From Desulfuromonas sp. (GTDB lineage: Bacteria; Desulfobacterota; Desulfuromonadia; Desulfuromonadales; BM103), in contig VEPG01000093.1 in the NCBI GenBank assembly GCA_012026975.1, positions 1 through 64,000 on the forward strand: DNA of 64,000 nt, in the 5' to 3' direction. Below are positions 1 through 64,000 of this stretch, in pieces; position 1 is the first letter of the stretch, and the number at the start of each line of letters is the position of its first letter. Below the pieces are notes generated by a model, which was given only the letters and a program-made list of their open reading frames with translations, did not search any database and had not been told where the DNA came from. The translations under genes and the position numbers were made by a program.

Positions 1-46
<46 letters not shown>

Positions 47-100
47 ACGGCAGCCCCAGCCAAAAGCCGGACACGCAAAAGATTTTTCCCGCTTTTACCC

Positions 101-129
101 TTGCCTCGCATCCTCCCCCTTCGTATAGT
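101..129 (+). promoter_or_regulatory. sigma-70 promoter of tkt
   Basis: TTGCCT (101-106) and TATAGT (124-129) are separated by exactly 17 bp and lie about 30 bp ahead of the tkt start codon at 160. Spacing and sequence fit a housekeeping promoter with transcription starting near 136. Confidence 0.55.
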
Positions 130-159
130 ATGCCCACCCTACCCGCAGGAGAAAAACCC

Positions 160-2151
160 ATGCAGCAACCCGACTTCGATCGCGAACTGGCCCGCGCCAG
201 CATCGACACCATTCGCCTGCTCGCCGCCGCCATGGTGGAAACGGCCCAGTCCGGCCATCCCGGCACCCCGATGGAGGCGGCGCCGATCGCCTACCTGCTC
301 TACACCCGGCACCTGCGCCACAATCCGGCCAACCCGGCCTGGCCCGGCCGCGACCGCTTCGTCCTCTCCTGCGGCCACGCCTCGGCGCTGCTCTACAGCA
401 TGCTTCACCTGACCGGTTACGGCCTCTCGCTGGACGACCTCAAGAACTTCCGCCAGCTCGGCAGCCCCACCGCCGGCCACCCCGAATTCGGCCACGCCCC
501 CGGCATCGAGACCACCACCGGCCCCCTCGGACAGGGGATCGCCGTGGCCGCCGGCATGGCCATGGGCGCCCGCTTCCTGCAGCAGCGCATCAGCAAGGAG
601 CTGTTCGACTACAACGTCTATGCCCTCTGCTCCGACGGCGACCTGATGGAAGGGGTCGCCGCCGAGGCCGCTTCCCTGGCCGGCCACCTGCGCCTGGGGA
701 ACCTGGTCTGCCTCTACCTCGACAACAAGATCACCATCGAAGGGGACACCGACCTGGCCTTCACCGAGGACGTCGGCACCCGCTTCCTCAGCTACGGCTG
801 GCAGGTGCTGCGCGTCGAGGGGGAAAACGTCGCCGAGCTTGACCGCGCCATCGCCAAGGCCAAGCACTCGCCGCGTCCGTCGCTGATCATCGCCCGCTCG
901 CACATCGGCTTCGGCGCCCCGACCAAGCAGGACAGCCATGACGCCCACGGCGCCCCGCTGGGGAGCGACGAACTGAAGGCCACCAAGCGCACGTTCGGCC
1001 GTGACCCGGAAGCCAGCTTCGCGATCCCCGCCGAAGTCGCCGCCCACATGGGCGCCGCCAAGACCCGCGGGGCAGTGTTGGAGACAGGTTGGCAGGACGC
1101 GTACAAGCGCGAGGCCGCCCGGAATCAGTCCCTGGCCGAATGGCAGCTGATTGCCGCCGGCCAGTTGCCGGCCGGTTGGGACAGTCTGCCGGAGTTCAAA
1201 CCCGGTGAAAAACTGGCGACCCGCCAGGCCAGCGGCAAGGTGCTCAACGCCCTCGCCGACAAGCTGCCACTGCTCCTCGGCGGGTCCGCCGACCTCGGTC
1301 CGTCGAACAACACCACTCTGAAGGACGAGCAGTCGTTCACTGCATGCACCGTCGGCCGCAACATTCACTTCGGGGTGCGTGAACATGCCATGGGCGCCTT
1401 CATGAACGGCCTGGCGCACACCCCCGGCCTGATCCCCTTCGGCGGCACCTTCATGATCTTCGCCGACTACATGCGCCCGCCGATTCGCCTGGCGGCCATG
1501 ATGGGGCTCGGCACCATCTACGTGCTGACCCACGACTCCATCGGCCTCGGCGAGGACGGTCCGACCCACCAGCCGATCGAGCAACTCCCCAACCTGCGCG
1601 CCGTACCGAACCTGAATGTGATCCGTCCGTGCGACGCCATCGAGACCGCCGAGGCCTGGAAGGCGGCGATCGCCAACCGCCGCGGGCCGACAGCCCTGAT
1701 CCTCTCCCGGCAGGCGCTGCCGACCCTCGACCGCACCGTCTACGGCGCCGCGGAAGGGGTCCACAAGGGCGGTTACGTGCTGGCAAAAGAGGAAGGGGAA
1801 TTGCAGGCCCTGATTATCGCCAGCGGCTCGGAAGTGCCCCTCGCCCTGGCCGCGCGGGAGCAGCTGCAGGCGCAAGGGGTCGGCGTGCGCGTCGTCTCCC
1901 TGCCGTGCTGGGAGCTGTTCGAACAGCAGCCGCAAAGCTACCGTGACGAAGTGCTGCCGCCGGCCTGTACCAAACGGGTCGCGGTGGAAGCCGCCTCGAC
2001 CTTCGGCTGGGAGCGCTACGTCGGCCGCTGCGGCAAAATCGTCGGCATGACCGGCTTCGGCGCCAGCGGCCCCGCCGGCAAGCTGTTCGAGCACTTCGGC
2101 TTCACCACCGGGAATGTTGTGAAACAGGTAAAGGAATTGTTGAAACCGTAG
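160..2151 (+). CDS. tkt: transketolase
   Basis: Thiamine-diphosphate enzyme of the non-oxidative pentose phosphate pathway. It moves a two-carbon ketol unit between sugar phosphates in the cytoplasm. The 663-residue length is normal for bacterial transketolase. Visible family signatures are the N-terminal [12 protein letters not shown] segment, GPLGQG, the ThDP/Mg motif CSDGDLMEG followed by LDNKITIEG, and the pyrimidine-domain block [15 protein letters not shown]. An upstream ATG at 130 is in frame, but AGGAG at 147-151 sits 8 bp before the ATG at 160, so I take 160 as the start. The gene stands alone, with a promoter just upstream and a hairpin terminator downstream. Its TAG stop (2149-2151) is the TAG of a GTAGGGGCG repeat. 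Function is confident. Confidence 0.97.
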
Positions 2152-2195
2152 GGGCGCTGCTTGCCGCGCCCGGGGCGGAGCAAGCGCGCCCCTAC
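2148..2195. repeat. GTAGGGGCG inverted repeat, copy 1
   Basis: 48-bp element beginning GTAGGGGCG and ending CGCCCCTAC, with internal GCTTGC/GCAAGC pairing. It overlaps the tkt stop codon. It is nearly the same sequence as copy 3 at 13008-13056 read in reverse, so the two form one subfamily. Confidence 0.8.
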
Positions 2196-2205
2196 AAAAA
2201 CCAAA

Positions 2206-2230
2206 GGCGACCCGATTTGGGTCGCCTTTT
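2206..2230. terminator. bidirectional terminator between tkt and dac
   Basis: Perfect 8-bp stem GGCGACCC/GGGTCGCC with a 5-nt loop. It is followed by TTTT on the plus strand and by a T-rich stretch (TTTGGTTTTTG) on the minus strand. It lies between two convergent genes and can serve both. Confidence 0.8.
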
Positions 2231-2261
2231 CTTGTTGATGGTTGTTCGCCCGCCGTATGCG

Positions 2262-3125
2262 TTACCGCTTCGCCACCTCGAGCGCCGCCTTGTCCTTGCC
2301 GGTTGCCGCGTAGAGTTGGAAAGCCGTGTCGAGCATTCGCTCCGCCAGCTTCCAGCGGTTCTTGGCGCGCAGCAGGACGATCAGCACTTCCACGCCGTCA
2401 CGCTCCGCCAGGGCGACCAGGCAGCGTCCGGCTTCCGGCGTATAGCCGGTCTTGACGCCGACCATCCCGTCGTATTTCGGCAGCAGCTTGTTGCTGTTTT
2501 CCAGCTTGAAACGGCGCTTGCCGTTGACGGTGCGGATCTCGTAACGGACCTTCGAGACCAGTTCGCGGAACATCGGCCGGGCCAGCGCGGCCTCGGTCAT
2601 GACCACCAGGTCGTTGGCCGTCGTGTAGTGATCGGGGTCGTGGTGGCCGGCAGGATTGGTAAAGTGGGTGTTCTTCAGCCCCAGTTGGGCGGCCCGCGCA
2701 TTCATGATTTCGGCAAAGCGTTCCTCGCTCCCGCCGATGTGCTCGGCCAGCGCACGCGCCGCGTCGTTGGCCGACTCGATCAGCATGGCCGCCAGCAGGT
2801 CCCTGACCCGGTATTTCTCGCCGACCCGCAGGCGCAGGCGATGGCCGGTCTCGGCGGCAACGGTCGGAGTGATGGTGACGGTGGCATTCAGGTTGGCCCG
2901 CTCCAGCACCAGCAGGCCGGTCATGATCTTGGTCAGGCTGGCGGGAGGAAGTTTCTCCTCGGCCTGATGCGACCAGACGGTGGTTCCACCGATCTGTGCC
3001 AGGTAGGCACGGGCCGAATTGGGAAAAGGATCCGAAGCGTAAGCGACAGGAGCGGCCAGCAGCAGGACTGCGGTCAGGAGCAGAAAAACGAGCCGTGACA
3101 TGAAACGCATTTTCTCATAAAACAT
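2262..3125 (-). CDS. D-alanyl-D-alanine carboxypeptidase (PBP5-like, S11 family)
   Basis: Low-molecular-weight penicillin-binding protein that trims the terminal D-Ala from peptidoglycan stem peptides in the periplasm. All three serine-acyltransferase motifs are visible: SLTK (catalytic Ser and Lys) near the N terminus of the mature protein, SAN in ESANDAA, and KTG in KTGYTPEAGRC. A signal peptide is clear (RLVFLLLTAVLLLAAPVAYA). At about 287 residues it is shorter than E. coli PBP5 and seems to lack most of the second beta-rich domain. Three ATGs lie close together (3125, 3110, 3101). I chose the outermost, which has GAAGAA before it, but the inner ones remain possible. An upstream TTG at 3137 looks unlikely. 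Confidence 0.9.
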   Translation of the reverse strand: MFYEKMRFMSRLVFLLLTAVLLLAAPVAYASDPFPNSARAYLAQIGGTTVWSHQAEEKLPPASLTKIMTGLLVLERANLNATVTITPTVAAETGHRLRLRVGEKYRVRDLLAAMLIESANDAARALAEHIGGSEERFAEIMNARAAQLGLKNTHFTNPAGHHDPDHYTTANDLVVMTEAALARPMFRELVSKVRYEIRTVNGKRRFKLENSNKLLPKYDGMVGVKTGYTPEAGRCLVALAERDGVEVLIVLLRAKNRWKLAERMLDTAFQLYAATGKDKAALEVAKR

Positions 3126-3192
3126 TTCTTCAGCCAACCCCTTTTTCTAACCTGCCACAACCTGTGGACCTAACTAGTTAAATATCCACTAA

Positions 3193-5010
3193 CTATTGGG
3201 GCGCGCCGCCGTCTTGCCCCTCGCTTCCCACCAGACCCTTCAACTCCGCCAGCATCTCGCCAACCACCGTGTACCCCCCCGCCCAGAACCCCGGATCGGC
3301 GAGATCGATCCCCAGCGGGCGCAGCAACTCCACGGGCGGGGCCGAGCCACCGGCACGCAGCAGGTCGAGGTAGCGCGACGCGAAGGCTGCCCCCTCTTCC
3401 CGGTAGCGACGGTAGAGCGCCAGCACCAGCAACTCGCCGAACACGTAGGAGAAGCAGTAGAAACGGGCATGGATGAAATGGCTGATGTAACTCCACCCCC
3501 AGCGGTAGGCCGGGATCATCGTCACCGCGTCGCCGAACAGCCGGGCGTTCTGCTCCAGCCACAGTTCGCACAGCTCATCGGCCGTCAGCAGTCCCTCGGC
3601 GCGCCGGGCGTGGGCCGCCTGCTCGAAACGGGTCAGCATCGCCTGGCGAAAGGTCGTGGCGATGATCTCTTCGAGCTTGGCACAGAGCAGGGCGATGCGC
3701 ACCCGTCGGTCCTGTTCCCGGTCGAGCAGATGGCGGGTGACCAGCATCTCGCCGAAGACACTGGCCGTTTCTGCCAGCGGCAGCGGCGGGTGGTAATGAT
3801 AGAAATTCTGCCCTCCGGCACATACATAATGCGCGGCATGCCCCAGTTCATGGGCGAGGGTGGTGACATCGCGCAAGGTTCCGGTGTAATTGAGCAGAAC
3901 GTACGGGTCGACCCCCGGGTAGAGCCCCATGCAGAACGCCCCCCCGCTCTTGCCGTCGCGTGGCTTCACGTCGATTCGCCCGGCCTCCGGCAGCCGGCCG
4001 ACCGATGCTGCCAGCTCGGGATGGAAGCCGGCATAGGCCTCCCGCACCAACGCCCAGCCTTCGGCAAAAGGGAACTGCCGCTCCACCCCGGTCAGCGGCG
4101 CATACAGGTCGGTATTCTTCAGCACCTCGTAGCCGAGCAGTTGCCGCTTGATGGCAAAATATTCACGCGCCAGGGGGTAGTGGGCCTCGCTCACCACCAG
4201 CATCTGCTCGACCATCTCCGGCGAGGTTTCGCTGGTCAGGCAGGTCGGCGTCATGCGATCGGGGTAGCCGCGCAGTTCCACCTCCTTGCCGTGGTCGAGC
4301 AGCAGGTTGTTGAAGCAGGCGGTCAGCACCAGCGCCTGCGCGCCATGGGTGTCGAGATAGGTCGCAAACGAACGCTCGCGCACCGTTTGGTCCGGATGAT
4401 AGAGCAGCGCCAGCAGTTCCTCGCCGGCCACATCGCGCTCGACGTCTTCCCCCGGCATGCGGAAGCGGTAGCGCAGGCTGGCGCTCAGTTCGTCGAACAG
4501 CTGGACAAAAGCCTCCTTGCCGGTCAGATCCTTGCGCTTGAGCGCCTGTTCGACCTCCTCGCTCAACGTGTAGGGGGCATGCGCGCGCAACGTGTCGAGA
4601 TGGTGCCCGTAAGCGGCCAGTTCCGGGGCGGCACGCAGGCGCTCGAAAATCTCCCGCGGCAGACGCAGCAGTTCCAGTTCGAAGAAGAGGGTGGTTTCCG
4701 CGATCTCCTGCCACGTCTCGCGCACTTCGGCAAAGAGCCGCATATGCGCCGCATCGTTGCCGTCGGCGGAAAAGAGCAGCTGGGCATAAAGGTAGGGACG
4801 CAGGGCAAGCAACTGCAGGGCCGCGTAGCGTTCCAGCGCCACGACCAGCTCCGCCGCCGTGATTGCCGGATCGGCGATCCGCCCGCGCCAAGTTGCGCGA
4901 AACCCTTCAGCTTCGGTCTTCGCCGCCGCCAGATCACGCCGCAACGCCGGATCGTCGACAGCGGCGTAGAGGGGGGTGAGATCCCAGCGCAGCGGTTCAG
5001 GGTTGGTCAT
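3193..5010 (-). CDS. pepF: M3 family oligoendopeptidase F
   Basis: Zinc metallopeptidase that cleaves short peptides in the cytoplasm. The HEXXH zinc motif appears as HELGHA near residue 387, inside a typical TTLAHELGHAAHY context. The second glutamate is supplied further on (PLAETASVFGEM), as in M3B enzymes. The 605-residue length matches the PepF/M3 family, and there is no signal peptide. The following gene on the same strand encodes the carboxypeptidase, but the 67-bp gap and unrelated functions do not argue strongly for an operon. The start ATG at 5010 gives the expected family N terminus (LRWDLTPLY). Confidence 0.93.
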   Translation of the reverse strand: MTNPEPLRWDLTPLYAAVDDPALRRDLAAAKTEAEGFRATWRGRIADPAITAAELVVALERYAALQLLALRPYLYAQLLFSADGNDAAHMRLFAEVRETWQEIAETTLFFELELLRLPREIFERLRAAPELAAYGHHLDTLRAHAPYTLSEEVEQALKRKDLTGKEAFVQLFDELSASLRYRFRMPGEDVERDVAGEELLALLYHPDQTVRERSFATYLDTHGAQALVLTACFNNLLLDHGKEVELRGYPDRMTPTCLTSETSPEMVEQMLVVSEAHYPLAREYFAIKRQLLGYEVLKNTDLYAPLTGVERQFPFAEGWALVREAYAGFHPELAASVGRLPEAGRIDVKPRDGKSGGAFCMGLYPGVDPYVLLNYTGTLRDVTTLAHELGHAAHYVCAGGQNFYHYHPPLPLAETASVFGEMLVTRHLLDREQDRRVRIALLCAKLEEIIATTFRQAMLTRFEQAAHARRAEGLLTADELCELWLEQNARLFGDAVTMIPAYRWGWSYISHFIHARFYCFSYVFGELLVLALYRRYREEGAAFASRYLDLLRAGGSAPPVELLRPLGIDLADPGFWAGGYTVVGEMLAELKGLVGSEGQDGGAPQ

Positions 5011-5319
5011 GACAATACCCTTTCAAATGCAGCAAGACAGTCAATGGTACCACAGCGATAGGCAACAAACCCAGAAGCACAATAATCCTTTCACCGCAGA
5101 GAACGCAGAGAAAATTGCTGTTACGATCCCAAACTTGTTGCCCCGAAGATTCTCTCTGTGACCTCTTCGGTAAATAACAGATTGTGATTCGACACACAGG
5201 TAAACCATTAGGCAGTCCATTCGTCCATACAATAAATTCATCGGAGACGGAATGCTGCCGTGACCCCAGCCGACGCTGTACTGATTGACACTCTACCCGC
5301 CGGGAGCTACCCTCGAAGG
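5011..5319. other. intergenic region between pepF and the ECF sigma gene
   Basis: This 309-bp divergent gap has no convincing gene. It holds an imperfect inverted repeat of the ACCGCAGAG family (5091-5172). Near its right end, TTGACA at 5285-5290 is followed 17 bp later by a weak TACCCT, just before the sigma gene start at 5320. If that promoter is used, the transcript would have almost no leader. Confidence 0.5.
5091..5172. repeat. ACCGCAGAG-type inverted repeat element, copy 1
   Basis: The left arm starts ACCGCAGAGAACGCAGAGA (from 5093). The right arm, read on the other strand, starts ACCGAAGAGGTCACAGAGA. Arms are about 20 bp, imperfect, with some 35 bp between. A second element with the same arm consensus lies at 12437-12536. 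It looks like a small non-coding mobile-type element. Confidence 0.6.
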
Positions 5320-5901
5320 ATGGATAACGCGCAGGAATTGCTGCTGCTCGAGCAGATCCGTGCCGGCGACCAGGCGGGCTTCGCAACGCTGATGCGTCAG
5401 CATGCCCCGAAGGTCGTCGGCCTGGCCACCCGCCTGATCGGCGACCGCAGCGAAGCCGAGGATCTGGCGCAGGAGGCATTTCTGCGTTTGCACCGCGCCC
5501 TCCCCGGCTTCCGCGGCGACAGCAGCATCGGCACCTGGCTCTACCGGACGACGACGCGCCTGGCGATCGATCATCTGCGCCGCGAGAAGCTCAAGCGCAA
5601 GCTGTTCTTCTTCCGCCAGAACGAGGACGATCCCGACCCCATTGAGACAGTCAGCGACCCGCGCAGCAACCCCGCGCGCGATCTGCATACCCGCCAGGCG
5701 ATGCGCCGCCTGAGTCAGGCGCTGCGGAAACTCAGCGCGCGCCAGCGGGCGGTCTTCGTCCTGCGCCATCATGAAGGGCTGCCGCTACAGGAAATTGCGG
5801 CCCTGCTCGGCCTGGAAACCGGCACCGTCAAAGCGCACCTGCACCGCGCCGTCACCACCCTGCGCCTGGAACTTGCCGATGTCTACGAGGAAGCGCCATG
5901 A
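5320..5901 (+). CDS. ECF-type RNA polymerase sigma factor
   Basis: Sigma-70 family factor containing only regions 2 and 4, about 193 residues. Region 2 is seen in DRSEAEDLAQEAFLRLHRAL with SIGTWLYRTTTRLAIDHLRR. Region 4 is seen in LSARQRAVFVLRHHEGLPLQEIAALLGLETGTVKAHLHRA, a helix-turn-helix that would read the -35 element. The start is uncertain: ATG 5320 fits the family N terminus, and GTG 5260 would add 20 residues. The stop overlaps the next start by 4 bp (ATGA) with an HC2-type anti-sigma gene, which is the usual arrangement for a self-regulated ECF pair. The RSEAEDLAQE pattern is RpoE-like. The inducing signal cannot be read from sequence. Confidence 0.92.
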   Translation: MDNAQELLLLEQIRAGDQAGFATLMRQHAPKVVGLATRLIGDRSEAEDLAQEAFLRLHRALPGFRGDSSIGTWLYRTTTRLAIDHLRREKLKRKLFFFRQNEDDPDPIETVSDPRSNPARDLHTRQAMRRLSQALRKLSARQRAVFVLRHHEGLPLQEIAALLGLETGTVKAHLHRAVTTLRLELADVYEEAP

Positions 5902-6359
5902 AACCCGACTGCCTGAACGAACGCGACCTGATTCTGCTGCACTACGGTGAATGCCCCGACGGAGCCACCCCGGCGGCAGCCGCCGACCACCTGGCTGCCT
6001 GCGCCGCCTGCCGGGCGCGCCAAGAGCAGCTCGCCCTTGAGCTGGCCCGCATTCCGGCGGCCGTTGACCCCGAGCCGGCGGTCGCCACCCGCATTGCCGC
6101 CCGGGTCAACGAACGCCTCGGCCGGCGCTCCGCCTTGCGCTGGCTGCCGGTCCTGGGAGGGGCGGCCGTTGCGGCCGCGGCACTGATCATCACCTTCGCC
6201 GTCCGGTCGCCGCAGCCGGAGCTGGTACAGATTCAGCCGCCGACAACAGCGAATAGCACCGCCATGAACCTGGAAGAGGACCTGCCCGACATCGATTTTC
6301 TCGAAGATCTTGATGTGATCGAAGCGCTCGAGTTGTTACGGCAGATCGAAGGAGTCTGA
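5898..6359 (+). CDS. anti-sigma factor, zinc-finger (ZAS/HC2) type with one membrane segment
   Basis: 153-residue partner of the preceding sigma factor. The N-terminal half carries the ZAS zinc motif HLAACAAC (H-x3-C-x2-C), the cytoplasmic part that would hold the sigma factor. One transmembrane helix follows (WLPVLGGAAVAAAALIITFA). A short acidic periplasmic tail rich in D, E and L ends the protein (DIDFLEDLDVIEALELL). The gene overlaps the sigma gene by 4 bp and ends 1 bp before the DUF3106 gene, so the three are co-transcribed. In known systems release of the sigma factor follows a signal or proteolysis at the membrane. The trigger here is unknown, but the acidic tail and the basic DUF3106 protein are natural partners (inference). 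Confidence 0.85.
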   Translation: MKPDCLNERDLILLHYGECPDGATPAAAADHLAACAACRARQEQLALELARIPAAVDPEPAVATRIAARVNERLGRRSALRWLPVLGGAAVAAAALIITFAVRSPQPELVQIQPPTTANSTAMNLEEDLPDIDFLEDLDVIEALELLRQIEGV

Positions 6360-6360
6360 T

Positions 6361-6852
6361 ATGTTCGCAAAGAATTTTTCGCTGGTCTGCACCGCAGTGC
6401 TCCTGGCCTGCCTGGCCGCCACCCCCGCGTTTGCCGGCAAAGGCGGGAATAAGCCGCAGCCCGGCAATGGCGACCTGCAGCAGTGGTGGCAGACCCTGCC
6501 GCAAAGCGAGCGCCAGATGCTGCGCGACCGCTACGAAATTTTCCAGAGCCTCCCCCCCGAGCGGCAGGAGCACCTGCGCAAACGTTGGGAGCGCTACCGT
6601 GACCTGCCGCCGGAGGAACGCCGGAAGATGCAGAAGAAGTTCCAGCACTGGCAGGAGATGGACCCGGCAGAGCGCGACCGGCTGCGCGACACCTACCGCG
6701 ACTACCGCAAGCTCCCGGATGATCGGCGCCAACAGTTGAAACAGGAGTATGAGCGGCTGCGTGAACTGCCCGATCCCGAACGCGAGCGTCGCCGGGAGGA
6801 ACTGCACCGCCGCTACTTCCCCGACGAACCGCTGCCGCCGCCACGGAGGTAA
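6361..6852 (+). CDS. DUF3106 periplasmic protein with arginine-rich helical repeats
   Basis: 163 residues with a signal peptide (LVCTAVLLACLAATPAFA) and a highly charged mature part. The mature part is built from about five copies of a roughly 20-residue unit with the pattern LPxxxRxxLxxxYxxYxxL. Examples begin LPQSERQML, LPPERQEHL, LPPEERRKM and LPDDRRQQL. This matches the DUF3106 family, whose function is not established. It follows the anti-sigma gene by 1 bp. The short amphipathic repeats recall periplasmic sensors of the CpxP/Spy/ZraP kind (analogy only). It may sense envelope conditions for the sigma/anti-sigma pair. Confidence 0.8.
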   Translation: MFAKNFSLVCTAVLLACLAATPAFAGKGGNKPQPGNGDLQQWWQTLPQSERQMLRDRYEIFQSLPPERQEHLRKRWERYRDLPPEERRKMQKKFQHWQEMDPAERDRLRDTYRDYRKLPDDRRQQLKQEYERLRELPDPERERRREELHRRYFPDEPLPPPRR

Positions 6853-6923
6853 TAGCCTCCGGGAGTCAGGAGTCACCCATCAGAATCCATCGGGAACGCT
6901 GATGGAGGATCAAATTTGTTTTC

Positions 6924-6955
6924 TTCTGAATTCTGACTTCTGTATTCTGTATTCG
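6924..6955 (+). repeat. heptanucleotide tandem repeat before the polyferredoxin gene
   Basis: Four tandem 7-mers TTCTGAA, TTCTGAC, TTCTGTA, TTCTGTA, then a partial TTCG, run directly into the ATG at 6956. They replace the position where a ribosome binding site would be expected. Copies vary at the last two bases. Confidence 0.75.
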
Positions 6956-7678
6956 ATGTTACCCCTTCGTCACCAGCAATCACGCTACCTCTTCCAGACC
7001 TTCTGGCTGTTGGTCATCGTCGGCATGGCCCTTGCCGGCGCATCGCCGCAGCTTTGGGCCGTATTCCTGTTGGCCGCCCTCTTCTCTACCTTGTTGGTCA
7101 AACGGGCCGCCTGCTCCTTCGCCTGCCCGCTCTTTCCGGTTGGCGAACTGCTCTGGCGTGCCGGCGCAAAACTGTTCGGCCGCAATTTCGTGGCGCCGTT
7201 CTGGTTCGATCTGGCCCTGCGCTCGGCAAAGTACCTGGTGCTGGGGTGGGTGATTCTGGCATTGGCTGGAAAACCAACGGGGACAGCATTGATTTCTGTC
7301 CCCATGGTGCTGTTTATCGCCGGTCTGCTTGTCCTCAGTCTCTTCTTCCAGATGCCGTGGTGCCGCTACCTTTGCCCGGCCGGCGCCCTGCTCGGCCTGG
7401 TCGCAATGGCCTCCCTGCTCAAGATTCGCCGCTCCCCGCAGCATTGCGTGCGCTGCCACAAGTGCAGCAACCGCTGCCCCGCCAATCTCCCGGTGATGCT
7501 GCGTACCACTCTCCGCTCCCCGGAATGTTTCGCCTGCTACCGCTGCGTCGACGGCTGCCCTGCCCCCGGCGCCCTGGATCTCGCCACTCCCGGTAAGCGC
7601 GTCGTGCCGGCATGGGTGGTGGGGACGATGGTGAGCTGTCTCCTGATGCTAGGGATCATTGTCGGAACGTTCTTGTAG
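6956..7678 (+). CDS. membrane polyferredoxin (NapH/CcoG-like 4Fe-4S protein)
   Basis: 240-residue inner-membrane iron-sulfur protein with several transmembrane helices. Two CxxxCP loops typical of the NapH/NosR/RdxA group are present (CSFACPLFPVGEL and CRYLCPAGALLGL). The C-terminal half carries two ferredoxin-like clusters, CVRCHKCSNRCP and CFACYRCVDGCP, followed by a last helix. Such proteins pass electrons between the quinone pool and periplasmic or membrane partners. No dedicated reductase is adjacent, so the partner is unknown. The start at 6956 follows a heptad repeat and lacks a clear ribosome binding site; ATG 7025 is an alternative. The TAG stop belongs to a GTAGGAGCG repeat variant. 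Confidence 0.85.
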   Translation: MLPLRHQQSRYLFQTFWLLVIVGMALAGASPQLWAVFLLAALFSTLLVKRAACSFACPLFPVGELLWRAGAKLFGRNFVAPFWFDLALRSAKYLVLGWVILALAGKPTGTALISVPMVLFIAGLLVLSLFFQMPWCRYLCPAGALLGLVAMASLLKIRRSPQHCVRCHKCSNRCPANLPVMLRTTLRSPECFACYRCVDGCPAPGALDLATPGKRVVPAWVVGTMVSCLLMLGIIVGTFL

Positions 7679-7721
7679 GAGCGCATGGCCTGCGCCCGCG
7701 GGCGACCCCGCGGGTAGCCCC
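7675..7721. repeat. degenerate GTAGGRGCG repeat variant
   Basis: Begins GTAGGAGCGC on the stop codon of the polyferredoxin gene and contains nested GC-rich inverted segments (CCCGCGGG twice). It ends with GTAGCCCC rather than the usual CGCCCCTAC. Assignment to the family is tentative. Confidence 0.4.
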
Positions 7722-7747
7722 AGCAATCGGTTAAACGATGCAACGCC

Positions 7748-7780
7748 AACGGGGCGCCCCCCAGGAGGGCCCCGTTGTCG
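7748..7780 (+). terminator. hairpin downstream of the sigma-polyferredoxin operon
   Basis: Perfect 8-bp stem AACGGGGC/GCCCCGTT (7748-7755, 7769-7776) with a 13-nt loop, then GTCGTTTGCATTTGATTTT. The T-rich part is interrupted, so it is a moderate terminator candidate for the plus-strand operon. Confidence 0.5.
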
Positions 7781-7797
7781 TTTGCATTTGATTTTCT

Positions 7798-7843
7798 GTA
7801 GGGGCGGGGTCTCCCCGCCCGGACGCGGTGACCGCGCCCCTAC
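7798..7843. repeat. GTAGGGGCG inverted repeat, copy 2
   Basis: 46-bp element starting GTAGGGGCG and ending CGCCCCTAC, with inner GGGGTCTCCCC pairing. It sits between convergent genes. Confidence 0.8.
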
Positions 7844-7850
7844 GGATCAC

Positions 7851-7875
7851 GGACGACCCACCGGGTCGTCCCTAC
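7851..7875. repeat. short GTAGGGACG hairpin variant at a stop codon
   Basis: GGACGACCC/GGGTCGTCC 9-bp perfect stem with a 3-nt loop, followed by CTAC. Read on the minus strand it starts GTAGGGACG, and its TAG is the stop codon of the FG-GAP protein gene. Confidence 0.55.
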
Positions 7876-9725
7876 TGCATCTCGTAGATCAGCAGGGCGC
7901 TACTGCCATCGCCGTATCCAAGTCCACCATGGGAAAACATGACCAGCATGACGATTTCCGGGGCGCCGTCGTTGTCGGCATCAGCCATGCGGAAGTCGCC
8001 CATATAGCCACCCTGCGGCTTGGTGCGCCAGCGCTCGACCAGCGAGTAGCCATCATAGGCCACCGCCTTGAGATGGCTGCTGTTGAAGGAGCGGAAGGCG
8101 CTGAAGTTACGGTTTCCTTCGTTGACCGGCACCAGCACCGTCCCTTCAGGTCCCGGCTCAAGGCGGGGAGAAATGAAAGCATAACGGGTAGCACCACCGG
8201 GAAGACCATCGGGACGTTCGAAGGAGGTTTCGGAACCACCGAAATAGTCGCTGCTCTCCCAGAGAACTCCGCCGGCCGGCTCCAAAACCTGCAGCTTGTC
8301 ATTAATGTTGAGCCTGGCAATCAACGGCCGGCCGGTCGTTTCGAACGGCTGCAAACCGGGAAGGCTCATCCCCTTGGGAAAATCCACGGGCGCACCGCGT
8401 TCCAGATGGTCGCCGCTACGCGTTACCCTAAAAATCGGCCCAGCCAGGTCCTGGTTGTAATTCTTCAGATCCTGGTTGAGATCCTGACCAAGCAGCACAT
8501 GGTCTTGATCCCCCAGTTTCATTTTTCGCAGGAAGTACGGCGCCGGCTTGACTACGGCGGCAAGCTGTCCGCCCTGCAGTTCAATGGCTATTGAACGGAG
8601 ATCATTGACCAGGGCCAGCGTTATGTACAGTTCCATGCGGCCGTTGCCATCAAGATCAACCCCTTCAAGATTCAGGGCGGCACCGGCAGACCCGAAGGAG
8701 TAATCGGCCATCGGCTCGAATTTGCCAGCGACGATGCGGGACACCACAACGCGGTCCCTGAAGCCGAGAGCGACCTCGTTTTTGCCGTCGCCGTCGAGAT
8801 CGCCGACCTCGACGCCGACCGGCTTTCCTTCCATGCGCGGGCCGTACCAGACCCCTTCACGGCTGTCCATCTGGCTGACGATCAGCCCGCCGCGACTGCT
8901 GCTGCCACTCCCCGCCAGAACCCCGCCTGGGCCTGGCGGTGAACTACTGGCGCCACCGAAGATTTTCGGCATCCAGGTCGAACCGCTGCCGCCGGGGAGA
9001 GTACCCGGGGTCGGCGCCGCCGCAGGACTGCCGGGGGTCACGATGCTGGCCCCGGCCGGGGCTGCCATGGCGGCGGCAGTCACTACCGCGACCTTCCCCG
9101 ATACCTGATCGGGACGGTAGAAACGCAGGGGCTGGAAAGCCTGATCCTTGACGCCGAGCCCCTTGTCGTTGAAAACGAAGATCAGCCCAGGTTCCATGTT
9201 CGGCACCGGGCGCGGCTGGTCGGGCTTCCCCGCCTGAGCGGCGGCATAGCTCTGCCAGTGCAGTTCCGGCAGCGCCCCCTGCAGTTGGGTGAAGACCCCT
9301 TCGCCGTCGCCGGAGTAATCCCAGAAGAGCGCCGGCAGCCCGGCAAAGCGCCGCGCCTCGTCCCCGGCCTTGAGATCGCCGGCGGCGCCGACCACCGTCG
9401 CATAGGAGTAGCCGGCCTTGACCTTGGTAACACGCAGCAGGGCGCGGGTCTCGTCGATGGAGCCGATCACCTTCTTGGTTACCGGATGGACCACCGGGGA
9501 TCCCTTGGTGACAACGACAAAGAGATCGCCGGCCTGCACGCCGCTCGCCGCATCGAGATCGATCAGCCATTCGCTGCCGGCAGGAGCCACCAGCGTCGCG
9601 GTCTTCACACCGAGATCGCGGGCCACGTCTTCCTTGAAACCGGCGAAGGCGGGGAGGACGAAAAGCAGGGTCACGGCCAAGGTCAATACCGCGGTTTTAA
9701 TCCATTCAGATCGACGACACATCAT
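7872..9725 (-). CDS. exported FG-GAP/VCBS repeat protein
   Basis: 617 residues with a signal peptide (WIKTAVLTLAVTLLFVLPAFA). The N-terminal third resembles a small exported domain (FKEDVARDLGVKTATLVAPAG). A low-complexity Gly/Pro/Ser linker follows around residues 230-290. The C-terminal half has calcium-binding FG-GAP/VCBS-type blades with Asp loops: DLDGDGKNEVALGF, DLDGNGRMELYITL and DADNDGAPEIVMLV. These fit a beta-propeller outside the cytoplasm. Function is not known; related proteins in Geobacter-type genomes are annotated only by the repeat. Start 9725 has GAGG 7 bp upstream; an in-frame ATG at 9755 lacks that support. Confidence 0.8.
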   Translation of the reverse strand: MMCRRSEWIKTAVLTLAVTLLFVLPAFAGFKEDVARDLGVKTATLVAPAGSEWLIDLDAASGVQAGDLFVVVTKGSPVVHPVTKKVIGSIDETRALLRVTKVKAGYSYATVVGAAGDLKAGDEARRFAGLPALFWDYSGDGEGVFTQLQGALPELHWQSYAAAQAGKPDQPRPVPNMEPGLIFVFNDKGLGVKDQAFQPLRFYRPDQVSGKVAVVTAAAMAAPAGASIVTPGSPAAAPTPGTLPGGSGSTWMPKIFGGASSSPPGPGGVLAGSGSSSRGGLIVSQMDSREGVWYGPRMEGKPVGVEVGDLDGDGKNEVALGFRDRVVVSRIVAGKFEPMADYSFGSAGAALNLEGVDLDGNGRMELYITLALVNDLRSIAIELQGGQLAAVVKPAPYFLRKMKLGDQDHVLLGQDLNQDLKNYNQDLAGPIFRVTRSGDHLERGAPVDFPKGMSLPGLQPFETTGRPLIARLNINDKLQVLEPAGGVLWESSDYFGGSETSFERPDGLPGGATRYAFISPRLEPGPEGTVLVPVNEGNRNFSAFRSFNSSHLKAVAYDGYSLVERWRTKPQGGYMGDFRMADADNDGAPEIVMLVMFSHGGLGYGDGSSALLIYEMQ

Positions 9726-9813
9726 GCAGGAACCTCGCAAAGATAGGGAATTCAAAAACCGTTACATATTAGCGCAAAAAAGCGGAGAAGCCGAGAGGAT
9801 TTTCTCGAGACGG

Positions 9814-9853
9814 TAATAAAGGGAAAGGCCGGACCTTGCGGCCCGGCCTTTCC
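9814..9853 (-). terminator. terminator of the porin gene
   Basis: 11-bp perfect stem GGAAAGGCCGG/CCGGCCTTTCC (9822-9832, 9843-9853) lying 25 bp after the porin stop. On the minus strand it is followed by CTTTATTA, a short T-rich tail. Confidence 0.7.
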
Positions 9854-9877
9854 GGTGTTGCCTGAGACGCGCGTTCC

Positions 9878-11290
9878 TTAGAACGGCACGTTGACCATCA
9901 GGTACGCCTTGTAGGTGGCGTCCGGATCGCCGGCGTCCGCCACACCATTTTTCGGCGCGGTGTTGTCATAGAAGTTGCCGTAGTCAGCATAGGAGAGGTT
10001 CAGGCTGACGTCGACCTTTTCGAAGTACTTCTTGCCGATGCGGGCAGCGGCTTCCCAGCCGAGGGTCTTGCCTTCGGCGTCATCAACATTGTCGTCATTC
10101 ACGTCGTCGGTCACGGCGCGGAAGTAGCCGGCGCCCCAGTTCAGGTACATGTCGCTCGGCAGCTTGTGGTTACCGCTGGCCACCAGGGCCATGAGGCCGA
10201 AACCATTGTACACGGCATCATTGAACGCATAGCGCTCTTTACCGTAGTTGCAGACAAACTTGTCAACCAGGAACTGCATCAGGTTCTCGTTCGCGAACTC
10301 GTACTGGCCGAAGTTGCCGTACCACTGGTCGACATCGTTTTCGTCCTTGTCGGCGCTCACATAGATGGCGCGCAGGCCGACATCGCCGTTGTCCAGTTTC
10401 ATGGCGCCCTTGACGCTGGCCATATAAGCCTTACCGTCGGCGCTGTCGCTCACGGTGCCGTTGTCGTACTTAACTTCGAGGTCCTGATAGACCGCGAAGC
10501 CGCTCAGGCCGAAGGAGCCGAATTTCGCGTCGGCGTTCAGGCCGTAGTAGAACACTTCCGCACTCCAGTCGTCGACGCCAAGGGCGGCAAAGGAGGGATC
10601 CCAAAGTTGGCTGCGATAGTTTTCCACGTTCGCGGTGCCGGCAAGTTGATCCACGGCATTGACGTCGAGGAAATAAATGCTGGCGCCGACTTTGACGTCA
10701 TCGCTGACCTTCTGGCTCACGGCTACGCCGTACAGGTCGGTATCATCATAATCCCTGGAATCGCCCTCATAAAATTTCGAGTAGATGACGTTCAGGCCGG
10801 TGGCGCCCATCTTGTGGTTCAAGTTGATACCAGCCATATCATGGTTGAACACCATGCCTTCGTAATTGTCGGCCAGACCAATGACACCGATCTGGGCGGT
10901 GGTGTCGCCGGATTTCAGGTCGAGGTAGGCGTTCTTGGTCTCGACGTTGACGCTGTCGGCGCCGAGCTGGCCGCCAGTGCCGGTGCTGGTGCCGTTGCCC
11001 CACACGGTGTCGATCTCGCCGAACCATACGACGGCAACGTTGTCGTTAAGGCTGTAGGTGGCCTTCAGACGCAGGCGCTGGTCGATCAGCGAGCGGGTGT
11101 CGCCGTCTTCGTCCTCACCCTTGGTGAAGGCATCAGCGCGGCCATCACCGGTCAAATTGCCGCCACTACGCACTTCGCCCGAATAGCCCATCAAACGATA
11201 GTAGCCATTCAGCTTGAACTCGGCCAGAGCCGGGGTGGCGACGGCCAGGATCAGACCGATCGCCAAGAGAATACGGGTTGTTTTACTCAC
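9878..11290 (-). CDS. outer-membrane porin (homotrimeric type)
   Basis: About 470 residues with a signal peptide (ILLAIGLILAVATPALA). A beta-barrel-like body follows, rich in Gly, Asp, Tyr and Asn with alternating hydrophobic strands. It ends in the outer-membrane sorting signal KAYLMVNVPF, with a C-terminal Phe. The EFKLNGYYRLMGY start of the mature protein and the acidic DGDTRSLIDQRLRLKATY segment match the family annotated as outer membrane homotrimeric porin in delta-proteobacteria. It would allow passive uptake of small solutes. The GTG start at 11290 follows AGGAGG by 5 bp. The next gene upstream is a small lipoprotein, 84 bp away, and both sit behind a sigma-54 promoter. Confidence 0.88.
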   Translation of the reverse strand: MSKTTRILLAIGLILAVATPALAEFKLNGYYRLMGYSGEVRSGGNLTGDGRADAFTKGEDEDGDTRSLIDQRLRLKATYSLNDNVAVVWFGEIDTVWGNGTSTGTGGQLGADSVNVETKNAYLDLKSGDTTAQIGVIGLADNYEGMVFNHDMAGINLNHKMGATGLNVIYSKFYEGDSRDYDDTDLYGVAVSQKVSDDVKVGASIYFLDVNAVDQLAGTANVENYRSQLWDPSFAALGVDDWSAEVFYYGLNADAKFGSFGLSGFAVYQDLEVKYDNGTVSDSADGKAYMASVKGAMKLDNGDVGLRAIYVSADKDENDVDQWYGNFGQYEFANENLMQFLVDKFVCNYGKERYAFNDAVYNGFGLMALVASGNHKLPSDMYLNWGAGYFRAVTDDVNDDNVDDAEGKTLGWEAAARIGKKYFEKVDVSLNLSYADYGNFYDNTAPKNGVADAGDPDATYKAYLMVNVPF

Positions 11291-11374
11291 GTTTACCTCC
11301 TGAATATCATGGGTTGTGGGTTGCGATGCGCCGGCCCCTTTGCCGGGCACCCGATCAACTCTACAGCTCGCAAA

Positions 11375-11515
11375 TTAGGGTTGGCTCGGAGCGTCGAACT
11401 CGTAGCCACAGGCCGGGCACTTGGTCCGTACCTTATCCTTGCCCCCGGTCGCCGCGCAGGCCGCCAGGGAGAGGGCCAAAAGACCCACCATCAGCAAGGA
11501 AACCAGCTTCTTCAT
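11375..11515 (-). CDS. small lipoprotein with a CPxCG zinc-ribbon-like knuckle
   Basis: 46-residue precursor whose signal peptide ends in the lipobox LAAC, so the mature lipoprotein is only about 25 residues. The mature part contains KCPACGYEFDAP, with a CxxC knuckle. It starts at ATG 11515 with GGAGGTGACGTA before it, a strong ribosome binding site. It is the first gene of the porin transcript. A single CxxC could bind metal or stay redox-active; its role is not known. Size and position suggest a porin-linked envelope factor (inference). Confidence 0.75.
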   Translation of the reverse strand: MKKLVSLLMVGLLALSLAACAATGGKDKVRTKCPACGYEFDAPSQP

Positions 11516-11610
11516 TACGTCACCTCCTTTCCCGGTATTTGTGTTGCCGTCCAGCAATCCGCGGCCACCGGGCCGTGCGGAAAAATATCAAAATACCGTT
11601 CTGAATTAAC

Positions 11611-11625
11611 GCAATATTGGTGCCA
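11611..11625 (-). promoter_or_regulatory. sigma-54 promoter of the lipoprotein-porin operon
   Basis: On the minus strand TGGCAC, 5 bp (CAATA), TTGC match the -24/-12 consensus exactly. The start of transcription would be near 11600, about 85 nt before the lipoprotein ATG. An imperfect dyad with TTGTTG and CAACAA arms lies at 11732-11754, about 143 bp upstream, where an enhancer-binding activator could sit. Confidence 0.7.
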
Positions 11626-11731
11626 ACACCCGGTGCCTTGCCAATCTTAGCGAAACTACTTGAAAATTCCAACCTTTTTCGGCCCGACCCGGTTAATCCC
11701 GCATGCGACGCGACCCGGAATTCTTAATCTT

Positions 11732-11754
11732 TTGTTGCGGATGCGCCACAACAA
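11732..11754. promoter_or_regulatory. TTGTTG-N11-CAACAA dyad, possible activator site
   Basis: Inverted repeat TTGTTG (11732-11737) and CAACAA (11749-11754) with extra inner GG/CC pairing. It lies about 143 bp upstream of the predicted sigma-54 transcription start and outside coding sequence. Confidence 0.4.
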
Positions 11755-11778
11755 GTGTGGCTTATCGGCAACGGTCGA

Positions 11779-11794
11779 CTGTGCGAAAGCACAG
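11779..11794 (-). terminator. hairpin after the TlpA-like gene
   Basis: 6-bp stem CTGTGC/GCACAG with a 4-nt loop, 9 bp after the stop codon of the TlpA-like gene. There is no T-run, so it is only a weak terminator candidate. Confidence 0.3.
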
Positions 11795-11802
11795 CGCAGG
11801 GG

Positions 11803-12303
11803 CTACAACGCCCCCTCGACGATCTTTTTGATCTCCGCCGCCGGGAGGATGGTGGCGGCAGCGCCATTGTCGTAGCGGACCTTCTGCTCCCGATCGACCA
11901 CCAGCAGGCGCGGGATCAGGTAGATGCCGTAACCCCGGTAGACATCCATGTCGTCGTCGACCAGGATGTGATGCGCCATCGGGAAGCTCTTCCCCTCGAA
12001 ATAGCGGGTGATCATCTCCGGGCTGTCCTGCAGGAAGACCTCGACCAGGACAACGTTCTTCTCTTTGAGAAAGTCGCCGATGGCGGCGAGTTCCCGCGAC
12101 AGCTGGCCACAGCTTGGGCACCAGGTGGTGGCCAGTTTGAGAATGACTACCTTCCCCTTGAAATCGGCGAGGCTGACGCTCTTGCCGTCAAGGGTCTTCA
12201 GGGTGAAGCCGGGGGCCGGCTTGCCGACCTCGATCGCCCCGGCCAGAACCGGGAGCAGCACGAAGCCCAACAGGATGCAAAAGAGCAGGAATTGTTTGCG
12301 CAT
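11803..12303 (-). CDS. TlpA/ResA-like thiol-disulfide oxidoreductase
   Basis: 166-residue exported thioredoxin-fold protein. Signal peptide MRKQFLLFCILLGFVLLPVLAGA is followed by the AhpC/TSA-like opening VGKPAPGFTLKTLDGKSVSL. The active-site motif is TTWCPSCGQLSREL (CPSC). Later IPRLLVVDREQKV contains the cis-proline region. Such proteins keep periplasmic cysteines reduced, for example during cytochrome c maturation. The substrate is unknown. I chose ATG 12303 because a TTGACA-17-TAAATT promoter ends just upstream and leaves room for only a 14-nt leader. The longer frame from TTG 12345 would start inside the promoter. Confidence 0.85.
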   Translation of the reverse strand: MRKQFLLFCILLGFVLLPVLAGAIEVGKPAPGFTLKTLDGKSVSLADFKGKVVILKLATTWCPSCGQLSRELAAIGDFLKEKNVVLVEVFLQDSPEMITRYFEGKSFPMAHHILVDDDMDVYRGYGIYLIPRLLVVDREQKVRYDNGAAATILPAAEIKKIVEGAL

Positions 12304-12323
12304 AAATTTAAAACACCGTGCTA

Positions 12324-12352
12324 AATTTATTTGGCGACACTTCAAATGTCAA
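12324..12352 (-). promoter_or_regulatory. sigma-70 promoter of the TlpA-like gene
   Basis: On the minus strand TTGACA (12347-12352), 17-bp spacer, TAAATT (12324-12329). This near-consensus promoter has predicted transcription start near 12317. Confidence 0.7.
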
Positions 12353-12436
12353 CGAAAAACTGTGCAAATGCACACCGCCAAAAGCTTTCTTTGGTAAAAT
12401 TAATTTTTCAAACGATTTTATATTTTACCAACATCG

Positions 12437-12536
12437 TTTACCGCAGAGGACGCGTAGGAAAACCCGAGGGGAAAGCAATATCTGCTTTGTCCCCTATGAT
12501 ATTGAAAGAACTTCCTCTGCTCTCTCTGCGGTCAAA
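12437..12536. repeat. ACCGCAGAG-type inverted repeat element, copy 2
   Basis: The left arm ACCGCAGAGGACGCGTAGG starts at 12439. The right arm, read in reverse, is ACCGCAGAGAGAGCAGAGG. About 55 bp separate the arms, with no coding potential. It shares the arm consensus with the element at 5091-5172. Confidence 0.6.
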
Positions 12537-12544
12537 ACTTTTAT

Positions 12545-12967
12545 CTACTTATGTTCACCCGGTTCGCACAGCTCCGTCAAGACCCCCCCGCTCGCCTTCG
12601 GATGGAGGAAGGCGATGCGGGTATGGTGGGCGCCGAGGCGCGGGGTCTCGTCGATCAGCCGTACCCCCTGCCCCTTGAGGCTGGCGAGGCGTCCCTCCAA
12701 CCCGTCGACCTGGTAGGCGAGGTGATGGATGCCGGGACCGTTCTTTTCCAGGAATTTCGCCACCGGCGAGTCCGGGGCGGTCGGCTCGAGCAGTTCGATC
12801 CGGCTCTCGCCGATCACCAGAAACGCCACCTTGACCTTCTGCTCCTCGACCACTTCGGCTCCCTCGAACTCCAGCCCGAGCACATCGCGGTAAAAAGGGA
12901 GGGCTTCGTCGATGCTGGTCACGGCGATACCGATATGACTGATCTTCTTGGGCATGATGGTAGGCAT
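12545..12967 (-). CDS. mce: methylmalonyl-CoA epimerase
   Basis: 140-residue glyoxalase/VOC-fold enzyme that swaps (S)- and (R)-methylmalonyl-CoA, linking propionyl-CoA carboxylase to the mutase. The metal ligands of the family are visible: His in ISHIGIAV, His in GIHHLAYQV and Glu in GVLTELCE. GPGIHHLAY is a hallmark. It lies downstream of meaB and the mutase on the same strand, separated by a repeat element. ATG 12967 and ATG 12955 are both possible; neither has a strong ribosome binding site. Function is confident from motifs and neighbours. Confidence 0.93.
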   Translation of the reverse strand: MPTIMPKKISHIGIAVTSIDEALPFYRDVLGLEFEGAEVVEEQKVKVAFLVIGESRIELLEPTAPDSPVAKFLEKNGPGIHHLAYQVDGLEGRLASLKGQGVRLIDETPRLGAHHTRIAFLHPKASGGVLTELCEPGEHK

Positions 12968-13007
12968 CTTTCGTTAAGGTTATATGACGTTCATGTTAAA
13001 TTTTTTC

Positions 13008-13056
13008 GTAGGGGCGGCGCTTGCTCGGCTCTGGGCGCGGCAAGCAGCGCCCCTAC
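13008..13056. repeat. GTAGGGGCG inverted repeat, copy 3
   Basis: 49-bp element, GTAGGGGCG to CGCCCCTAC. Read on the minus strand it starts with the TAG that ends meaB, and is almost the same as copy 1 (GCTGCTTGCCGCGCCC in both). Confidence 0.8.
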
Positions 13057-14033
13057 ATTCCTCTGCGAAACATCTCCAGCAACCGCCTGGCCGCGGCCCC
13101 CGGCGTGGTGACGCCGGATGCCACGCTCTCCTGCAGCTGTGGAAGAAGGGCTTCGACCTTGGGATGGCGCAGGAACGTCTCTTTGAGGTCGTCCATCAGC
13201 AGCGTCCACATCCAGTCGCTGTTCTGCAGGGCACGCTTCTCGGCAAACTCGCCGCTTTGCTGCATGGCCTGTCGGAAGCACGTGATCGTCTCCCACACCT
13301 CGCTGATCCCTTCGCGCTGCAGGGCGCTGCACAGCAGCACCGGCACCTGCCAGTTGGGACTCTTCGGGGCGGTCATGTGCAGGGCGTTGGCGCACTGCTG
13401 GCGGGCCAGGTCGGCGCGCTGGCGGTTCTCCCCTTCGGCCTTGTTGACCAGGATCGCGTCGGCGATCTCCATGACGCCGCGTTTGATCCCCTGCAGCTCA
13501 TCGCCGGCGTTGGGGAGCTGCAGCAGGAGGAAGAAATCGACCATCGAGGCGACGGTGATCTCCGACTGGCCGACGCCGACCGTTTCGACGATGATCACAT
13601 CATAGCCGGCCGCTTCGCAGATCAGCATGGTCTCGCGGGTCTTGCGCGCCACCCCGCCGAGGGTGTCGCCGGCCGGCGACGGGCGAATGAAGGCCCGGTC
13701 GTCGCGAGACAGCTCCTCCATGCGGGTCTTGTCGCCGAGGATGCTCCCGCCGGAGCGTTGCGAAGAGGGGTCGACGGCCAGCACCGCCACCTTGTGGCCA
13801 CAGCCGGTCAGGTGCAGGCCGAAGGACTCGATGAAGGTGCTCTTCCCCGCCCCCGGCACCCCGGAGATGCCGATGCGGATGGCCTTGCCGGTGTCAGGGA
13901 GGAGGTCGTCGAGCAGGGTGGTGGCGGCGAGGGAGTGATCAAGGTTGCGGCTCTCGACCAGGGTAATCGCCTTGGCCAGGGCCCGGATGTTGCCGGCACG
14001 CACGCCGGCGGCGAGTTCGTGGAGGATGGTCAT
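13053..14033 (-). CDS. meaB: methylmalonyl-CoA mutase-associated GTPase MeaB
   Basis: 326-residue G3E-type GTPase that chaperones adenosylcobalamin loading and protects methylmalonyl-CoA mutase. Visible motifs are the P-loop GVPGAGKST, the Walker B region VDPSSQRSGGSILGDKTRM typical of MeaB, VETVGVGQSE, and the guanine-specificity motif NKAEG. It lies 70 bp downstream of the mutase. The TAG stop is the first TAG of a GTAGGGGCG repeat. The C-terminal helical part used for dimerisation seems complete. Confidence 0.95.
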   Translation of the reverse strand: MTILHELAAGVRAGNIRALAKAITLVESRNLDHSLAATTLLDDLLPDTGKAIRIGISGVPGAGKSTFIESFGLHLTGCGHKVAVLAVDPSSQRSGGSILGDKTRMEELSRDDRAFIRPSPAGDTLGGVARKTRETMLICEAAGYDVIIVETVGVGQSEITVASMVDFFLLLQLPNAGDELQGIKRGVMEIADAILVNKAEGENRQRADLARQQCANALHMTAPKSPNWQVPVLLCSALQREGISEVWETITCFRQAMQQSGEFAEKRALQNSDWMWTLLMDDLKETFLRHPKVEALLPQLQESVASGVTTPGAAARRLLEMFRRGM

Positions 14034-14051
14034 TTAGGTATCAAAACCAGT

Positions 14052-14079
14052 GTAGGGGCACGGCGCGCCGAGCCCCAAC
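14052..14079. repeat. GTAGGGGCA repeat, copy 4 (degenerate)
   Basis: Begins GTAGGGGCACGGCGCGCCG, then GAGCCCCAAC. It is the same core as the perfect palindrome of copy 9 at 49401 with a decayed right end. It lies in the gap between mutase and meaB. Confidence 0.6.
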
Positions 14080-14102
14080 AGGATCATTCGCGATCAGCAC
14101 GA

Positions 14103-16247
14103 TTATTTCCGCTTTTCCTCGATCGCATCCAGCGTCTGGGTGGCGGAGGTGACGATCGGCGTGCCGGGACCAAAGATGCGGGCGGCCCCGGCGGCCGACA
14201 GGGCTTCGTAATCCTGCCGGGGGATGACGCCACCGCAGACCACGACGATCTCCTCGGCACCAAGGCGCTTCAACTCCGCGACCAGCTGCGGCACCAGCGT
14301 CTTGTGGCCGGCGGCGAGGCTGGAGACGCCGACCACGTGGACGTCGTTCTCCACCGCCATCCTGGCGGCCTCTTCCGGGGTCTGGAAGAGCGGGCCGACA
14401 TCGACGTCGAAGCCGGCATCGGCATAGGCGGTGGCCACCACCTTGGCGCCGCGATCGTGGCCGTCCTGCCCCATCTTGGCGACGAGGATGCGCGGCCGGC
14501 GCCCCTCGCGGGCGGCAAAGGCGGCGATGCGCTGCTTCAGTTCCGAGAAATTGCTGTCGCTCTCGACCACGGCTCCGTAAGCTCCCGAGACCAGCTTGAT
14601 GTCCGCCTTGTGGCGGCCGAAGACCGCTTCCATGGCGTCGGAGATCTCACCCAGGCTGGCACGCTGGCGCGCCGCCGCGACACACAGCCCCAGCAGGTTC
14701 TCCTGCTCATTCTGGCATGCCGCGGTGATGGCGGCAAGCGCCTGTCGGCAGGCGGCCTCATCGCGGGTGGCGCGCATCTTTTTCAGGCGGGCGATCTGCG
14801 ACTCGCGCACCGCGGTGTTGTCGACTTCCAGCACCTCGATGGAAGCCTCTTCCTTGAGGCGATACTTGTTGACGCCGACGATGACGTCGCGCCCGGAGTC
14901 GATGGCCGCCTGCTTGCGCGCCGCCGATTCCTCGATGCGCAGTTTGGGCATCCCCGACTCGATCGCCTTGGTCATGCCGCCGAGCGCTTCGACTTCACTG
15001 ATGATCGTGCGCGCCTCGGCGACCAGGGCGGCGGTCAGCGACTCGACGTAGTAGGAGCCGGCCAGCGGATCGACCACTTTGGTGATGCCGGTTTCTTCCT
15101 GGATCACCAATTGGGTATTGCGGGCGATGCGCGCCGAATGGTCGGTGGGGAGCGCAATCGCCTCATCCAGCGCATTGGTGTGCAGCGACTGGGTGCCGCC
15201 AAGGACGGCGGCCAGCGCCTCGATGGTGGTGCGGATCACGTTGTTGTAGGGATCCTGCTCGGTCAGCGACCACCCCGAGGTCTGGCAGTGGGTGCGCAGC
15301 GCCAGCGACTTGGCACTCTTCGGCTCGAAGCGCTGCATCAGCTCCGCCCACAGCAGGCGCGCGGCGCGCAGCTTGGCGGCTTCCATGAAGAAGTTCATGC
15401 CGATGCCGAAGAAGAACGACAGGCGCGGGGCAAAGGCATCGACGTCCAGCCCGCGGGCGGTGGCGGTCTTGACGTACTCGAGACCGTCGGCCAGAGTGAA
15501 GGCCAGCTCCAGGGCGTTGTTGGCCCCGGCCTCCTGGATATGGTAGCCGGAGATCGAGATCGAGTTGAAGCGCGGCATGTGCTTGCTGGTGTACTCGATG
15601 ATGTCGGCGATGATCCGCATCGACGGCGCCGGCGGGTAGATATAGGTGTTGCGAACCATGAACTCCTTGAGGATGTCGTTCTGGATCGTTCCGGCCAGCT
15701 GCTCCTGGGTCACCCCCTGCTCCTCGGCGGCGACGATGTACATCGCCAGGATCGGCAGCACCGCCCCGTTCATGGTCATCGACACCGAGACGTCCTGCAG
15801 CGGGATGCCGCCGAAGAGGATCTTCATGTCCTCGACCGAGTCGATCGCGACGCCAGCCTTGCCGACGTCGCCGACCACGCGCGGGTGGTCGGAATCATAG
15901 CCGCGGTGGGTGGCCAGGTCGAAGGCCACCGACAGTCCCTGCTGGCCGGCGGCCAGGTTGCGGCGGTAGAAGGCGTTGGACTCCTCGGCGGTGGAGAAGC
16001 CGGCGTACTGGCGCACGGTCCAGGGCCGCCCGGCATACATGGTCGCCATCGGCCCGCGGGTGAAGGGCGGCAGCCCGGGGAGGGTGCCGAGGGTTTCGAG
16101 TTGCTCCAGGTCGGTGGCGGTGTAGAGCGGTTTGACCGTGATCCCCTCGGGGGTCTCCCAGTTGAAGCGCGCCAGGCTGTCGCTCTTGCACTCCTTCTTG
16201 GCCGCTGCTTCCCACTCTGCCATGGTGGGTTTTTTGAAGGTGGACAT
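14103..16247 (-). CDS. scpA: methylmalonyl-CoA mutase, single-chain
   Basis: 714-residue adenosylcobalamin enzyme that interconverts (R)-methylmalonyl-CoA and succinyl-CoA. The large catalytic barrel holds the mutase signature ([19 protein letters not shown] and the [12 protein letters not shown] block). The C-terminal B12-binding domain has the DxHxxG ligand motif as [10 protein letters not shown], followed by GVSSLAAGH and GGVIPRQDY. Catalytic and cobalamin domains are in one chain, as in the E. coli Sbm and human enzymes. ATG 16247 has AAGGA about 9 bp upstream; ATG 16295 would put the N terminus inside a repeat element. MeaB and epimerase follow. Confidence 0.96.
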
Positions 16248-16283
16248 GAAATGAGAATCCTTTCGGATGTATTGATTGCAAAC

Positions 16284-16332
16284 GTAGGGGCGCAATTGAT
16301 TGCGCCCTGGGCGTGATCAATCACGCCCCTAC
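16284..16332. repeat. GTAGGGGCG inverted repeat, copy 5
   Basis: 49-bp element between the mutase and XRE genes, GTAGGGGCG to CGCCCCTAC, with ATTGATTGCGCCC and GTGATCAATCACGCC arms. It differs at about four positions from copy 8 at 28225-28273, so the two are a subfamily. Confidence 0.85.
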
Positions 16333-16393
16333 ATAAACCACAAATACAATTTGGCGTAAGGGCGTAGATGCACCCCGGGCGGACGCCGTACCT

Positions 16394-16954
16394 CTACCGC
16401 GTCACCACCGCCAGAACCTGGACAACTTCACCTTCACAGGCAAGCAGGCGGTGTTTGAGAGACGCATCGAAGTAGACGGCATCACCGGCCTCGAGAACAA
16501 TCCGTTCGTCTTCGAGAAGCACTTCGGCACGGCCTTGCAGGATCAGCAGGAACTCTTCGCCGTCATGATTGTAGAGCTCTTCCTCTTTGGCCCGTTCGGT
16601 GACGGTCAGCACAAACGGTTCCATCTTCTTGTTGCGCTTGCGGAAGGAGAGCGCTTCGTAGGTGTAGCCATGGCCGGTGCCGGCCTTGGAGATCACCCGA
16701 CTGACCACCCGTCGCTCGCCTTTGCGAACCACCTCGTATTTGCGCTCGACCTCCTCGTCCTCGAAAAAAATACCGATCTTGACATCGAAGAAGCGGGCCA
16801 GCTTGGAAAGGGTGGCAATCGGGGGGGAAACGTTATTGTTTTCGATCTGCGAGATGAGCGCCGGGGAAAAACCGGTTTCGCGCGCCACATCCTGCAACGT
16901 AAGCTTGCGCGCTTTACGCAACCGTTTGATCTTGCTGCCGATATTAAAGTTCAT
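16394..16954 (-). CDS. XRE-family regulator with cupin domain
   Basis: 186 residues. The N-terminal helix-turn-helix (SKIKRLRKARKLTLQDVARE then SPALISQIENNNVSPPIATL) is a typical XRE domain. The C-terminal cupin barrel (GEEFLLILQGRAEVLLEDE, then LEAGDAVYFDASLKHRLLA) would bind a small ligand. This architecture is common in regulators of metabolic operons. It lies between the carboxylase alpha gene and the mutase on the same strand, so propionyl/methylmalonyl-CoA metabolism is the natural target (inference). Its own promoter region holds a TAGATCTA palindrome at the -10. Confidence 0.88.
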   Translation of the reverse strand: MNFNIGSKIKRLRKARKLTLQDVARETGFSPALISQIENNNVSPPIATLSKLARFFDVKIGIFFEDEEVERKYEVVRKGERRVVSRVISKAGTGHGYTYEALSFRKRNKKMEPFVLTVTERAKEEELYNHDGEEFLLILQGRAEVLLEDERIVLEAGDAVYFDASLKHRLLACEGEVVQVLAVVTR

Positions 16955-16999
16955 CGCTCACGTCCCGCGCAGAATAAAAAATAGTTCTACAAATTGCTA

Positions 17000-17028
17000 G
17001 ATCTACAAGAAACCCCTTGAAAAGTCAA
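17000..17028 (-). promoter_or_regulatory. candidate promoter of the XRE gene with overlapping palindrome
   Basis: On the minus strand TTGACT (17023-17028), 17 bp, TAGATC (17000-17005). The -10 overlaps the 8-bp palindrome TAGATCTA (16998-17005), a possible operator for autoregulation. The -10 match is weak. Confidence 0.4.
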
Positions 17029-17074
17029 CAAAATTGTTTATTTAGGGTAAAAGTCGTTTAGCCTGACTGAAGGG

Positions 17075-17132
17075 CGCCCAGAAACAGCAAAGGCCCCGCC
17101 ATTGCCGGTGGAGCCTTTGCTGTTTCTGGGCG
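17075..17132. repeat. perfect 20-bp inverted repeat downstream of the carboxylase gene
   Basis: Arms 17075-17094 and 17113-17132 are perfectly complementary (CGCCCAGAAACAGCAAAGGC and its reverse) around an 18-nt loop. It lies 40 bp after the acyl-CoA carboxylase alpha stop. Neither side has a T-run, so it would be a strong hairpin without a classical terminator tail. Confidence 0.7.
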
Positions 17133-17137
17133 AAATC

Positions 17138-17175
17138 GTAGGGGCGGGCTGCAAACCCGCCCCTGTCTTGTCTAC
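17138..17175. repeat. GTAGGGGCG repeat, copy 6 (disrupted right end)
   Basis: Starts GTAGGGGCGGGCTGCAAACCCGCCCCT, then TGTCTTGTC-like sequence interrupts before a final CTAC. On the minus strand that CTAC gives the TAG stop of the carboxylase alpha gene. Confidence 0.6.
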
Positions 17176-20051
17176 AGAATCGCCTTCAGGTACAGGGCGG
17201 TGCGTTCGCGGCGTTCCTTCTCGACCGCCGCCGGATCGACTTCCACGAACATCTCGTCCGGGGTGATCTTGAAGAGCGGCTGGCCTTTCTGGACGATGGT
17301 GCCGTCGGCGCCCTGCATGATGATCTTGTCGATCGTCCCGGAGAAGGGCGCCCGGATCGTATTGAACATCTTCATGACTTCGATGATGTAGAGCGGCTGC
17401 CCTTTCTCGAAGTGCATCCCTTCGGTGACGAATGCCGGCATTCCCGGCGCTTCCTGCCCGTAGTACATGCCGCCACAGACCGCGACGATTTCGTCGGCCT
17501 TGGTTGACGGCGGCGGCACCAGCACCTTTTTCAGCCGCACCTGCAGGTCGGGGTCGTTGAGGTAGGCGGGGATTGTCACTTCCAGATCCTCCTCGACCCG
17601 GAAATCCCAGAACCGGGTGTGCTCGGCGACCAGGAAGGCCATGCCGAGCAGTTCCAGCCCGGCCTCGAAACCGAAGTGGGCGGACTGGATCTCGGCCCAG
17701 GCCGCGGCATCGTACGGCCCCTGCGGCTTGTCCTTCTGCAGAAGCTGGTTGAGCTTGAAATAGTCGTCCTTGCCGAGCTTGAAGACCTCGCGCAGCGTCG
17801 CATAGAAGCGCAGCCCCTTCTGCAGCACGTCGTAATCGTGGCTCCAGATGATCTCGGCCGGAGTGGCGCCGGGTTGCGGCAGCATGTTCAGGTAGGCATA
17901 GGTTTCTTCAAGAATGACCAGCGGATTGCGCAGCCAGACCACCTTGCCGTCCTCAAGACGAAAATCCTTGCGATTGATGCTCAGCCAGCCGGAGAGCAGG
18001 TGCGGGTCGCCAAGCAGCCTTTCCAGCGGCCGGTACACCAGCGTTCCCTTGCGGTCGAGGATTTCGGACATCGTCTTGCCGACTTTGGCATCATCGGGGA
18101 ACTGCTCGGCCATCTTCTTGGCATAGGCTTTTTTCATCTGCAGGAAGGCGTAGACCGGATCGATCTTGTTGGCTTCCTCCTTGAGCTGGCCGACCAGGGT
18201 CAGGTACGGCACCACGAAGCGGGTGGTCGGCTTGGCCAGCACGTTGTAGCCGAGGAACCAGTTGACCAGGCCGTAATGAAACTCGAGGTTGGTCGCCATG
18301 TCGCTGCCGCGCAGGATGGTGTTCCCGAGGACTTTCGCCATGTGCCGGTAGCTGGCCAGGCGATCTTCCCCCTTGGTCAGCAGCAGGGCGATGTTGGAGT
18401 CGTAGGCGCCGGCCACCTTGTAGCGCATGAACATCCCGGAGTCGGGGTTGACCATGCAGATCCCCTGGTCATCGCGGATCTCCCCTTCGATCGGTTTCGA
18501 CCAGTAGCGGATCATCCCGCCGGCATGTGGCGACAGGGACGCGTCGGTGGCGTTCAGGCGCGCCTCGACGGCGGCATTGAAGCGTGGCATGCGCTCCGGC
18601 TTGGGGAGACGCTCCTTGTGGCGGGCGATCAGCGCCATTGCCTCGACCAGCGACTCGACGACGAAGAAATCCTTCTTGTCCTTCGGGTTGGTGAACTTGA
18701 GGCTGTAGCAGAGCTCCGACACCCGGTGCTCGACCTGGATGCGGGTATTGACTTCCATGAAGTAGTGACGCTCACGATCGACAATGCACTCGAAGGTCGA
18801 GGCCGAATCGAGGCCGACCGCCATACCGAAACGCGCCGCTTCCTCTTCCATGCGCTTGAGGATTTTCAGATCGTTTTCCAGGGCCTTGGCTTCCGCCTTC
18901 TTGCCGGCCTTTTTGGCTACGGCGATGGAATCCGCCAGCCCTTCCTGAGTCACCGAGACTTCAAGGAGCTTCTGTTCGTGCATCTGCAGGGAGCAGTCGC
19001 GGCCACCCATGGTGATGCACCACTGGCCGTTGCCGAGCATCTGGATTTCGTTGTGGCGGGTCTGCTCGATATTCAGTTCGATCAGGACGTTCTTGTTGTC
19101 GCCGACGCCGTTGGCCTTGACCTCGTTGAGCACCTCGCGGACCATCGCCGGAGCCTCGGCGGCTGCCTTCTGGATCATCTTCTCGTCGGCATTCTTGGCG
19201 GTCAGCAGGGAAGCCCCGAGGATGCGCTGCCCCTTGCCGCCGCCGCCGCCGATCGCCTTGAGCCGGAAGCGGCTGCGCGGGTACTTGCGGAACAGTTCGG
19301 CGACTTCCAGTTGCACCTGGGCACAGAGTTCCTCGATCGAGTAAAGATCGATCCCCTTGGCGTAGGAGGCATTAAGGACCTGGTCGGCCAGCTCTTCGAG
19401 CGAAAGGTTCTTGTCCTTGAGCACCTTGTCGTCGACCTTGAGCGTCTCGGCCTTGACCAGTGCCAGCAGCTTTTCCCGGGTCGGGTGCTTCCTGACCAGG
19501 GTCTTCGCCGTGACGTTGTTGATACCGGGGGTGACGCTGACATCGACGGCCAGGGCGGTGCGCTTGGCTTCGTCCTTCTTGCCGGCTTTCCCCTGGGTCA
19601 TGGCACAGGGCCCGATGAATTTCAGCCCGGCGTTCTCGATGGCGGCGACGAACTCCTCGTCCTCGGCCATGAAGCCATAGCCGGCGAAGATCGAATCGTA
19701 GCCGTTGTCCCGGGCGATCTGGATGATCTGGCCGATGCGTTCGACACGCTCTTCCTTGCTCGCCCCGCTGTAGTCGGGAACCCGGTGGACGCGGGTCGAG
19801 TCGGTGAGCTGGCGCAATTCCGGCGCCAGGGCGTTGGCGTAAACGATGGAGTCCTTCTCGGAGAGCAGAATGCCGTAATGGGTCATCCCCATCTCGGTGT
19901 AGACGTCCATTGCCTCCTTACGGATCGGGCCGCGGCAGACGATCAGCGGCTTGAGATCCTCGCAGGCAAAGGAGCGCACCCAGGCGGACGGCGACTGGCC
20001 GAGGCGGCGATCCCGGTGGATCAGCGGATTGTGCATATAAAGGTCGGTCAT
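17172..20051 (-). CDS. acyl-CoA carboxylase alpha chain: biotin carboxylase plus biotin carrier, long form
   Basis: 959-residue ATP-dependent biotin carboxylase with its own biotin domain, likely the alpha chain of propionyl- or acetyl-CoA carboxylase. ATP-grasp features are the glycine-rich loop KAIGGGGGKGQRI and the MEVNTRIQVEH motif that holds the catalytic Glu and Arg. The biotin attachment motif is EVMKM with the Lys near 894, unusual in having Val where most have Ala. A stretch of roughly 80 residues (about 185-265, lysine-rich, KHPTREKLLALVKAETLKVD onward) is extra between the first part of the fold and the glycine loop. The protein is far longer than the 650-700 residues of ordinary alpha chains. 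The carboxyltransferase gene precedes it by about 30 bp. Confidence 0.88.
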   Translation of the reverse strand: MTDLYMHNPLIHRDRRLGQSPSAWVRSFACEDLKPLIVCRGPIRKEAMDVYTEMGMTHYGILLSEKDSIVYANALAPELRQLTDSTRVHRVPDYSGASKEERVERIGQIIQIARDNGYDSIFAGYGFMAEDEEFVAAIENAGLKFIGPCAMTQGKAGKKDEAKRTALAVDVSVTPGINNVTAKTLVRKHPTREKLLALVKAETLKVDDKVLKDKNLSLEELADQVLNASYAKGIDLYSIEELCAQVQLEVAELFRKYPRSRFRLKAIGGGGGKGQRILGASLLTAKNADEKMIQKAAAEAPAMVREVLNEVKANGVGDNKNVLIELNIEQTRHNEIQMLGNGQWCITMGGRDCSLQMHEQKLLEVSVTQEGLADSIAVAKKAGKKAEAKALENDLKILKRMEEEAARFGMAVGLDSASTFECIVDRERHYFMEVNTRIQVEHRVSELCYSLKFTNPKDKKDFFVVESLVEAMALIARHKERLPKPERMPRFNAAVEARLNATDASLSPHAGGMIRYWSKPIEGEIRDDQGICMVNPDSGMFMRYKVAGAYDSNIALLLTKGEDRLASYRHMAKVLGNTILRGSDMATNLEFHYGLVNWFLGYNVLAKPTTRFVVPYLTLVGQLKEEANKIDPVYAFLQMKKAYAKKMAEQFPDDAKVGKTMSEILDRKGTLVYRPLERLLGDPHLLSGWLSINRKDFRLEDGKVVWLRNPLVILEETYAYLNMLPQPGATPAEIIWSHDYDVLQKGLRFYATLREVFKLGKDDYFKLNQLLQKDKPQGPYDAAAWAEIQSAHFGFEAGLELLGMAFLVAEHTRFWDFRVEEDLEVTIPAYLNDPDLQVRLKKVLVPPPSTKADEIVAVCGGMYYGQEAPGMPAFVTEGMHFEKGQPLYIIEVMKMFNTIRAPFSGTIDKIIMQGADGTIVQKGQPLFKITPDEMFVEVDPAAVEKERRERTALYLKAIL

Positions 20052-20082
20052 GGGTCGTTATCTCCGTTTCATCCGGGATCGA

Positions 20083-21807
20083 TTAATGGAATTCGCGCTG
20101 CGGGCCACCCATCGGCGAAGCCTGGTAGTGCCGCATCAGGAAGTTCAGATTCTCGCCCAGGACCTGACGCAGGTCGGTGGGCATGACAATCGAGGAAATC
20201 GACCCCAGGGCCAGACCTTCCTTCGGGTTCATCAACTCTTTTTCATAGCGCTGGTTGAGCGCGGTTTCCTGGAGCTTGAGCCACTCGGCCGCCTCTTTCT
20301 CGGCGTCGCGCTTGGCTTCTTCGCCGCTCATCCCGGCCGCGATGCGTTCATCGGTCCCCTGCCTGATCATGCCGGGGACGGTACTGCGGAGCTTGCGCAA
20401 TTCGTCCTTGTAGACAAACTCCTTGCCGGCCGGCCCCATGACCGCGAGGCGGGTGGTCGGCAGCGCCAGCACCAGGTCGGCGCCGGTCGGGTAGTTGTTG
20501 TAGGAGGCGTAGGCGCCGCCGAAGGCGTTGCGCAGGATCAGCAGGATGCGCGGGGTGCGCACGTCGACGATCGAGTCGAGCATCGAGCGGCCGGCCTGGA
20601 CGATGCCGCGCGCTTCCTGCTCGCGCCCGGGGAGGAAGCCGGTGGTATCCTCCATGAAGATGATCGGAATGTTGTAGATGTTGCAGAAACGCACAAAGCG
20701 CGCGATCTTCACCGCCGAGTCGCAGTCGATCTGGCCGGAGGCCACCGCCGAGTTGTTGGCGACGAAGCCGACCACGTGGCCGCCCAGACGGCCGAAGGCG
20801 GTGATCACCTCGCGGGCACGCTCCGGCTGCAGCTCGAAGTAGTCGCCGTGGTCGCAAATCTGCTGGATGACGATCGACACGTCAAACGGAGTGTTGAAAC
20901 CGGTCGGCGAGTTGAACGCCTTCTTCAGCAGGGTGTTGATCTCCCAGGTTTTGCGATCGAGCGGATCGCTGGTCTCCTGGAAGGGGGAGAGGGTGAAGTT
21001 GTTGCCGGGGAGGTAGGAGAGCAGGCGCGTTGCGGTGCGCAGCGCGGCAACCTCGTCGGCCACGGTCAGGTCGGCGACGCCGGACTTGCCGTGGACCTTC
21101 GGCCCGCCGAGTTCCTCGGGGGTGATGTCCTCGCCAAGCACCGACTTGACCACGCCGGGGCCGGTCAGGCCGAAGAAGGTATCGTTCGGCTGGATGACGA
21201 AGCTCCCCTGGCGCGGCAGGTAGGAACCGCCGCCGGCGTTGAAGCCGAACATGCACATGATGCTCGGCACCACGCCGCTGATCCGGCGCAGGGCGGTAAA
21301 CGCCTCGGCGTAGCCGTCAAGGCCGCCGACCCCGGCCGGAACGAAGGCGCCGGCCGAGTCGTTCATGCCGATCAGGGGGATCCCCTTCTCGCCGCACATG
21401 TAGAAGAGCCGGGCCAGCTTGTTGCCGTTGGTGGCATCGATGGAACCGGCCCGCACGGTGAAGTCGTGGCCATAGACGCCGACATCGCGGCCGTTGATAT
21501 TGAGGATGGCGGTGACCAACGAGGCGCCGTCAAGGTTCTTCCCCCAGTTCTGATAGAGAACGTTCGGCGCTTTGCTGGAGAGGACGTTGAGGCGCTCCCA
21601 GACCGTCATGCGCTTTTTGAAGTGCTGCTTCTCGATCTGGTCGATCTTGACCGATTTGATGGGGCGCTGGATCAGGTCGTAGCCCTCTCTCATCACCTCT
21701 TCATAAGCGCCGGTCTTGCCAAGGATTTCGCCGGGGATGGTGAAGTCGACTTTCTCCGGCGGGTCAAACGGGTTTTTCAGCGAAGGCTTGATTGCGGTCT
21801 TGGACAT
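20083..21807 (-). CDS. acyl-CoA carboxylase carboxyltransferase (propionyl-CoA carboxylase beta type)
   Basis: 574-residue crotonase-fold carboxyltransferase that moves CO2 from biotin to an acyl-CoA. Family blocks are visible: [19 protein letters not shown], the glycine-rich oxyanion turn [47 protein letters not shown] and [14 protein letters not shown]. It pairs with the long alpha chain downstream. Mutase, MeaB and epimerase nearby make propionyl-CoA the most likely substrate. ATG 21807 has AAAGG 9 bp upstream; ATG 21816 directly follows that AAAGG and cannot use it. An 18-bp spaced TTGACA/TATATC promoter lies 140 bp upstream. Confidence 0.93.
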
Positions 21808-21916
21808 CTGCGCCATCCTTTTCGGTGAATGGAATAAAATGCCGGGTGCCGCGCCCGGTCAAGCGAGCCGGCATTCCCAGTTGCTGGACAGATTGTTCTG
21901 CGGTGTCGTGATGCCT

Positions 21917-21935
21917 GATAAAATGGGGTTTTATC
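21917..21935. promoter_or_regulatory. GATAAAA-N5-TTTTATC dyad at the carboxylase transcription start
   Basis: Perfect 7-bp inverted repeat with a 5-bp centre (TGGGG). It lies immediately downstream of the predicted start of transcription near 21936, a classic repressor position. The XRE-cupin protein is one candidate binder. Confidence 0.5.
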
Positions 21936-21942
21936 CCTGCAC

Positions 21943-21972
21943 GATATAGCTTAGGAAGGCGGAAGTTGTCAA
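21943..21972 (-). promoter_or_regulatory. sigma-70 promoter of the acyl-CoA carboxylase genes
   Basis: TTGACA (21967-21972), 18-bp spacer, TATATC (21943-21948) on the minus strand. The leader to the ATG at 21807 is about 130 nt. Confidence 0.6.
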
Positions 21973-22172
21973 CGGGAAATTCATTTGCGCTAAACGTGCT
22001 TTACTGAAATTAAAGCGTGAATTTTACGGCCAAACCTCTTTTCTTTCCGCCCTTTTTTGGCGGCTTTTGACGACGCGCAATTGAGTCGGCGCAGTTGACT
22101 TCCAGCCGGGCTTTGCCGCATGATGATTTATTACTTTCCGTCGGTTTTCGCGGCGGCCAGCGAGGTTTAATC

Positions 22173-23252
22173 TTGCCCCAGTTGTTTCCGGATTTTCCAG
22201 TCGGCGTACAGCTTTGGCCCCAGGCGCGACGACGTCCACGCGTCTTGCGCGAAGGCTACACCTTCTCCCTGCTGGAAAAATCGACCGATACCTACCACTT
22301 TTCGGTGCTGGCCGGGATGCAGCGGATTCGCCGGGTCTTCACCGAGTTCGCCCGGGCACTCCCCGACGAAGCCTTCTTCATCCTCGAATTCTATACCAGC
22401 GAGCCGACCGGGAACGAAGAGGAACCGCCGGCCCCGGTTGTTCACTATTCTCCCTACCTGCCGGTTGCCGAAATTCTCGACACCCTGGAGCCCTATTGGG
22501 AGCGGCTGCTGAATGACGGCTTCGTCGGCTTCGGTCTGGCCAGCAACCGGGCCAGCCAGGAGCTGTTCTACTCCGAGGAGAAGCTGCTCACCTGCTTCAC
22601 CGACCACCATATCCGCTTCATGGACCAGCTCTCGCGCGCCGGCGTGCCGCACCGTCAGGAACTGCTGCTGCACACCGACCTGGGCCACGACCATCTGTCA
22701 CTGCTTTGCCTCGACCGACCCAACCTTCCCTTAAGCCTGCAGCGATACAGCGACCGTGACCTCGACTATGCCACCTTCTGCCGGGAACTGCTGGAAACCC
22801 TCGGCATGTACCCGGTCGAAGAAAGCCTGTCGTTCTTCTTCTCCCGCCGCGAGCAGCAGCTGATCGAGGACCTGCTCCTGATCCATCCCGAGTTTGCCGA
22901 CTTTGCCGAGGAGGATTTTGGCGCACTGCTGCTCGACTGGAACGATTTCGTCACCGAATGCAACACCAGATTTGAGGGTGATTTATGGGAATATCGCCAG
23001 GGGCTGCGCCTGCGCGACATGATTCAGTATGTGATTGCCAATGCTCCGGAGCCTCTGTGCAGCCGGATTCGCGAGTCGCTCCAGGAACCTGACGAGCGCT
23101 TCCGCCAGAGCCTGACCGACCGCCGCAAACGGCTCGATGACCCGCAACTCCCCCCCTCCTCGGAAGATCACTTCTGGTACAATGGCGTGATCCGCCATGC
23201 CGGAGTCGACTTGCGTCGCGACCTTATCCGGCACGGCTGGTATAAACCCTGA
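22173..23252 (+). CDS. conserved hypothetical protein upstream of mqnB
   Basis: About 359 residues with no signal peptide or membrane segment. It is rich in aromatic and acidic residues (for example LPDEAFFILEFYTSEPTGNE and RFMDQLSRAGVPHRQELLLH). I do not recognise a domain. A DHLSLLCLDRPNLPLSLQRY segment and a C-terminal DDPQLPPSSEDHFWYNGVIR block look conserved in style. The start is doubtful: TTG 22173 has GAGG 8 bp upstream, the first ATG in frame comes much later (22317), and frame extends back to 22095. It ends 4 bp before mqnB, so it is co-transcribed with mqnB and mqnD, but there is no evidence that it makes menaquinone. Confidence 0.7.
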   Translation: MPQLFPDFPVGVQLWPQARRRPRVLREGYTFSLLEKSTDTYHFSVLAGMQRIRRVFTEFARALPDEAFFILEFYTSEPTGNEEEPPAPVVHYSPYLPVAEILDTLEPYWERLLNDGFVGFGLASNRASQELFYSEEKLLTCFTDHHIRFMDQLSRAGVPHRQELLLHTDLGHDHLSLLCLDRPNLPLSLQRYSDRDLDYATFCRELLETLGMYPVEESLSFFFSRREQQLIEDLLLIHPEFADFAEEDFGALLLDWNDFVTECNTRFEGDLWEYRQGLRLRDMIQYVIANAPEPLCSRIRESLQEPDERFRQSLTDRRKRLDDPQLPPSSEDHFWYNGVIRHAGVDLRRDLIRHGWYKP

Positions 23253-23256
23253 ACCC

Positions 23257-24000
23257 ATGATCCTCCTCATCGCTGCCGTCCCCCTGGAAACCGATCTGCT
23301 GCGCAGGGAACTCGCGCCCTGCGAGGTGCGCCGCCATGGCAACCGGTCACTCTATCTCGGCAAATTGGGAGGGGAGAATGTGGCGCTCCAGCACAGCGGA
23401 GTCGGCAAGGCGAATGCGGCGGCGACCACGGCACTGCTGTTGGAAAGCCTGTGTCCGGAGGCCGTCGTCTGCTTCGGCTGTGCCGGGGCCTATCCGGAAA
23501 GCGGCCTGCGGGTGGGTGATCTGGTGCTGGCGACGGAAGAGGTCTACGGAGATGAAGGCTCGGCCGTCCCGGGCGGTTTCCTGGACATGCGGGAACTCGG
23601 GCTGGCATTGGTCGAATCCGGCGGGGAGAAGTGGTACAACCGCTTCCCGACAGACCCTGAGCTGCTGGCCCTCGGTCATCGCCTGATCGCCCGGGCCATG
23701 GATACGAAGCAGCGCGTGGCGGTCGGCCCGCTGGTAACCGTGTCCACCTGTTCGGGGACGACCGCCGGTGGCCGGCAACTCGCCGAACGTACCGGTGGCC
23801 TTGGGGAGAATATGGAGGGAGCGGCGGTCGCCCAGTTGTGCGCCCGCTACGGCGTACCGTTTTTCGAGGTGCGCGGCATCTCCAACCTGGTCGAGGATCG
23901 CGACCTCTCCCGCTGGGATCTTGCGGCCGCCGCGCTGGCGGCGCAGCAGGCCGTGCGCGCGGTGCTGGCCGGCTGGCGGGAGCGGCAGGAGCCGGCATGA
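23257..24000 (+). CDS. mqnB: futalosine hydrolase
   Basis: 247-residue nucleosidase of the phosphorylase superfamily. It removes the purine base from (aminodeoxy)futalosine in the alternative menaquinone pathway. Family features are LIAAVPLETDLLRRELA at the start, HSGVGKANAAATTALLL, FGCAGAYPESGLRVGDLVLA, and the substrate-binding GLGENMEGAAVAQLC motif. ATG 23257 gives the right N terminus; an upstream in-frame ATG lies inside the previous gene. The stop overlaps mqnD by 4 bp (ATGA), showing translational coupling. mqnC and mqnE are elsewhere in the window (50-53 kb). Confidence 0.92.
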   Translation: MILLIAAVPLETDLLRRELAPCEVRRHGNRSLYLGKLGGENVALQHSGVGKANAAATTALLLESLCPEAVVCFGCAGAYPESGLRVGDLVLATEEVYGDEGSAVPGGFLDMRELGLALVESGGEKWYNRFPTDPELLALGHRLIARAMDTKQRVAVGPLVTVSTCSGTTAGGRQLAERTGGLGENMEGAAVAQLCARYGVPFFEVRGISNLVEDRDLSRWDLAAAALAAQQAVRAVLAGWRERQEPA

Positions 24001-24833
24001 CCCGCGCCCTCACCCTCGGTTATTCCCCCTGCCCCAACGACACCTTCATTTTTCATGCGCTGGTCCATGGCCTGGTACCAACCCCCGGCTTTACCGTTCA
24101 TGAGCAGCTGGAGGATGTGGAGACCCTCAACCGGCTGGCACTCGACGGCAGCCTCGACCTGACCAAGGTTTCGTACCACGCCCTCGGCCATCTGCGCGAC
24201 CGCTATGTCCTGCTGCGCAGCGGCGGGGCGCTGGGGCGCGGCTGCGGGCCGCTGGTGGTCGCCACGGCGCCGACGACCATGGCGGTCCTGCGCGGCAAAC
24301 GAATCGCCATCCCCGGGACGTTGACCACCGCCAACCTGCTCCTGCAGCTCTTTGGCGAAGGTTTCGATCATGTCGTGCCGATGCCTTTCGACCGGATCAT
24401 GCCGGCACTGCGTGCCGGGGAAGCCGATGCCGGGGTAATCATCCACGAATCGCGCTTCACCTACCAGGCCGCGGGCTTCCATGCGGTACAGGATCTCGGT
24501 GCCTGGTGGGAGGCTGAAACCGGGCTGCCGATCCCCCTGGGTGGCATCCTCGCCCGTCGCGATCTCGGCACCGAGACGATCCGCGCCGTCGACCTCGCCA
24601 TCCGCGCCAGCCTGGAGCACGCGCGCACCCATCCCGACGCGGCACGTGCCTACATCCGCGCCCATGCCCAGGAACTCGACGACGCGGTGACCTCGGCGCA
24701 TATCAACCTGTACGTCAACGATTTCTCCCTCGACCTCGGCAACGAAGGGGTGCACGCCGTCAACACCCTGCTCGGTCGCGCCCAGGCGCGCGGCCTGATC
24801 CCGGAATGCGATTTGCCGTTGTTTTCACCTTGA
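23997..24833 (+). CDS. mqnD: 1,4-dihydroxy-6-naphthoate synthase
   Basis: 278-residue periplasmic-binding-protein fold enzyme. It converts cyclic dehypoxanthine futalosine to 1,4-dihydroxy-6-naphthoate. The start LGYSPCPNDTFIFHALVHG is diagnostic for MqnD. Further blocks are DLTKVSYHALGHL, the IAIPGTLTTANLLLQL segment, and ADAGVIIHESRFTY, where the histidine is part of the active site in studied enzymes. ATG 23997 overlaps the mqnB stop. A GTAGGGGCA repeat begins 2 bp after its stop. A strong palindromic terminator follows. Confidence 0.94.
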   Translation: MTRALTLGYSPCPNDTFIFHALVHGLVPTPGFTVHEQLEDVETLNRLALDGSLDLTKVSYHALGHLRDRYVLLRSGGALGRGCGPLVVATAPTTMAVLRGKRIAIPGTLTTANLLLQLFGEGFDHVVPMPFDRIMPALRAGEADAGVIIHESRFTYQAAGFHAVQDLGAWWEAETGLPIPLGGILARRDLGTETIRAVDLAIRASLEHARTHPDAARAYIRAHAQELDDAVTSAHINLYVNDFSLDLGNEGVHAVNTLLGRAQARGLIPECDLPLFSP

Positions 24834-24834
24834 T

Positions 24835-24882
24835 GTAGGGGCAAGGTCACCGTGCCCTAGGCGACGCATGCGTCGCCCCTAC
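24835..24882. repeat. GTAGGGGCA inverted repeat, copy 7
   Basis: 48-bp element starting GTAGGGGCA two bases after the mqnD stop and ending CGCCCCTAC, with GGCGACGC/GCGTCGCC in the right half. Confidence 0.75.
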
Positions 24883-24891
24883 AAAAACAAC

Positions 24892-24921
24892 ACGGGGGAT
24901 ACTTTCGAAAGTATCCCCCGT
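24892..24921. terminator. bidirectional terminator between mqnD and serA
   Basis: Perfect 30-bp palindrome (arms ACGGGGGATACTTTC and its complement). The minus-strand tail is GTTGTTTTTG and the plus-strand tail is TCCAATTCTACGTTTTT. It serves the convergent ends of mqnD and serA. Confidence 0.85.
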
Positions 24922-24949
24922 TCCAATTCTACGTTTTTATTCAACCACG

Positions 24950-26542
24950 CTACTGACTCAAATGCACCGCCTTGATGAAGAGCGGCTCGACCGCCTTGGT
25001 CAGCCGCTCGATGACCTTCTGACCCACGGGCGAATCGGTGGAAAGCACCACCATCGCCTCGCCGGCCTTCTCCTGGCGACCGAGGTTCATATTGCCGATG
25101 TTGATCCCTTCCTCGCCGAGGATGGTGCCGATCTTGCCGATCAGTCCCGGACGATCGGTGTAGGTGATCACCAGCATGTGCTCCTCGGGCTGGAAATCGG
25201 TGGTGAAGTTGCGCATCTTGACGATCTTCGGCGTCTTGTCGAAGAGCGTGCCTGCCACCATGCGCGTGCCGGTCGGCGTTTCCAGGGTCAGGGTGATCAG
25301 GTTGGAAAACGACTCGGTCTCGGTGCTGCTCATCCCCTCGACGGCGATTCCCATCTCCTCGGCGACCAGCATGGCGTTGACCATGTTGACATCATGTTCG
25401 GTGCAGTTCTGCAGCAGGGCGGCCAGTCCGCAGACGGTCAGCGGGGTGCAGTCGAAACGCGCCAGCTTGCCATTGTAGGTGAAGGTCACCTTGCGCGGGT
25501 TGGGCGGCGCCAGCTTGGAGATGAATTCGCCGAGGGTGCCGACCAGGCCGATGAACGGCTTCATGTGCTCCATCAGGTCGGGGTCGAAGCGCGGGATGTT
25601 GACCGCATTGCTGAGCGGCTTGCCGTCGAGATAATCGATCAGTTCCTGGCAGACGTCGACCGCCACGTTCTTCTGCGCCTCGAAAGTGTTGGCGCCCAGG
25701 TGCGGGGTGACCACCATGCGCGGGTGGGCGATCAGGCGCTTGAGCGTCTCGGTTCTGGGCGGTTCCTCGCTCCAGACGTCGAAGGCGGCGCCGGCCACCT
25801 GCCCGCTTTCCAACGCGGCCAGGGTCGCGGCCTCGTCGAAGATGCCGCCGCGCGCGCAGTTGACGATCAGCACCCCGTCCTTCATCCGCTCGAACTGGGC
25901 GGCACCGATCATCCCCTCGGTTTCTTCATTGAGCGGGGTATGCACTGTGATCACGTCGGAGAGCCGTAGCAGGTCGTCCAGCGACACCAGCCGCACGCCG
26001 TAGTCGTCGGCGCGTTTCTCGGCAATGTACGGGTCGTAGGTCAGGACGTCCATCTCGAAGGCACGGGCGCGCAGGGCTACCCGGCCGCCGACCTTGCCAA
26101 GACCGATGACTCCGAGGGTCTTCCCTTTCAGCTCTAAGCCGGTAAAGGGCGCGCGCTTCCAGTCACCCCCCTTGAGGCTGCTGTTGGCGGCCGTGACGTT
26201 GCGGCAGAGCGCCAGCAGCAGTGCCATGGTGTGTTCGGCCGCCGAATTGGTGTTGCCGAAGGGGGCGTTGACCACGATGATGCCACGCTGGCTGGCGGCA
26301 TCGACATCGACGTTATCGATGCCGACCCCGGCACGGGCGATCATCCGCAGGCGACCGGCATTTTCCAGCAGGGCCTTGTCGACCTGGGTACCGCTGCGGG
26401 TAATGATGGCATCGTAGTCGGCGATCGTTTTGCGCAGTTCTTCAACGGGAAGGCCGAGCCGGACGTCGACTTCAAAGCGCGGGTCGTTCTGGAGCAGCTG
26501 CAGGCCGCTTTCCGAGACTTCGTCGGTGACGATAACTTTCAT
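24950..26542 (-). CDS. serA: D-3-phosphoglycerate dehydrogenase
   Basis: 530-residue NAD-dependent enzyme that opens serine biosynthesis. The nucleotide-binding core has GVIGLGKVGGRVALRA. Catalytic segments are NCARGGIFDEAAL and TPHLGANTFEAQKN (His). Next come an intervening allosteric-substrate-binding domain and a C-terminal ACT domain (MLVITYTDRPGLIGKIGTIL), which in known enzymes binds serine as feedback inhibitor. The ATG at 26542 has GGAGG 9 bp upstream; longer readings of the frame run into the thioesterase gene. It is the last gene of the aroF-DUF1015-serC-thioesterase-serA series, with a strong terminator after it. Confidence 0.96.
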   Translation of the reverse strand: MKVIVTDEVSESGLQLLQNDPRFEVDVRLGLPVEELRKTIADYDAIITRSGTQVDKALLENAGRLRMIARAGVGIDNVDVDAASQRGIIVVNAPFGNTNSAAEHTMALLLALCRNVTAANSSLKGGDWKRAPFTGLELKGKTLGVIGLGKVGGRVALRARAFEMDVLTYDPYIAEKRADDYGVRLVSLDDLLRLSDVITVHTPLNEETEGMIGAAQFERMKDGVLIVNCARGGIFDEAATLAALESGQVAGAAFDVWSEEPPRTETLKRLIAHPRMVVTPHLGANTFEAQKNVAVDVCQELIDYLDGKPLSNAVNIPRFDPDLMEHMKPFIGLVGTLGEFISKLAPPNPRKVTFTYNGKLARFDCTPLTVCGLAALLQNCTEHDVNMVNAMLVAEEMGIAVEGMSSTETESFSNLITLTLETPTGTRMVAGTLFDKTPKIVKMRNFTTDFQPEEHMLVITYTDRPGLIGKIGTILGEEGINIGNMNLGRQEKAGEAMVVLSTDSPVGQKVIERLTKAVEPLFIKAVHLSQ

Positions 26543-26624
26543 GATGTGATTCCTCCGGAAAAGGTGAGCGGGGCGATTGTCGGCCCCGCACCGTCGGGGA
26601 TTGTAGGCCCAACGCCGCTGGCTG

Positions 26625-27110
26625 TCAACGCCCGGGAAGGGTGATGCAGAGGCAGTCGGCCTCGGCGTAGACGATCCCGCCGGGGCCATGGATGCCGCCG
26701 TGAACCATAACCTTGCGCCCTTCGGCGGAGACGACCCGGCTGCGCACCTCGACCACGGTCTGCAGCGGCAGCAGTTTCTGGAAATGGATGTTGAGCTTGC
26801 CGACGACAATGGCGTAGCCGGCCGCCCAGGCAGCCAGGCCAAGCACCTCGTCAAGCACTGCGGCGATGGCCCCGCCATGGGCATTGCCCGGCGGTCCCTC
26901 GGTTTCCGGGCCGAACCAGATCCGCGCCACCAGGTGCGATTCAAGGTCGCGGTAATAACGGACGCGAAAACGCTTGCCGGTCGGGTCGCCGGAGACGAAG
27001 CGCAGCGAATCGCCGACCAGGGCCGGGGCGTCGAAGGGGGTCCACCCCGGTTCACCGGCCAGTTCGGGAATCTCTTTCAGGCAGGGGAGCTTTTTTGCTT
27101 TATCAACCAT
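26625..27110 (-). CDS. hotdog-fold thioesterase (PaaI-like)
   Basis: 161 residues. The hotdog signature is clear in GPPGNAHGGAIAAVLDEVLGLAAW, with the His/Gly-rich turn and a catalytic Asp/Glu helix. GKLNIHFQKLLPLQTVVEV is the central strand pair. It would hydrolyse a small acyl-CoA thioester; the substrate cannot be told. It overlaps the 3-prime end of serC by 8 bp, and serA starts 82 bp downstream, so it is made with serine enzymes. ATG 27110 is the first start in the correct frame that gives the expected N terminus. Confidence 0.88.
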   Translation of the reverse strand: MVDKAKKLPCLKEIPELAGEPGWTPFDAPALVGDSLRFVSGDPTGKRFRVRYYRDLESHLVARIWFGPETEGPPGNAHGGAIAAVLDEVLGLAAWAAGYAIVVGKLNIHFQKLLPLQTVVEVRSRVVSAEGRKVMVHGGIHGPGGIVYAEADCLCITLPGR

Positions 27111-28194
27111 GGGTTTGCTCGAATTCGTCCATGAATCGGGCGAGGGCTTCGACTCCCGCCAGTGGCATCGGGTTGTAGATCGAGGCACGCAGCCCGCCAA
27201 CGGCACGGTGCCCTTCCAGAGCGTAGAGCCCGGCGGCCAACGCTTCCTTGACGAACTGTTTTTCCAACTCCGGCGTGGGGAGATGGAATGTGACATTCAT
27301 AATCGAGCGGCAGGACGGGTCGGCGAAGCCGCGGTAGAAGCCGGAGCCGTCGAGCGCCCGGTAGAGGACGGCGGCCTTCTCTTCGTTGCGCCGCTCCATG
27401 GCGGCGACTCCGCCCTGTTCCTTGAGCCACTCGAGCATACACTTGACCACGTAGACCGCGAAGGTGTTGGTGGTGTTGGTCAGCGAATCGTCCTTGTCGA
27501 GCTGGGTATAGTTGAGGAGCAGCGGGGTGTGCGGCGCGGCCTGCCCGAGCAGATCCTGTCGGATGATCACCACTGCCATCCCCGACGGGCCGAGGTTCTT
27601 CTGCAGGCCGGCGTAGACCACGCCGAACTTGCGGTAGTCGATGACCCGCGAAAGGATCTCCGAGGTCTGGTCGGCAATCAGCGGCACGCCGCCGGTTTCC
27701 GGGAAGCTCTGCCAACGGGTGCCGCACACCGTGTTGTTGCTGGTGAGGTGCAGGTAGGCCGCGGACGGATCGATGGTCGCCGGATCAAGGACCGGGACGC
27801 GGCGAAAACCGCTGTCGGCGCCGGAGACAATCACCTTGACGTCGGCAAACGGCTGCGCGTCCTTGATGGCCAGCTGCGAGAAGTTGCCGGTCTCGGCGTA
27901 AAGGCAGCGCTTCGTGGTCGAGCGCCCGGCCAGATTGAGCGGCAGGGCGGCGAACTGCATGCGCGCGCCACCGTGGACAAAGAGGATCCGGTAATCGTCG
28001 GGGATGCCGGCCAACTCGCGCAGCAGGGCCTTGGCCTCGTCCTGGATCGCCTGGAACTCCTTGCTGCGGTGGCTGATCTCGATGACCGAGGCACCCATGC
28101 CGTGGTAGTCGAGAAACTCGTCGCGAATCCGCTCCATGACCGGCAGCGGCAGCATCGCCGGCCCGGCGCCGAAATTGTAAACCCGATGGGACAT
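27103..28194 (-). CDS. serC: phosphoserine aminotransferase
   Basis: 363-residue class V PLP aminotransferase for the second step of serine biosynthesis, also able to act in pyridoxal synthesis. VYNFGAGPAMLPLPVMERI is the family start. The PLP lysine is in VVYAGLQKNLGPSGMAVV. HGGARMQFAALPLNL and GHRAVGGLRASIYNPM are conserved blocks. ATG 28194 has AGGAG 6 bp upstream; ATG 28197 just before it is too close. A GTAGGGGCG-type repeat separates it from DUF1015. Confidence 0.95.
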   Translation of the reverse strand: MSHRVYNFGAGPAMLPLPVMERIRDEFLDYHGMGASVIEISHRSKEFQAIQDEAKALLRELAGIPDDYRILFVHGGARMQFAALPLNLAGRSTTKRCLYAETGNFSQLAIKDAQPFADVKVIVSGADSGFRRVPVLDPATIDPSAAYLHLTSNNTVCGTRWQSFPETGGVPLIADQTSEILSRVIDYRKFGVVYAGLQKNLGPSGMAVVIIRQDLLGQAAPHTPLLLNYTQLDKDDSLTNTTNTFAVYVVKCMLEWLKEQGGVAAMERRNEEKAAVLYRALDGSGFYRGFADPSCRSIMNVTFHLPTPELEKQFVKEALAAGLYALEGHRAVGGLRASIYNPMPLAGVEALARFMDEFEQTHG

Positions 28195-28224
28195 CATCTG
28201 CTCCTGAATCTGTGAAATTCCCTT

Positions 28225-28273
28225 GTAGAGGCGCAATTCATTGCGCCCAGGGCGTGATAAATCACGCCCCTAC
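28225..28273. repeat. GTAGRGGCG inverted repeat, copy 8
   Basis: 49-bp element, GTAGAGGCG to CGCCCCTAC, nearly the same as copy 5. On the minus strand its TAG (28270-28272) is the stop codon of the DUF1015 gene. Confidence 0.85.
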
Positions 28274-29604
28274 GCAGAGATCCTTCTGCACTCCAGATAA
28301 AAGCGCTTCTCGTCGGCCTCCCCCATGGAGAAGGTCTTGCGGGCCAGGGCGCCGTCGTGCACCACGGTGCGGAACAGGTCGTGCTTGGAGATGGCCGGTA
28401 GCAGGAAGCCGACGGCGTCGGTCGGAGCACTGAGCCGCTCGACCGCATCGGCGCCGTGGATATAGTCGATGTGCCCGCGCGTCCCGTCCGCCAGGTAGTC
28501 GTCGAGGAATTCCTGCAGGGTGGCCACCGCCAGCGTCAGGTGCGGGCGAAGCACGGTCAACAGGCCATGCCGGCCACCGGCGATAAACGGAATGGCGTGG
28601 CTCCCCGCCGGGGCGGCGTCCCGGGCGACAGCCGCTGTCGTGGCATCGGCCAGCCAGTCGACCCGACACGGCGTGCCGGCGGCGGCAAAGTAGTGTTGGG
28701 CACTGGCCAACAGATCGGCAGCGTCGACCTGGAAGAGGACGCGATGGATCGCTTCGAATTCGAGACCGGGATCGTGGACGTTGACCAGTTCGACCAGCGC
28801 GTAGCGCGCCGGATGATCCATGATCGCCGCCGGATCGGGGGCAGCCGCCTTGAGCTGCTCCCAGATCACCTTGGCGGTGGCGAAGCTGTGGTTGCCGTCA
28901 CCCATGGCATAAAGCATGACGTGCTCGCTGCCGTAGCGCTCCTGGAAGCGCTGCGGACCGGCCAGTCGCTCCAGGGCCTTGCCGATCTGCTCGATGACCG
29001 CCGGCTCGTCGACGTGCCAGCCGCGCAGGCGCCCGCCGTGCTTCATCAGTTCGAAGTCGTAAAGCACCGGCAGTTCGTGCTCGAAGAGCGGTTCGATGAC
29101 GGTGCGCTCGGGATCGTCGATCAGCACCATGATGTGCGGCAGTTCGATCGGCGCCTGTTCGCGCACGCGGATGCGCGGCGGCAAGCGATCGAGGATCGTC
29201 CCCTCGGTGGCACGGATCAGCGTCTGCGCTCCGGGACGGTAGTCATAGTGCTCCAGATCGAGGGCGACCATCAGCCCCTTGCGCGACGGCACGTGGATGG
29301 TCTGCCGGTCGAGCAGGACAAAGCCGGGGGGAAGTTCCCGCAGGGTGCCATCGGCGAGATAACGGTCCATCGCCGCGTTGATCGCCGCAATCCGGGGCGC
29401 CTCGTCACCTTTGCCGAGAAACACTTCGGGGAAGGTCAGGCGCAGGGTCGACGGCGCATCCCCGACCAGTTGATCAACCGCCGCCCAGTATTCGGGCTCG
29501 GCGGTATACTGGTCGCAGGCGATCACCGTCCAGCGGGTCAGGTCGATACCATCGCGGGGAAACAGGATGGTCGGCACGTGCAGGGCAAGCTTGGCAAGAT
29601 CCAT
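28270..29604 (-). CDS. DUF1015 family protein (serC-linked)
   Basis: 444-residue protein of the DUF1015 family, found next to serC or serA in many bacteria but without an established reaction. Visible conserved blocks are [36 protein letters not shown] and, most strikingly, [15 protein letters not shown], where Asp, Asn and His could form an active site. [21 protein letters not shown] lies near the C terminus. ATG 29604 has GAGG 5 bp upstream. Its TAG stop comes from the adjacent repeat. Clustering with serC and serA suggests a link to serine or phosphohydroxypyruvate metabolism (inference only). Confidence 0.88.
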
Positions 29605-29670
29605 GGCAACCTCGTCGGGGTTCGAAAAGCAAGCGCGCAATATACAATTTTTCGCCGGTCCTGCCAAGCC

Positions 29671-30690
29671 TCACAACCTCTTGCCGGCTACCGCCACGAA
29701 CTCACGCAGCTTGGCCATCATCGTCGCGAATTCGGCGGGGCGCAGCGACTGGGGGCCGTCGCTGGCGGCCTTTTCCGGGCAGGGGTGGACCTCGACGATC
29801 AGGCCGTCGGCCCCGGCCGCGACCGAAGCGTAGCACATCGACGGCACCAGATGGGCATGGCCGGTCGCATGGGAGGGGTCGATCGTCACCGGCAGGTGGG
29901 TAAGGCTCTTGAGCACCGGCACCGCGCTGATGTCGAGGGTGTTGCGGGTGGCGGTCTCGAAGGTGCGGATGCCGCGCTCGCACAGGATCACCCGGCGGTT
30001 CCCCTCGGCGAGGATGTATTCGGCGCTCATCAGGTATTCCTGGATGGTGGTGGCCATGCCGCGTTTGAGCAGGATCGGCTTGTCGATGCGGCCGACGGTT
30101 TTGAGCAGGGCGAAGTTCTGCACGTTGCGCGCGCCGATCTGCAGAATATCGGCATAGTCTGCCACCAGGTCGACGTCGCCGGGGTTGACCACTTCGGTGA
30201 CGATCGGCAGGCCGCTGGCCTCCCGCGCTTTGGCGAGCAGCTTGAGGCCATCCTCTTCCATCCCCTGGAACGAATAAGGGCTGGTGCGCGGCTTGAACGC
30301 CCCGCCGCGCAGCACCGTGGCGCCGGCGGTCTTGACCGCGAGGGCGGTCTCGACGATCTGGGATTCGCTCTCCACCGAGCACGGCCCCGCCATGACGATG
30401 ATCCGCTCGCCGCCGATGGCCAGCCCCGGGGCGATCTCGAAGGAGCTCGGCTCGGGCTTGATCTCGCGACTGGCCAACTTGTACGGCTTGAGGATCGGTA
30501 CCACGCTCTCCACGCCGGGGAGCGATTCGAGGGACTGCAGCACGGTCTTGCCGCGCTCGTCGCCGACCGCGCCGATAACGTTGCGGGTCTCTCCGTGGAT
30601 CACGTGCGGTTTGTAGCCAAGTTCGCGGATCCGCTTCTTGACCTCGGCCAGCGCTTCCTTGCCGGCCCCCTGCTTCATGACGATGATCAT
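29671..30690 (-). CDS. aroF: 3-deoxy-7-phosphoheptulonate (DAHP) synthase, type I-beta
   Basis: 339-residue first enzyme of the shikimate pathway, joining phosphoenolpyruvate and erythrose 4-phosphate. An N-terminal ferredoxin-like regulatory domain ([20 protein letters not shown]) precedes the barrel. Barrel motifs are [59 protein letters not shown] and [11 protein letters not shown]. The N-terminal domain in related enzymes gives feedback inhibition by aromatic amino acids. AAGG lies 5 bp before the ATG. About 250 nt of leader upstream encodes a Phe/Tyr/Trp-rich peptide and a terminator, so expression is likely controlled by attenuation. DUF1015 follows in 66 bp. Confidence 0.96.
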
Positions 30691-30735
30691 TTGCCTTACC
30701 CCTTTCGGAATGCCGGCGCCGTCGCTACGACCCGG

Positions 30736-30779
30736 GAACGATGGAGGGCCGCCCGGTACACCCGACGGCCCTCTCGTTC
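30736..30779. repeat. second inverted repeat in the aroF leader
   Basis: Imperfect stem between terminator and aroF start: GAACGA...GAGGGCCG (30736-30751) with CGGCCCTC...TCGTTC (30766-30779), 14 pairs with a 2-nt bulge. There is no T-run, so it may shape the 5-prime untranslated region near the aroF ribosome binding site. Confidence 0.55.
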
Positions 30780-30791
30780 ACTCCTGAAACG

Positions 30792-30828
30792 AAAAAAACC
30801 ACGGGTGGCCTCAAGCCTGCCCGTGGTT
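30792..30828 (-). terminator. attenuator terminator ahead of aroF
   Basis: On the minus strand AACCACGGG pairs with CCCGTGGTT (9 bp) over an inner GGC/GCC stem, followed at once by seven T. It stands about 100 nt before the aroF start codon and 28 nt after the leader peptide stop. The 5-prime arm (CGGGCAGGC portion, 30815-30823) is also perfectly complementary to GCCTGCCCG in the leader peptide codons (30872-30880), giving an alternative antiterminator stem. These are the parts expected of amino-acid attenuation. Confidence 0.85.
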
Positions 30829-30855
30829 TGTCTGGTGATGCCGCTAACGCAACCG

Positions 30856-30942
30856 TCAGCAGACCAGTCCCCGGGCAGGCCAGCCAAAATAGCCGGTAAA
30901 CCCAAAGAAGAAGCCCGCGTAAAACCAGTTGCCGTAGTGCAT
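30856..30942 (-). CDS. aromatic-rich leader peptide of aroF
   Basis: 28-codon open reading frame starting MHYGNWFYAGFFFG and ending GLVC, then TGA. It contains six Phe (three in a row at 11-13), three Tyr and two Trp: 11 aromatic residues in 28. GGAG and GAGAG lie upstream of the ATG. The last aromatic codon is Trp21, just before the segment (codons 22-24) that pairs with the terminator arm. This peptide would act as a sensor: ribosomes stalled on uncharged tRNA-Phe or tRNA-Tyr leave the pairing segment free. Gene finders miss it because of its size. Confidence 0.8.
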   Translation of the reverse strand: MHYGNWFYAGFFFGFTGYFGWPARGLVC

Positions 30943-31030
30943 TGCCGCTCTCACTCCACTGTTAAGTCCGCTATCGATAACAAAAAACCGCCGGCAACGC
31001 AAGGGGGAAACGGCACGACTCCCTTTTCAC

Positions 31031-31060
31031 TTGACAACACCCGCCGCTTTCCGCTATCAA
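31031..31060 (+). promoter_or_regulatory. promoter of tRNA-Phe
   Basis: TTGACA (31031-31036), 18-bp spacer, TATCAA (31055-31060), 12 bp before the tRNA. Consensus -35 and plausible -10. Confidence 0.6.
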
Positions 31061-31072
31061 AAGTGTCTTCCT

Positions 31073-31148
31073 GCCCAGGTAGCTCAGTCGGTAGAGCAGT
31101 GGACTGAAAATCCACGTGTCGGCGGTTCAACTCCGTCCCTGGGCACCA
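31073..31148 (+). tRNA. tRNA-Phe (anticodon GAA)
   Basis: 76-nt cloverleaf including an encoded CCA. The acceptor stem GCCCAGG pairs with CCTGGGC. D-arm GCTC/GAGC, anticodon stem GTGGA/TCCAC with loop CTGAAAA (anticodon GAA), and T-arm GGCGG/CCGTC with loop TTCAACT are all intact. It is divergent from the aroF attenuator, whose leader peptide is rich in Phe codons. Confidence 0.97.
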
Positions 31149-31156
31149 GTAAAACT

Positions 31157-31187
31157 AGGGGTTGCGTCTGACGACGCAACCCCTTTT
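31157..31187 (+). terminator. terminator of tRNA-Phe
   Basis: 12-bp stem beginning AGGGGTTGCGTC, loop TGAC-like, complementary arm GACGCAACCCCT followed by TTTT. It lies 8 bp after the tRNA. Confidence 0.85.
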
Positions 31188-31213
31188 GCTTGGAGCTGGC
31201 AGCTTCCGGGCAA

Positions 31214-32599
31214 TTATCCCGCCTCTCCGCCGTTTTCCGGCGTCTCCCGCAAGCCGAACTTCTCCATCCGGTAGAGAAACGCCTTGTAGTTCATGCGCAG
31301 CAGCTTGGCGGCCTTGGTGGCCACCCCGCCGGTGCGGTTAAGCGCCTTCTGGATCAGGTCGCGCTCCAGTTGCTCAAAATCGAGCCCTTCTTCGGGAAGA
31401 TCGAACGGCGACCGGTTCGCGGACTTGCGGGCATGGAGCTGGCGGTGGATGGCGGCCCCGGTCAGTACATTGCCGTCGCCGAGCAGAACGGCGCGTTCGA
31501 TGACCGAGGAGAGCTGGCGGACGTTCCCCGGCCAGGGATGGGCCTGCAACGCCGCCATCGCTTCGTCATCGACCTCGCGAACGTCGCGGTGGAACTCGGC
31601 ATTGAATTTCTGCACGAAATGCTCGACCAGCGCCGGAATGTCCTCGGTGCGCTCACGCAGCGGCGGAAGTTCGATATTGACCACGCTCAGCCGGTAGAAG
31701 AGATCCTCGCGGAACCCCCCCCTTTCCATCTCGGTTTCGAGATCCTTGTTGGTGGCCGAGATGATGCGCACATCGACACGGATCGTCTCCTTGCCGCCGA
31801 CCCGGCGCACTTCGCGGTCCTGCAGGACGCGCAGCAGTTTGGACTGCATCGGCAGCGGCAGTTCGCCGATTTCGTCGAGGAACAGAGTGCCGCCATTGCT
31901 GATCTCGAACAACCCGGCCCGCCGGCTGGTGGCCCCGGTGAAGGCTCCCGGCTCATGGCCGAACAGCTCGCTCTCGAACAGGGTTTCCGGGATGGCCGCG
32001 CAGTTGATGGCGGTGAACGGCTTGGTGCGGCGCGGGCTGTTGTAGTGGATCGCCCGCGCCACCAGTTCCTTGCCGGTGCCGCTTTCGCCGAGGACCATGA
32101 CCGTAGCCGGGGAATCCGCCACCCGCTTGAGCAGCTCGACGGTTTCGCGCATCCGTGATGAACGGGCGATGATCCCCTCCATGCGAAAGCGGTCGAAAAG
32201 CTCCTTCTTAAGGCGGGCATTCTCCTTGAGGATCTCCGCACGCTCGCAGGCCTTGCGCACCGCCATCAGGATCTTCTGCTTGTCGAGCGGCTTGGTCAGA
32301 TAGTCGAAGGCCCCCTGCTTGACGGCTTCGACCGCCGAATCGATGGTGCCATGGGCGGTGACGATGATCATCGGCGGCGGCAGCGGCGTCTGCAACAGGG
32401 CATTGAGCAGCTCAATCCCGTCCATCCCGGCCATCTTCAGATCGGAGACCACCACGTCCGGCGGGACCTTGCGGATCGTCGCCAGGGCCTCGCTGCCGGA
32501 GGCGGCGGTCAGCGTTTCGTATCCTTCGCCGTCAAGGATCGTCTGTAGAATCCCGCGTTGCAACGGTTCGTCATCGACGACCAGAATCACCGGCTTCAT
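31214..32599 (-). CDS. NtrC-family response regulator, sigma-54 activator
   Basis: 461 residues in three parts. The receiver domain has the phospho-acceptor Asp in VVVSDLKMAGMDG. The AAA+ domain has Walker A GESGTGKELVAR, the sigma-54-contacting GAFTGA loop in EPGAFTGATSR, and GGTLFLDEIGELPL. The C-terminal Fis-type helix-turn-helix is in LIQKALNRTGGVATKAAKLL. It activates sigma-54 promoters after phosphorylation, most likely by the histidine kinase whose gene overlaps it by 4 bp upstream. It closes an operon of envelope genes that starts with a sigma-54 promoter, suggesting a positive feedback loop. Confidence 0.95.
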   Translation of the reverse strand: MKPVILVVDDEPLQRGILQTILDGEGYETLTAASGSEALATIRKVPPDVVVSDLKMAGMDGIELLNALLQTPLPPPMIIVTAHGTIDSAVEAVKQGAFDYLTKPLDKQKILMAVRKACERAEILKENARLKKELFDRFRMEGIIARSSRMRETVELLKRVADSPATVMVLGESGTGKELVARAIHYNSPRRTKPFTAINCAAIPETLFESELFGHEPGAFTGATSRRAGLFEISNGGTLFLDEIGELPLPMQSKLLRVLQDREVRRVGGKETIRVDVRIISATNKDLETEMERGGFREDLFYRLSVVNIELPPLRERTEDIPALVEHFVQKFNAEFHRDVREVDDEAMAALQAHPWPGNVRQLSSVIERAVLLGDGNVLTGAAIHRQLHARKSANRSPFDLPEEGLDFEQLERDLIQKALNRTGGVATKAAKLLRMNYKAFLYRMEKFGLRETPENGGEAG

Positions 32600-34047
32600 C
32601 CTCTCCCCTCCGCCACCGGCAGGTACAGGCTGACCTCGCTCCCCAGCCCGCGGGTACTGGCGAAACCGACCTTGCCGCCATGATCTTCAATAATCCGCCG
32701 GGTCAGGGCAAGACCCAACCCCGCACCGCCCTGCTTGGTGGAAAAGAGCGGGGTGAAAACCTTTTCGAGATCCATGGCACTCAGCCCCTCCCCGGTATCG
32801 GCAAAAGCCAGTGTCACCTGTCCCTCGGCGGCGCTGCCGCGCACCGTCAGCACTCCGCCGTACGGCATGGCCTCGAATGCATTGATCACGATGTTGTAGA
32901 GACACGTCTTGATGAACTCGGGATCGAGCATCAATTCCGGCAGTGGGACGATGTCCCGCCGGATCTCGACTTGCCCGGCCGCGGCCCTGGCATCCACCAG
33001 CTCCAGCACCTCGTCGAGCAGGGTGTTGAGCGAGCAGCGCCGGCAGTGCAGTTCGAAGGGGCGGCCGTATTCGAGAAAGCTCTCGGCAAAGCGGCTGATT
33101 CTGGCCACCTCGCCCTTGATGTTGTCGATCAGCGATTCGTAGCGGGCCGCTTTCTCCTGATCGGCCGGGAGATAGGCGTCGCGCATGTGATCGACGGAGA
33201 GACTGATGAAGTTCAACGGGTTCTTGATCTCATGAGCAATGCTGCGGGCAAACTGGCCGACCGTGGCCATATGTTCGGCGGTGCGCACCCTTTGGCGCAG
33301 TTCGTGGTCCTCGCGCAGCCGGGCGATCATGTGATCGAAGCTGCGCGCCAACTGGCCGATCTCGTCGCGTCGCGCCACCGGCAGGGACTGGTCGAAATCG
33401 CCGGCCGCCACCTTGCCGGCGGCGGCGGCCATCTGTTCGATCGGGCGTGAGTAGCGGCCGGCCAGGACGATGGCCACGATCGTGCCGACGCCGAGAATGG
33501 CCAGCGCCATGGCGACCCGCCGGATCAGGCTCAGCCGCAGGAACATCGAAAAGTTTTCGGTACTCAAGGTGAGATGAACATAACCGAGCGGCTTGATATC
33601 GGGGCCAACCGGAAGAATGACATTGTAGAACTGTTCATCCTCGGTCACGGTTTCGCCGCGCCGGGCATTAGTGATCAGTTGTTTCCGCCATTCGGTGATC
33701 CATTTGCCGACATTTTCGGAATCGGTGCTGGCGACGATGCGGCCGCCGCTGCTGATGACCGAGACTTCCTGAACGCCGCGAATATTAAGTTGCTTCAGGT
33801 AATTGTCGAGGTTCTTGAAGTCAGCCGGGGTGCGCCCGGCAGTTCCTTCCAGGGCAATCTGCACCGCCCTGGAGAGCGCCTCGTTCTGGCGGGCGAACTC
33901 GTTGTAGAAGCCTTTTTCAGTCTGATAGAAAAAGGTAATCAGAATGGTAATGAGACAGGCGGAGGTAAAGAGCATGATCCCCACGAGGCGAAGCCGCAGG
34001 GAATGCCGCCAAAGAGTGAGCCGTGTCCGGCGCAGCAAACGCTTCAC
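32596..34047 (-). CDS. membrane sensor histidine kinase
   Basis: 483 residues. Two transmembrane helices flank a periplasmic sensing region of about 150 residues (dCache/PAS-like, with RGVQEVSVISSGGRIVASTD). They are followed by a HAMP segment, the dimerisation/phospho-acceptor helix with FARSIAHEIKNPLNFISLSVDH (the His), and an ATPase domain with N box VINAFEAM, DTGEGLS and GGAGLGLALTRRIIEDHGG. The start codon is GTG with GGAG 11 bp upstream. It overlaps the NtrC-type regulator by 4 bp. The ligand is unknown; genes for peptidoglycan cross-linking lie just upstream in the operon. Confidence 0.94.
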   Translation of the reverse strand: MKRLLRRTRLTLWRHSLRLRLVGIMLFTSACLITILITFFYQTEKGFYNEFARQNEALSRAVQIALEGTAGRTPADFKNLDNYLKQLNIRGVQEVSVISSGGRIVASTDSENVGKWITEWRKQLITNARRGETVTEDEQFYNVILPVGPDIKPLGYVHLTLSTENFSMFLRLSLIRRVAMALAILGVGTIVAIVLAGRYSRPIEQMAAAAGKVAAGDFDQSLPVARRDEIGQLARSFDHMIARLREDHELRQRVRTAEHMATVGQFARSIAHEIKNPLNFISLSVDHMRDAYLPADQEKAARYESLIDNIKGEVARISRFAESFLEYGRPFELHCRRCSLNTLLDEVLELVDARAAAGQVEIRRDIVPLPELMLDPEFIKTCLYNIVINAFEAMPYGGVLTVRGSAAEGQVTLAFADTGEGLSAMDLEKVFTPLFSTKQGGAGLGLALTRRIIEDHGGKVGFASTRGLGSEVSLYLPVAEGRG

Positions 34048-34118
34048 CCGGCAAGTTTCTCCGTGTTGGGAATGGCCCGCAAACGCGGGTGATCCGACCT
34101 TTGGCCGGGAGGCTGTGG

Positions 34119-34796
34119 CTAGGGCCAGTGGACCAGGCAGCGCCCGCCTTCCTGGAATGACCAGTAGAGCATGCGCGCCTCGCGTTCCGGCAAGGTCAGG
34201 AGCATTTCATTATAGGAGGTTCCCTGCCGATGATGCGAGATGGAAATGAGTGAGCGGGTAAAAAACCACGAATATTTATCGTAGTAGTATCTGAGCTTCT
34301 CCTTGAAATCCGCCTTCTCCGACAGCGTTGAACGCACGGTGAGCAAGGTGCCATCGTCCAGCTGTAGTGTATACTCGGTCGGCATGTCGGCGATTTCCAG
34401 TGCCTGCAGCTCCGGAGCCTTCGGCGCCTCGCCGGGTTTCGGCGGCGGTGGCGGCGTGGCCGGCTTTGCTTCCTCCTTGCCATCGGGGATGGCAATCTTC
34501 TCGCGTTCCGGTTCCTTGCGCGCAGTCCGTTTCGTCAGGGTATAGGCGATGCCGTCAGCCGGACGCCCCCAGCTGCGCAGGGAGAGGATCGGCAGCTTGG
34601 CGACGGTGATGCCGCTGACCCTGTAGAAGATCTCTGACGCCTGCAGATCGAAGATGAAATAGAGCTTCTGTGATTTAGCCAGCTCATATTCGGCCTGCAG
34701 CAGCCGGTTGGTCTGGGTCAGTTCGGCAAATTCGTCCGCAGCCGCCACCGGTACCCATAGCAGAAAGACTAGAAGGATTGTCGAGAGGACCCGCAT
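34119..34796 (-). CDS. exported protein of unknown function in the L,D-transpeptidase operon
   Basis: 225 residues with a signal peptide (VLSTILLVFLLWVPVAAA). A helical segment (ELTQTNRLLQAEYELAKSQK) follows, then a short compact domain (LYFIFDLQASEIFYRVSGIT) and a proline-rich spacer at about residues 110-135. The C-terminal domain (TEYTLQLDDGTLLTVRSTLS) ends in GGRCLVHWP. No family recognised. Its ATG overlaps the stop of the preceding L,D-transpeptidase gene (TGATG), so it is coupled to it. The FDLQASEIFYRVSGITV stretch plus the linker suggest a periplasmic scaffold or inhibitor (speculative). Confidence 0.8.
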   Translation of the reverse strand: MRVLSTILLVFLLWVPVAAADEFAELTQTNRLLQAEYELAKSQKLYFIFDLQASEIFYRVSGITVAKLPILSLRSWGRPADGIAYTLTKRTARKEPEREKIAIPDGKEEAKPATPPPPPKPGEAPKAPELQALEIADMPTEYTLQLDDGTLLTVRSTLSEKADFKEKLRYYYDKYSWFFTRSLISISHHRQGTSYNEMLLTLPEREARMLYWSFQEGGRCLVHWP

Positions 34797-35533
34797 CAGT
34801 AAATGATTACCTTGGTGCCGAGAGTGGCCGTCTTGAAGAGGAATTCAAGGTCCTCGTCGCCGAGGCGCACGCAGCCGTGGGAAACATTGCGGCCGAGCAG
34901 ACGCTTGTACAGCGTACCATGGAGGAAGTAGCCGTTACCGATGCCAAGGGCGTAGTCGCCCATGACGTTGGCATCGGCACGCTGCCGGGGATCCCTCGGG
35001 ATCGGCTCGCCTTCCTCGATAAAGGCCCAGTCCGGCTTGATCCACACCGGGTTGTTAACTTTTGATTTTACCTGAAACTGGCCACGCGGCGTATCGAAGG
35101 TCCAGGTGCGGCCGCCGACCGGATCGACCAACACGTTGCCGCTGCCGCAGGAGGCGACCATCTCGCGCAGAGTGCGGTCTCCATCGCGCAGGTAAACGCG
35201 GTTGTTCGCCGTATCGATAACGATGTATTGCCCTTTCGGAGCAAGGGCCGCCATCTTTTTCTCCAGCTTGGCATTGGTCGCCGCGAGTTTTTCCGGGGCG
35301 ATCGGTTTCCCTTTGTCATCCTTGATGACTATTCCGGCCTGGGCGTTGGCCGGACGATGTCCGAGGTGCCAGCCATAGGCAAAAACACCGGCGAATGCGG
35401 CCACGATCGCGAAGAAAAAACCGACCAGTAGCCACAGCCACCAGCGGCGCCGCGGTCTCTGTTCGGGAGGAGGAGCTTGACCTTCCAGGCCGGTAATCCG
35501 GCTTCCGGTCCAATGCTTGCCGTCAATTTGCAT
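34796..35533 (-). CDS. membrane-anchored L,D-transpeptidase (YkuD)
   Basis: 245 residues with an N-terminal membrane anchor (WWLWLLVGFFFAIVAAFAGVF) after a proline- and arginine-rich cytoplasmic stretch. The YkuD catalytic domain has HGTLYKRLLGRNVSHGCVRLGDEDLEFLF: the His and the SHGCVR cysteine motif are complete. It would cross-link peptidoglycan stem peptides or attach proteins to them in the periplasm. ATG 35533 overlaps the end of the other L,D-transpeptidase gene by 11 bp. The two enzymes and the lipoprotein upstream are one transcript. Confidence 0.92.
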   Translation of the reverse strand: MQIDGKHWTGSRITGLEGQAPPPEQRPRRRWWLWLLVGFFFAIVAAFAGVFAYGWHLGHRPANAQAGIVIKDDKGKPIAPEKLAATNAKLEKKMAALAPKGQYIVIDTANNRVYLRDGDRTLREMVASCGSGNVLVDPVGGRTWTFDTPRGQFQVKSKVNNPVWIKPDWAFIEEGEPIPRDPRQRADANVMGDYALGIGNGYFLHGTLYKRLLGRNVSHGCVRLGDEDLEFLFKTATLGTKVIIY

Positions 35534-36674
35534 TGCAGAGACTATCCAGTGTCGAGCAGAGCGAATTGTTGGCGGAAAGGGCACCGACAATCACCACCGG
35601 CGTGCCAACCTCGACGGTGTTGTATAGCTCCAGGATATGCCGGTCGTCAAGAGCAACACAGCCGTAGGTCAGACCGGCCGTTCCACCCCCATGAATTTCG
35701 ATCAGGCCGCCGATATGGGTTCTTTTCGAGATTTCTCCACGGCGTTTGGCTTCCGCAAAGCGCCGTTGGTCTTCCTCGTTCGGATAGTTGATCAGCATCG
35801 CCTTGTAATACTTGCTGGCCGGCAGTTTGCGGGTGATCCGGTATTCCCCCTCGGGAGTCGCCCGGTCGCCCGAGTAGAGCTTGTCCGCCAGATAGTTGAT
35901 CCCCATGCCCGCTGAGTAGGTTTTGACCTGCTGACCGGATTTGTACAGGGTCAGTTCGCGGTCGAGCTTGTTGACCACGATCAGATAGCCACCGTTGTTG
36001 CGGGAACGTTGGATAGCGTTGGCCACTTGTCCACGCCAGTGTGCAATCTGCTGGCCGTCGGCAAAACGGGCCACCATCTTCCGGGTCGAGTTGACCGCAC
36101 TGTCGACATTCAGGTTGGCTTCGCTGATGGCACGGCGGGCCTTGGTCCAGTCGCCGTTCTTGACATGCCCCTTGGCTTCGTTGAGCAGGGTTTCAGCGCG
36201 GGCCATGCTGCGCGTCGAGAGCTTCTTGTCCCTGACGTCATCGGCCAGATTACGCAGGATACGCAGGCGGTCGCCAATCTTGATAATCTGCAGGGAGAGG
36301 TCGGTGGTTTCCCGGGCTTTGGCGGTCAGGGCAGCCGTGCGGACCTGCTCGCCATGGGCAATGACATCCCCGAAAAACTTGGCAACCGGGTCATAGTCCT
36401 GGAACCAGATGAACTTGGAGCGCTCGGCCGTGAGCATATCCTGTCCGGCCCGCAGGGTCGCGGCGTACTCTTCATATTCACGCGGCGCATATTTGGGGAC
36501 ACCGACCTTCCAGAGGTTCTGATCCTGGCTGACTGCCAGATCAACCTCTGGTGGAATCGGCGGCTCGCTGCATCCTGTCAACAGCAGAGAGAGAAGGCAA
36601 GCGGTGAGAATCGAGCCCGCCCTGAGAAAACTCAGGGCGGGCCCAATGGTCGCTACGATACTGATAGGCTTCAA
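35523..36674 (-). CDS. lipoprotein L,D-transpeptidase with extended helical N-terminal domain
   Basis: 383 residues. A lipoprotein signal ends LLLTGC. A helical region of about 200 residues (KAKETTDLSLQI-like helices, LSTRSMARAETLLNEAKGHV, MVARFADGQQIAHWRGQVAN) precedes a YkuD domain (YLIVVNKLDRELTLYKSG, then IEIHGGGTAGLTYGCVALDD). The catalytic His and Cys are present, but the residues around Cys read TYGCVAL rather than SHGCVR, a variant also seen in the GCIAL subgroup. TTG 36674 is the apparent start, with AGGA 6 bp upstream. A strong hairpin (36615-36642) lies within the first codons. It is preceded by the small lipoprotein gene. Confidence 0.87.
   Translation of the reverse strand: MKPISIVATIGPALSFLRAGSILTACLLSLLLTGCSEPPIPPEVDLAVSQDQNLWKVGVPKYAPREYEEYAATLRAGQDMLTAERSKFIWFQDYDPVAKFFGDVIAHGEQVRTAALTAKARETTDLSLQIIKIGDRLRILRNLADDVRDKKLSTRSMARAETLLNEAKGHVKNGDWTKARRAISEANLNVDSAVNSTRKMVARFADGQQIAHWRGQVANAIQRSRNNGGYLIVVNKLDRELTLYKSGQQVKTYSAGMGINYLADKLYSGDRATPEGEYRITRKLPASKYYKAMLINYPNEEDQRRFAEAKRRGEISKRTHIGGLIEIHGGGTAGLTYGCVALDDRHILELYNTVEVGTPVVIVGALSANNSLCSTLDSLCNAN
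36615..36642 (-). promoter_or_regulatory. strong hairpin inside the first codons of the L,D-transpeptidase gene
   Basis: Perfect 12-bp stem GCCCGCCCTGAG/CTCAGGGCGGGC with a TTTT loop, starting about 30 nt after the TTG start. It is not followed by a T-run. In the transcript it separates the lipoprotein gene from the rest of the operon and could lower downstream expression or protect the upstream mRNA end. Confidence 0.6.
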
Positions 36675-36688
36675 TTACTTCCTACCAA

Positions 36689-37273
36689 TTACTTCTTTTT
36701 CTCGATAGCAGCTTTCACTTCGTCGCTAACGGCGGTGATGCGGGCGAGGATGGCATTGGCCTTCTCGTTGGCACCGATGAAGTCGCCGCCGTCGATCATC
36801 GGCTGCACTTCCGGGATCATCGCCTCGACGCCAGCCAGGTCGGTCTGCATGGCTTCGATGTCAGCTTTGGAGCCTTTGCCCTTCGGGGCTTTGGCGAGCA
36901 GGGCTTTGGCTTCGGCCAGGGCGGTGTTGGCCTGGGCGAGGGTAGCGATGGCAGCCTGCTTCAGCTCTTCCTTGCGCTGGGCGACCTTGCCTTTGAGGGC
37001 TTCGGCGTCAGCTTTGGTTTTGGCCAGGATCTGCTTGGCTTTGTCGAAGTTCTTGAAGAATTTCTCTTCCTGAACCTTGATTTCGGCGTTGGCAGCGGCA
37101 AGACCATCAGCAACCATCTTGTAGTCTTCCGGGGTGTACTGCTGAGCGCCTTCGGCAACGGCGGCGTCAACAGCGGCTTTGGTGGCGTTGATTTCTTCGG
37201 TCGGGGCTTTGGCGCAAGCCGTCAGGGTGGCCACCAGGGCCAGGCTCGCCAGAACAACAAGAAGCTTCTTCAT
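36689..37273 (-). CDS. helical lipoprotein at the head of the envelope operon
   Basis: 194-residue precursor. A signal peptide with lipobox LTAC (KKLLVVLASLALVATLTAC) is followed by an almost entirely helical, Ala- and Lys-rich mature part with heptad-like patterns (AEIKVQEEKFFKNFDKAKQI and KADAEALKGKVAQRKEELKQ). It ends AAIEKKK. It looks like a coiled-coil periplasmic lipoprotein. The lysine-rich C terminus recalls Lpp, whose C-terminal Lys is attached to peptidoglycan by an L,D-transpeptidase, and two such enzymes follow in the same operon (analogy, not proof). ATG 37273 has AGGAGAC upstream. The operon starts from a sigma-54 promoter 68 bp away. Confidence 0.82.
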   Translation of the reverse strand: MKKLLVVLASLALVATLTACAKAPTEEINATKAAVDAAVAEGAQQYTPEDYKMVADGLAAANAEIKVQEEKFFKNFDKAKQILAKTKADAEALKGKVAQRKEELKQAAIATLAQANTALAEAKALLAKAPKGKGSKADIEAMQTDLAGVEAMIPEVQPMIDGGDFIGANEKANAILARITAVSDEVKAAIEKKK

Positions 37274-37340
37274 CGGATCAGTCTCCTTTGGAATAAGTGT
37301 TCGCCGCAATGGCGAAACTGTAAGATGGTAAAATTAGATA

Positions 37341-37355
37341 GCAACCCGCATGCCA
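37341..37355 (-). promoter_or_regulatory. sigma-54 promoter of the lipoprotein/L,D-transpeptidase/two-component operon
   Basis: On the minus strand TGGCAT, 5 bp (GCGGG), TTGC, preceded by T and followed by T: a near-consensus -24/-12 promoter. The start of transcription would be near 37330, some 57 nt before the lipoprotein ATG. Confidence 0.75.
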
Positions 37356-37408
37356 AATTGCAAGATGCTGTAATTAAACGTTTTTTCTAAAATGCTTCTC
37401 GACAAACT

Positions 37409-37453
37409 CCCCATTTGGGGAATACGCTGGAGACCGGCATTCCCCAAATGGGG
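37409..37453. promoter_or_regulatory. paired CCCCA-N2-TGGGG dyads upstream of the sigma-54 promoter
   Basis: Two 12-bp dyads, CCCCATTTGGGG (37409-37420) and CCCCAAATGGGG (37442-37453), with centres 33 bp apart (three helical turns) and about -85 and -118 from the predicted start. They also form a perfect 15-bp inverted repeat with each other, and could alternatively be a hairpin ending the livK transcript, though no T-run follows. Confidence 0.6.
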
Positions 37454-37467
37454 ATTGCCGGCGACAC

Positions 37468-38625
37468 CTACTTCGCCAGAACAAACTTGCCGTTTTTCAC
37501 CTCGACGATCACCATCGAGTCGACATCCAGGCCGTTGTGGTCCTCGGCCGTGAGGTTGTAGACGCCGGAAACGCCGACGTACCCTTTAGTTTGCTCGATC
37601 GCGGCGCGCAGCGCCTTGGGTTCGGTACCGGCCTTTTTCATGGCGTTGGCAACGATGGTGATGGCGTCCCAGGCGTAGCCGGAATGGGTGTTGATCGGGA
37701 ACTGCTTGTCGTATTTGTAGACTTCGGTATAGAGCTTGACGAACTCCTTGATGACCGGTTTCTGTGGATCGCTGTCCGGCAGCTCGGTGGCGACCATCAA
37801 CTTGGTGGCCGGCATGCGGTCTCCCTCGGAAGCCTTGCCGGCCAGCTCGATGTATTTCGGGTCGGGCTGGCCGTGGCACTGGAAGAGCGGCAGGGTGATG
37901 CCGAGCTGGGCGCGGTTTTTGGCAACGATGGCGCCGGCCGGTCCGATCGTCCAGCAGACGATGGCCTGAGCCGGGGAGTTCTTCAGCTTGGTCAACTGCG
38001 CGGTGACATCCGTGTCATCCGGGCCGAACGATTCCTCGGCGACGATCTCCAGGCCGAACTCCGGGGCGAGCTTCTGCAGCCAGCCGATGCCGTCCTTGCC
38101 GAAGCCATCGGCGGCGGTGAGCAGGGCCACCTTCTTCAGCCCCTTTTCCTTGAGGAAGGCGTAGAGGCGTTTGACCGCGGTCGAGGAACGCTGGGGCGAT
38201 TTGAACACATAGGTGTAGGGGCCGAGTTTCTCGCCGCCCATGATCACCGGGTCGCCGCCGACGGTCATGAAAGTCGGCATCCCCGCCTCCTCGACCAGCT
38301 TCTTCACCGCCATGCCGGTGCCGGTACGGGTCGGGCCGACGATTGCGGCAACCTTGTCCTGATAGATGAACTTCTTGGCAATGGTGGTTGCCTTGGCCGG
38401 GTCGCCCTCGGTATCGCCGATCACCAGCTGCAAGGGCTGGCCGTTGATTCCGCCGGCCTTGTTGATCTTGTCGACCACCATCTCGGCAACCAGCTTGGTC
38501 GGAATGCCGATGTTGGCCGCCGGCCCGGTCAGATCGAAGAAGGCACCGACCTTGATCGGCTCGGCCGCCAGCACCGTGCCGGCACAGAAAATCATTGTGA
38601 CGAGAATTGCCAGTATCCGTTTCAT
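37468..38625 (-). CDS. livK: branched-chain or aromatic amino acid ABC transporter, substrate-binding protein
   Basis: 385 residues with signal peptide (ILAILVTMIFCAGTVLA) and the type I periplasmic-binding fold. Typical features are EPIKVGAFFDLTGPAANIGI, NKAGGINGQPLQLVIGDTEGDPAKA and AIVGPTRTGTGMAVKKLVEE. It delivers amino acids to the LivHMGF permease encoded just upstream in the same operon. The substrate may be aromatic rather than branched-chain, because indolepyruvate oxidoreductase and a phenylacetate-CoA ligase are in the operon (inference). It ends the operon; paired dyads follow. Confidence 0.92.
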   Translation of the reverse strand: MKRILAILVTMIFCAGTVLAAEPIKVGAFFDLTGPAANIGIPTKLVAEMVVDKINKAGGINGQPLQLVIGDTEGDPAKATTIAKKFIYQDKVAAIVGPTRTGTGMAVKKLVEEAGMPTFMTVGGDPVIMGGEKLGPYTYVFKSPQRSSTAVKRLYAFLKEKGLKKVALLTAADGFGKDGIGWLQKLAPEFGLEIVAEESFGPDDTDVTAQLTKLKNSPAQAIVCWTIGPAGAIVAKNRAQLGITLPLFQCHGQPDPKYIELAGKASEGDRMPATKLMVATELPDSDPQKPVIKEFVKLYTEVYKYDKQFPINTHSGYAWDAITIVANAMKKAGTEPKALRAAIEQTKGYVGVSGVYNLTAEDHNGLDVDSMVIVEVKNGKFVLAK

Positions 38626-38661
38626 CCTGTTCCTCCTCGCGAAAAAGTGGGAATGCCTGTC

Positions 38662-39972
38662 CTAGACGACCTCGTCGGTGATGCGTTGATCGAAAATTCG
38701 CTGGCTCTTGCGTTCGGAACGCGGCAGTTCGCCGTAGGCGACAATTTCAATCTCCGGGGTAACCATCAACTGCTTCTTGAACTGATGCAGCGTCTCGTGG
38801 ATCAGCTCCGGCACCCGGCCGGCGTCAACGCCCTGCCCGCGTTCGACCTTGAGCAGCATCAGGTCGCGGCCGCTCGCCCCGTCGCGGGAGAGGTACGCCT
38901 GGAATTCGGAACCGAGACCGGGGATGGCGGAAAGCAGGGTATCGATGCTTGACGGGTAGATGTTGACGCCACGGAACTTGAAGGTATCGTCCGAGCGCCC
39001 CTTGATCCGCGAGTGGCGCGGCAGCAGCGAGCCGCAGGTACACGGCCCGGGGATGATGCGGGTGATGTCGCGGGTGCGGTAGCGGATCAGCGGCGCCGCC
39101 TCCTTGCACAGGGTGGTCACCACCATCTCCCCCCACTCGCCGTCCGGGAGCGGCTGCAAGGTCTCGGGATCGATGATCTCGACCAGATAGTAGTCGCCCC
39201 AGTAATGGATGCAGTCGTGGTCGGAGCATTCGATGCCGGTGCCGGGGCCGTACAGCTCGGTGAGGCCGGTGATGTCGTAAAGCTCGGCGCCTCCGAATAG
39301 TTCGGAGATCTTCCGGCGCATCGACACCGAGGAGCGCTCCGACCCGTAGATGACCTTCTTCACCGCGATCCGGTCGGCAATGCCGCGGTGGTGGATCTCC
39401 TCGGCCATCAGCAGGGCCATCGAGGCGGTGGAACAGAAAACCGTCGACTGGAAATCGAGAAGGAACTGCAGCTGCATGTCGAGGTTGCCGGGGCCGGCCG
39501 GGATCGCCAGGGCGCCGAGCCTTTCGGCGCCGAGCTGGAAGCCCATGCCCGCGGTCCAGACGCCGTAGCCGACCGCCACCTGCACCCGGTCGAGGGAGGT
39601 GACCCCGGCCATCTCGTAGCAGCGCGCAAAGAAGTGCACCCAGTCGTCGAGATCCTTCTGGGTGTAGGCGAGCACCTTGCGCTTGCCGGTGGTGCCGGAG
39701 CTGGCGTGGATGCGCACGATCTGCTCGAAGGGGACGGCGCGCAGCGGGAACGGGTAGCCGTCGCGCAGGTCGTCGGCGCTGGTGAAGGGGAGCCGCCGCA
39801 GGTCGGCCAGGGTGGTGATCCCTCCCGGCTGGATGCCGGCGGCATCGAGGCGCTCGCGGTAGAAGCCGGAGCCCTCGTAGGCGTGGCGCACCGTCCATTG
39901 CAGCCCTTTGAGCTGGTGGGCGGCCAGCTCTTCGACAGTGCTGAATGACGGCATGAAGGTCTGGTGGCTCAT
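38662..39972 (-). CDS. paaK: phenylacetate-CoA ligase (AMP-forming), as internal-start product
   Basis: If translation begins at ATG 39972 the product has 436 residues, the usual PaaK length. Adenylate-forming motifs are SSGTTGKRKVLAYT (P-loop-like), YDITGLTELYGPGTGIEC, RYRTRDITRII and KGRSDDTFKFRGVNIYPSSI. The enzyme activates aryl acetates to CoA thioesters with ATP; it could also run in reverse on aryl-acetyl-CoA made by IorAB. The ribosome binding site before 39972 is weak (GAGAAACCGGAT). The same segment is in frame with LivF upstream, so the real product may be the fusion. Function as ligase is confident; the start is not. Confidence 0.8.
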   Translation of the reverse strand: MSHQTFMPSFSTVEELAAHQLKGLQWTVRHAYEGSGFYRERLDAAGIQPGGITTLADLRRLPFTSADDLRDGYPFPLRAVPFEQIVRIHASSGTTGKRKVLAYTQKDLDDWVHFFARCYEMAGVTSLDRVQVAVGYGVWTAGMGFQLGAERLGALAIPAGPGNLDMQLQFLLDFQSTVFCSTASMALLMAEEIHHRGIADRIAVKKVIYGSERSSVSMRRKISELFGGAELYDITGLTELYGPGTGIECSDHDCIHYWGDYYLVEIIDPETLQPLPDGEWGEMVVTTLCKEAAPLIRYRTRDITRIIPGPCTCGSLLPRHSRIKGRSDDTFKFRGVNIYPSSIDTLLSAIPGLGSEFQAYLSRDGASGRDLMLLKVERGQGVDAGRVPELIHETLHQFKKQLMVTPEIEIVAYGELPRSERKSQRIFDQRITDEVV

Positions 39973-40752
39973 ATCCGGTTTCTCGAGACGAATGTTGGTA
40001 AGTCCCGCCGCGCCGAGGCGGCTGGCGGCGGGGTTCTGTTCCGAAGCGGCGCCGAGAAAGGCGCGGCGCAGGCTCGGATCGGTGAGCAGGCGACTGCTTT
40101 CACCGTGATCGACGATGCGCCCGTTAGCCAACAGATAGGCCCGGGCCGAGGCCGTCAGCGCCCGGGCGGCATTCTGCTCGACCAGCAGGATGGTCGTCCC
40201 GGCGCGGCTCAACTGGTGGATGATAGCAAAGATTTCATCCGTCACCAAGGGGGCTAGCCCCAAACTCGGTTCATCGAGCAGCAGCAGGCGCGGCCGGGCC
40301 ATCAGCGCCCGCCCCATGGCCACCATCTGCTGCTCCCCGCCCGACATGGTGCCGGCCGGCTGTTCGAGACGCTCGCGCAGCCGCGGGAAGCGGGTGCAGA
40401 CCTCATCGAGGCGCCGGACGATCTCGTTTTCGGCAAGCTGCAGGGCGATGCCGCCGAGGCGCAGGTTTTCGCGCACGGTGAGGGTGCCGAACAGTTCGCG
40501 CCCCTCGGGGGAGAGTGCCAGCCCACAGCGGACCATGCGCGCCGACGCCAGGCCGGTGACCTCCTGGCCGTCGACCAGGATGCGGCCGGCGCTCGGCTTG
40601 ACCAGCCCCATCAACGCACGCAGCAGGGTGGTCTTGCCGGCGCCGTTGGCGCCGACCAGGGCGACGGTCTCGCCGGCCTTCACCTGCAGGTCGATGCCGC
40701 GCAGCGCTTCGGCGGCGCCGTAATGGACGTGCAGATTCTCGACGGTCAGCAT
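38662..40752 (-). CDS. LivF ATPase fused in frame to phenylacetate-CoA ligase
   Basis: One uninterrupted frame of 696 codons. Residues 1-234 are the ABC ATPase LivF: Walker A GANGAGKTT, signature MSGGEQQMVAMGR, Walker B LLLLDEPSLGLAP, and the switch His replaced by LLVEQN. A 26-residue linker (from AASEQNPAASR to RLEKPD) has no stop. From residue 261 the sequence is a full-length phenylacetate-CoA ligase. LivF normally ends at about 235 residues. A TGA in another frame overlaps the paaK ATG (ATGA), so separate genes with a small frameshift, or a sequencing error, are possible. ATG 40752 follows the livG stop by 5 bp. Confidence 0.75.
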   Translation of the reverse strand: MLTVENLHVHYGAAEALRGIDLQVKAGETVALVGANGAGKTTLLRALMGLVKPSAGRILVDGQEVTGLASARMVRCGLALSPEGRELFGTLTVRENLRLGGIALQLAENEIVRRLDEVCTRFPRLRERLEQPAGTMSGGEQQMVAMGRALMARPRLLLLDEPSLGLAPLVTDEIFAIIHQLSRAGTTILLVEQNAARALTASARAYLLANGRIVDHGESSRLLTDPSLRRAFLGAASEQNPAASRLGAAGLTNIRLEKPDMSHQTFMPSFSTVEELAAHQLKGLQWTVRHAYEGSGFYRERLDAAGIQPGGITTLADLRRLPFTSADDLRDGYPFPLRAVPFEQIVRIHASSGTTGKRKVLAYTQKDLDDWVHFFARCYEMAGVTSLDRVQVAVGYGVWTAGMGFQLGAERLGALAIPAGPGNLDMQLQFLLDFQSTVFCSTASMALLMAEEIHHRGIADRIAVKKVIYGSERSSVSMRRKISELFGGAELYDITGLTELYGPGTGIECSDHDCIHYWGDYYLVEIIDPETLQPLPDGEWGEMVVTTLCKEAAPLIRYRTRDITRIIPGPCTCGSLLPRHSRIKGRSDDTFKFRGVNIYPSSIDTLLSAIPGLGSEFQAYLSRDGASGRDLMLLKVERGQGVDAGRVPELIHETLHQFKKQLMVTPEIEIVAYGELPRSERKSQRIFDQRITDEVV

Positions 40753-40756
40753 CGGT

Positions 40757-41521
40757 TCAGGCCACCAGACTGGTCTTGCCCAGATAGGCTTCCAGCACCA
40801 GCGGGTTGCGGCGCACCTCGGCAGGGGTGCCCTGGGCGATGCAGCGGCCGCCGTCGAGGACCACCACCCGGTCGGCAACGCCCATCACCAGTTCCATGTC
40901 GTGCTCGACCAGCAGCACGGAGTACCCCTGTGCGCGCAGACGACGGATCTCGGCGCCGACCGCCGCGGTTTCGGTGGCGTTCAAGCCAGCGACCGGCTCG
41001 TCGAGGAGCAACAGCCGCGGTTCGCCGACCACCGCCCGGGCCAGTTCCACGCGCTTGCGGTCGCCATAGGCCAAGACCCCGACCGGCCAGTCGGCCAGCG
41101 CCGTGAGATTGAAACGGTCGAGCGCGGCCAGGGCTCGCAGGCGCAGCCGGCGCTCGCGGTCACGCAGGGCCGGCGGCCGCAGCAGGGCGCCGAGCAGGCT
41201 GCGCCCCGCCGCCACGGTCAACCCGCACAGCACGTTGTCGAGCACCGACAGGCGCGGAAAGAGCCGCAGGTTCTGGAAGGTGCGGGCGACACCGAGTCCG
41301 GCCACGCGGTGCGCCGGCTGGCCGGTGATGGCGATGCCGCCGAGCAGGACCTCGCCGGCATCGGGACGGTCGACGCCGGTGGCACAGTTGATCAGAGTGC
41401 TCTTCCCCGCGCCGTTCGGGCCGATCAGCGCCGTCACCTCCCCGGCCGCCGCGCGGAAGGAAACCTCGCTCAGCGCCGCCAGCCCGCCGAAGTTGCGGCA
41501 TATCCCGCGCAGTTCAAGCAT
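40757..41521 (-). CDS. livG: branched-chain amino acid ABC transporter ATP-binding protein LivG
   Basis: 254 residues. ABC ATPase with Walker A GPNGAGKST, LivG-type middle segment (GLGVARTFQNLRLFPRLSVLDNVLCGL), signature-like VLAYGDRKRVELARAVVGEP, Walker B LLLLDEPVAGLN and switch LLVEHDMELVMG. It energises the LivHM channel in the inner membrane. It overlaps livM by 8 bp and is followed by livF in 4 bp. Confidence 0.94.
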   Translation of the reverse strand: MLELRGICRNFGGLAALSEVSFRAAAGEVTALIGPNGAGKSTLINCATGVDRPDAGEVLLGGIAITGQPAHRVAGLGVARTFQNLRLFPRLSVLDNVLCGLTVAAGRSLLGALLRPPALRDRERRLRLRALAALDRFNLTALADWPVGVLAYGDRKRVELARAVVGEPRLLLLDEPVAGLNATETAAVGAEIRRLRAQGYSVLLVEHDMELVMGVADRVVVLDGGRCIAQGTPAEVRRNPLVLEAYLGKTSLVA

Positions 41522-42506
41522 GGCGGGCCTTCCAGCGGGCCAGCCGCACCCGCGCCAGATCGACCAGGCCGGTCACCAGCCCCTGCGGCAGGAACATCAG
41601 CACGCCGACCAGGATGGCACCGTGGACGATCTCCTTGTAGCTTTCGAAACGATCGATCCATTCCGGCAGGCAGGTGAGCAGCGCCACGCCGAACAGGCTC
41701 CCCCACACCGAACCGAGCCCGCCGACCACCACCATGGCGACAAAATCGACCGAGGCGAAAATGCCGAAGGTTTCGGGGCTGACGAAGCCGAAGCCGTGGG
41801 CGTACAGCCCGCCGGCCAGGGCGGCGAACGCGGCCGAGAGAACGAAGACCTTGACCTTGGCGGCACGGGTATCGACACCGCAGGCCGCCGCCGCCACCTC
41901 GTCGCCGGCCACCGCCGCCAGGCCGCGGCCGACGCCGCTGCGCACCAGGTTGAGCGCCAGGGTCAGGCAGAGCAGGGCCACCCCCCAGACCAGGTAATGC
42001 AGGCGCAGGTCGCTGGCAAAGGCAAAATCGCCAAGCGCCAGCGGCTGAATGCCGGCATAGCCGCTCGGCCCGCCGGTCATTTTGTCCCACTGCATCAGCA
42101 CCAGGTAGACGACCAGATTGAAGCCCAGGGTCGCCATCGCCAGGTAGTGGCCGTGCAGGCGCAGGGTCGGGATGCCGACCAGCAGGGCGACGCCCGAGGC
42201 CGCCAGCACCGCCAAGGCCAGGGCCAGCCACGGCGTCACCCCGGCCTCGCCGCTGAGCAGCGCCGAACCGTAGGCCCCGAGGGCGAAGAAGGCGGCATGG
42301 CCGAGGGAAATCTGCCCGGCGTAGCCGATGAACAGGTTGAGGCCGAGAACGACGATGGCGTAGAGCGCGATCTGGTTGGTGACGCCAAGGAGGTAAGGGT
42401 TCCCCCAGAGCGGCGGATAGACGGCCAGAGCCAGGGTCAGGGCAGAGACTGTCAGCCCGGTGCGGTGCAGGTAGAAAAAATAGAGGAAGCGTTCACGCCG
42501 CGTCAT
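41514..42506 (-). CDS. livM: branched-chain amino acid ABC transporter permease LivM
   Basis: 330 residues, about nine transmembrane helices. Typical LivM segments are GLNLFIGYAGQISLGHAAFFALGAYGSALL and LVVYLVLMQWDKMTGGPSGYAGI. VVVGGLGSVWGSLFGVALLTCLPEWI is the EAA-like region that contacts the ATPase. It overlaps iorB by 4 bp upstream and livG by 8 bp downstream. Confidence 0.94.
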   Translation of the reverse strand: MTRRERFLYFFYLHRTGLTVSALTLALAVYPPLWGNPYLLGVTNQIALYAIVVLGLNLFIGYAGQISLGHAAFFALGAYGSALLSGEAGVTPWLALALAVLAASGVALLVGIPTLRLHGHYLAMATLGFNLVVYLVLMQWDKMTGGPSGYAGIQPLALGDFAFASDLRLHYLVWGVALLCLTLALNLVRSGVGRGLAAVAGDEVAAAACGVDTRAAKVKVFVLSAAFAALAGGLYAHGFGFVSPETFGIFASVDFVAMVVVGGLGSVWGSLFGVALLTCLPEWIDRFESYKEIVHGAILVGVLMFLPQGLVTGLVDLARVRLARWKARHA

Positions 42507-43015
42507 CGGCTGCCTGCCAACTCCAGTCCGCGCTGAAAAGCTTCCAAATTGGCCTCGACCAGCTTCGGCGGTGAAATGGCGCGGATGGTCGCCTCGATAT
42601 CGCTGCGCCCGACGCAGAGCAGATCATCGGCCGCGGCAAAACCGAGCAGTATCAGGTTGGCGAGGACCGGGGCGCCGAGCTCGCGCGCCACGGCGGCGGC
42701 ATCCACCGCCCGATATGCACCGACCTGATCCGTGCTGACCACCAGCGCGCCATCCGGACGCAGCAGGGGGCCGTGCACCGGCAGGTTCTCCGCCGCCAGG
42801 AAGAGGCCGAGATCGGCCGTGCCGCGGGCGATCAGCGGGCTGCGGAAGGCCCCGACCTTGATGGTGGAAAGGACGCTGCCGCCGCGCTGGGCCATACCGT
42901 GGGTCTCGGCGGTGAGCACCGCCGCGCCGCGCCGCAGGGCGCTCTCGGCAATCACCCGGGTCAGGAACAGCACCCCCTGGCCGCCCAGTCCGCTGACCAC
43001 GATCTGCTGTCTCAT
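42503..43015 (-). CDS. iorB: indolepyruvate ferredoxin oxidoreductase beta subunit
   Basis: 170 residues of the pyruvate/ketoisovalerate oxidoreductase gamma-type fold. GLGGQGVLFLTRVIAESALRRGAAV is the family hallmark, followed by ETHGMAQRGGSVLSTIKVG. It pairs with IorA to turn aryl pyruvates (from Phe, Tyr, Trp) into aryl-acetyl-CoA, CO2 and reduced ferredoxin. It overlaps iorA and livM by 4 bp each, so it is fully inside the transporter operon. Confidence 0.94.
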   Translation of the reverse strand: MRQQIVVSGLGGQGVLFLTRVIAESALRRGAAVLTAETHGMAQRGGSVLSTIKVGAFRSPLIARGTADLGLFLAAENLPVHGPLLRPDGALVVSTDQVGAYRAVDAAAVARELGAPVLANLILLGFAAADDLLCVGRSDIEATIRAISPPKLVEANLEAFQRGLELAGSR

Positions 43016-44841
43016 GGCGCCTCCTCCTCAATGGCGACGATGGCGCCGACCGGGCAGGCCGGCACGCAGGTGCCGCAGCCGACGCACAGGTCGGGATCGA
43101 TGGCCGCCTTGCCGGTGGCTTCATTAAAGACGATGGCGGCGCACTCGAACTGTTTCAGACAGCGGCGGCAGCCGGTACAGCTGCTTTCGACCTGCATTCG
43201 GTAGCGCTTCTGGGTCAGGCAGGCGCGGCGGTCCATCAGGCACGGATGCCGGGAGATCACCACCGCCACGCCGCCGTCGGTGGCGCGGGTGTGGGCGTGG
43301 GCCGCGCGCAGCAGCTCTTCGAAAGCTCCCCGGTCGTAGGGCGTCCCTTCGGCCACGAAGCGCACCCCGCAGGCGCGCACCAGGTTTTCGATCGCCACCA
43401 CCGGGGCCGGCGAGCCGTCGGCGGCCAGCCCCAGATGCGGCACCGGCTGATGGCCGGTCATGGCGGTGGTGGCATTGTCGAGAATCATCACCACGATGCG
43501 CGCCTGCTGGATCACGGCATTGATCAGCGCCGGGATGCCGGCATGGAAGAAGGTCGAATCACCGATGGTCACCACAATTGGCGGCACCTCCCCGCCGTCC
43601 TGGGCGTAGGCGTGGTAGAAGCCGGCCCCCTGGCTGATGCAGGCGCCCATGCAGTGCACGGTGTCGACCGCGCCGAGGTTCAGCCCCAGCGTGTAGCAGC
43701 CGATGTCGCTCGGGAAGATCCCCTTGGGGAAGAGGGTCTTGATGGCGTGGAAGGCGGCGCGATGGGGACAGCCCGGACAGAGACTCGGCCGCCGACCGGG
43801 CGCGGCCGGGAGTGCGGCTCCCTCGGGGTGCGGCCGACCCAGGAAGCAATCAAGGGCGGCGGCAATCACGTCCGGAGTCAGTTCCCCCTCGCGCGGCACC
43901 GTGCCATCGCCGCGCCCGCTGAGGCCGGGATGGTTGAGTTGCGCCTCGATCACCGGATAGGTTTCCTCGAGGAGCAGGACCTTTTGGTAGCGTTGCTTGA
44001 GGTCGGCGATGAAGCCGGCGTGCAGCGGGTAGGGCATGCGCACCTGGCAGAGATCGACCCGGCCGAGCAGCCCCTGGGCTTCGAGCAGATCGGCCGCCGT
44101 GGCGAAGCAGATGCCGGCGGCGACCACGCACACGCCGGAGAACGAACCGTCGCCGGGGGTGACCCGCGGGCGGAAGCGCTCGTCCACGGCCAGCCGGTCG
44201 ATCTTACCGTTGAGGGTCCGGTGCAGCGCCGGCAGGAACGCCGGGGTGGCAGCCCAGCGCGCCGGCTCCTTGCGGAACTCGGCCTTGCGCCCGAGGGCCG
44301 ACACTTCGCGGGGGGGGATATTCTGACGGGCATGGCAGATGCGCGTGGTCGGCCGCAGCATCACCGGCAGTTCCAGCTCCTCGGAGAGGGCAAAAGCCTC
44401 GGCCATCATGTCGCGGGCCTCGGCCGGCGAGGCCGGGTCAAGCACCGGGATGCGCGCGAACTGGGCAAACTGGCGCGAGTCCTGTTCGTTCTGCGAACTG
44501 TGCGGGCCGGGGTCGTCGGCGACGATCAACACCAGCCCCCCCTTGACGCCAAGGTAGGCGCTGCGCATGAACGGGTCGGCGGCGACGTTCAGGCCGACCT
44601 GCTTCATCGCCACCGCGGCGCGCTTGCCGGTGTAGCTGTGGGCCAGGGCCACCTCGAAGGCGATCTTCTCGTTGACCGACCACTCGATGTGCAGCGGGTC
44701 GACGGCCAGATCGCGGAAGTTGACCACCGCCTGGACGATCTCGGTGGAGGGCGTGCCGGGGTAGGCGCTGGCCAGCGTGCAGCCGGCCTCGATCAGCCCG
44801 CGGGCGATCGCCTCGTTCCCCATCAGAAACAGTTCGGTCAT
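43012..44841 (-). CDS. iorA: indolepyruvate ferredoxin oxidoreductase alpha subunit
   Basis: 609 residues. The thiamine-diphosphate enzyme holds the substrate and cofactor parts of the oxidoreductase. Features are LMGNEAIARGLIEAGCTLASAYPGTPSTEI (pyrimidine half), LCPGCPHRAAFHAI, the ThDP motif IGDSTFFHAGIPALINA, and a C-terminal two-cluster ferredoxin domain (CTGCRRCLKQFECAA and CVGCGTCVPACPVGA). The first cluster deviates from CxxCxxCxxxC with extra spacing, as is common in IorA. ATG 44841 overlaps the livH stop (ATGA). It lies between livH and iorB in the liv operon. Confidence 0.95.
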   Translation of the reverse strand: MTELFLMGNEAIARGLIEAGCTLASAYPGTPSTEIVQAVVNFRDLAVDPLHIEWSVNEKIAFEVALAHSYTGKRAAVAMKQVGLNVAADPFMRSAYLGVKGGLVLIVADDPGPHSSQNEQDSRQFAQFARIPVLDPASPAEARDMMAEAFALSEELELPVMLRPTTRICHARQNIPPREVSALGRKAEFRKEPARWAATPAFLPALHRTLNGKIDRLAVDERFRPRVTPGDGSFSGVCVVAAGICFATAADLLEAQGLLGRVDLCQVRMPYPLHAGFIADLKQRYQKVLLLEETYPVIEAQLNHPGLSGRGDGTVPREGELTPDVIAAALDCFLGRPHPEGAALPAAPGRRPSLCPGCPHRAAFHAIKTLFPKGIFPSDIGCYTLGLNLGAVDTVHCMGACISQGAGFYHAYAQDGGEVPPIVVTIGDSTFFHAGIPALINAVIQQARIVVMILDNATTAMTGHQPVPHLGLAADGSPAPVVAIENLVRACGVRFVAEGTPYDRGAFEELLRAAHAHTRATDGGVAVVISRHPCLMDRRACLTQKRYRMQVESSCTGCRRCLKQFECAAIVFNEATGKAAIDPDLCVGCGTCVPACPVGAIVAIEEEAP

Positions 44842-45701
44842 TTTCCCAACAATCCTTGTGGACGGATGAATAAAACCAGCAGCAGCACCACGAAGGCGCA
44901 GACATCCTTGTAGGCGCTGCTCACGTAGCCGGCGGAGAGTGTTTCCAGCACCCCCAGGCCGATGCCGCCGAGCACCGCGCCGGGGAGCGAGCCAAAGCCG
45001 CCGAGAATCGCCGCGGCAAATCCCTTCAGGCCGAGGAGCACGCCGACGTCGTAGCGCAGCGTGGTGATCGGCGTAACCAGCACCCCGGCCAGTCCGCCCA
45101 GGGCTCCGGCCAACCCGAAGGTCAGCATCTTCACCCGCCCGACCGGCAGGCCGACCACCGCGGCAGCCGTCGGGTTGGCGGCGACCGCGCGCATCGCCAG
45201 CCCCAGCCGGGTGCGACGGTAGAACCAGAGCAGTGTGACAATCGCCACGGCGGTCAGCGTCAGCACCCAGAGGGTCTGCGGCAGCAAAGCCGCGCCGAAC
45301 AGACGCAGCGGCTCGTCCCCGGAAAGCGGCGGCACCGCCATGCGGTTTTTCCCCCACTTCAGCGCCATCAGCCCGCGCAGCATAATCGACAGGCCGATGG
45401 TCAGGAAGATCAGCACCAGCGGATGGTCGCTGCGTGCCGGGCGCAGCCCCAGCCGTTCGACCAGCATCGCCGCCACGGTCACCCCGACGATCGCCGCCGG
45501 CAGCGCCAGCGGCATGGCCAGCCCCAGAGCAAAGAGGGCGCTGTAGAGGAGCATGCCGCCGAGGGAGACGAAATCAACCTGAACGAAGTTGACGAATCCC
45601 ATGGTGTTGTGCACCACGCAGAAGCCGAGGGCGATCAGGGCGTAGATCGCCCCGCTGGTCAGGCCGGCGAAGAGAAACTGGAGCAGGTCGGAAAAGGCCA
45701 A
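44838..45701 (-). CDS. livH: branched-chain amino acid ABC transporter permease LivH
   Basis: 287 residues, about eight membrane helices. LFAGLTSGAIYALIALGFCVVHNTMGFVNFVQVDFVSLGG is the LivH start (read as overlapping 20-residue pieces), with ERLGLRPARSDHPLVLIFLTIG and AAILGGFGSLPGAVLGGIGLGVLE near the end. It is the first gene of the transport/oxidoreductase operon and overlaps iorA by 4 bp. LemA lies 76 bp upstream on the same strand, with no evident promoter between. Confidence 0.93.
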   Translation of the reverse strand: MAFSDLLQFLFAGLTSGAIYALIALGFCVVHNTMGFVNFVQVDFVSLGGMLLYSALFALGLAMPLALPAAIVGVTVAAMLVERLGLRPARSDHPLVLIFLTIGLSIMLRGLMALKWGKNRMAVPPLSGDEPLRLFGAALLPQTLWVLTLTAVAIVTLLWFYRRTRLGLAMRAVAANPTAAAVVGLPVGRVKMLTFGLAGALGGLAGVLVTPITTLRYDVGVLLGLKGFAAAILGGFGSLPGAVLGGIGLGVLETLSAGYVSSAYKDVCAFVVLLLVLFIRPQGLLGK

Positions 45702-45777
45702 GGAACCTCGCGGATGAACAATTATCCGCTCAGATTAGCGCAAGCGCGGGGAGATTGCCAAGCGGGAAAGCGTTCCG

Positions 45778-46347
45778 TCAGGCCGGCCGGAACGCCACCG
45801 CGACATCCTCCCGGTGCGCCGGATCGATCTGCCACAGGGGACGGGCCGTGAAGTTGAACGGGCGGGCAACCAGCAGGTCGGGAAACTGCTCGATGCGGAT
45901 GTTGTAGAGGTTGACCGAGTCGTTGAGAAACTCGCGGCGGTCGGCGATCTGATCTTCCAGTTCGGAGATGCGCGCGCCGAGCTGGCGAAAGGCCTGGTCG
46001 GCCTTGAGATCGGGGTAGCGCTCAACCACCATGAACAGCGAGCGCAGCGTCTCGGTGAGGGCGTTCTGGGCGCGCATCTTCTCCTCGTCGCCGCGCGCCT
46101 GGCCGACCAGCGAGCGCGCCTTGATCACCGCTTCCAGGGTGCGCTGCTCGTGCTGCATGTACCCTTCGCAGACCTTGATCAGCTTGGGCAGCTCATCGAA
46201 GCGCTGTTTGAGCAGCACATCGATGTTGCTCCAGTTGCGTTCGATGTTGTTCTTGAGCTGGACCAGACCGTTGTAGACGGTGATCACGTACAAGGCCACC
46301 AGCGCCAGAACGAACCCGATTACGGCCAAAACGATCAAAGCTGCCAT
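45778..46347 (-). CDS. LemA family membrane protein
   Basis: 189 residues. One N-terminal membrane helix (LIVLAVIGFVLALVALYVITVYN) is followed by the LemA helical bundle: LVQLKNNIERNWSNIDVLLKQR, the most conserved stretch, then EGYMQHEQRTLEAVIKAR, LNDSVNLYNIRIEQFPDLL and PFNFTARPLWQID. ATG 46347 follows AGGAGG by 8 bp; GTG 46356 is too close to that site. It lies 12 bp after the GIDE/EF-hand gene, a known genomic pairing. LemA proteins have no settled biochemical role. Confidence 0.92.
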   Translation of the reverse strand: MAALIVLAVIGFVLALVALYVITVYNGLVQLKNNIERNWSNIDVLLKQRFDELPKLIKVCEGYMQHEQRTLEAVIKARSLVGQARGDEEKMRAQNALTETLRSLFMVVERYPDLKADQAFRQLGARISELEDQIADRREFLNDSVNLYNIRIEQFPDLLVARPFNFTARPLWQIDPAHREDVAVAFRPA

Positions 46348-46359
46348 CTCCGTCACCTC

Positions 46360-48321
46360 CTAGAGCAATCCGAAAAATTCCAGGGCCAGTTTCAGCGTAA
46401 ACCCAAAGGCCGCAACCCCAAGCGCCAGCAGCACGCCCCCGATCCAGCCGTACCGGCCCGCCAGTTCGGCACCGGTCTGGCCCTCGGCAATCAGGAACGG
46501 CAGCCGCGCCGGCGGCTTGGCCAGCAGCACATGGTCAACGGCCGGGGTCTTCTTCTCGTTGAGCTGCTCCGCGGCCGCCAGCCGTTCGGCGTCGTCGCGG
46601 GCAGCCTGCCACTCATCGGCATCGAGCCGACCATCCCCGTTGGTATCGTAACGGCGCCGTGCCTGGGGGTCAAGCTTGAAGCGCCGCAGAACGTCCACCG
46701 TCCGTTCGCGCAGACCCGGTCCCACGCCGCGTGCCGGGCGGGCATCACCCAATACATAGAGAGTGGTTCCCTCATAGATCAATTCCTCGACCCACTTTTC
46801 GTCCGGGCCGCCCTCGACGGCCGCGCCGAGCAGCGTGCTCTCGCCGGGATAACCGGTCTGCTCGGTCCTGACCTTGATCGTCGCCCCGGCCGGGTCGACC
46901 ACGACCCGGCCGCTGCCGTCATCGAGAACAAACGGTACGTGATTGCTGTCGCTTTCGCTGGTCAGCTTCCAGCCGTTGTTGTCGCGCCGGTACTTGCGCA
47001 GCCGGTACCAGACACAGGCCCCCTGCGTCATCGGCGCCACCAGCGCATAACGGCGGATGGCCCGCCCCCGGACTCCGACCAGCCCCATGGCCAGGGAACG
47101 GATGCGGCTGGTCGGGGTGTTTTCGACAAAACGCTTCAGCCGCAGGCAGGCGAAAGCCCCCCAGCAGCAGGCCACAGCGGCGACTCCCGGCAGGGCTCCC
47201 GTATGCAGGGCCGTGTCAAAAAACGGATGAAGAACCCCGCTCTTGCCAACGATGGCCGCCAATGTGCCGCCGCAGAAGGTGATCCCGGCCCACAGCGCCT
47301 GGCGCATGGAGAAGCGGCGTTGTTCGGGACGGTCCGGCGGGGGTGGCAGGGAAGTCGCTGGCCGTGCCCTGACGGCAGTGGGCTGATCACCGACGGCCTC
47401 GTCAACGGCAGCGGCCACCTGCCGCAATCCATCGGCCCCGGCAGCCACCCCGGTCAAGCCTGCCGCCCCTGCCATACCCGCAGCCAGCACGGTCCCGGGA
47501 GAAACGTCACCGTCACCCGCGGTTGGAGTTGGTTCGTCAAGGCCGGCCACCAGCCAGCCGTAGCGGGTCAGGGCGCCGAGATTGCCTTGCAGAACGGCCG
47601 GATTGTCCCTGGCCGGCTGCGGCAGGCAGCCGGGGAGCTGGCTGAGGCCGAAACCGGTGTGCAGACGGAAAGTACCGGCGTATTCACCGACCAGGTCGAT
47701 GACCGCCTCAAGATTGCGCGCGGCCCCGAGACTGGCGCGACCGCCGAGTCCTTCCGGGTTGAACCTGCCGGGAAGCACACGAAAGGCGCAGCTGACCGCT
47801 CCCTGCGGATCCAGCAGGTAGCAGTCGAATATCGGCTGCCCCTTGAGAATCGCCTGACGTGTCTCCTCGGGGGTGAAAATGGTCGCCTGCTCGCGGCCCA
47901 GATAGGCGTTGCGGGCCAGCATGCGCTTGACCTGTTGCCCCGCCAGTTCCCCGGAAAGATCGGCCAGCACACCGACGGCCGTCATCCCCTGTTCCAGGCG
48001 AATCCGCTTGTCCCCCTCGCAAAGAAAATCGACGCCCGCGTTGCCGACCGTCAGGCTGCGCAGCCGCCATGGGGCATAGGTGGGGCGGGGCGAGGGGATC
48101 ACCCAGCAGACGTAGCCGTGCCGGCGCAGCAGCACGGCGATGCTGTCAAGCTGTGGTTGCTCACCCTGAAAGAGCTGTGCCAGTCCGGGACCGAGCAGGC
48201 GCTGCCGGGAGGTGTAGGCATCGAGGCCGAAACCGCTCTGCAGCTGGCCGGTCAGTTCCTCCAGTTCGGGGTGGGGGGTCTGACGCTGGCGGACTATCAG
48301 CAGCAGGGGCGCGCTACTCAT
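46360..48321 (-). CDS. membrane protein with C-terminal GIDE domain and EF-hand
   Basis: 653 residues. The N-terminal 250 residues are soluble and unrecognised (ILKGQPIFDCYLLDPQGAVS and GRFNPEGLGGRASLGAARNL inside). An Ala/Gly-rich linker is followed by two membrane helices. RIRSLAMGLVGVRGRAIRR, PMTQGACVWYRLRKYRR and the later VDPAGATIKV are the GIDE (BAM-like) domain of the type found beside membranes in MUL1 and in bacterial LemA partners. YDTNGDGRLDADEW is a canonical EF-hand calcium loop after it. A final helix closes the protein. It overlaps mutY by 8 bp and precedes lemA by 12 bp. Function unknown; there is no RING domain. Confidence 0.8.
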   Translation of the reverse strand: MSSAPLLLIVRQRQTPHPELEELTGQLQSGFGLDAYTSRQRLLGPGLAQLFQGEQPQLDSIAVLLRRHGYVCWVIPSPRPTYAPWRLRSLTVGNAGVDFLCEGDKRIRLEQGMTAVGVLADLSGELAGQQVKRMLARNAYLGREQATIFTPEETRQAILKGQPIFDCYLLDPQGAVSCAFRVLPGRFNPEGLGGRASLGAARNLEAVIDLVGEYAGTFRLHTGFGLSQLPGCLPQPARDNPAVLQGNLGALTRYGWLVAGLDEPTPTAGDGDVSPGTVLAAGMAGAAGLTGVAAGADGLRQVAAAVDEAVGDQPTAVRARPATSLPPPPDRPEQRRFSMRQALWAGITFCGGTLAAIVGKSGVLHPFFDTALHTGALPGVAAVACCWGAFACLRLKRFVENTPTSRIRSLAMGLVGVRGRAIRRYALVAPMTQGACVWYRLRKYRRDNNGWKLTSESDSNHVPFVLDDGSGRVVVDPAGATIKVRTEQTGYPGESTLLGAAVEGGPDEKWVEELIYEGTTLYVLGDARPARGVGPGLRERTVDVLRRFKLDPQARRRYDTNGDGRLDADEWQAARDDAERLAAAEQLNEKKTPAVDHVLLAKPPARLPFLIAEGQTGAELAGRYGWIGGVLLALGVAAFGFTLKLALEFFGLL

Positions 48322-49441
48322 TGCTATCCCCCGAAGCGCCCGTCAGAACGAACCGCTCCAACAATTTGCGGTGGGCGCCGTGCAGCGGCGTTTCCGCCAA
48401 TCTTCCCGGCCCCTGCCATTGCCAGCCGCCTTCCGCCACCCGTTCTTCGCCCAGTCCCGTCACCCGAACCAAGGCAAGCTCGAGGGTGAAGTGGCTGTAG
48501 GCATGTTTCAGCCTGCCGACGGCCGCCTGCCGGCCAACGACCCCCAACTCCTGAGCCAGGCGACCGGCCGCGCTCAGCGGGGTCTCGTGGTCGCGCAAGT
48601 CAGCGACAGGGAACTCCCAGAGGCCGCCGAGAAAACCTTCGGCAGGGCGTGGACGCACCAGGTAGCGTCCTTCGCGTTCGACCAGCAGGGCCACCTGGCG
48701 GCGCAGCGGCACGCTTTTGCGGGGACGGGCCGCCGGCAGTTGCCGCTCCAGGCCGTGCCGGCGAGCCTGGCAAAGCGCTGCCAGCGGACAACCAGGACAG
48801 TCCGGGTCGCGCGGCGTGCAAACGGTCGCACCCAGGTCCATGATCGCCTGGGCGTAGTCGTGCGGCCGCTCCCGGGCGGTGAGCAGCTCGGCCCATCTCC
48901 AGAGAGCGTGCTCGGCCTTGGTGCCGCGCGGGTCGCTGGCATAGGCGAAGAGCCGGATCAGCACGCGGCGCACGTTGCCGTCGAGGATCGGGGCCGGGCG
49001 GTCGAAGGCAATCGAGACAATCGCTCCGGCTGTGGACCGACCGATGCCGGGGAGTGCGGCCAGGGCCTCGACCGTTTGCGGGAAGTGGCCACCGTGCTCC
49101 CCGACCACCAGCTGCGCGGCGCGATGCAGATTGCGCGCCCGGGAATAGTAGCCGAGGCCGGCCCACTGCTCGATGACCTGCTCCGGCGGTGCCGCGGCCA
49201 GGGCGGTCACCTCGGGAAAGGCTGCCAGGAAGCGTTGGTAGTAGGGGATAACCGCCGTCACCGTGGTCTGCTGCAGCATGATTTCGGAAAGCCAGATGCG
49301 ATAGGGATCGCGGGTGTGCCGCCAGGGGAGGTTGCGGCCGTGCGCGCCATACCAGGCAAGCAGGCGCGGAGCGACTTCGGTCGGATCGAAGGGGAATTCC
49401 GTAGGGGCACGGCGCGCCGTGCCCCTACAATTTATTGTCAT
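48314..49441 (-). CDS. mutY: A/G-specific adenine DNA glycosylase
   Basis: 375 residues. Removes A mispaired with 8-oxoguanine. The glycosylase fold has LPWRHTRDPYRIWLSEIMLQ, the helix-hairpin-helix LPGIGRSTAGAIVS with the catalytic Asp later in ILDGNVRRVLIR, and the [4Fe-4S] ligands CTPRDPDCPGCPLAALC. The C-terminal NUDIX-like domain is present (LVEREGRYLVRPRPAEGFLGGLWEFP). The only plausible start is ATG 49441, overlapping the hisC stop, with AGGA 9 bp upstream. Codons 4 to 14 are made from a GTAGGGGCA palindrome, giving an extra CRGTARRAPT stretch before the normal start of the fold. Confidence 0.94.
   Translation of the reverse strand: MTINCRGTARRAPTEFPFDPTEVAPRLLAWYGAHGRNLPWRHTRDPYRIWLSEIMLQQTTVTAVIPYYQRFLAAFPEVTALAAAPPEQVIEQWAGLGYYSRARNLHRAAQLVVGEHGGHFPQTVEALAALPGIGRSTAGAIVSIAFDRPAPILDGNVRRVLIRLFAYASDPRGTKAEHALWRWAELLTARERPHDYAQAIMDLGATVCTPRDPDCPGCPLAALCQARRHGLERQLPAARPRKSVPLRRQVALLVEREGRYLVRPRPAEGFLGGLWEFPVADLRDHETPLSAAGRLAQELGVVGRQAAVGRLKHAYSHFTLELALVRVTGLGEERVAEGGWQWQGPGRLAETPLHGAHRKLLERFVLTGASGDSNE
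49401..49428. repeat. GTAGGGGCA palindrome, copy 9, inside the mutY 5-prime end
   Basis: Perfect 28-bp palindrome (GTAGGGGCACGGCG and its complement). It shares its core with copy 4. It lies within the mutY reading frame and adds about ten codons to the N terminus. Confidence 0.85.
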
Positions 49442-50493
49442 CACCCGATTTCCTGCAACGCAGCCAATGTTGTCGACATCTCCTCATCCGTCCCGATGGT
49501 GATGCGCATGCCATGGGCAAGAACCGGGTCGGCGAAGTAGCGCACCAAAATTTTTCGCGCATGGAGAGCCTCATAGATCCGCTTGCCGCCGCGGTCCGGC
49601 GGGGAGGCGAAGACAAAGTTGGCCTGCGAGGGGATGACGCTGTAGCCGAGTGCCTGCAGCCCGGCGACAAAACGGACGCGGGTGGCGCGGATCCTGGCAA
49701 CCGTTTCCCGCAGATACACCTGATCGCCAAGGGCTGCGGTGGCGGCCACCAGGGCCAGGCGGTCAAGATGGTAGTGGTCGCGGATCTTGTCCAGCGCCGC
49801 GACGATCTCCGGGCGGGCCACGGCCAGCCCCAAGCGCATCCCGGCGAGCGAGTAGCTCTTGGAGAAGGTGCGGGTCACCACCACGTTCGGGTGCCTTTTC
49901 ACCAGCTCCATGGCGCTGAACTCGGCAAAGTCGACGTAAGCCTCGTCGATGACCAGCACCCCGGTGCAGCACCCCGCCAGTTCGTCGATGTATGCCAACG
50001 GGAAAGCGAAGCCCAACGGAGCGTTGGGGGTGGTCAGGAAGAACAGTCGCCCCTCGTAGCGCTCAGGGAAATCGCGAATGCGCAAGTCTTCGGTCAGTCC
50101 GAAGGTCTTGACCCGCCCCCCCTGGATTTCGGCCAGGGTGGCGTAATAGGAGTAGGAGGGATGAACGTAGCCGACTTCTTCCCCCTCGCCGACGCAGGCC
50201 CGGATCAGATTGTTGAGCAGCTCATCGGAACCGTTGGCGGTGATCACCCATTCGACCGGCACATCGTAGAGTTGCGCGGCGGCTTCGCGCATCGCCCGGC
50301 TGCCGGGGTCGGGATATTTGCGCAGATTCTCGCCGGCAACGCCGACCTCGGCGAGGATCGCCGCGCGCACCATGGGTGATGGCGGATAGGGGTTCTCGTT
50401 GGTATTGAGCTTGATCCAGCGCTCGGCATCGGGCGGCTGGAAACCGGGAACGTAGCCGGCCATGGCGGCAATGTTGGGGCGGAGGAGGGTCAT
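49441..50493 (-). CDS. hisC: histidinol-phosphate aminotransferase
   Basis: 350-residue fold-type I PLP enzyme. Features are [52 protein letters not shown], and the PLP lysine in [20 protein letters not shown]. It converts imidazole-acetol phosphate to histidinol phosphate; related enzymes also transaminate aromatic amino acids. No other histidine gene is in the window. It is in a run with mqnC upstream (9-bp gap) and mutY downstream (overlap). Confidence 0.92.
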
Positions 50494-50502
50494 GGGGCTC
50501 CT

Positions 50503-51567
50503 TCAGTATTCCTGCAGAATATCGTAGGTCGTCGTCCGCCGCGCCGGGGTGAAGCCGGCACCGCTGGCCAGCTCGATGATCTCGTCGATCGACAGGCGGA
50601 AGGTGCAGCCGGCGGCGGCGACCACGTTCTCCTCGAGCATGGTGCCGCCAAGGTCGTTGGCACCAAAGAACAGCGCCACCTGCGCCATCATCGCCCCCTG
50701 CGTCACCCAGCTGGCCTGGATGTTGGGGATATTATCGAGGACAATGCGTGACAGGGCCAGCACCTTGAGGTACTCGACGCCGCTCGCCGTCTCGCCGCCA
50801 AGCTCGGTGTTCCCCGGCTGATAGGTCCACGGGATGAAGGCGGTGAAGCCGCCGGTTTCCGCCTGCAGTTCGCGAATGCGAAAGAGGTGCTCGACGATGT
50901 CCTCGGCCTTTTCCCTGGCACCGAACATCATGGTGGCGGTGGTCGGCATCCCCAGGGCGTGGGCCGCGCGCATCACCGCCGCCCACTGCTGCCAGCCGAT
51001 CTTGTTCGGCGACACCTCTTGGCGCACCGCATCGACCAGGATCTCGGCGCCGCCGCCGGGGAGCGACTGCAGCCCGGCCTGGTGGAGCCGCGCCAGGCAC
51101 TCCTCCATGGTCAGCGCGGAAAGCTTGGCGATATGCACAATCTCCGCCGGAGAGAGCGAGTGGATCCGTACCGTCGGGAAGTGCACGCGGATCTGGTGAA
51201 ACAGATCCGCGAACCAGTCCAGTTTGAGATCGGGGTGTAGCCCTCCCTGCATCAACAACTGGGTGCCGCCGTGGTCGACCAGTTCGCGCACCTTGGCCAG
51301 AATGTCGTGGTAGCCGAGCACATAGGCATCGGGGTGGCCGGCGTCGCGGTAGAAAGCGCAGAACCGGCACTGGGTGGTGCAGACATTGGTGTAGTTGACG
51401 TTGCGGTCGACGACGAAGGTCACCCGGCCGTGCGGGTGCATGCGTTTGCGGATGGCATCGGCCAGCCTGCCGACCTGGACAAGATCGGCCTTGGTCAGCA
51501 GATGCAGCGCCTCGTTGCGCGCGAGCGGCCGGCCGGCGGCCAAGGTTCGGGCAGTCACCTCCGTCAT
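50503..51567 (-). CDS. mqnC: cyclic dehypoxanthine futalosine synthase
   Basis: 354-residue radical SAM enzyme. It cyclises dehypoxanthine futalosine in the menaquinone futalosine route. The cluster motif is CTTQCRFCAFYR, in VDRNVNYTNVCTTQCRFCAF context. LLMQGGLHPDLKLDWF, GLQSLPGGGAEILVDAVR, TATMMFGARE and TAFIPWTYQPGNTEL are MqnC blocks. It overlaps mqnE by 4 bp. The pathway partners mqnB and mqnD are at 23-25 kb. Confidence 0.95.
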   Translation of the reverse strand: MTEVTARTLAAGRPLARNEALHLLTKADLVQVGRLADAIRKRMHPHGRVTFVVDRNVNYTNVCTTQCRFCAFYRDAGHPDAYVLGYHDILAKVRELVDHGGTQLLMQGGLHPDLKLDWFADLFHQIRVHFPTVRIHSLSPAEIVHIAKLSALTMEECLARLHQAGLQSLPGGGAEILVDAVRQEVSPNKIGWQQWAAVMRAAHALGMPTTATMMFGAREKAEDIVEHLFRIRELQAETGGFTAFIPWTYQPGNTELGGETASGVEYLKVLALSRIVLDNIPNIQASWVTQGAMMAQVALFFGANDLGGTMLEENVVAAAGCTFRLSIDEIIELASGAGFTPARRTTTYDILQEY

Positions 51568-52649
51568 CGCGCCGCCCGCCCCACCTCGCGATACAGAGTA
51601 TCACGTTCCACCGGTACCTTGCCCGCCTTGCGGATCAGTGACATCAACTGCTCCCGGTCCAGCTGCTGGGGGGAATCGGCGCCGGCATCGTGGCCGATCT
51701 TCTCCTCGACCACGGTGCCGTCAAGATCGTTGACCCCGAAGCAGAGGGAGACCTGGGCGATCTTCAGCCCGAGCATCACCCAGTAGGCCTTGATGTGGCG
51801 GAAGTTGTCGAGGTAGAGTCGGCTGATCGCCAGCGTCTTCAGGGCATCGACGCCGCCGACCCCCTTGGCCCCCGGCACCCGGGTGTTGTCCGGCTGGAAG
51901 GCCAGCGGGATAAAGGCTTGAAAGCCACCGGTGCGATCCTGCAGCTGCCGCAGCTGATGCAAATGGTCGACGCGGTCGTCAGGGCTCTCCAGGTGGCCGA
52001 AGAGCATGGTGGCATTGCTCTTCAGGCCGGCACGGTGCACCGCTTCGTGGATCTCCAGCCAGCGTGCGCCGCTGATCTTTTCCGGGCAGATCTTCGCCCG
52101 CACCGCCGGGGCGAAAATCTCCGCGCCGCCACCGGGAAGCGAGTCGAGCCCGGCATCTTTCAGTTCGTCAATCACGACCGCGACCGGCTGGCCGACCAGC
52201 TGGCTGAAATAATCGAGTTCAACCGCGGTGAAGGCCTTGATGTGCAGCTGCGGGGCGTCGGCCTTGATGGCGGCCAGCATCTCCAGGTAGAAGTCGAAGG
52301 GGAGATCGGGGTGCAAGCCGCCGACCACGTGCAACTCAGTCGCCCCGCCGGCCACGGCCTCGGCCGCCTTGGTCAGAATGTCATTGAGCGCCAGTGTATA
52401 CTCACCGTCGTCGCCGGCTTCGCGGCAGAAGGCGCAGAAGGTGCAGCGGTTGATGCAGAGATTGGTGTAGTTGACATGGCGGTTGACGTTGAAATAGACC
52501 GTGTCGCCGTTCCGACGGGCATTGGCCAAAGCCGCCAGTTCGCCGATCGCCAGAAGATCGCCGCAAGCAAACAGTGCAAGGGCTTCGGCGTCGTCAAGTC
52601 GCCCGCCGCTTTCCACCTTGCTTCTTACCGTCCTTAACAAGCTTTCCAT
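51564..52649 (-). CDS. mqnE: aminodeoxyfutalosine synthase
   Basis: 361-residue radical SAM enzyme. It joins SAM-derived adenosyl and 3-enolpyruvylbenzoate to make aminodeoxyfutalosine, the step before MqnB. The cluster motif is CINRCTFCAFCREAG. ELHVVGGLHPDLPFDFYLEM, GAEIFAPAVRAKICPEKI, SNATMLFGHLESP and FIPLAFQPDNTRV are typical. It overlaps mqnC by 4 bp and starts 27 bp after the UbiX-like gene. mqnA, needed earlier, is not in the window. Confidence 0.95.
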   Translation of the reverse strand: MESLLRTVRSKVESGGRLDDAEALALFACGDLLAIGELAALANARRNGDTVYFNVNRHVNYTNLCINRCTFCAFCREAGDDGEYTLALNDILTKAAEAVAGGATELHVVGGLHPDLPFDFYLEMLAAIKADAPQLHIKAFTAVELDYFSQLVGQPVAVVIDELKDAGLDSLPGGGAEIFAPAVRAKICPEKISGARWLEIHEAVHRAGLKSNATMLFGHLESPDDRVDHLHQLRQLQDRTGGFQAFIPLAFQPDNTRVPGAKGVGGVDALKTLAISRLYLDNFRHIKAYWVMLGLKIAQVSLCFGVNDLDGTVVEEKIGHDAGADSPQQLDREQLMSLIRKAGKVPVERDTLYREVGRAAR

Positions 52650-52676
52650 TGTTAGCTTATATCTTTCCGATTTTAC

Positions 52677-53288
52677 TCAACTATCAGCACTGTCTTTTCC
52701 ATTCCACCGTTTGAACAGTTCATGTCCGATCTCGAGTTGGTCAAGCACCTTGCCGACCACGAAGTTCACCAGGTCGTCGAGCGATTGCGGGCCATGATAG
52801 AAGGCCGGCATTGCCGGGATGACGATCGCGCCGGCCCGCGCCAGGCGCAGCAGATTCTCGAGGTGGATGACGCTCAGGGGCGTTTCGCGCGGTACCAGCA
52901 GCAGCGGCCGGCGCTCCTTGAGCATGACGTCGGCGGCCCGCTCCAGCAGCGTCTCGCTGAGCCCCGCGGCGACCCGCCCCACGGTGCCCATCGAGCAGGG
53001 AATGATGACCATGGCATCGGCAGTATTGGAACCGCTGGCCACGGCTGCGAACAGGTCGGCATTGTCCAGACAGTCGATCCGGTCCGAGCCGAAATGCGCC
53101 CGCACCTGGCGCTGCCGCTGAACGGGATCGAGATCCCAGCCGAGCCCGGTCTCATGGTTGAGGACCTGCCGCCCCGGTTCGGAGAGAAGCACGCTGATCC
53201 GGCAATCGGCGCGCACCAGCGCCTCGGTCAGGCGCAGCCCATAGACCGAGCCGGAAGCTCCGGTGATGGCGACCAGGATATGTTTCAT
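52677..53288 (-). CDS. UbiX-like flavin prenyltransferase
   Basis: 203 residues. Makes the prenylated FMN cofactor needed by UbiD-type decarboxylases. KHILVAITGASGSVYGLRL is the FMN-binding start. SGSNTADAMVIIPCSMGTVGRVAAGLSETLLERAADV is the central signature (cut here into shorter conserved pieces). PLLLVPRETPLSVIHLENLL, GAIVIPAMPAFYHGPQS and VVGKVLDQLEI follow. It lies 1 bp after the UbiA-like gene and before mqnE, so it most likely serves menaquinone synthesis together with the UbiD-like protein. Confidence 0.93.
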   Translation of the reverse strand: MKHILVAITGASGSVYGLRLTEALVRADCRISVLLSEPGRQVLNHETGLGWDLDPVQRQRQVRAHFGSDRIDCLDNADLFAAVASGSNTADAMVIIPCSMGTVGRVAAGLSETLLERAADVMLKERRPLLLVPRETPLSVIHLENLLRLARAGAIVIPAMPAFYHGPQSLDDLVNFVVGKVLDQLEIGHELFKRWNGKDSADS

Positions 53289-53289
53289 G

Positions 53290-54162
53290 TCAGACCAGGA
53301 CGTCCGCCAGGGTAAAAGCGAAGATCGTTACGCTGATGTAGCCGTTCATATTGAAAAACGCCGCATCCAGCCGCGACAGGTCCCGCGGCTGGACCAGTTG
53401 GTGCTCGTAAGCGATCAGGGCGCTGATCACGGCAATCCCCGCGTAGTAGAGCCACCCCAGCGGCAGCCCGAAGGGGAGCAACAGCAGCAGGGCAATCATC
53501 CCGCCATGGAGCAGCTTGCCGAGCAGGATGGCGTTCTTTGTGCCGAGGCGCACGGGGATCGAATGCAGCCCCTTGGCCCGATCGAAGTCGACATCCTGCA
53601 GGGCATAGAAGATGTCGAAGCCCGTCACCCACAGCAGGACCGCCGCCCCCAGTACCAGCACCGGCCAGTCGATATCGCCGCGCAGAGCAATCCAGGCGCC
53701 CACCGGCGCCGCCGCCAGACAGAGCCCGAGCACCACATGAGCGAAGGCGGTAAAGCGCTTACAGTAGGCGTACAGGACAAAAAAGCCGATCGCCACCGGA
53801 GCCAGCTCCAGACACAGCGGGTTGAGCATTGCCGCCGCTGCCAGCAGCAGAACGATTGCCACCACCACCATCACCCACGATTCGGCCAGGGTTACCTTGC
53901 CGGCCGGCAGCGGGCGGATGGCCGTGCGCGGATTCTGCGCGTCGATGCGGGCATCGATGATACGGTTCAGCCCCATTGCCGCGGTACGCGCGCCGACCAT
54001 CGCCAGGCAGATCCAGCCGATCTGGGCTGCCGTCGGCGGCTTGCCGCTGGCCAGGGCGGCCAGAATCGCCCCCATCAGGGCAAACGGAAAAGCGAACACC
54101 GTGTGGGAGAATTTGATCATCTCCAACAGGGTGACGACCTTTGTCCAAACTGTGCTGCCCAT
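53290..54162 (-). CDS. UbiA-family prenyltransferase for menaquinone (MqnP-like)
   Basis: 290 residues, about nine membrane helices. Both prenyl-diphosphate/Mg motifs are clear: NRIIDARIDAQNPRTAIRPL and DVDFDRAKGLHSIPVRLG. It would attach the isoprenoid chain to a naphthoate in the futalosine pathway (in place of MenA), given its neighbours mqnE, mqnC and UbiX/UbiD-like genes. GTG 54177 would add five residues; ATG 54162 is more likely. The upstream gap of 132 bp to the Slp-like gene shows nothing strong. Confidence 0.9.
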   Translation of the reverse strand: MGSTVWTKVVTLLEMIKFSHTVFAFPFALMGAILAALASGKPPTAAQIGWICLAMVGARTAAMGLNRIIDARIDAQNPRTAIRPLPAGKVTLAESWVMVVVAIVLLLAAAAMLNPLCLELAPVAIGFFVLYAYCKRFTAFAHVVLGLCLAAAPVGAWIALRGDIDWPVLVLGAAVLLWVTGFDIFYALQDVDFDRAKGLHSIPVRLGTKNAILLGKLLHGGMIALLLLLPFGLPLGWLYYAGIAVISALIAYEHQLVQPRDLSRLDAAFFNMNGYISVTIFAFTLADVLV

Positions 54163-54294
54163 TACTGTATTTTTCACCTTTATTGCTGAGATCTATTGCA
54201 AGCGGTCACTTTACACTGCGTGCCTGGCGGGTTCAAGCCTGCACCGCACGATAAATGCCATGCACGGCTCGCCGAGGGAACTTCCCGAGGATTG

Positions 54295-54858
54295 TCAATG
54301 CCAGTGGCGATAGTAATGCCCGTCGAGACGCCAGCGCGGATAGGGGCCATAATACCAGGGATCATACCAGGGGTCGCGGTACCACGGATCGCACCAGCCA
54401 TCATATCTGCGCAGAGATTCCCGCGCCGCAGCCTCTTCTTCGGCCGTCGGCCAGGAATGGATGAATTTGACCGTGAGCAAGGGGAGCGCGCCGCTACCGG
54501 ATTGCTCCCAGCCGACGATTTTCCCGACCACGGTGAGCAGGCGCCCCGGCTGCAGTTTCGCCCCGTCAAGTCCCGCGCCACTGATGAGCACGCGCCCCAG
54601 CGACGGGTCAGGCTGTACGGGCCGGTCATCATCCGTCAGGCTGTAGCAGACCATCTCCACAATCACGTTTCCGGGCTCACTTATGGTGCGCTCGACGGCA
54701 CCCCCCAGCAACAGCGTCCTTCCCCGGTATTCTTCCGCCGCTGCCAGCACCTTTGCCGGACGCAAGGCATGATCGACTTCAGCATAGAGTTCCGTCGGTA
54801 TCGGTGAGGCGGCAAGCACAACTCCCGGCCAGAAGAGCAACAGCAGCAAATGTCGCAT
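54295..54858 (-). CDS. Slp-like exported protein with Trp/Tyr-rich tail
   Basis: 187 residues. The signal peptide is HLLLLLFWPGVVLAA; no lipobox is seen. LYAEVDHALRPAKVLAAAEEYRGRTLLLGG, GNVIVEMVCYSLTDDDRPV, GRVLISGAGLDGAKLQPGRL and TVVGKIVGWEQ resemble the Slp family of envelope proteins (read in shorter pieces). The last 35 residues are rich in Tyr, Trp, Pro and His (DPWYDPWYYGPYPRWRL and YYRHWH). ATG 54858 is the first sensible start. It sits between the UbiD-like and UbiA-like genes. Function unknown. Confidence 0.75.
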   Translation of the reverse strand: MRHLLLLLFWPGVVLAASPIPTELYAEVDHALRPAKVLAAAEEYRGRTLLLGGAVERTISEPGNVIVEMVCYSLTDDDRPVQPDPSLGRVLISGAGLDGAKLQPGRLLTVVGKIVGWEQSGSGALPLLTVKFIHSWPTAEEEAAARESLRRYDGWCDPWYRDPWYDPWYYGPYPRWRLDGHYYRHWH

Positions 54859-54874
54859 GACCCTGCCTTCCTTA

Positions 54875-56251
54875 TCAGTCGTCGCCATCGAGACCGTACT
54901 CATGCCAGCGCGCATAGACCTTGGCCAGCACTCCCGGATCGCAATGCACCGGCTCACCGGATGGCAACCGACGGGCATCGATGGCCATCTGGCTGTTTTC
55001 TATCAACAGGTCACGCTGCCAGTCAGTCCGGTTCAATACCCGCCAGAACACTGCCGATGGATCGCGGGGGTCATGATCGGCGGCACCAATGACCAGAAGC
55101 CGGGCGCCCTTCAGCAACGATGTACCCCACAGCAGTCGGGCAACCTCTTTCAGGGGACGTTTTTCGTCCGGATCGACGGTCACCAGTGCGGCGCGGTGGA
55201 ACATCCCCTCGGCTGGCAGGTGCAGGCTGCGCAAGGTTGGCAGACTCATTCTGACCAGCGGCAGGAAAAGACCGGCCGTAGCCCGTGCAAGCTGGATATT
55301 TTCCATCGGCGGCGGTCCGACCAGCGTCCATGGACAGATGGCCCCCTCCCGGGCGTGCACGCTCAACACTTTCAGCACCGGAGCGACCGTCTCGACATCA
55401 TAACTGCCGGTGTGGTTGCCAAACGGCCCCTCGCTCCTGGTTGCTCCCGGCTCGATAACCCCTTCGATGACCACTTCGGCGCTGGCCGGAACCTGCAGGT
55501 CACAGCTCTGGCAGTTGCTCAATGACAACGGCCGTCCCCGCAGGTACCCGCAAAAGGCGGCCTCTTCGACATCGCCCGGCAGCGAGGCCGCAGCCGCCCA
55601 GTTCAGTATCGGGGGACCCCCGAGCGCCACAGCCACGGGCATCGCCACACCCCGGGCATGCCAGGCAGCCAGATGACGGGCAGCTCCGCTGCCGGACCGG
55701 CAGCGCATTGTCGCCGTATGGCTGTCATGAATCTGAATGCGGTACATACCACAGTTCAGTGCCCCGCCGTCCGGAGGTCTGGAATACGTTTGGGCCATCG
55801 TCAGGTACGGGCCACCGTCTCCCGGCCAGGCCGTGACCAGCGGCAGTACCCTCAATCCCTGCCTGCTATGGTTGACTGTACGGCAGACCGGATTGTTGCC
55901 AATGGTCGGTTGCCATTCCTCTTTACCGCTCAATATGCGCAAAGCGCATTCGCCATCCACTTCCCCGGTGGCCAATAAGTCGGCCGCAAACCGATGTGCC
56001 GTCTCTTCCAGATCGGTGGTGCCAAGCGCCCACCCTACCCGCTCCAGGGAACCGAACAGATTGGCCGCAACCGGCATGGCTGTCCCTTGCACCGTCTCGA
56101 ACAGCAGACCACGGCCTCTTCCCGCGCCCTTGCTCACACGGTCAACGATGCCGGCCAGCTCCAGGTATGGATCGACCAGGGTCGAGATCCGCGCCAGCTG
56201 GTCGGCCTGTTCGAGCAGGTGAATGAAACTTCTCAGATCGTCAGAGGACAT
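54875..56251 (-). CDS. UbiD-family decarboxylase (menaquinone type)
   Basis: 458 residues. A prenyl-FMN-dependent decarboxylase. LFGSLERVGWALGTTDLEE, RIQIHDSHTATMRC, VAMPVAVALGGPPILNWAAA, EVVIEGVIEPGATRSEGPFGNHTGSY (with the conserved Glu/Arg) and HREGAICPWTLVGPPP-like text are typical UbiD blocks. In the futalosine route such a protein removes the naphthoate carboxyl after prenylation. UbiX- and UbiA-like genes nearby supply cofactor and substrate. It is the first gene of the 45.8-56.3 kb minus-strand run. Confidence 0.9.
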   Translation of the reverse strand: MSSDDLRSFIHLLEQADQLARISTLVDPYLELAGIVDRVSKGAGRGRGLLFETVQGTAMPVAANLFGSLERVGWALGTTDLEETAHRFAADLLATGEVDGECALRILSGKEEWQPTIGNNPVCRTVNHSRQGLRVLPLVTAWPGDGGPYLTMAQTYSRPPDGGALNCGMYRIQIHDSHTATMRCRSGSGAARHLAAWHARGVAMPVAVALGGPPILNWAAAASLPGDVEEAAFCGYLRGRPLSLSNCQSCDLQVPASAEVVIEGVIEPGATRSEGPFGNHTGSYDVETVAPVLKVLSVHAREGAICPWTLVGPPPMENIQLARATAGLFLPLVRMSLPTLRSLHLPAEGMFHRAALVTVDPDEKRPLKEVARLLWGTSLLKGARLLVIGAADHDPRDPSAVFWRVLNRTDWQRDLLIENSQMAIDARRLPSGEPVHCDPGVLAKVYARWHEYGLDGDD

Positions 56252-56320
56252 GCTAAACTCTGCTCCTGCCTGGGACTCTTTCGTTTGTCCCGCGCTCCGC
56301 TCTTTTCTGAGTATACCTGA

Positions 56321-56352
56321 AAAAACAAAACCCCCGACGTAATCGTCGGGGG
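56321..56352 (-). terminator. terminator of the nuo operon
   Basis: On the minus strand CCCCCGACG/CGTCGGGGG with a 4-nt loop, 24 bp after nuoN, followed by TTTTGTTTTTT. Strong intrinsic terminator. Confidence 0.9.
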
Positions 56353-56376
56353 TTTGAAATGCTCGAGAACTCTCTC

Positions 56377-57837
56377 CTAGAAGATCGCCATCTTGGCCAT
56401 GGCCATGACTTCGTTCGGCAGGACACCGAGGTAGAGACTGCCGATGATGGCCAGAACGATGGTCACCAGCACACCGATCGGCATGCTGACCCAGGCATAG
56501 TCTTCGGTCGGCTCGCGGAAGTACATGTAAACCATAACCCGCAGGTAGTAGTAGAAGGAAACGGCCGAATTCAACATGCCGATCACGGCCAGCCAGATGT
56601 ACCCGGCCTTGATGGCCCCGGCGAAAAGATAGAACTTGCCGGCGAACCCCGCCGTCGGCGGGATACTCATCAGCGAGAAGAGGAAAATGGTCATCGCCAC
56701 GCCGAGGAACGGCCGTTTGTAACCAAACCCGGCGAATCCTTCCAGCGTCAGGTTCTCCTCACCCTTCTTGCCGGCCAATACCAGTACCGCAAAGGCACCC
56801 AGATTCATGAAGGTGTAGGCCAGCATGTAGAAGAGCACGCCGGAATAGCCGATCTCATTGGCCGCGACCAGGCCGACCAAGGCATAACCGGCATGCGAAA
56901 TCGAGGAGTAGGCCAGCATCCGCTTGATGTTGGTCTGGGAGATGGCAACGAAGTTGCCCACGGTCATGGTCAGCACGGCCAGCACCCAGAGCATTGCCGT
57001 CCACTCAGGCTTGACGCTAAAGAAGCAGTATTCCAGGATCCGCAGGAAGGCGGCGAAGGCGGCTGCCTTCGGACCGGCACTCATAAAGGCGGTAATCGGG
57101 GTCGGCGAACCCTGATAGACGTCAGGCGCCCACATATGGAACGGCGCCGCGCCGATCTTGAACAGAAAACCGATGGAGAGCAAGGCCATCCCGGCCAAGG
57201 TCATCGGGTTCGTCAGCAGGGAAGAATGCGAGTTGAGGTAGACGCCGATTTCGGTCAAGCGCGTCGAGCCGGTCACTCCGTAGATCAGAGCGATACCATA
57301 GAGCAGGAAGCCGGTGGAGAATGCCCCAAGAAGGAAGTACTTGAGACCGGCTTCATTGGAAGCGACCTGCCCACGGAAGAACCCGGCCAGCACGTAAAGA
57401 CTGACCGACATCACTTCCAGACCGAGGAAGATGGTCATCATGTCGGTACCCGACGCCATCCACATTGCCCCGGCGGTGGTAAACAGAATCAGCGGATAGT
57501 ATTCACCGACCGGGTAGCCTTCGCGGTGCAGATACTCGTCCGACATCAGAATGGTCAGTGCCGCCGCCACCAGGAAGGTCACGTTGAAGAAGGTCGCGAA
57601 ATTGTCGAGTGCCACCGCATCGGAGAAACCGTATTGCGGCGAACCCCACCCTTGCACGACCACGCCGGCAGTCACGACAATTCCGACCAGGCTGATCCAC
57701 ACCGCCGGACGGGTGGTGCCACGGGGAAGAAAGACATTGATCAACAGCAGGCCCATGCCGAAGCAGACCAGGACCAGAGACGGCATGATGGCCGCCAGGT
57801 TGACATTCTGCAGGGCGATTTGCACCAGGTTTTCCAT
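56377..57837 (-). CDS. nuoN: NADH-quinone oxidoreductase subunit N
   Basis: 486 residues, about 14 membrane helices. One of the three antiporter-like proton channels of complex I. PLILFTTAGAMWMASGTDMMTIFLGLEVMS, LLYGIALIYGVTGSTRL, FKIGAAPFHMWAPDVYQGSPTPI and LAYSSISHAGYALVGLVA are conserved (shorter blocks of these identify it). It is the last gene of nuoH-N. The gap to nuoM is 32 bp. Confidence 0.95.
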   Translation of the reverse strand: MENLVQIALQNVNLAAIMPSLVLVCFGMGLLLINVFLPRGTTRPAVWISLVGIVVTAGVVVQGWGSPQYGFSDAVALDNFATFFNVTFLVAAALTILMSDEYLHREGYPVGEYYPLILFTTAGAMWMASGTDMMTIFLGLEVMSVSLYVLAGFFRGQVASNEAGLKYFLLGAFSTGFLLYGIALIYGVTGSTRLTEIGVYLNSHSSLLTNPMTLAGMALLSIGFLFKIGAAPFHMWAPDVYQGSPTPITAFMSAGPKAAAFAAFLRILEYCFFSVKPEWTAMLWVLAVLTMTVGNFVAISQTNIKRMLAYSSISHAGYALVGLVAANEIGYSGVLFYMLAYTFMNLGAFAVLVLAGKKGEENLTLEGFAGFGYKRPFLGVAMTIFLFSLMSIPPTAGFAGKFYLFAGAIKAGYIWLAVIGMLNSAVSFYYYLRVMVYMYFREPTEDYAWVSMPIGVLVTIVLAIIGSLYLGVLPNEVMAMAKMAIF

Positions 57838-57869
57838 GAACAGGCTCCTCAGCGACGTTAATTCTGGGC

Positions 57870-59435
57870 TTATTCGTTGACCGTGATCTTGGCAACCGAC
57901 GGGGTCGGAGCCTCAACCAGCAAGGCGACCTGCTGTTTCCCCTTGACCTGCTGGATGAGATTTTCCAGTGATGGGTTCATCTTTTCCAGGAAGGTGTTCG
58001 GGTAGAAGCCAATCCAGAAGACAAAAACCAGGAGCGGAACCATCACTGCGATCTCGCGGCCCGACAGGTCCTGCAGCTCCTCATTCTTCGGGTTGGTGAT
58101 CTTGCCCATCATGACCCGCTGGAACATCCACAACATGTAGACTGCGGCGAGGATCACGCCGGTGGTGGCAAAGACCGTATACCAACGCAGTCCGCTTTCA
58201 AAGGCTCCCAGCAGGATCAGGAATTCGCCGACGAAACCGTTGGTGCCCGGAAGACCGACCGAGGAGAAGGTCATAATCATGAAAATAGTCGCGAACACCG
58301 GCATCTTTTTGGAGATCCCGCCGAAGTCTGCGATCAGGCGGGTATGGCGGCGCTCGTAAATGAACCCGACGATGAGGAACAGTGCGCCGGTTGAGATACC
58401 GTGGTTGATCATTTGCAGCATGCCGCCGGAGAGCCCCTGCAGGTTCATGGCGAAAACCCCAAGCATGACGAAGCCGAGGTGCGATACCGACGAGTAGGCA
58501 ACCAGTTTCTTGACGTCATCCTGCATCATCGCCACCAACGCCCCGTAGATGATGCCGATCACCGCCAGAGTGGCAAACAGCGGGGTAAACTTCATGGCCG
58601 CCACCGGGAAAAGCGGGATGGCGAAGCGCACGTAACCGTAGGTCCCCATCTTCAGCAGAATAGCAGCCAGGATGACCGAACCGGCGGTCGGTGCCTCGGT
58701 ATGTGCGTCAGGCAACCAGGTGTGCACCGGGAACATCGGCACCTTGATAGCAAAGCTAAAGGCAAAGGCCAGGAACAACCAGGTCTGCAGATGCGCCGGC
58801 AAGTCAAGCTGATAGAAGTGGGCAATGCTGAAGCCGCTCTGAAAGGGCAGGCCCGCCTTAACCGCATAGTAGTAGACATAGATGATCGCCACCAACATCA
58901 GCAGCGAACCGACGGCGGTGAAGATGAAAAACTTGACAGCCGCATAGATCCGGTTTTTGCCGCCCCAGATGCCGATCAGGAAGTACATCGGGATCAGCAT
59001 CAGTTCCCAGAAAATGTAGAAGAGGAACACGTCGAGAGCGATGAAGGCGCCGAGCATGCCGGTTTCGAGCAGCAGCAGCAGGGCCATGAAACCCTTGGTA
59101 TTTTTCTCCACCGCATGCCAGGTCGAAAGCACCGTGATCGGCATGATGAACGTCGTCAGCATGACCAGCCACAGGCTGATACCGTCGATACCGACGTAGT
59201 AGTTCATGCGGAAGTACTCACCAATGTTGATCCACTGTGCAAACTCGACGTAGCGCATTTCCGCCGAGGTGCGAAAGGCATCATCGAAAGCCAGCGGCAG
59301 ACTGATCAGGAACGTGATCAGGGTGATGACCAGAGTCACCGTTTTGAGCAGACGGTCGGACTCTCGGGGGAGGAACAGGAGGACAACCATCCCGACAAGC
59401 GGGAAGAAGGTTATCAGGCTGAGGAGATTACTCAT
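57870..59435 (-). CDS. nuoM: NADH-quinone oxidoreductase subunit M
   Basis: 521 residues, about 14 helices. Antiporter-like subunit. YYVGIDGISLWLVMLTTFI, SLLMLVAIIYVYYYAV, VPMFPVHTWLPDAHTEAPTA and KKLVAYSSVSHLGFVMLGVFA are hallmark segments with the key Lys in the channel, and SVGLPGTNGFVGEFLILLGA follows. It pumps protons in the distal membrane arm. Confidence 0.95.
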   Translation of the reverse strand: MSNLLSLITFFPLVGMVVLLFLPRESDRLLKTVTLVITLITFLISLPLAFDDAFRTSAEMRYVEFAQWINIGEYFRMNYYVGIDGISLWLVMLTTFIMPITVLSTWHAVEKNTKGFMALLLLLETGMLGAFIALDVFLFYIFWELMLIPMYFLIGIWGGKNRIYAAVKFFIFTAVGSLLMLVAIIYVYYYAVKAGLPFQSGFSIAHFYQLDLPAHLQTWLFLAFAFSFAIKVPMFPVHTWLPDAHTEAPTAGSVILAAILLKMGTYGYVRFAIPLFPVAAMKFTPLFATLAVIGIIYGALVAMMQDDVKKLVAYSSVSHLGFVMLGVFAMNLQGLSGGMLQMINHGISTGALFLIVGFIYERRHTRLIADFGGISKKMPVFATIFMIMTFSSVGLPGTNGFVGEFLILLGAFESGLRWYTVFATTGVILAAVYMLWMFQRVMMGKITNPKNEELQDLSGREIAVMVPLLVFVFWIGFYPNTFLEKMNPSLENLIQQVKGKQQVALLVEAPTPSVAKITVNE

Positions 59436-59479
59436 GGGTCTGCGCTCCTTTTATCTCATCACGTGAACGGTGTGGTTCA

Positions 59480-61471
59480 TCATTGCAGGATGAAGATCGC
59501 CACCATGACCACCATGCCAAGGACCATGGTCAGGGCGTAGTTGTGGACCAGACCGCTTTGGGTATAGCGCAGCGCGGTGGAGAAGACGCTGACCAGCTTG
59601 CCGGTGCCGTTGACGATACCATCGACGACCTTGACGTCGAAGCCCTTCCAGCAGAAAGTTCCAAGCTTCTTGGTGCTGTTGACGAAAAGTACATCGTAGG
59701 CCTCATCAACAAACCATTTGTTATAAACCCAGCGATGCAGCCCCGAGAACTTGCTGGTAAATTTACCCGGCAGATCGGGCCGCTTGAGATACATCCAGGT
59801 GGCGATACTGATACCGACCACGGCAATGACTACCGACAGAACCATCAGGCTGATTTCGGTAGCGGCACTGCCATGGGCCTCAATTTCGTGGAGTTTCTGG
59901 GAATGCTCGAAGACCGGGGCGAGGAAATGCTCCAGTTTATTGCCAACGTGGAAAAGATCAATCGCGTGCGGAATACCGACCAGGCCGCCAACCGTGGCCA
60001 AGCCGGCCAGCACCACCAGCGGCACGGTAATGACCCAGGGAGACTCGTGGACGTGGTCCTTGGCCTTCTTGTGGGTGCGCTGCTCACCGTAGAAGGTCAT
60101 GTAGAGACAGCGGAACATGTAGAAGGCGGTCATACATGCCGTGATGGCGCCGATCACCCAGACCACCTTCATGCCACGGGTCGAGGCGAAGGCCCACCAG
60201 AGGATCTCGTCCTTGGAGAAGAACCCTGAGAAGAAGGGGATGCCGGCAATGGCCAGGCAGGAGAGGCCGAAGGTCGCATGGGTAATCGGCATGAACTTGC
60301 GCAGGCCACCCATGTTGCGCATATCCTGCGGGTCGTCGTCGACGTGGGCGTGATGCAGGGCATGGTGCATCGCGTGGATGACCGAACCGGAACCGAGGAA
60401 CAGGCAGGCCTTGAAGAAGGCGTGGGTCATCAGGTGGAAGATGCCGGCGGTGAAGGCGCCAACGCCCATGGCCATGAACATGAAGCCCAGCTGGGAGACG
60501 GTCGAGTAGGCCAACACGCGCTTGATGTCGTTCTGGGCAAAGCCGATGCTCGCGGCAAAGATGGCAGTGACTGCACCGACCAAGGCTACCACGGCCATGG
60601 TGGTCGGACTCATGGCGAACAGCACGTTCATGCGCCCGATCATGTAGACGCCGGCCGTGACCATGGTGGCCGCATGGATCAGGGCCGAGACCGGGGTCGG
60701 GCCTTCCATGGCGTCTGGCAGCCAGGTGTAGAGGGGCAACTGCGCCGATTTGCCAGTGGCGCCGAGAAAGAAACAGAGGGTCGCAACGGTGGTTACGCCT
60801 ACACCGAGCAGCATATCACCCGAGAGCAAGTGCGCCTGCTCGCTGATCTCGACAAAATTGATGGTCCACACGTTGTGCTTGCTGCCGAGAGTCCAGAAGA
60901 TGGTGAACAGTCCGAGCAGGAAACCGAAATCACCAACGCGGTTCATGACAAAAGCTTTTTTCGCCGCATCACCGGCACTCTTCTTCTCGAAGTAGTAGCC
61001 GATCAGCAGGTAGGAACAAAGGCCAACGCCTTCCCAGCCAACGAACATCACCAGGGCATTGTTCCCCAGAACCAGCATGAGCATAGAGAAGATGAACAGG
61101 TTCAGATAGCAGAAGAACCGGTAGAACCCTTCCTCGCCGTGCATGTAGCCGATCGAGTAGAGGTGGATCAGTGAACCGACCCCGGTCACAACCAAGAGCA
61201 TTATCGCCGACAGCGGATCGAGCAGGAAGCCCCAGTCAACCTGCAGCTGACCAACCGACATCCAGGAGGCGATCACCTGTTGGTGCACCTTCTCCGTATC
61301 GCCAAGCAGCGTAAAGAAACAGCTACAGGAAACCAGAAACGACAGGAACACCGCGCCGGTGCCGATTGCCCCGATCGCCGCCTCGTTCCGGATGAAGCGC
61401 TTGCCGAACAACCCGTTGATAATCGAGCCGACCAGCGGGAAGAAGGGGATGAGCCACAGTTTGTCGTACAT
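59480..61471 (-). CDS. nuoL: NADH-quinone oxidoreductase subunit L
   Basis: 663 residues. Antiporter-like subunit with the long C-terminal lateral helix. GVGSLIHLYSIGYMHGEEG, LLIGYYFEKKSAGDAAKKAF, QLPLYTWLPDAMEGPTPVSAL and IKRVLAYSTVSQLGFMFMAM are diagnostic. FFKACLFLGSGSVIHAMHH and FFSGFFSKDEILW are also present. Standard length, and no sign of truncation. It follows nuoK by 52 bp. Confidence 0.96.
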   Translation of the reverse strand: MYDKLWLIPFFPLVGSIINGLFGKRFIRNEAAIGAIGTGAVFLSFLVSCSCFFTLLGDTEKVHQQVIASWMSVGQLQVDWGFLLDPLSAIMLLVVTGVGSLIHLYSIGYMHGEEGFYRFFCYLNLFIFSMLMLVLGNNALVMFVGWEGVGLCSYLLIGYYFEKKSAGDAAKKAFVMNRVGDFGFLLGLFTIFWTLGSKHNVWTINFVEISEQAHLLSGDMLLGVGVTTVATLCFFLGATGKSAQLPLYTWLPDAMEGPTPVSALIHAATMVTAGVYMIGRMNVLFAMSPTTMAVVALVGAVTAIFAASIGFAQNDIKRVLAYSTVSQLGFMFMAMGVGAFTAGIFHLMTHAFFKACLFLGSGSVIHAMHHALHHAHVDDDPQDMRNMGGLRKFMPITHATFGLSCLAIAGIPFFSGFFSKDEILWWAFASTRGMKVVWVIGAITACMTAFYMFRCLYMTFYGEQRTHKKAKDHVHESPWVITVPLVVLAGLATVGGLVGIPHAIDLFHVGNKLEHFLAPVFEHSQKLHEIEAHGSAATEISLMVLSVVIAVVGISIATWMYLKRPDLPGKFTSKFSGLHRWVYNKWFVDEAYDVLFVNSTKKLGTFCWKGFDVKVVDGIVNGTGKLVSVFSTALRYTQSGLVHNYALTMVLGMVVMVAIFILQ

Positions 61472-61523
61472 CTATCTATCCTCCGGACAAAGTAAGCCGT
61501 TCACAAAACCAGACAGGAGAGTC

Positions 61524-61823
61524 TCACCACTTCAACAGATTGATCTGGTCAACATCGATCGTCTCCCGGTTCCGGAAGCAGGCGATCATCAAGGCCAGAC
61601 CGACAGCCGCCTCGGCCGCTGCTACGGTCATGACAAAGAATACGAAGATCTGGCCGTCCAGGCTGTTGAGATGCCGGGACAGGGCGATAAAGGTCAGGTT
61701 CACCGAGTTGAGCATCAGCTCGATGCACATGAAGATGACAATCGCATTGCGCCGAGTCAGCACACCATAAGTCCCGAGGGCAAAGAGAATGGCGCTGACA
61801 GTCAGGTAGTGGTAAACGCTCAT
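61524..61823 (-). CDS. nuoK: NADH-quinone oxidoreductase subunit K
   Basis: 99 residues, three helices. The two conserved glutamates sit in [12 protein letters not shown] and [12 protein letters not shown]. Part of the membrane proton path. Usual length for the family. Confidence 0.95.
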
Positions 61824-61853
61824 CTGTGAATCTCCCGTTATCCCGAGTAGGGG

Positions 61854-62357
61854 TTAGACGTCCTTCTTGGCCAGCACCACCGCCCCGACAATCGCCACCA
61901 GCAGCAGGATCGAGGCAATTTCGAAGGGGAGCAGGAAATCGGTATACAGAGCCTTGCCGATCAGTTCGGTATGGCCCTCAGTCGTGATCAGGAAATCGGT
62001 CACATCACCCTCGGCACCGGTCACCCGGCCGCGCTTGATGAAGAACACGACGTTGAGCAGTACCAGCAAGCTGGCGATGGCGGCCCACACCACGCCGTGG
62101 GTGTAGCGCTTGCGTTCCTCGGTACCAAGATTCAGCAGCATGATGACGAAGAGGATCAGCACCATGATCGCCCCGGCATAGACGATAACCTGGATGGCGG
62201 CCATGAACGGCGCATAGAGCATGACGTAGAAGATCGCCAGGCAGAAGAAGGTGTTGACCAGGGCGAGGCCGCTATTGACCGGGTTCTGGCAGCGCACCAC
62301 CAGATATCCCGAAACGACAGTGACCAGCGCAACAAGATAGAAGAAGATTGTCTCCAT
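61854..62357 (-). CDS. nuoJ: NADH-quinone oxidoreductase subunit J
   Basis: 167 residues, five helices. YAPFMAAIQVIVYAGAIMVLILFVIMLLN is the family core (cited as a block; the AGAIMVL part is most conserved). The end reads ILLVAIVGAVVLAKKD. It lies between nuoI and nuoK with short gaps. Confidence 0.94.
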   Translation of the reverse strand: METIFFYLVALVTVVSGYLVVRCQNPVNSGLALVNTFFCLAIFYVMLYAPFMAAIQVIVYAGAIMVLILFVIMLLNLGTEERKRYTHGVVWAAIASLLVLLNVVFFIKRGRVTGAEGDVTDFLITTEGHTELIGKALYTDFLLPFEIASILLLVAIVGAVVLAKKDV

Positions 62358-62377
62358 GGTTTACACGCTCCTCCGGC

Positions 62378-62773
62378 TTACTTGAGCAGCCGCTCCTTGG
62401 TGAATTCGAAATCTGAGCGCCGGTAGTCGGCCAGCTCGTAGGCATCGGTCATTTCCAATGCTTCGACCGGACAGGCTTCCACGCAGTAGCCGCAGAAAAT
62501 GCAGCGCAACAGATCAATCTTGTAAACCCGCGGGTATTTTTCACCTTTGTCGTTTTCCGCCGCTTCGACCGTGATGCACTTGGCAGGGCATACTGTCGGG
62601 CAGAGATAGCAGGCTACGCATTTCTCGCGGTCCCGGGTCGGCACCAGGCGATGCAGACCGCGGAAACGGTCGGACATCTTCAGTTTGACAGCCGGATATT
62701 GCACGGTGGTCGAATGCCCCGGCAACATATGCTTGAAGGTAATGCCTAGGCCTTTGGCGATTGCTGTGAACAT
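62378..62773 (-). CDS. nuoI: NADH-quinone oxidoreductase subunit I
   Basis: 131 residues, somewhat short for NuoI. It carries the N6a and N6b clusters: CVACYLCPTVCPAKC and CIFCGYCVEACPVEALEM. It passes electrons between the peripheral arm and the quinone site. It follows nuoH by 27 bp. Confidence 0.95.
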   Translation of the reverse strand: MFTAIAKGLGITFKHMLPGHSTTVQYPAVKLKMSDRFRGLHRLVPTRDREKCVACYLCPTVCPAKCITVEAAENDKGEKYPRVYKIDLLRCIFCGYCVEACPVEALEMTDAYELADYRRSDFEFTKERLLK

Positions 62774-62800
62774 GGGTTTGACCTCGTATTCTCGGATCGT

Positions 62801-63829
62801 TTACTGCTGCAGGACGACCACCAGGCCTGTCACAGCCAGGTTGGCCAACGCCAGGGGGATCAGAATCTTCCACCCAAGCTGCATCAGCTGGTCATAGCGC
62901 ACGCGTGGCAAGGTGGCGCGCAGCCAGATGAAAAAGAACATGATTGCGAACACCTTCCCGAGAAGGTTGACCACGCCAAGGGCTTCCGGAAGCGGGCCGG
63001 ACCAGCCACCCAGGAACAAGGTGGAGGCGATAGCGGCAATGACGATCATGTTGGCGTATTCGGCCATGAAGAACAGAGCGTACTTCATCGACGAATATTC
63101 AGTACAGAAACCGGAAACCAATTCGCTTTCAGCCTCCGGCATGTCGAACGGGGTCCGGTTGATCTCGGCCAGGCCGGTGATGATGAACAGACCAAAGGCC
63201 AGCGGTTGCTTGAAGACATACCAGTCAATGACCGAGCCGCTCTGCAGGGCGACAATCTCTCGCAGGCTCAGAGTTTCACTGAGCATGAACACGGCGATGA
63301 TGGTGATGCCAGCGGCCAGTTCGTAAGAGATCATCTGGGCCGTCGCACGCACGCCACCAAGCAGCGCGTATTTGCTGTTCGAACTCCAACCGGCAAGCAC
63401 GATGCCGTAGACACCCAGACCGGCGAACGCCAGGATGTAGAGCACCCCTATGTTCAGGTCGGTGATCTGCAGTGGCATTTTGAAACCCTGGATCGTGATG
63501 TCAGGGCCGAAAGGTACAACGGCGATGGTGATCAGCGCCGGGACCAGGATCATCATCGGCGCCAGCAGGAACGATACCTTGCTTGCCTGCGTCGGAATAA
63601 TGTCTTCCTTGAAGAAGAGCTTGAGACCATCGGCAATCGGCTGCAGCAAACCATGCCAGCCGGTGCGCATGGGACCGAGGCGGGTCTGCATGTGCCCAAT
63701 GACCTTGCGCTCACACCAAGTGGCGTAGGCCACTATCAGCATGGTCACCCCGAAGACCACCAACAGCTTCAGCAGCATCATTCCCACGAACAGGGGGGCG
63801 TTGTTCGACATGCTCAGCATTTCCGTCAT
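62801..63829 (-). CDS. nuoH: NADH-quinone oxidoreductase subunit H
   Basis: 342 residues, eight helices. RLGPMRTGWHGLLQPIADGLKLF, GWSSNSKYALLGGVRATAQM, YELAAGI, TRPFDMPEAESELVSGF-type (here NRTPFDMPEAESELVSGF) and YSSMKYALFFMAEYAN are invariant quinone-chamber elements. It anchors the peripheral arm to the membrane. It begins 46 bp after a TPR-like gene. Confidence 0.96.
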   Translation of the reverse strand: MTEMLSMSNNAPLFVGMMLLKLLVVFGVTMLIVAYATWCERKVIGHMQTRLGPMRTGWHGLLQPIADGLKLFFKEDIIPTQASKVSFLLAPMMILVPALITIAVVPFGPDITIQGFKMPLQITDLNIGVLYILAFAGLGVYGIVLAGWSSNSKYALLGGVRATAQMISYELAAGITIIAVFMLSETLSLREIVALQSGSVIDWYVFKQPLAFGLFIITGLAEINRTPFDMPEAESELVSGFCTEYSSMKYALFFMAEYANMIVIAAIASTLFLGGWSGPLPEALGVVNLLGKVFAIMFFFIWLRATLPRVRYDQLMQLGWKILIPLALANLAVTGLVVVLQQ

Positions 63830-63875
63830 GACAATCCTCTTCCTCGCTCCGTTTGGACTGTGAACGTTTTTGCCA

Positions 63876-64000
63876 CTAAAAACCGGGCTTATGCGGCGTC
63901 ACCATCTCGCCCAGATGTTTCTTCAGATAGCCAGCCTCGGCATGTTGCGGGCTTATGGCCAGCGCCTTGTCGATTGCCTCGCGGGCAGCATCGAGCATAT
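63876..64000 (-). CDS. C-terminal fragment of a TPR-like protein (cut by window edge)
   Basis: About 40 codons readable, ending in TAG. The readable text AREAIDKALAISPQHAEAG has the TPR pattern (A--A-DKAL-I-P-HAEA). The tail (HLGEMVTPHKPGF) is short and basic. The start is beyond the window. It is immediately upstream of nuoH in the same direction. Whether it is a fusion to a nuo subunit or an independent protein cannot be said. Confidence 0.55.
   Translation of the reverse strand, partial: MLDAAREAIDKALAISPQHAEAGYLKKHLGEMVTPHKPGF

Follow-up and report, generated by a model that had tools for sequence, protein, structure and literature searches.

Known and probable leader-peptide attenuators near aromatic genes

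Ribosome-mediated attenuation is a classical mechanism. Its standard layout, as in Escherichia coli pheA and pheST, has one terminator, and the his leader folds through chained alternative pairings, A to F. The pheA (pheL) and pheST leaders encode Phe-rich peptides and use a terminator/antiterminator switch that responds to charged Phe-tRNA (PMC11802643). They share the Phe-rich leader with the locus described here, but the genes under their control encode prephenate dehydratase or Phe-tRNA synthetase rather than DAHP synthase. In Corynebacterium glutamicum, the aroR-aroF region has a Phe-Tyr-Phe leader before the DAHP synthase operon, and read-through increases when Phe is limiting (PMC11802643, citing Neshat et al. 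2014). It is alike in being a leader peptide attenuator upstream of a DAHP synthase gene; it belongs to another phylum, is likened here by description, and has no linked second terminator mentioned in that account.

Additional hairpins are also known. The his operon leader of Salmonella and E. coli contains one beyond the simple four-segment scheme (PMC1183508), but it precedes a single terminator, whereas here two hairpins, 3:4 and 5:6, are both terminator-like in most relatives. The rimP leader has a tandem second terminator upstream, and some Gammaproteobacteria have a potential antiterminator there as well (PMC2965389); these terminators are located before rimP, and that account mentions no aromatic leader peptide. 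In Desulfovibrio vulgaris, an attenuator upstream of the aroA' supraoperon comes from a database of predictions (PMC1173090, table 7). Like loci L172, L265 and L284 below, it stands before an alternative-pathway aromatic gene; unlike them, it is described in that part of the source with neither a leader peptide nor linked tandem hairpins. In the open literature, with subscription papers mostly not covered, no report was found of aromatic leaders in Geobacter or Deltaproteobacteria, of the present leader family, or of linked tandem terminators governed by a leader peptide. Attenuation of DAHP synthase is already known elsewhere; the phylum-wide family and the linked tandem design appear to be new.

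The locus lies within a 64,000-nucleotide stretch of Desulfuromonas sp. DNA, referred to as the window. We assign a probability of about 0.85 to the reading that DAHP synthase is controlled here by a transcription attenuator of the ribosome-mediated kind, which senses charged Phe-tRNA and to which Tyr and Trp probably contribute. As predicted from the sequence, it contains what trp-, phe- and his-type attenuators contain, namely a frame rich in end-product codons with a ribosome binding site, an intrinsic terminator and a pathway gene downstream. Covariation, a partner-swap test and modelled folding add an antiterminator that is exclusive with the terminator and is hidden once a ribosome has reached the stop codon.

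Architecture and modelled folding of the aroF leader

The features of the locus are as follows.

31073..31148, plus strand: divergent tRNA-Phe(GAA) gene, a conserved neighbour
30954..30957, minus strand: GGAG, ribosome binding site of the leader, eleven bases 5' of the ATG
30856..30942, minus strand: leader peptide frame with stop, ATG to TGA, 28 codons, encoding MHYGNWFYAGFFFGFTGYFGWPARGLVC; an equivalent frame is found in orthologs of the order
30869..30881, minus strand: segment 2, GGCCTGCCCGGGG, the antiterminator strand inside codons 21-25; 12/13 pairs with 30826-30814, and covariation
30814..30829, minus strand: segment 3, AAACCACGGGCAGGCT, the 5' arm of terminator T1 and its flank, with segment 2 or segment 4 as alternative partners
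30796..30808, minus strand: segment 4, the 3' arm of T1, partner of segment 3 and alternatively of segment 5
30792..30798, minus strand: T1 U-run, seven T
30744..30773, minus strand: hairpin T2 (segments 5 and 6), GAGGGCCGTCGGG-TGTA-CCGGGCGGCCCTC, lacking a U-run in the window's genus
29671..30690, minus strand: aroF, DAHP synthase, the controlled gene (PF00793, E 3.9e-81; PF18152)
28270..29607, minus strand: DUF1015 gene (PF06245), likely co-transcribed judging by spacing and shared strand, followed by serC and serA

The leader contains six Phe, with FFF at positions 11-13, three Tyr and two Trp. When the 400 nt upstream were shuffled 3000 times with dinucleotides preserved, short frames of 15-32 amino acids with at least 11 aromatic residues arose in none (0/3000), and the leader folds with z = −3.8. 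Against Rfam, in the window and 12 related loci, tRNA alone reached the gathering threshold, and no known amino acid leader, T-box or riboswitch was matched.

T1 lies 3' of the leader stop codon, with arms AAACCACGGG (30829-30820) and CCCGTGGTTT (30805-30796). The initial annotation had placed a 28-codon aromatic-rich frame with a plausible ribosome binding site before aroF and a terminator with seven U after it; its coordinates and residue counts are right, and T1 ends in seven T at 30798-30792. It had also proposed perfect complementarity of codons 22-24 to the terminator. The match is a nine-base one and begins a base earlier: GCCTGCCCG, which starts with the third base of codon 21 and ends with the second of codon 24, is the exact complement of CGGGCAGGC (30823-30815), within and beside the T1 5' arm. 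The extended pairing, given as 11 of 12, comprises 12 of 13 pairs, one of them G-U, between codons 21-25 and CCACGGGCAGGCT at 30826-30814.

In partition-function folding of the window locus, T1 formed with probability 0.95 when the ribosome stood at the stop codon and 0.015 when it was stalled at the middle aromatic codon. The value was again 0.95 when the stall was only at the last aromatic codon. It was also 0.95 with no ribosome present, where the fold pairs segment 2 with upstream sequence. A stall affects T1 in this model only if it comes early enough for codons 21-25 to stay free. Over 113 leaders, the mean equilibrium probability of T1 fell from 0.94 to only 0.65 on mid-leader stalling, and therefore many loci would need kinetic folding or trapping as well. 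For a protector hairpin 1:2, the best-paired helix carried no compensatory changes.

We infer the following response to tRNA charging. When aromatic amino acids are sufficient, the ribosome would reach the leader stop codon and cover segment 2, segments 3 and 4 would pair as T1, and transcription would end after a short leader RNA. A stall on aromatic codons would leave segment 2 free to form the 2:3 antiterminator, so that RNA polymerase reads on. An effect of this read-through on the DUF1015 gene, serC and serA is plausible from the gene spacing.

Conservation of the leader and its helices

DAHP synthase orthologs were collected across the family and order, and the DNA upstream of them was inspected, leaving out L008, which is cut by a contig end. 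A leader with at least six aromatic residues was present in all 114 usable regions upstream of aroF orthologs, which represent 21 families of the order, and was lacking at the DAHP synthase paralogs examined. These leaders span 23-34 codons and average 7.1 Phe, 1.4 Tyr and 1.2 Trp, with Trp present in 112 of the 114. Such a composition suggests that sensing is mostly of Phe, and the near-universal Trp hints that this third amino acid may also play a part. Comparing codons within genera was not informative (at aromatic positions, an aromatic residue was kept in 136 differences and lost in 338; elsewhere, 206 synonymous and 747 nonsynonymous). Comparison of the leaders indicates that aromatic content is conserved, rather than each position. 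T1 is clear in all loci of the order but one, being weak in L047 (family f4).

Both alternative helices covary. In an alignment of 53 sequences, 82.7% of the cells of antiterminator 2:3 were paired, with both bases altered in seven pairs; for terminator 3:4, 90.6% were paired and eight pairs had altered in this way. Sliding the partners by 1-3 columns reduced the paired fractions to 28-45% and 37-56%, respectively. Exchanging partners between families weakened both 2:3 and 3:4 (0/1000 each), and a control stretch from these leaders showed no effect (724/1000).

Of 277 genomes in the class, 253 had a match to a covariance model of the element; in the phylum sample the count was 79 of 297. The order genomes lacking a match are those lacking a full-length close ortholog among the orthologs listed. 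In named genomes the matches sit directly upstream of aroF; the matching relatives include Geobacter argillaceus, Geomonas propionica, Oryzomonas japonica, Desulfuromonas sp. and Smithella sp. The weakest matches in the phylum may be due to chance, as with L288, which has no leader frame. This distribution would extend leader-peptide attenuation to the Desulfuromonadales and their relatives, including metal-reducing genera such as Geobacter, and suggests that this conserved control over entry to aromatic biosynthesis is ancient.

These comparisons bear on two other explanations of the leader. The frame and hairpin could have met by coincidence at an ordinary intergenic terminator, and indeed a simple consensus scan recognised no promoter. 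This explanation is contradicted by the comparative data, because they show a leader conserved in every usable ortholog region and mutually exclusive, covarying helices; with the shuffling result added, we regard it as having practically no chance of being right. The leader could instead work through its nascent peptide, as an arrest peptide sensing a small molecule, rather than by codon-specific stalling. A FWYGFYFRPSARG-like part of the peptide does recur across many families, but this stretch, the peptide's tail, coincides in part with segment 2. Genus g44 has a tail that differs in both sequence and frame (CATCGACCCG), and its T1 arm is altered to match (CGGGTTGATG); pairing, and not the peptide tail, is therefore what is kept. 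Aromatic content is also maintained while the remaining peptide varies, and the aromatic make-up differs with the target gene. An arrest peptide is thus improbable.

The comparative tests and modelled folding instead support codon-specific attenuation, as the initial annotation had proposed. The comparison of relatives suggested there found both conserved aromatic codons (114/114 leaders) and covarying 2:3 and 3:4 stems. Its scheme, in which starvation for Phe or Tyr stalls the ribosome and frees the pairing segment, holds in the model insofar as a stall on mid-leader aromatic codons abolishes T1; the amino acid sensed is likely to be mostly Phe.

The second hairpin and its proposed link to T1

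Between T1 and the gene, most families have a further G+C-rich hairpin, T2, which the initial annotation had not noticed. T2 is followed by a U-run in 71 of the 82 order loci that have it. The U-run is missing in all three loci of the window's genus, where T2 may be just a hairpin, and T2 itself is absent from several families. When 12 genomes were searched with a strict T2 pattern, which variant T2s escape, the only two exact matches lay at this locus. Within the reach of that pattern, there was no support for T2 as a terminator repeat dispersed through the genome.

Segment 5, the 5' arm of T2, is complementary to segment 4, the 3' arm of T1; examples are CCAGCCCGTGGCC with GGCCGTGGGTTGG in L167 and AACCCATGGCTT with AAGCCGTGGGTT in L170. 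Across 36 families, the 4:5 duplex averaged −17.6 kcal/mol with a family's own partner vs −14.3 kcal/mol with the partners of other families, an excess of 3.2 that was reached in 0/10000 permutations, which take no account of phylogeny. The matched control 3:6, which has the same phylogeny, was itself above chance in these 36 families (excess 1.3, 1/10000), and 3:5 showed essentially no excess. T2 (5:6) also covaries, and 4:5 covaries in excess of the controls. Pairing of segment 2 with segment 5 gave no signal in the swap test (307/1000).

We infer from this pairing a double lock, in which one sensor would set two linked terminators, OFF being 3:4 with 5:6 and ON being 2:3 with 4:5. Segment 4, once freed by the antiterminator, could pair with segment 5, so that the decision taken at T1 would disarm T2 as well. 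Any polymerase slipping past a T1 that has formed would run into an intact T2. Provided that the link between T2 and T1 is real, one ribosome position could be enough to set both terminators, giving less leak with no lowering of the induced level.

T1 could also be an attenuator as proposed while T2 is independent of it, either a backstop hairpin or a stabiliser of the mRNA 5' end, with the 4:5 complementarity a by-product of similar arms. Consistent with this are the families that lack T2 and the window's genus that lacks its U-run, the partial excess of the 3:6 control, and an anchored 4:5 test within the order that was weak at the family level (639/5000). Pairing 4:5, which a chained leader of his type would form in its ON state, also seldom wins over 5:6 at equilibrium, where free segment 4 pushed T2 below one half in only 18/68 loci. 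With a shuffled segment 4, however, this occurred in 1/68, and 4:5 was stronger than 3:6 in 22/25, 32/33 and 27/36 sets, in addition to its larger own-partner excess. We consider an independent T2 somewhat less likely than not. A linked tandem terminator, with an ON state that would be set kinetically, is the reading of T2 that we hold with moderate confidence.

Other targets and neighbouring features

Among the phylum loci read, the element stands upstream of DAHP synthase at some and of other genes elsewhere. A leader of this kind, accompanied by tandem hairpins or a terminator, precedes a phenylacetate-CoA-ligase-like (paaK-like) AMP-binding enzyme at L155 (by Pfam) and at L156, L158, L161, L170, L266 and L287 (by sequence likeness). 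Periplasmic binding proteins of LivK type follow the element at L157, L159 and L257 (Pfam) and at L254, L255, L258, L261, L268 and L290 (likeness), some behind Tyr-rich leaders. At L172 (Pfam), L265 and L284 (likeness), the downstream gene is a DeoC/LacD aldolase of the alternative-aromatic-pathway type. The leader of L289 precedes a fusion of DAHP synthase, prephenate dehydratase and ACT. A weak model match at L292 lies before trpE, and its leader, MNNSWWCWAKKEEEVCPVPQ, has three Trp and is probably a trp leader.

The position of these leaders suggests a role for the paaK-like genes in aromatic amino acid supply, and perhaps one for the LivK-type genes in aromatic amino acid uptake, giving both groups a role that can be tested. 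More broadly, we lean slightly towards a single attenuator family that spans the class and parts of the phylum, in which one leader peptide would set two serial terminators through a six-segment chain, and whose targets would be DAHP synthase, paaK-like and LivK-type genes, the alternative-pathway aldolase and perhaps trpE, with aromatic make-up varying by target.

In each genome there is also a second paralog of DAHP synthase, with 50-54% identity and without such an aromatic leader (L024 at G000:C105:53788-54774, and the other L020-L031 loci). The divergent tRNA-Phe(GAA) gene just upstream of the leader is kept in many families of the order, including loci L003-L007, L009-L019, L034, L044, L049, L050, L052, L066, L072, L089 and others. 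Between this tRNA gene and a gene for an NtrC-type regulator lies a 12-bp hairpin (31157-31184) that is terminator-like in both directions.
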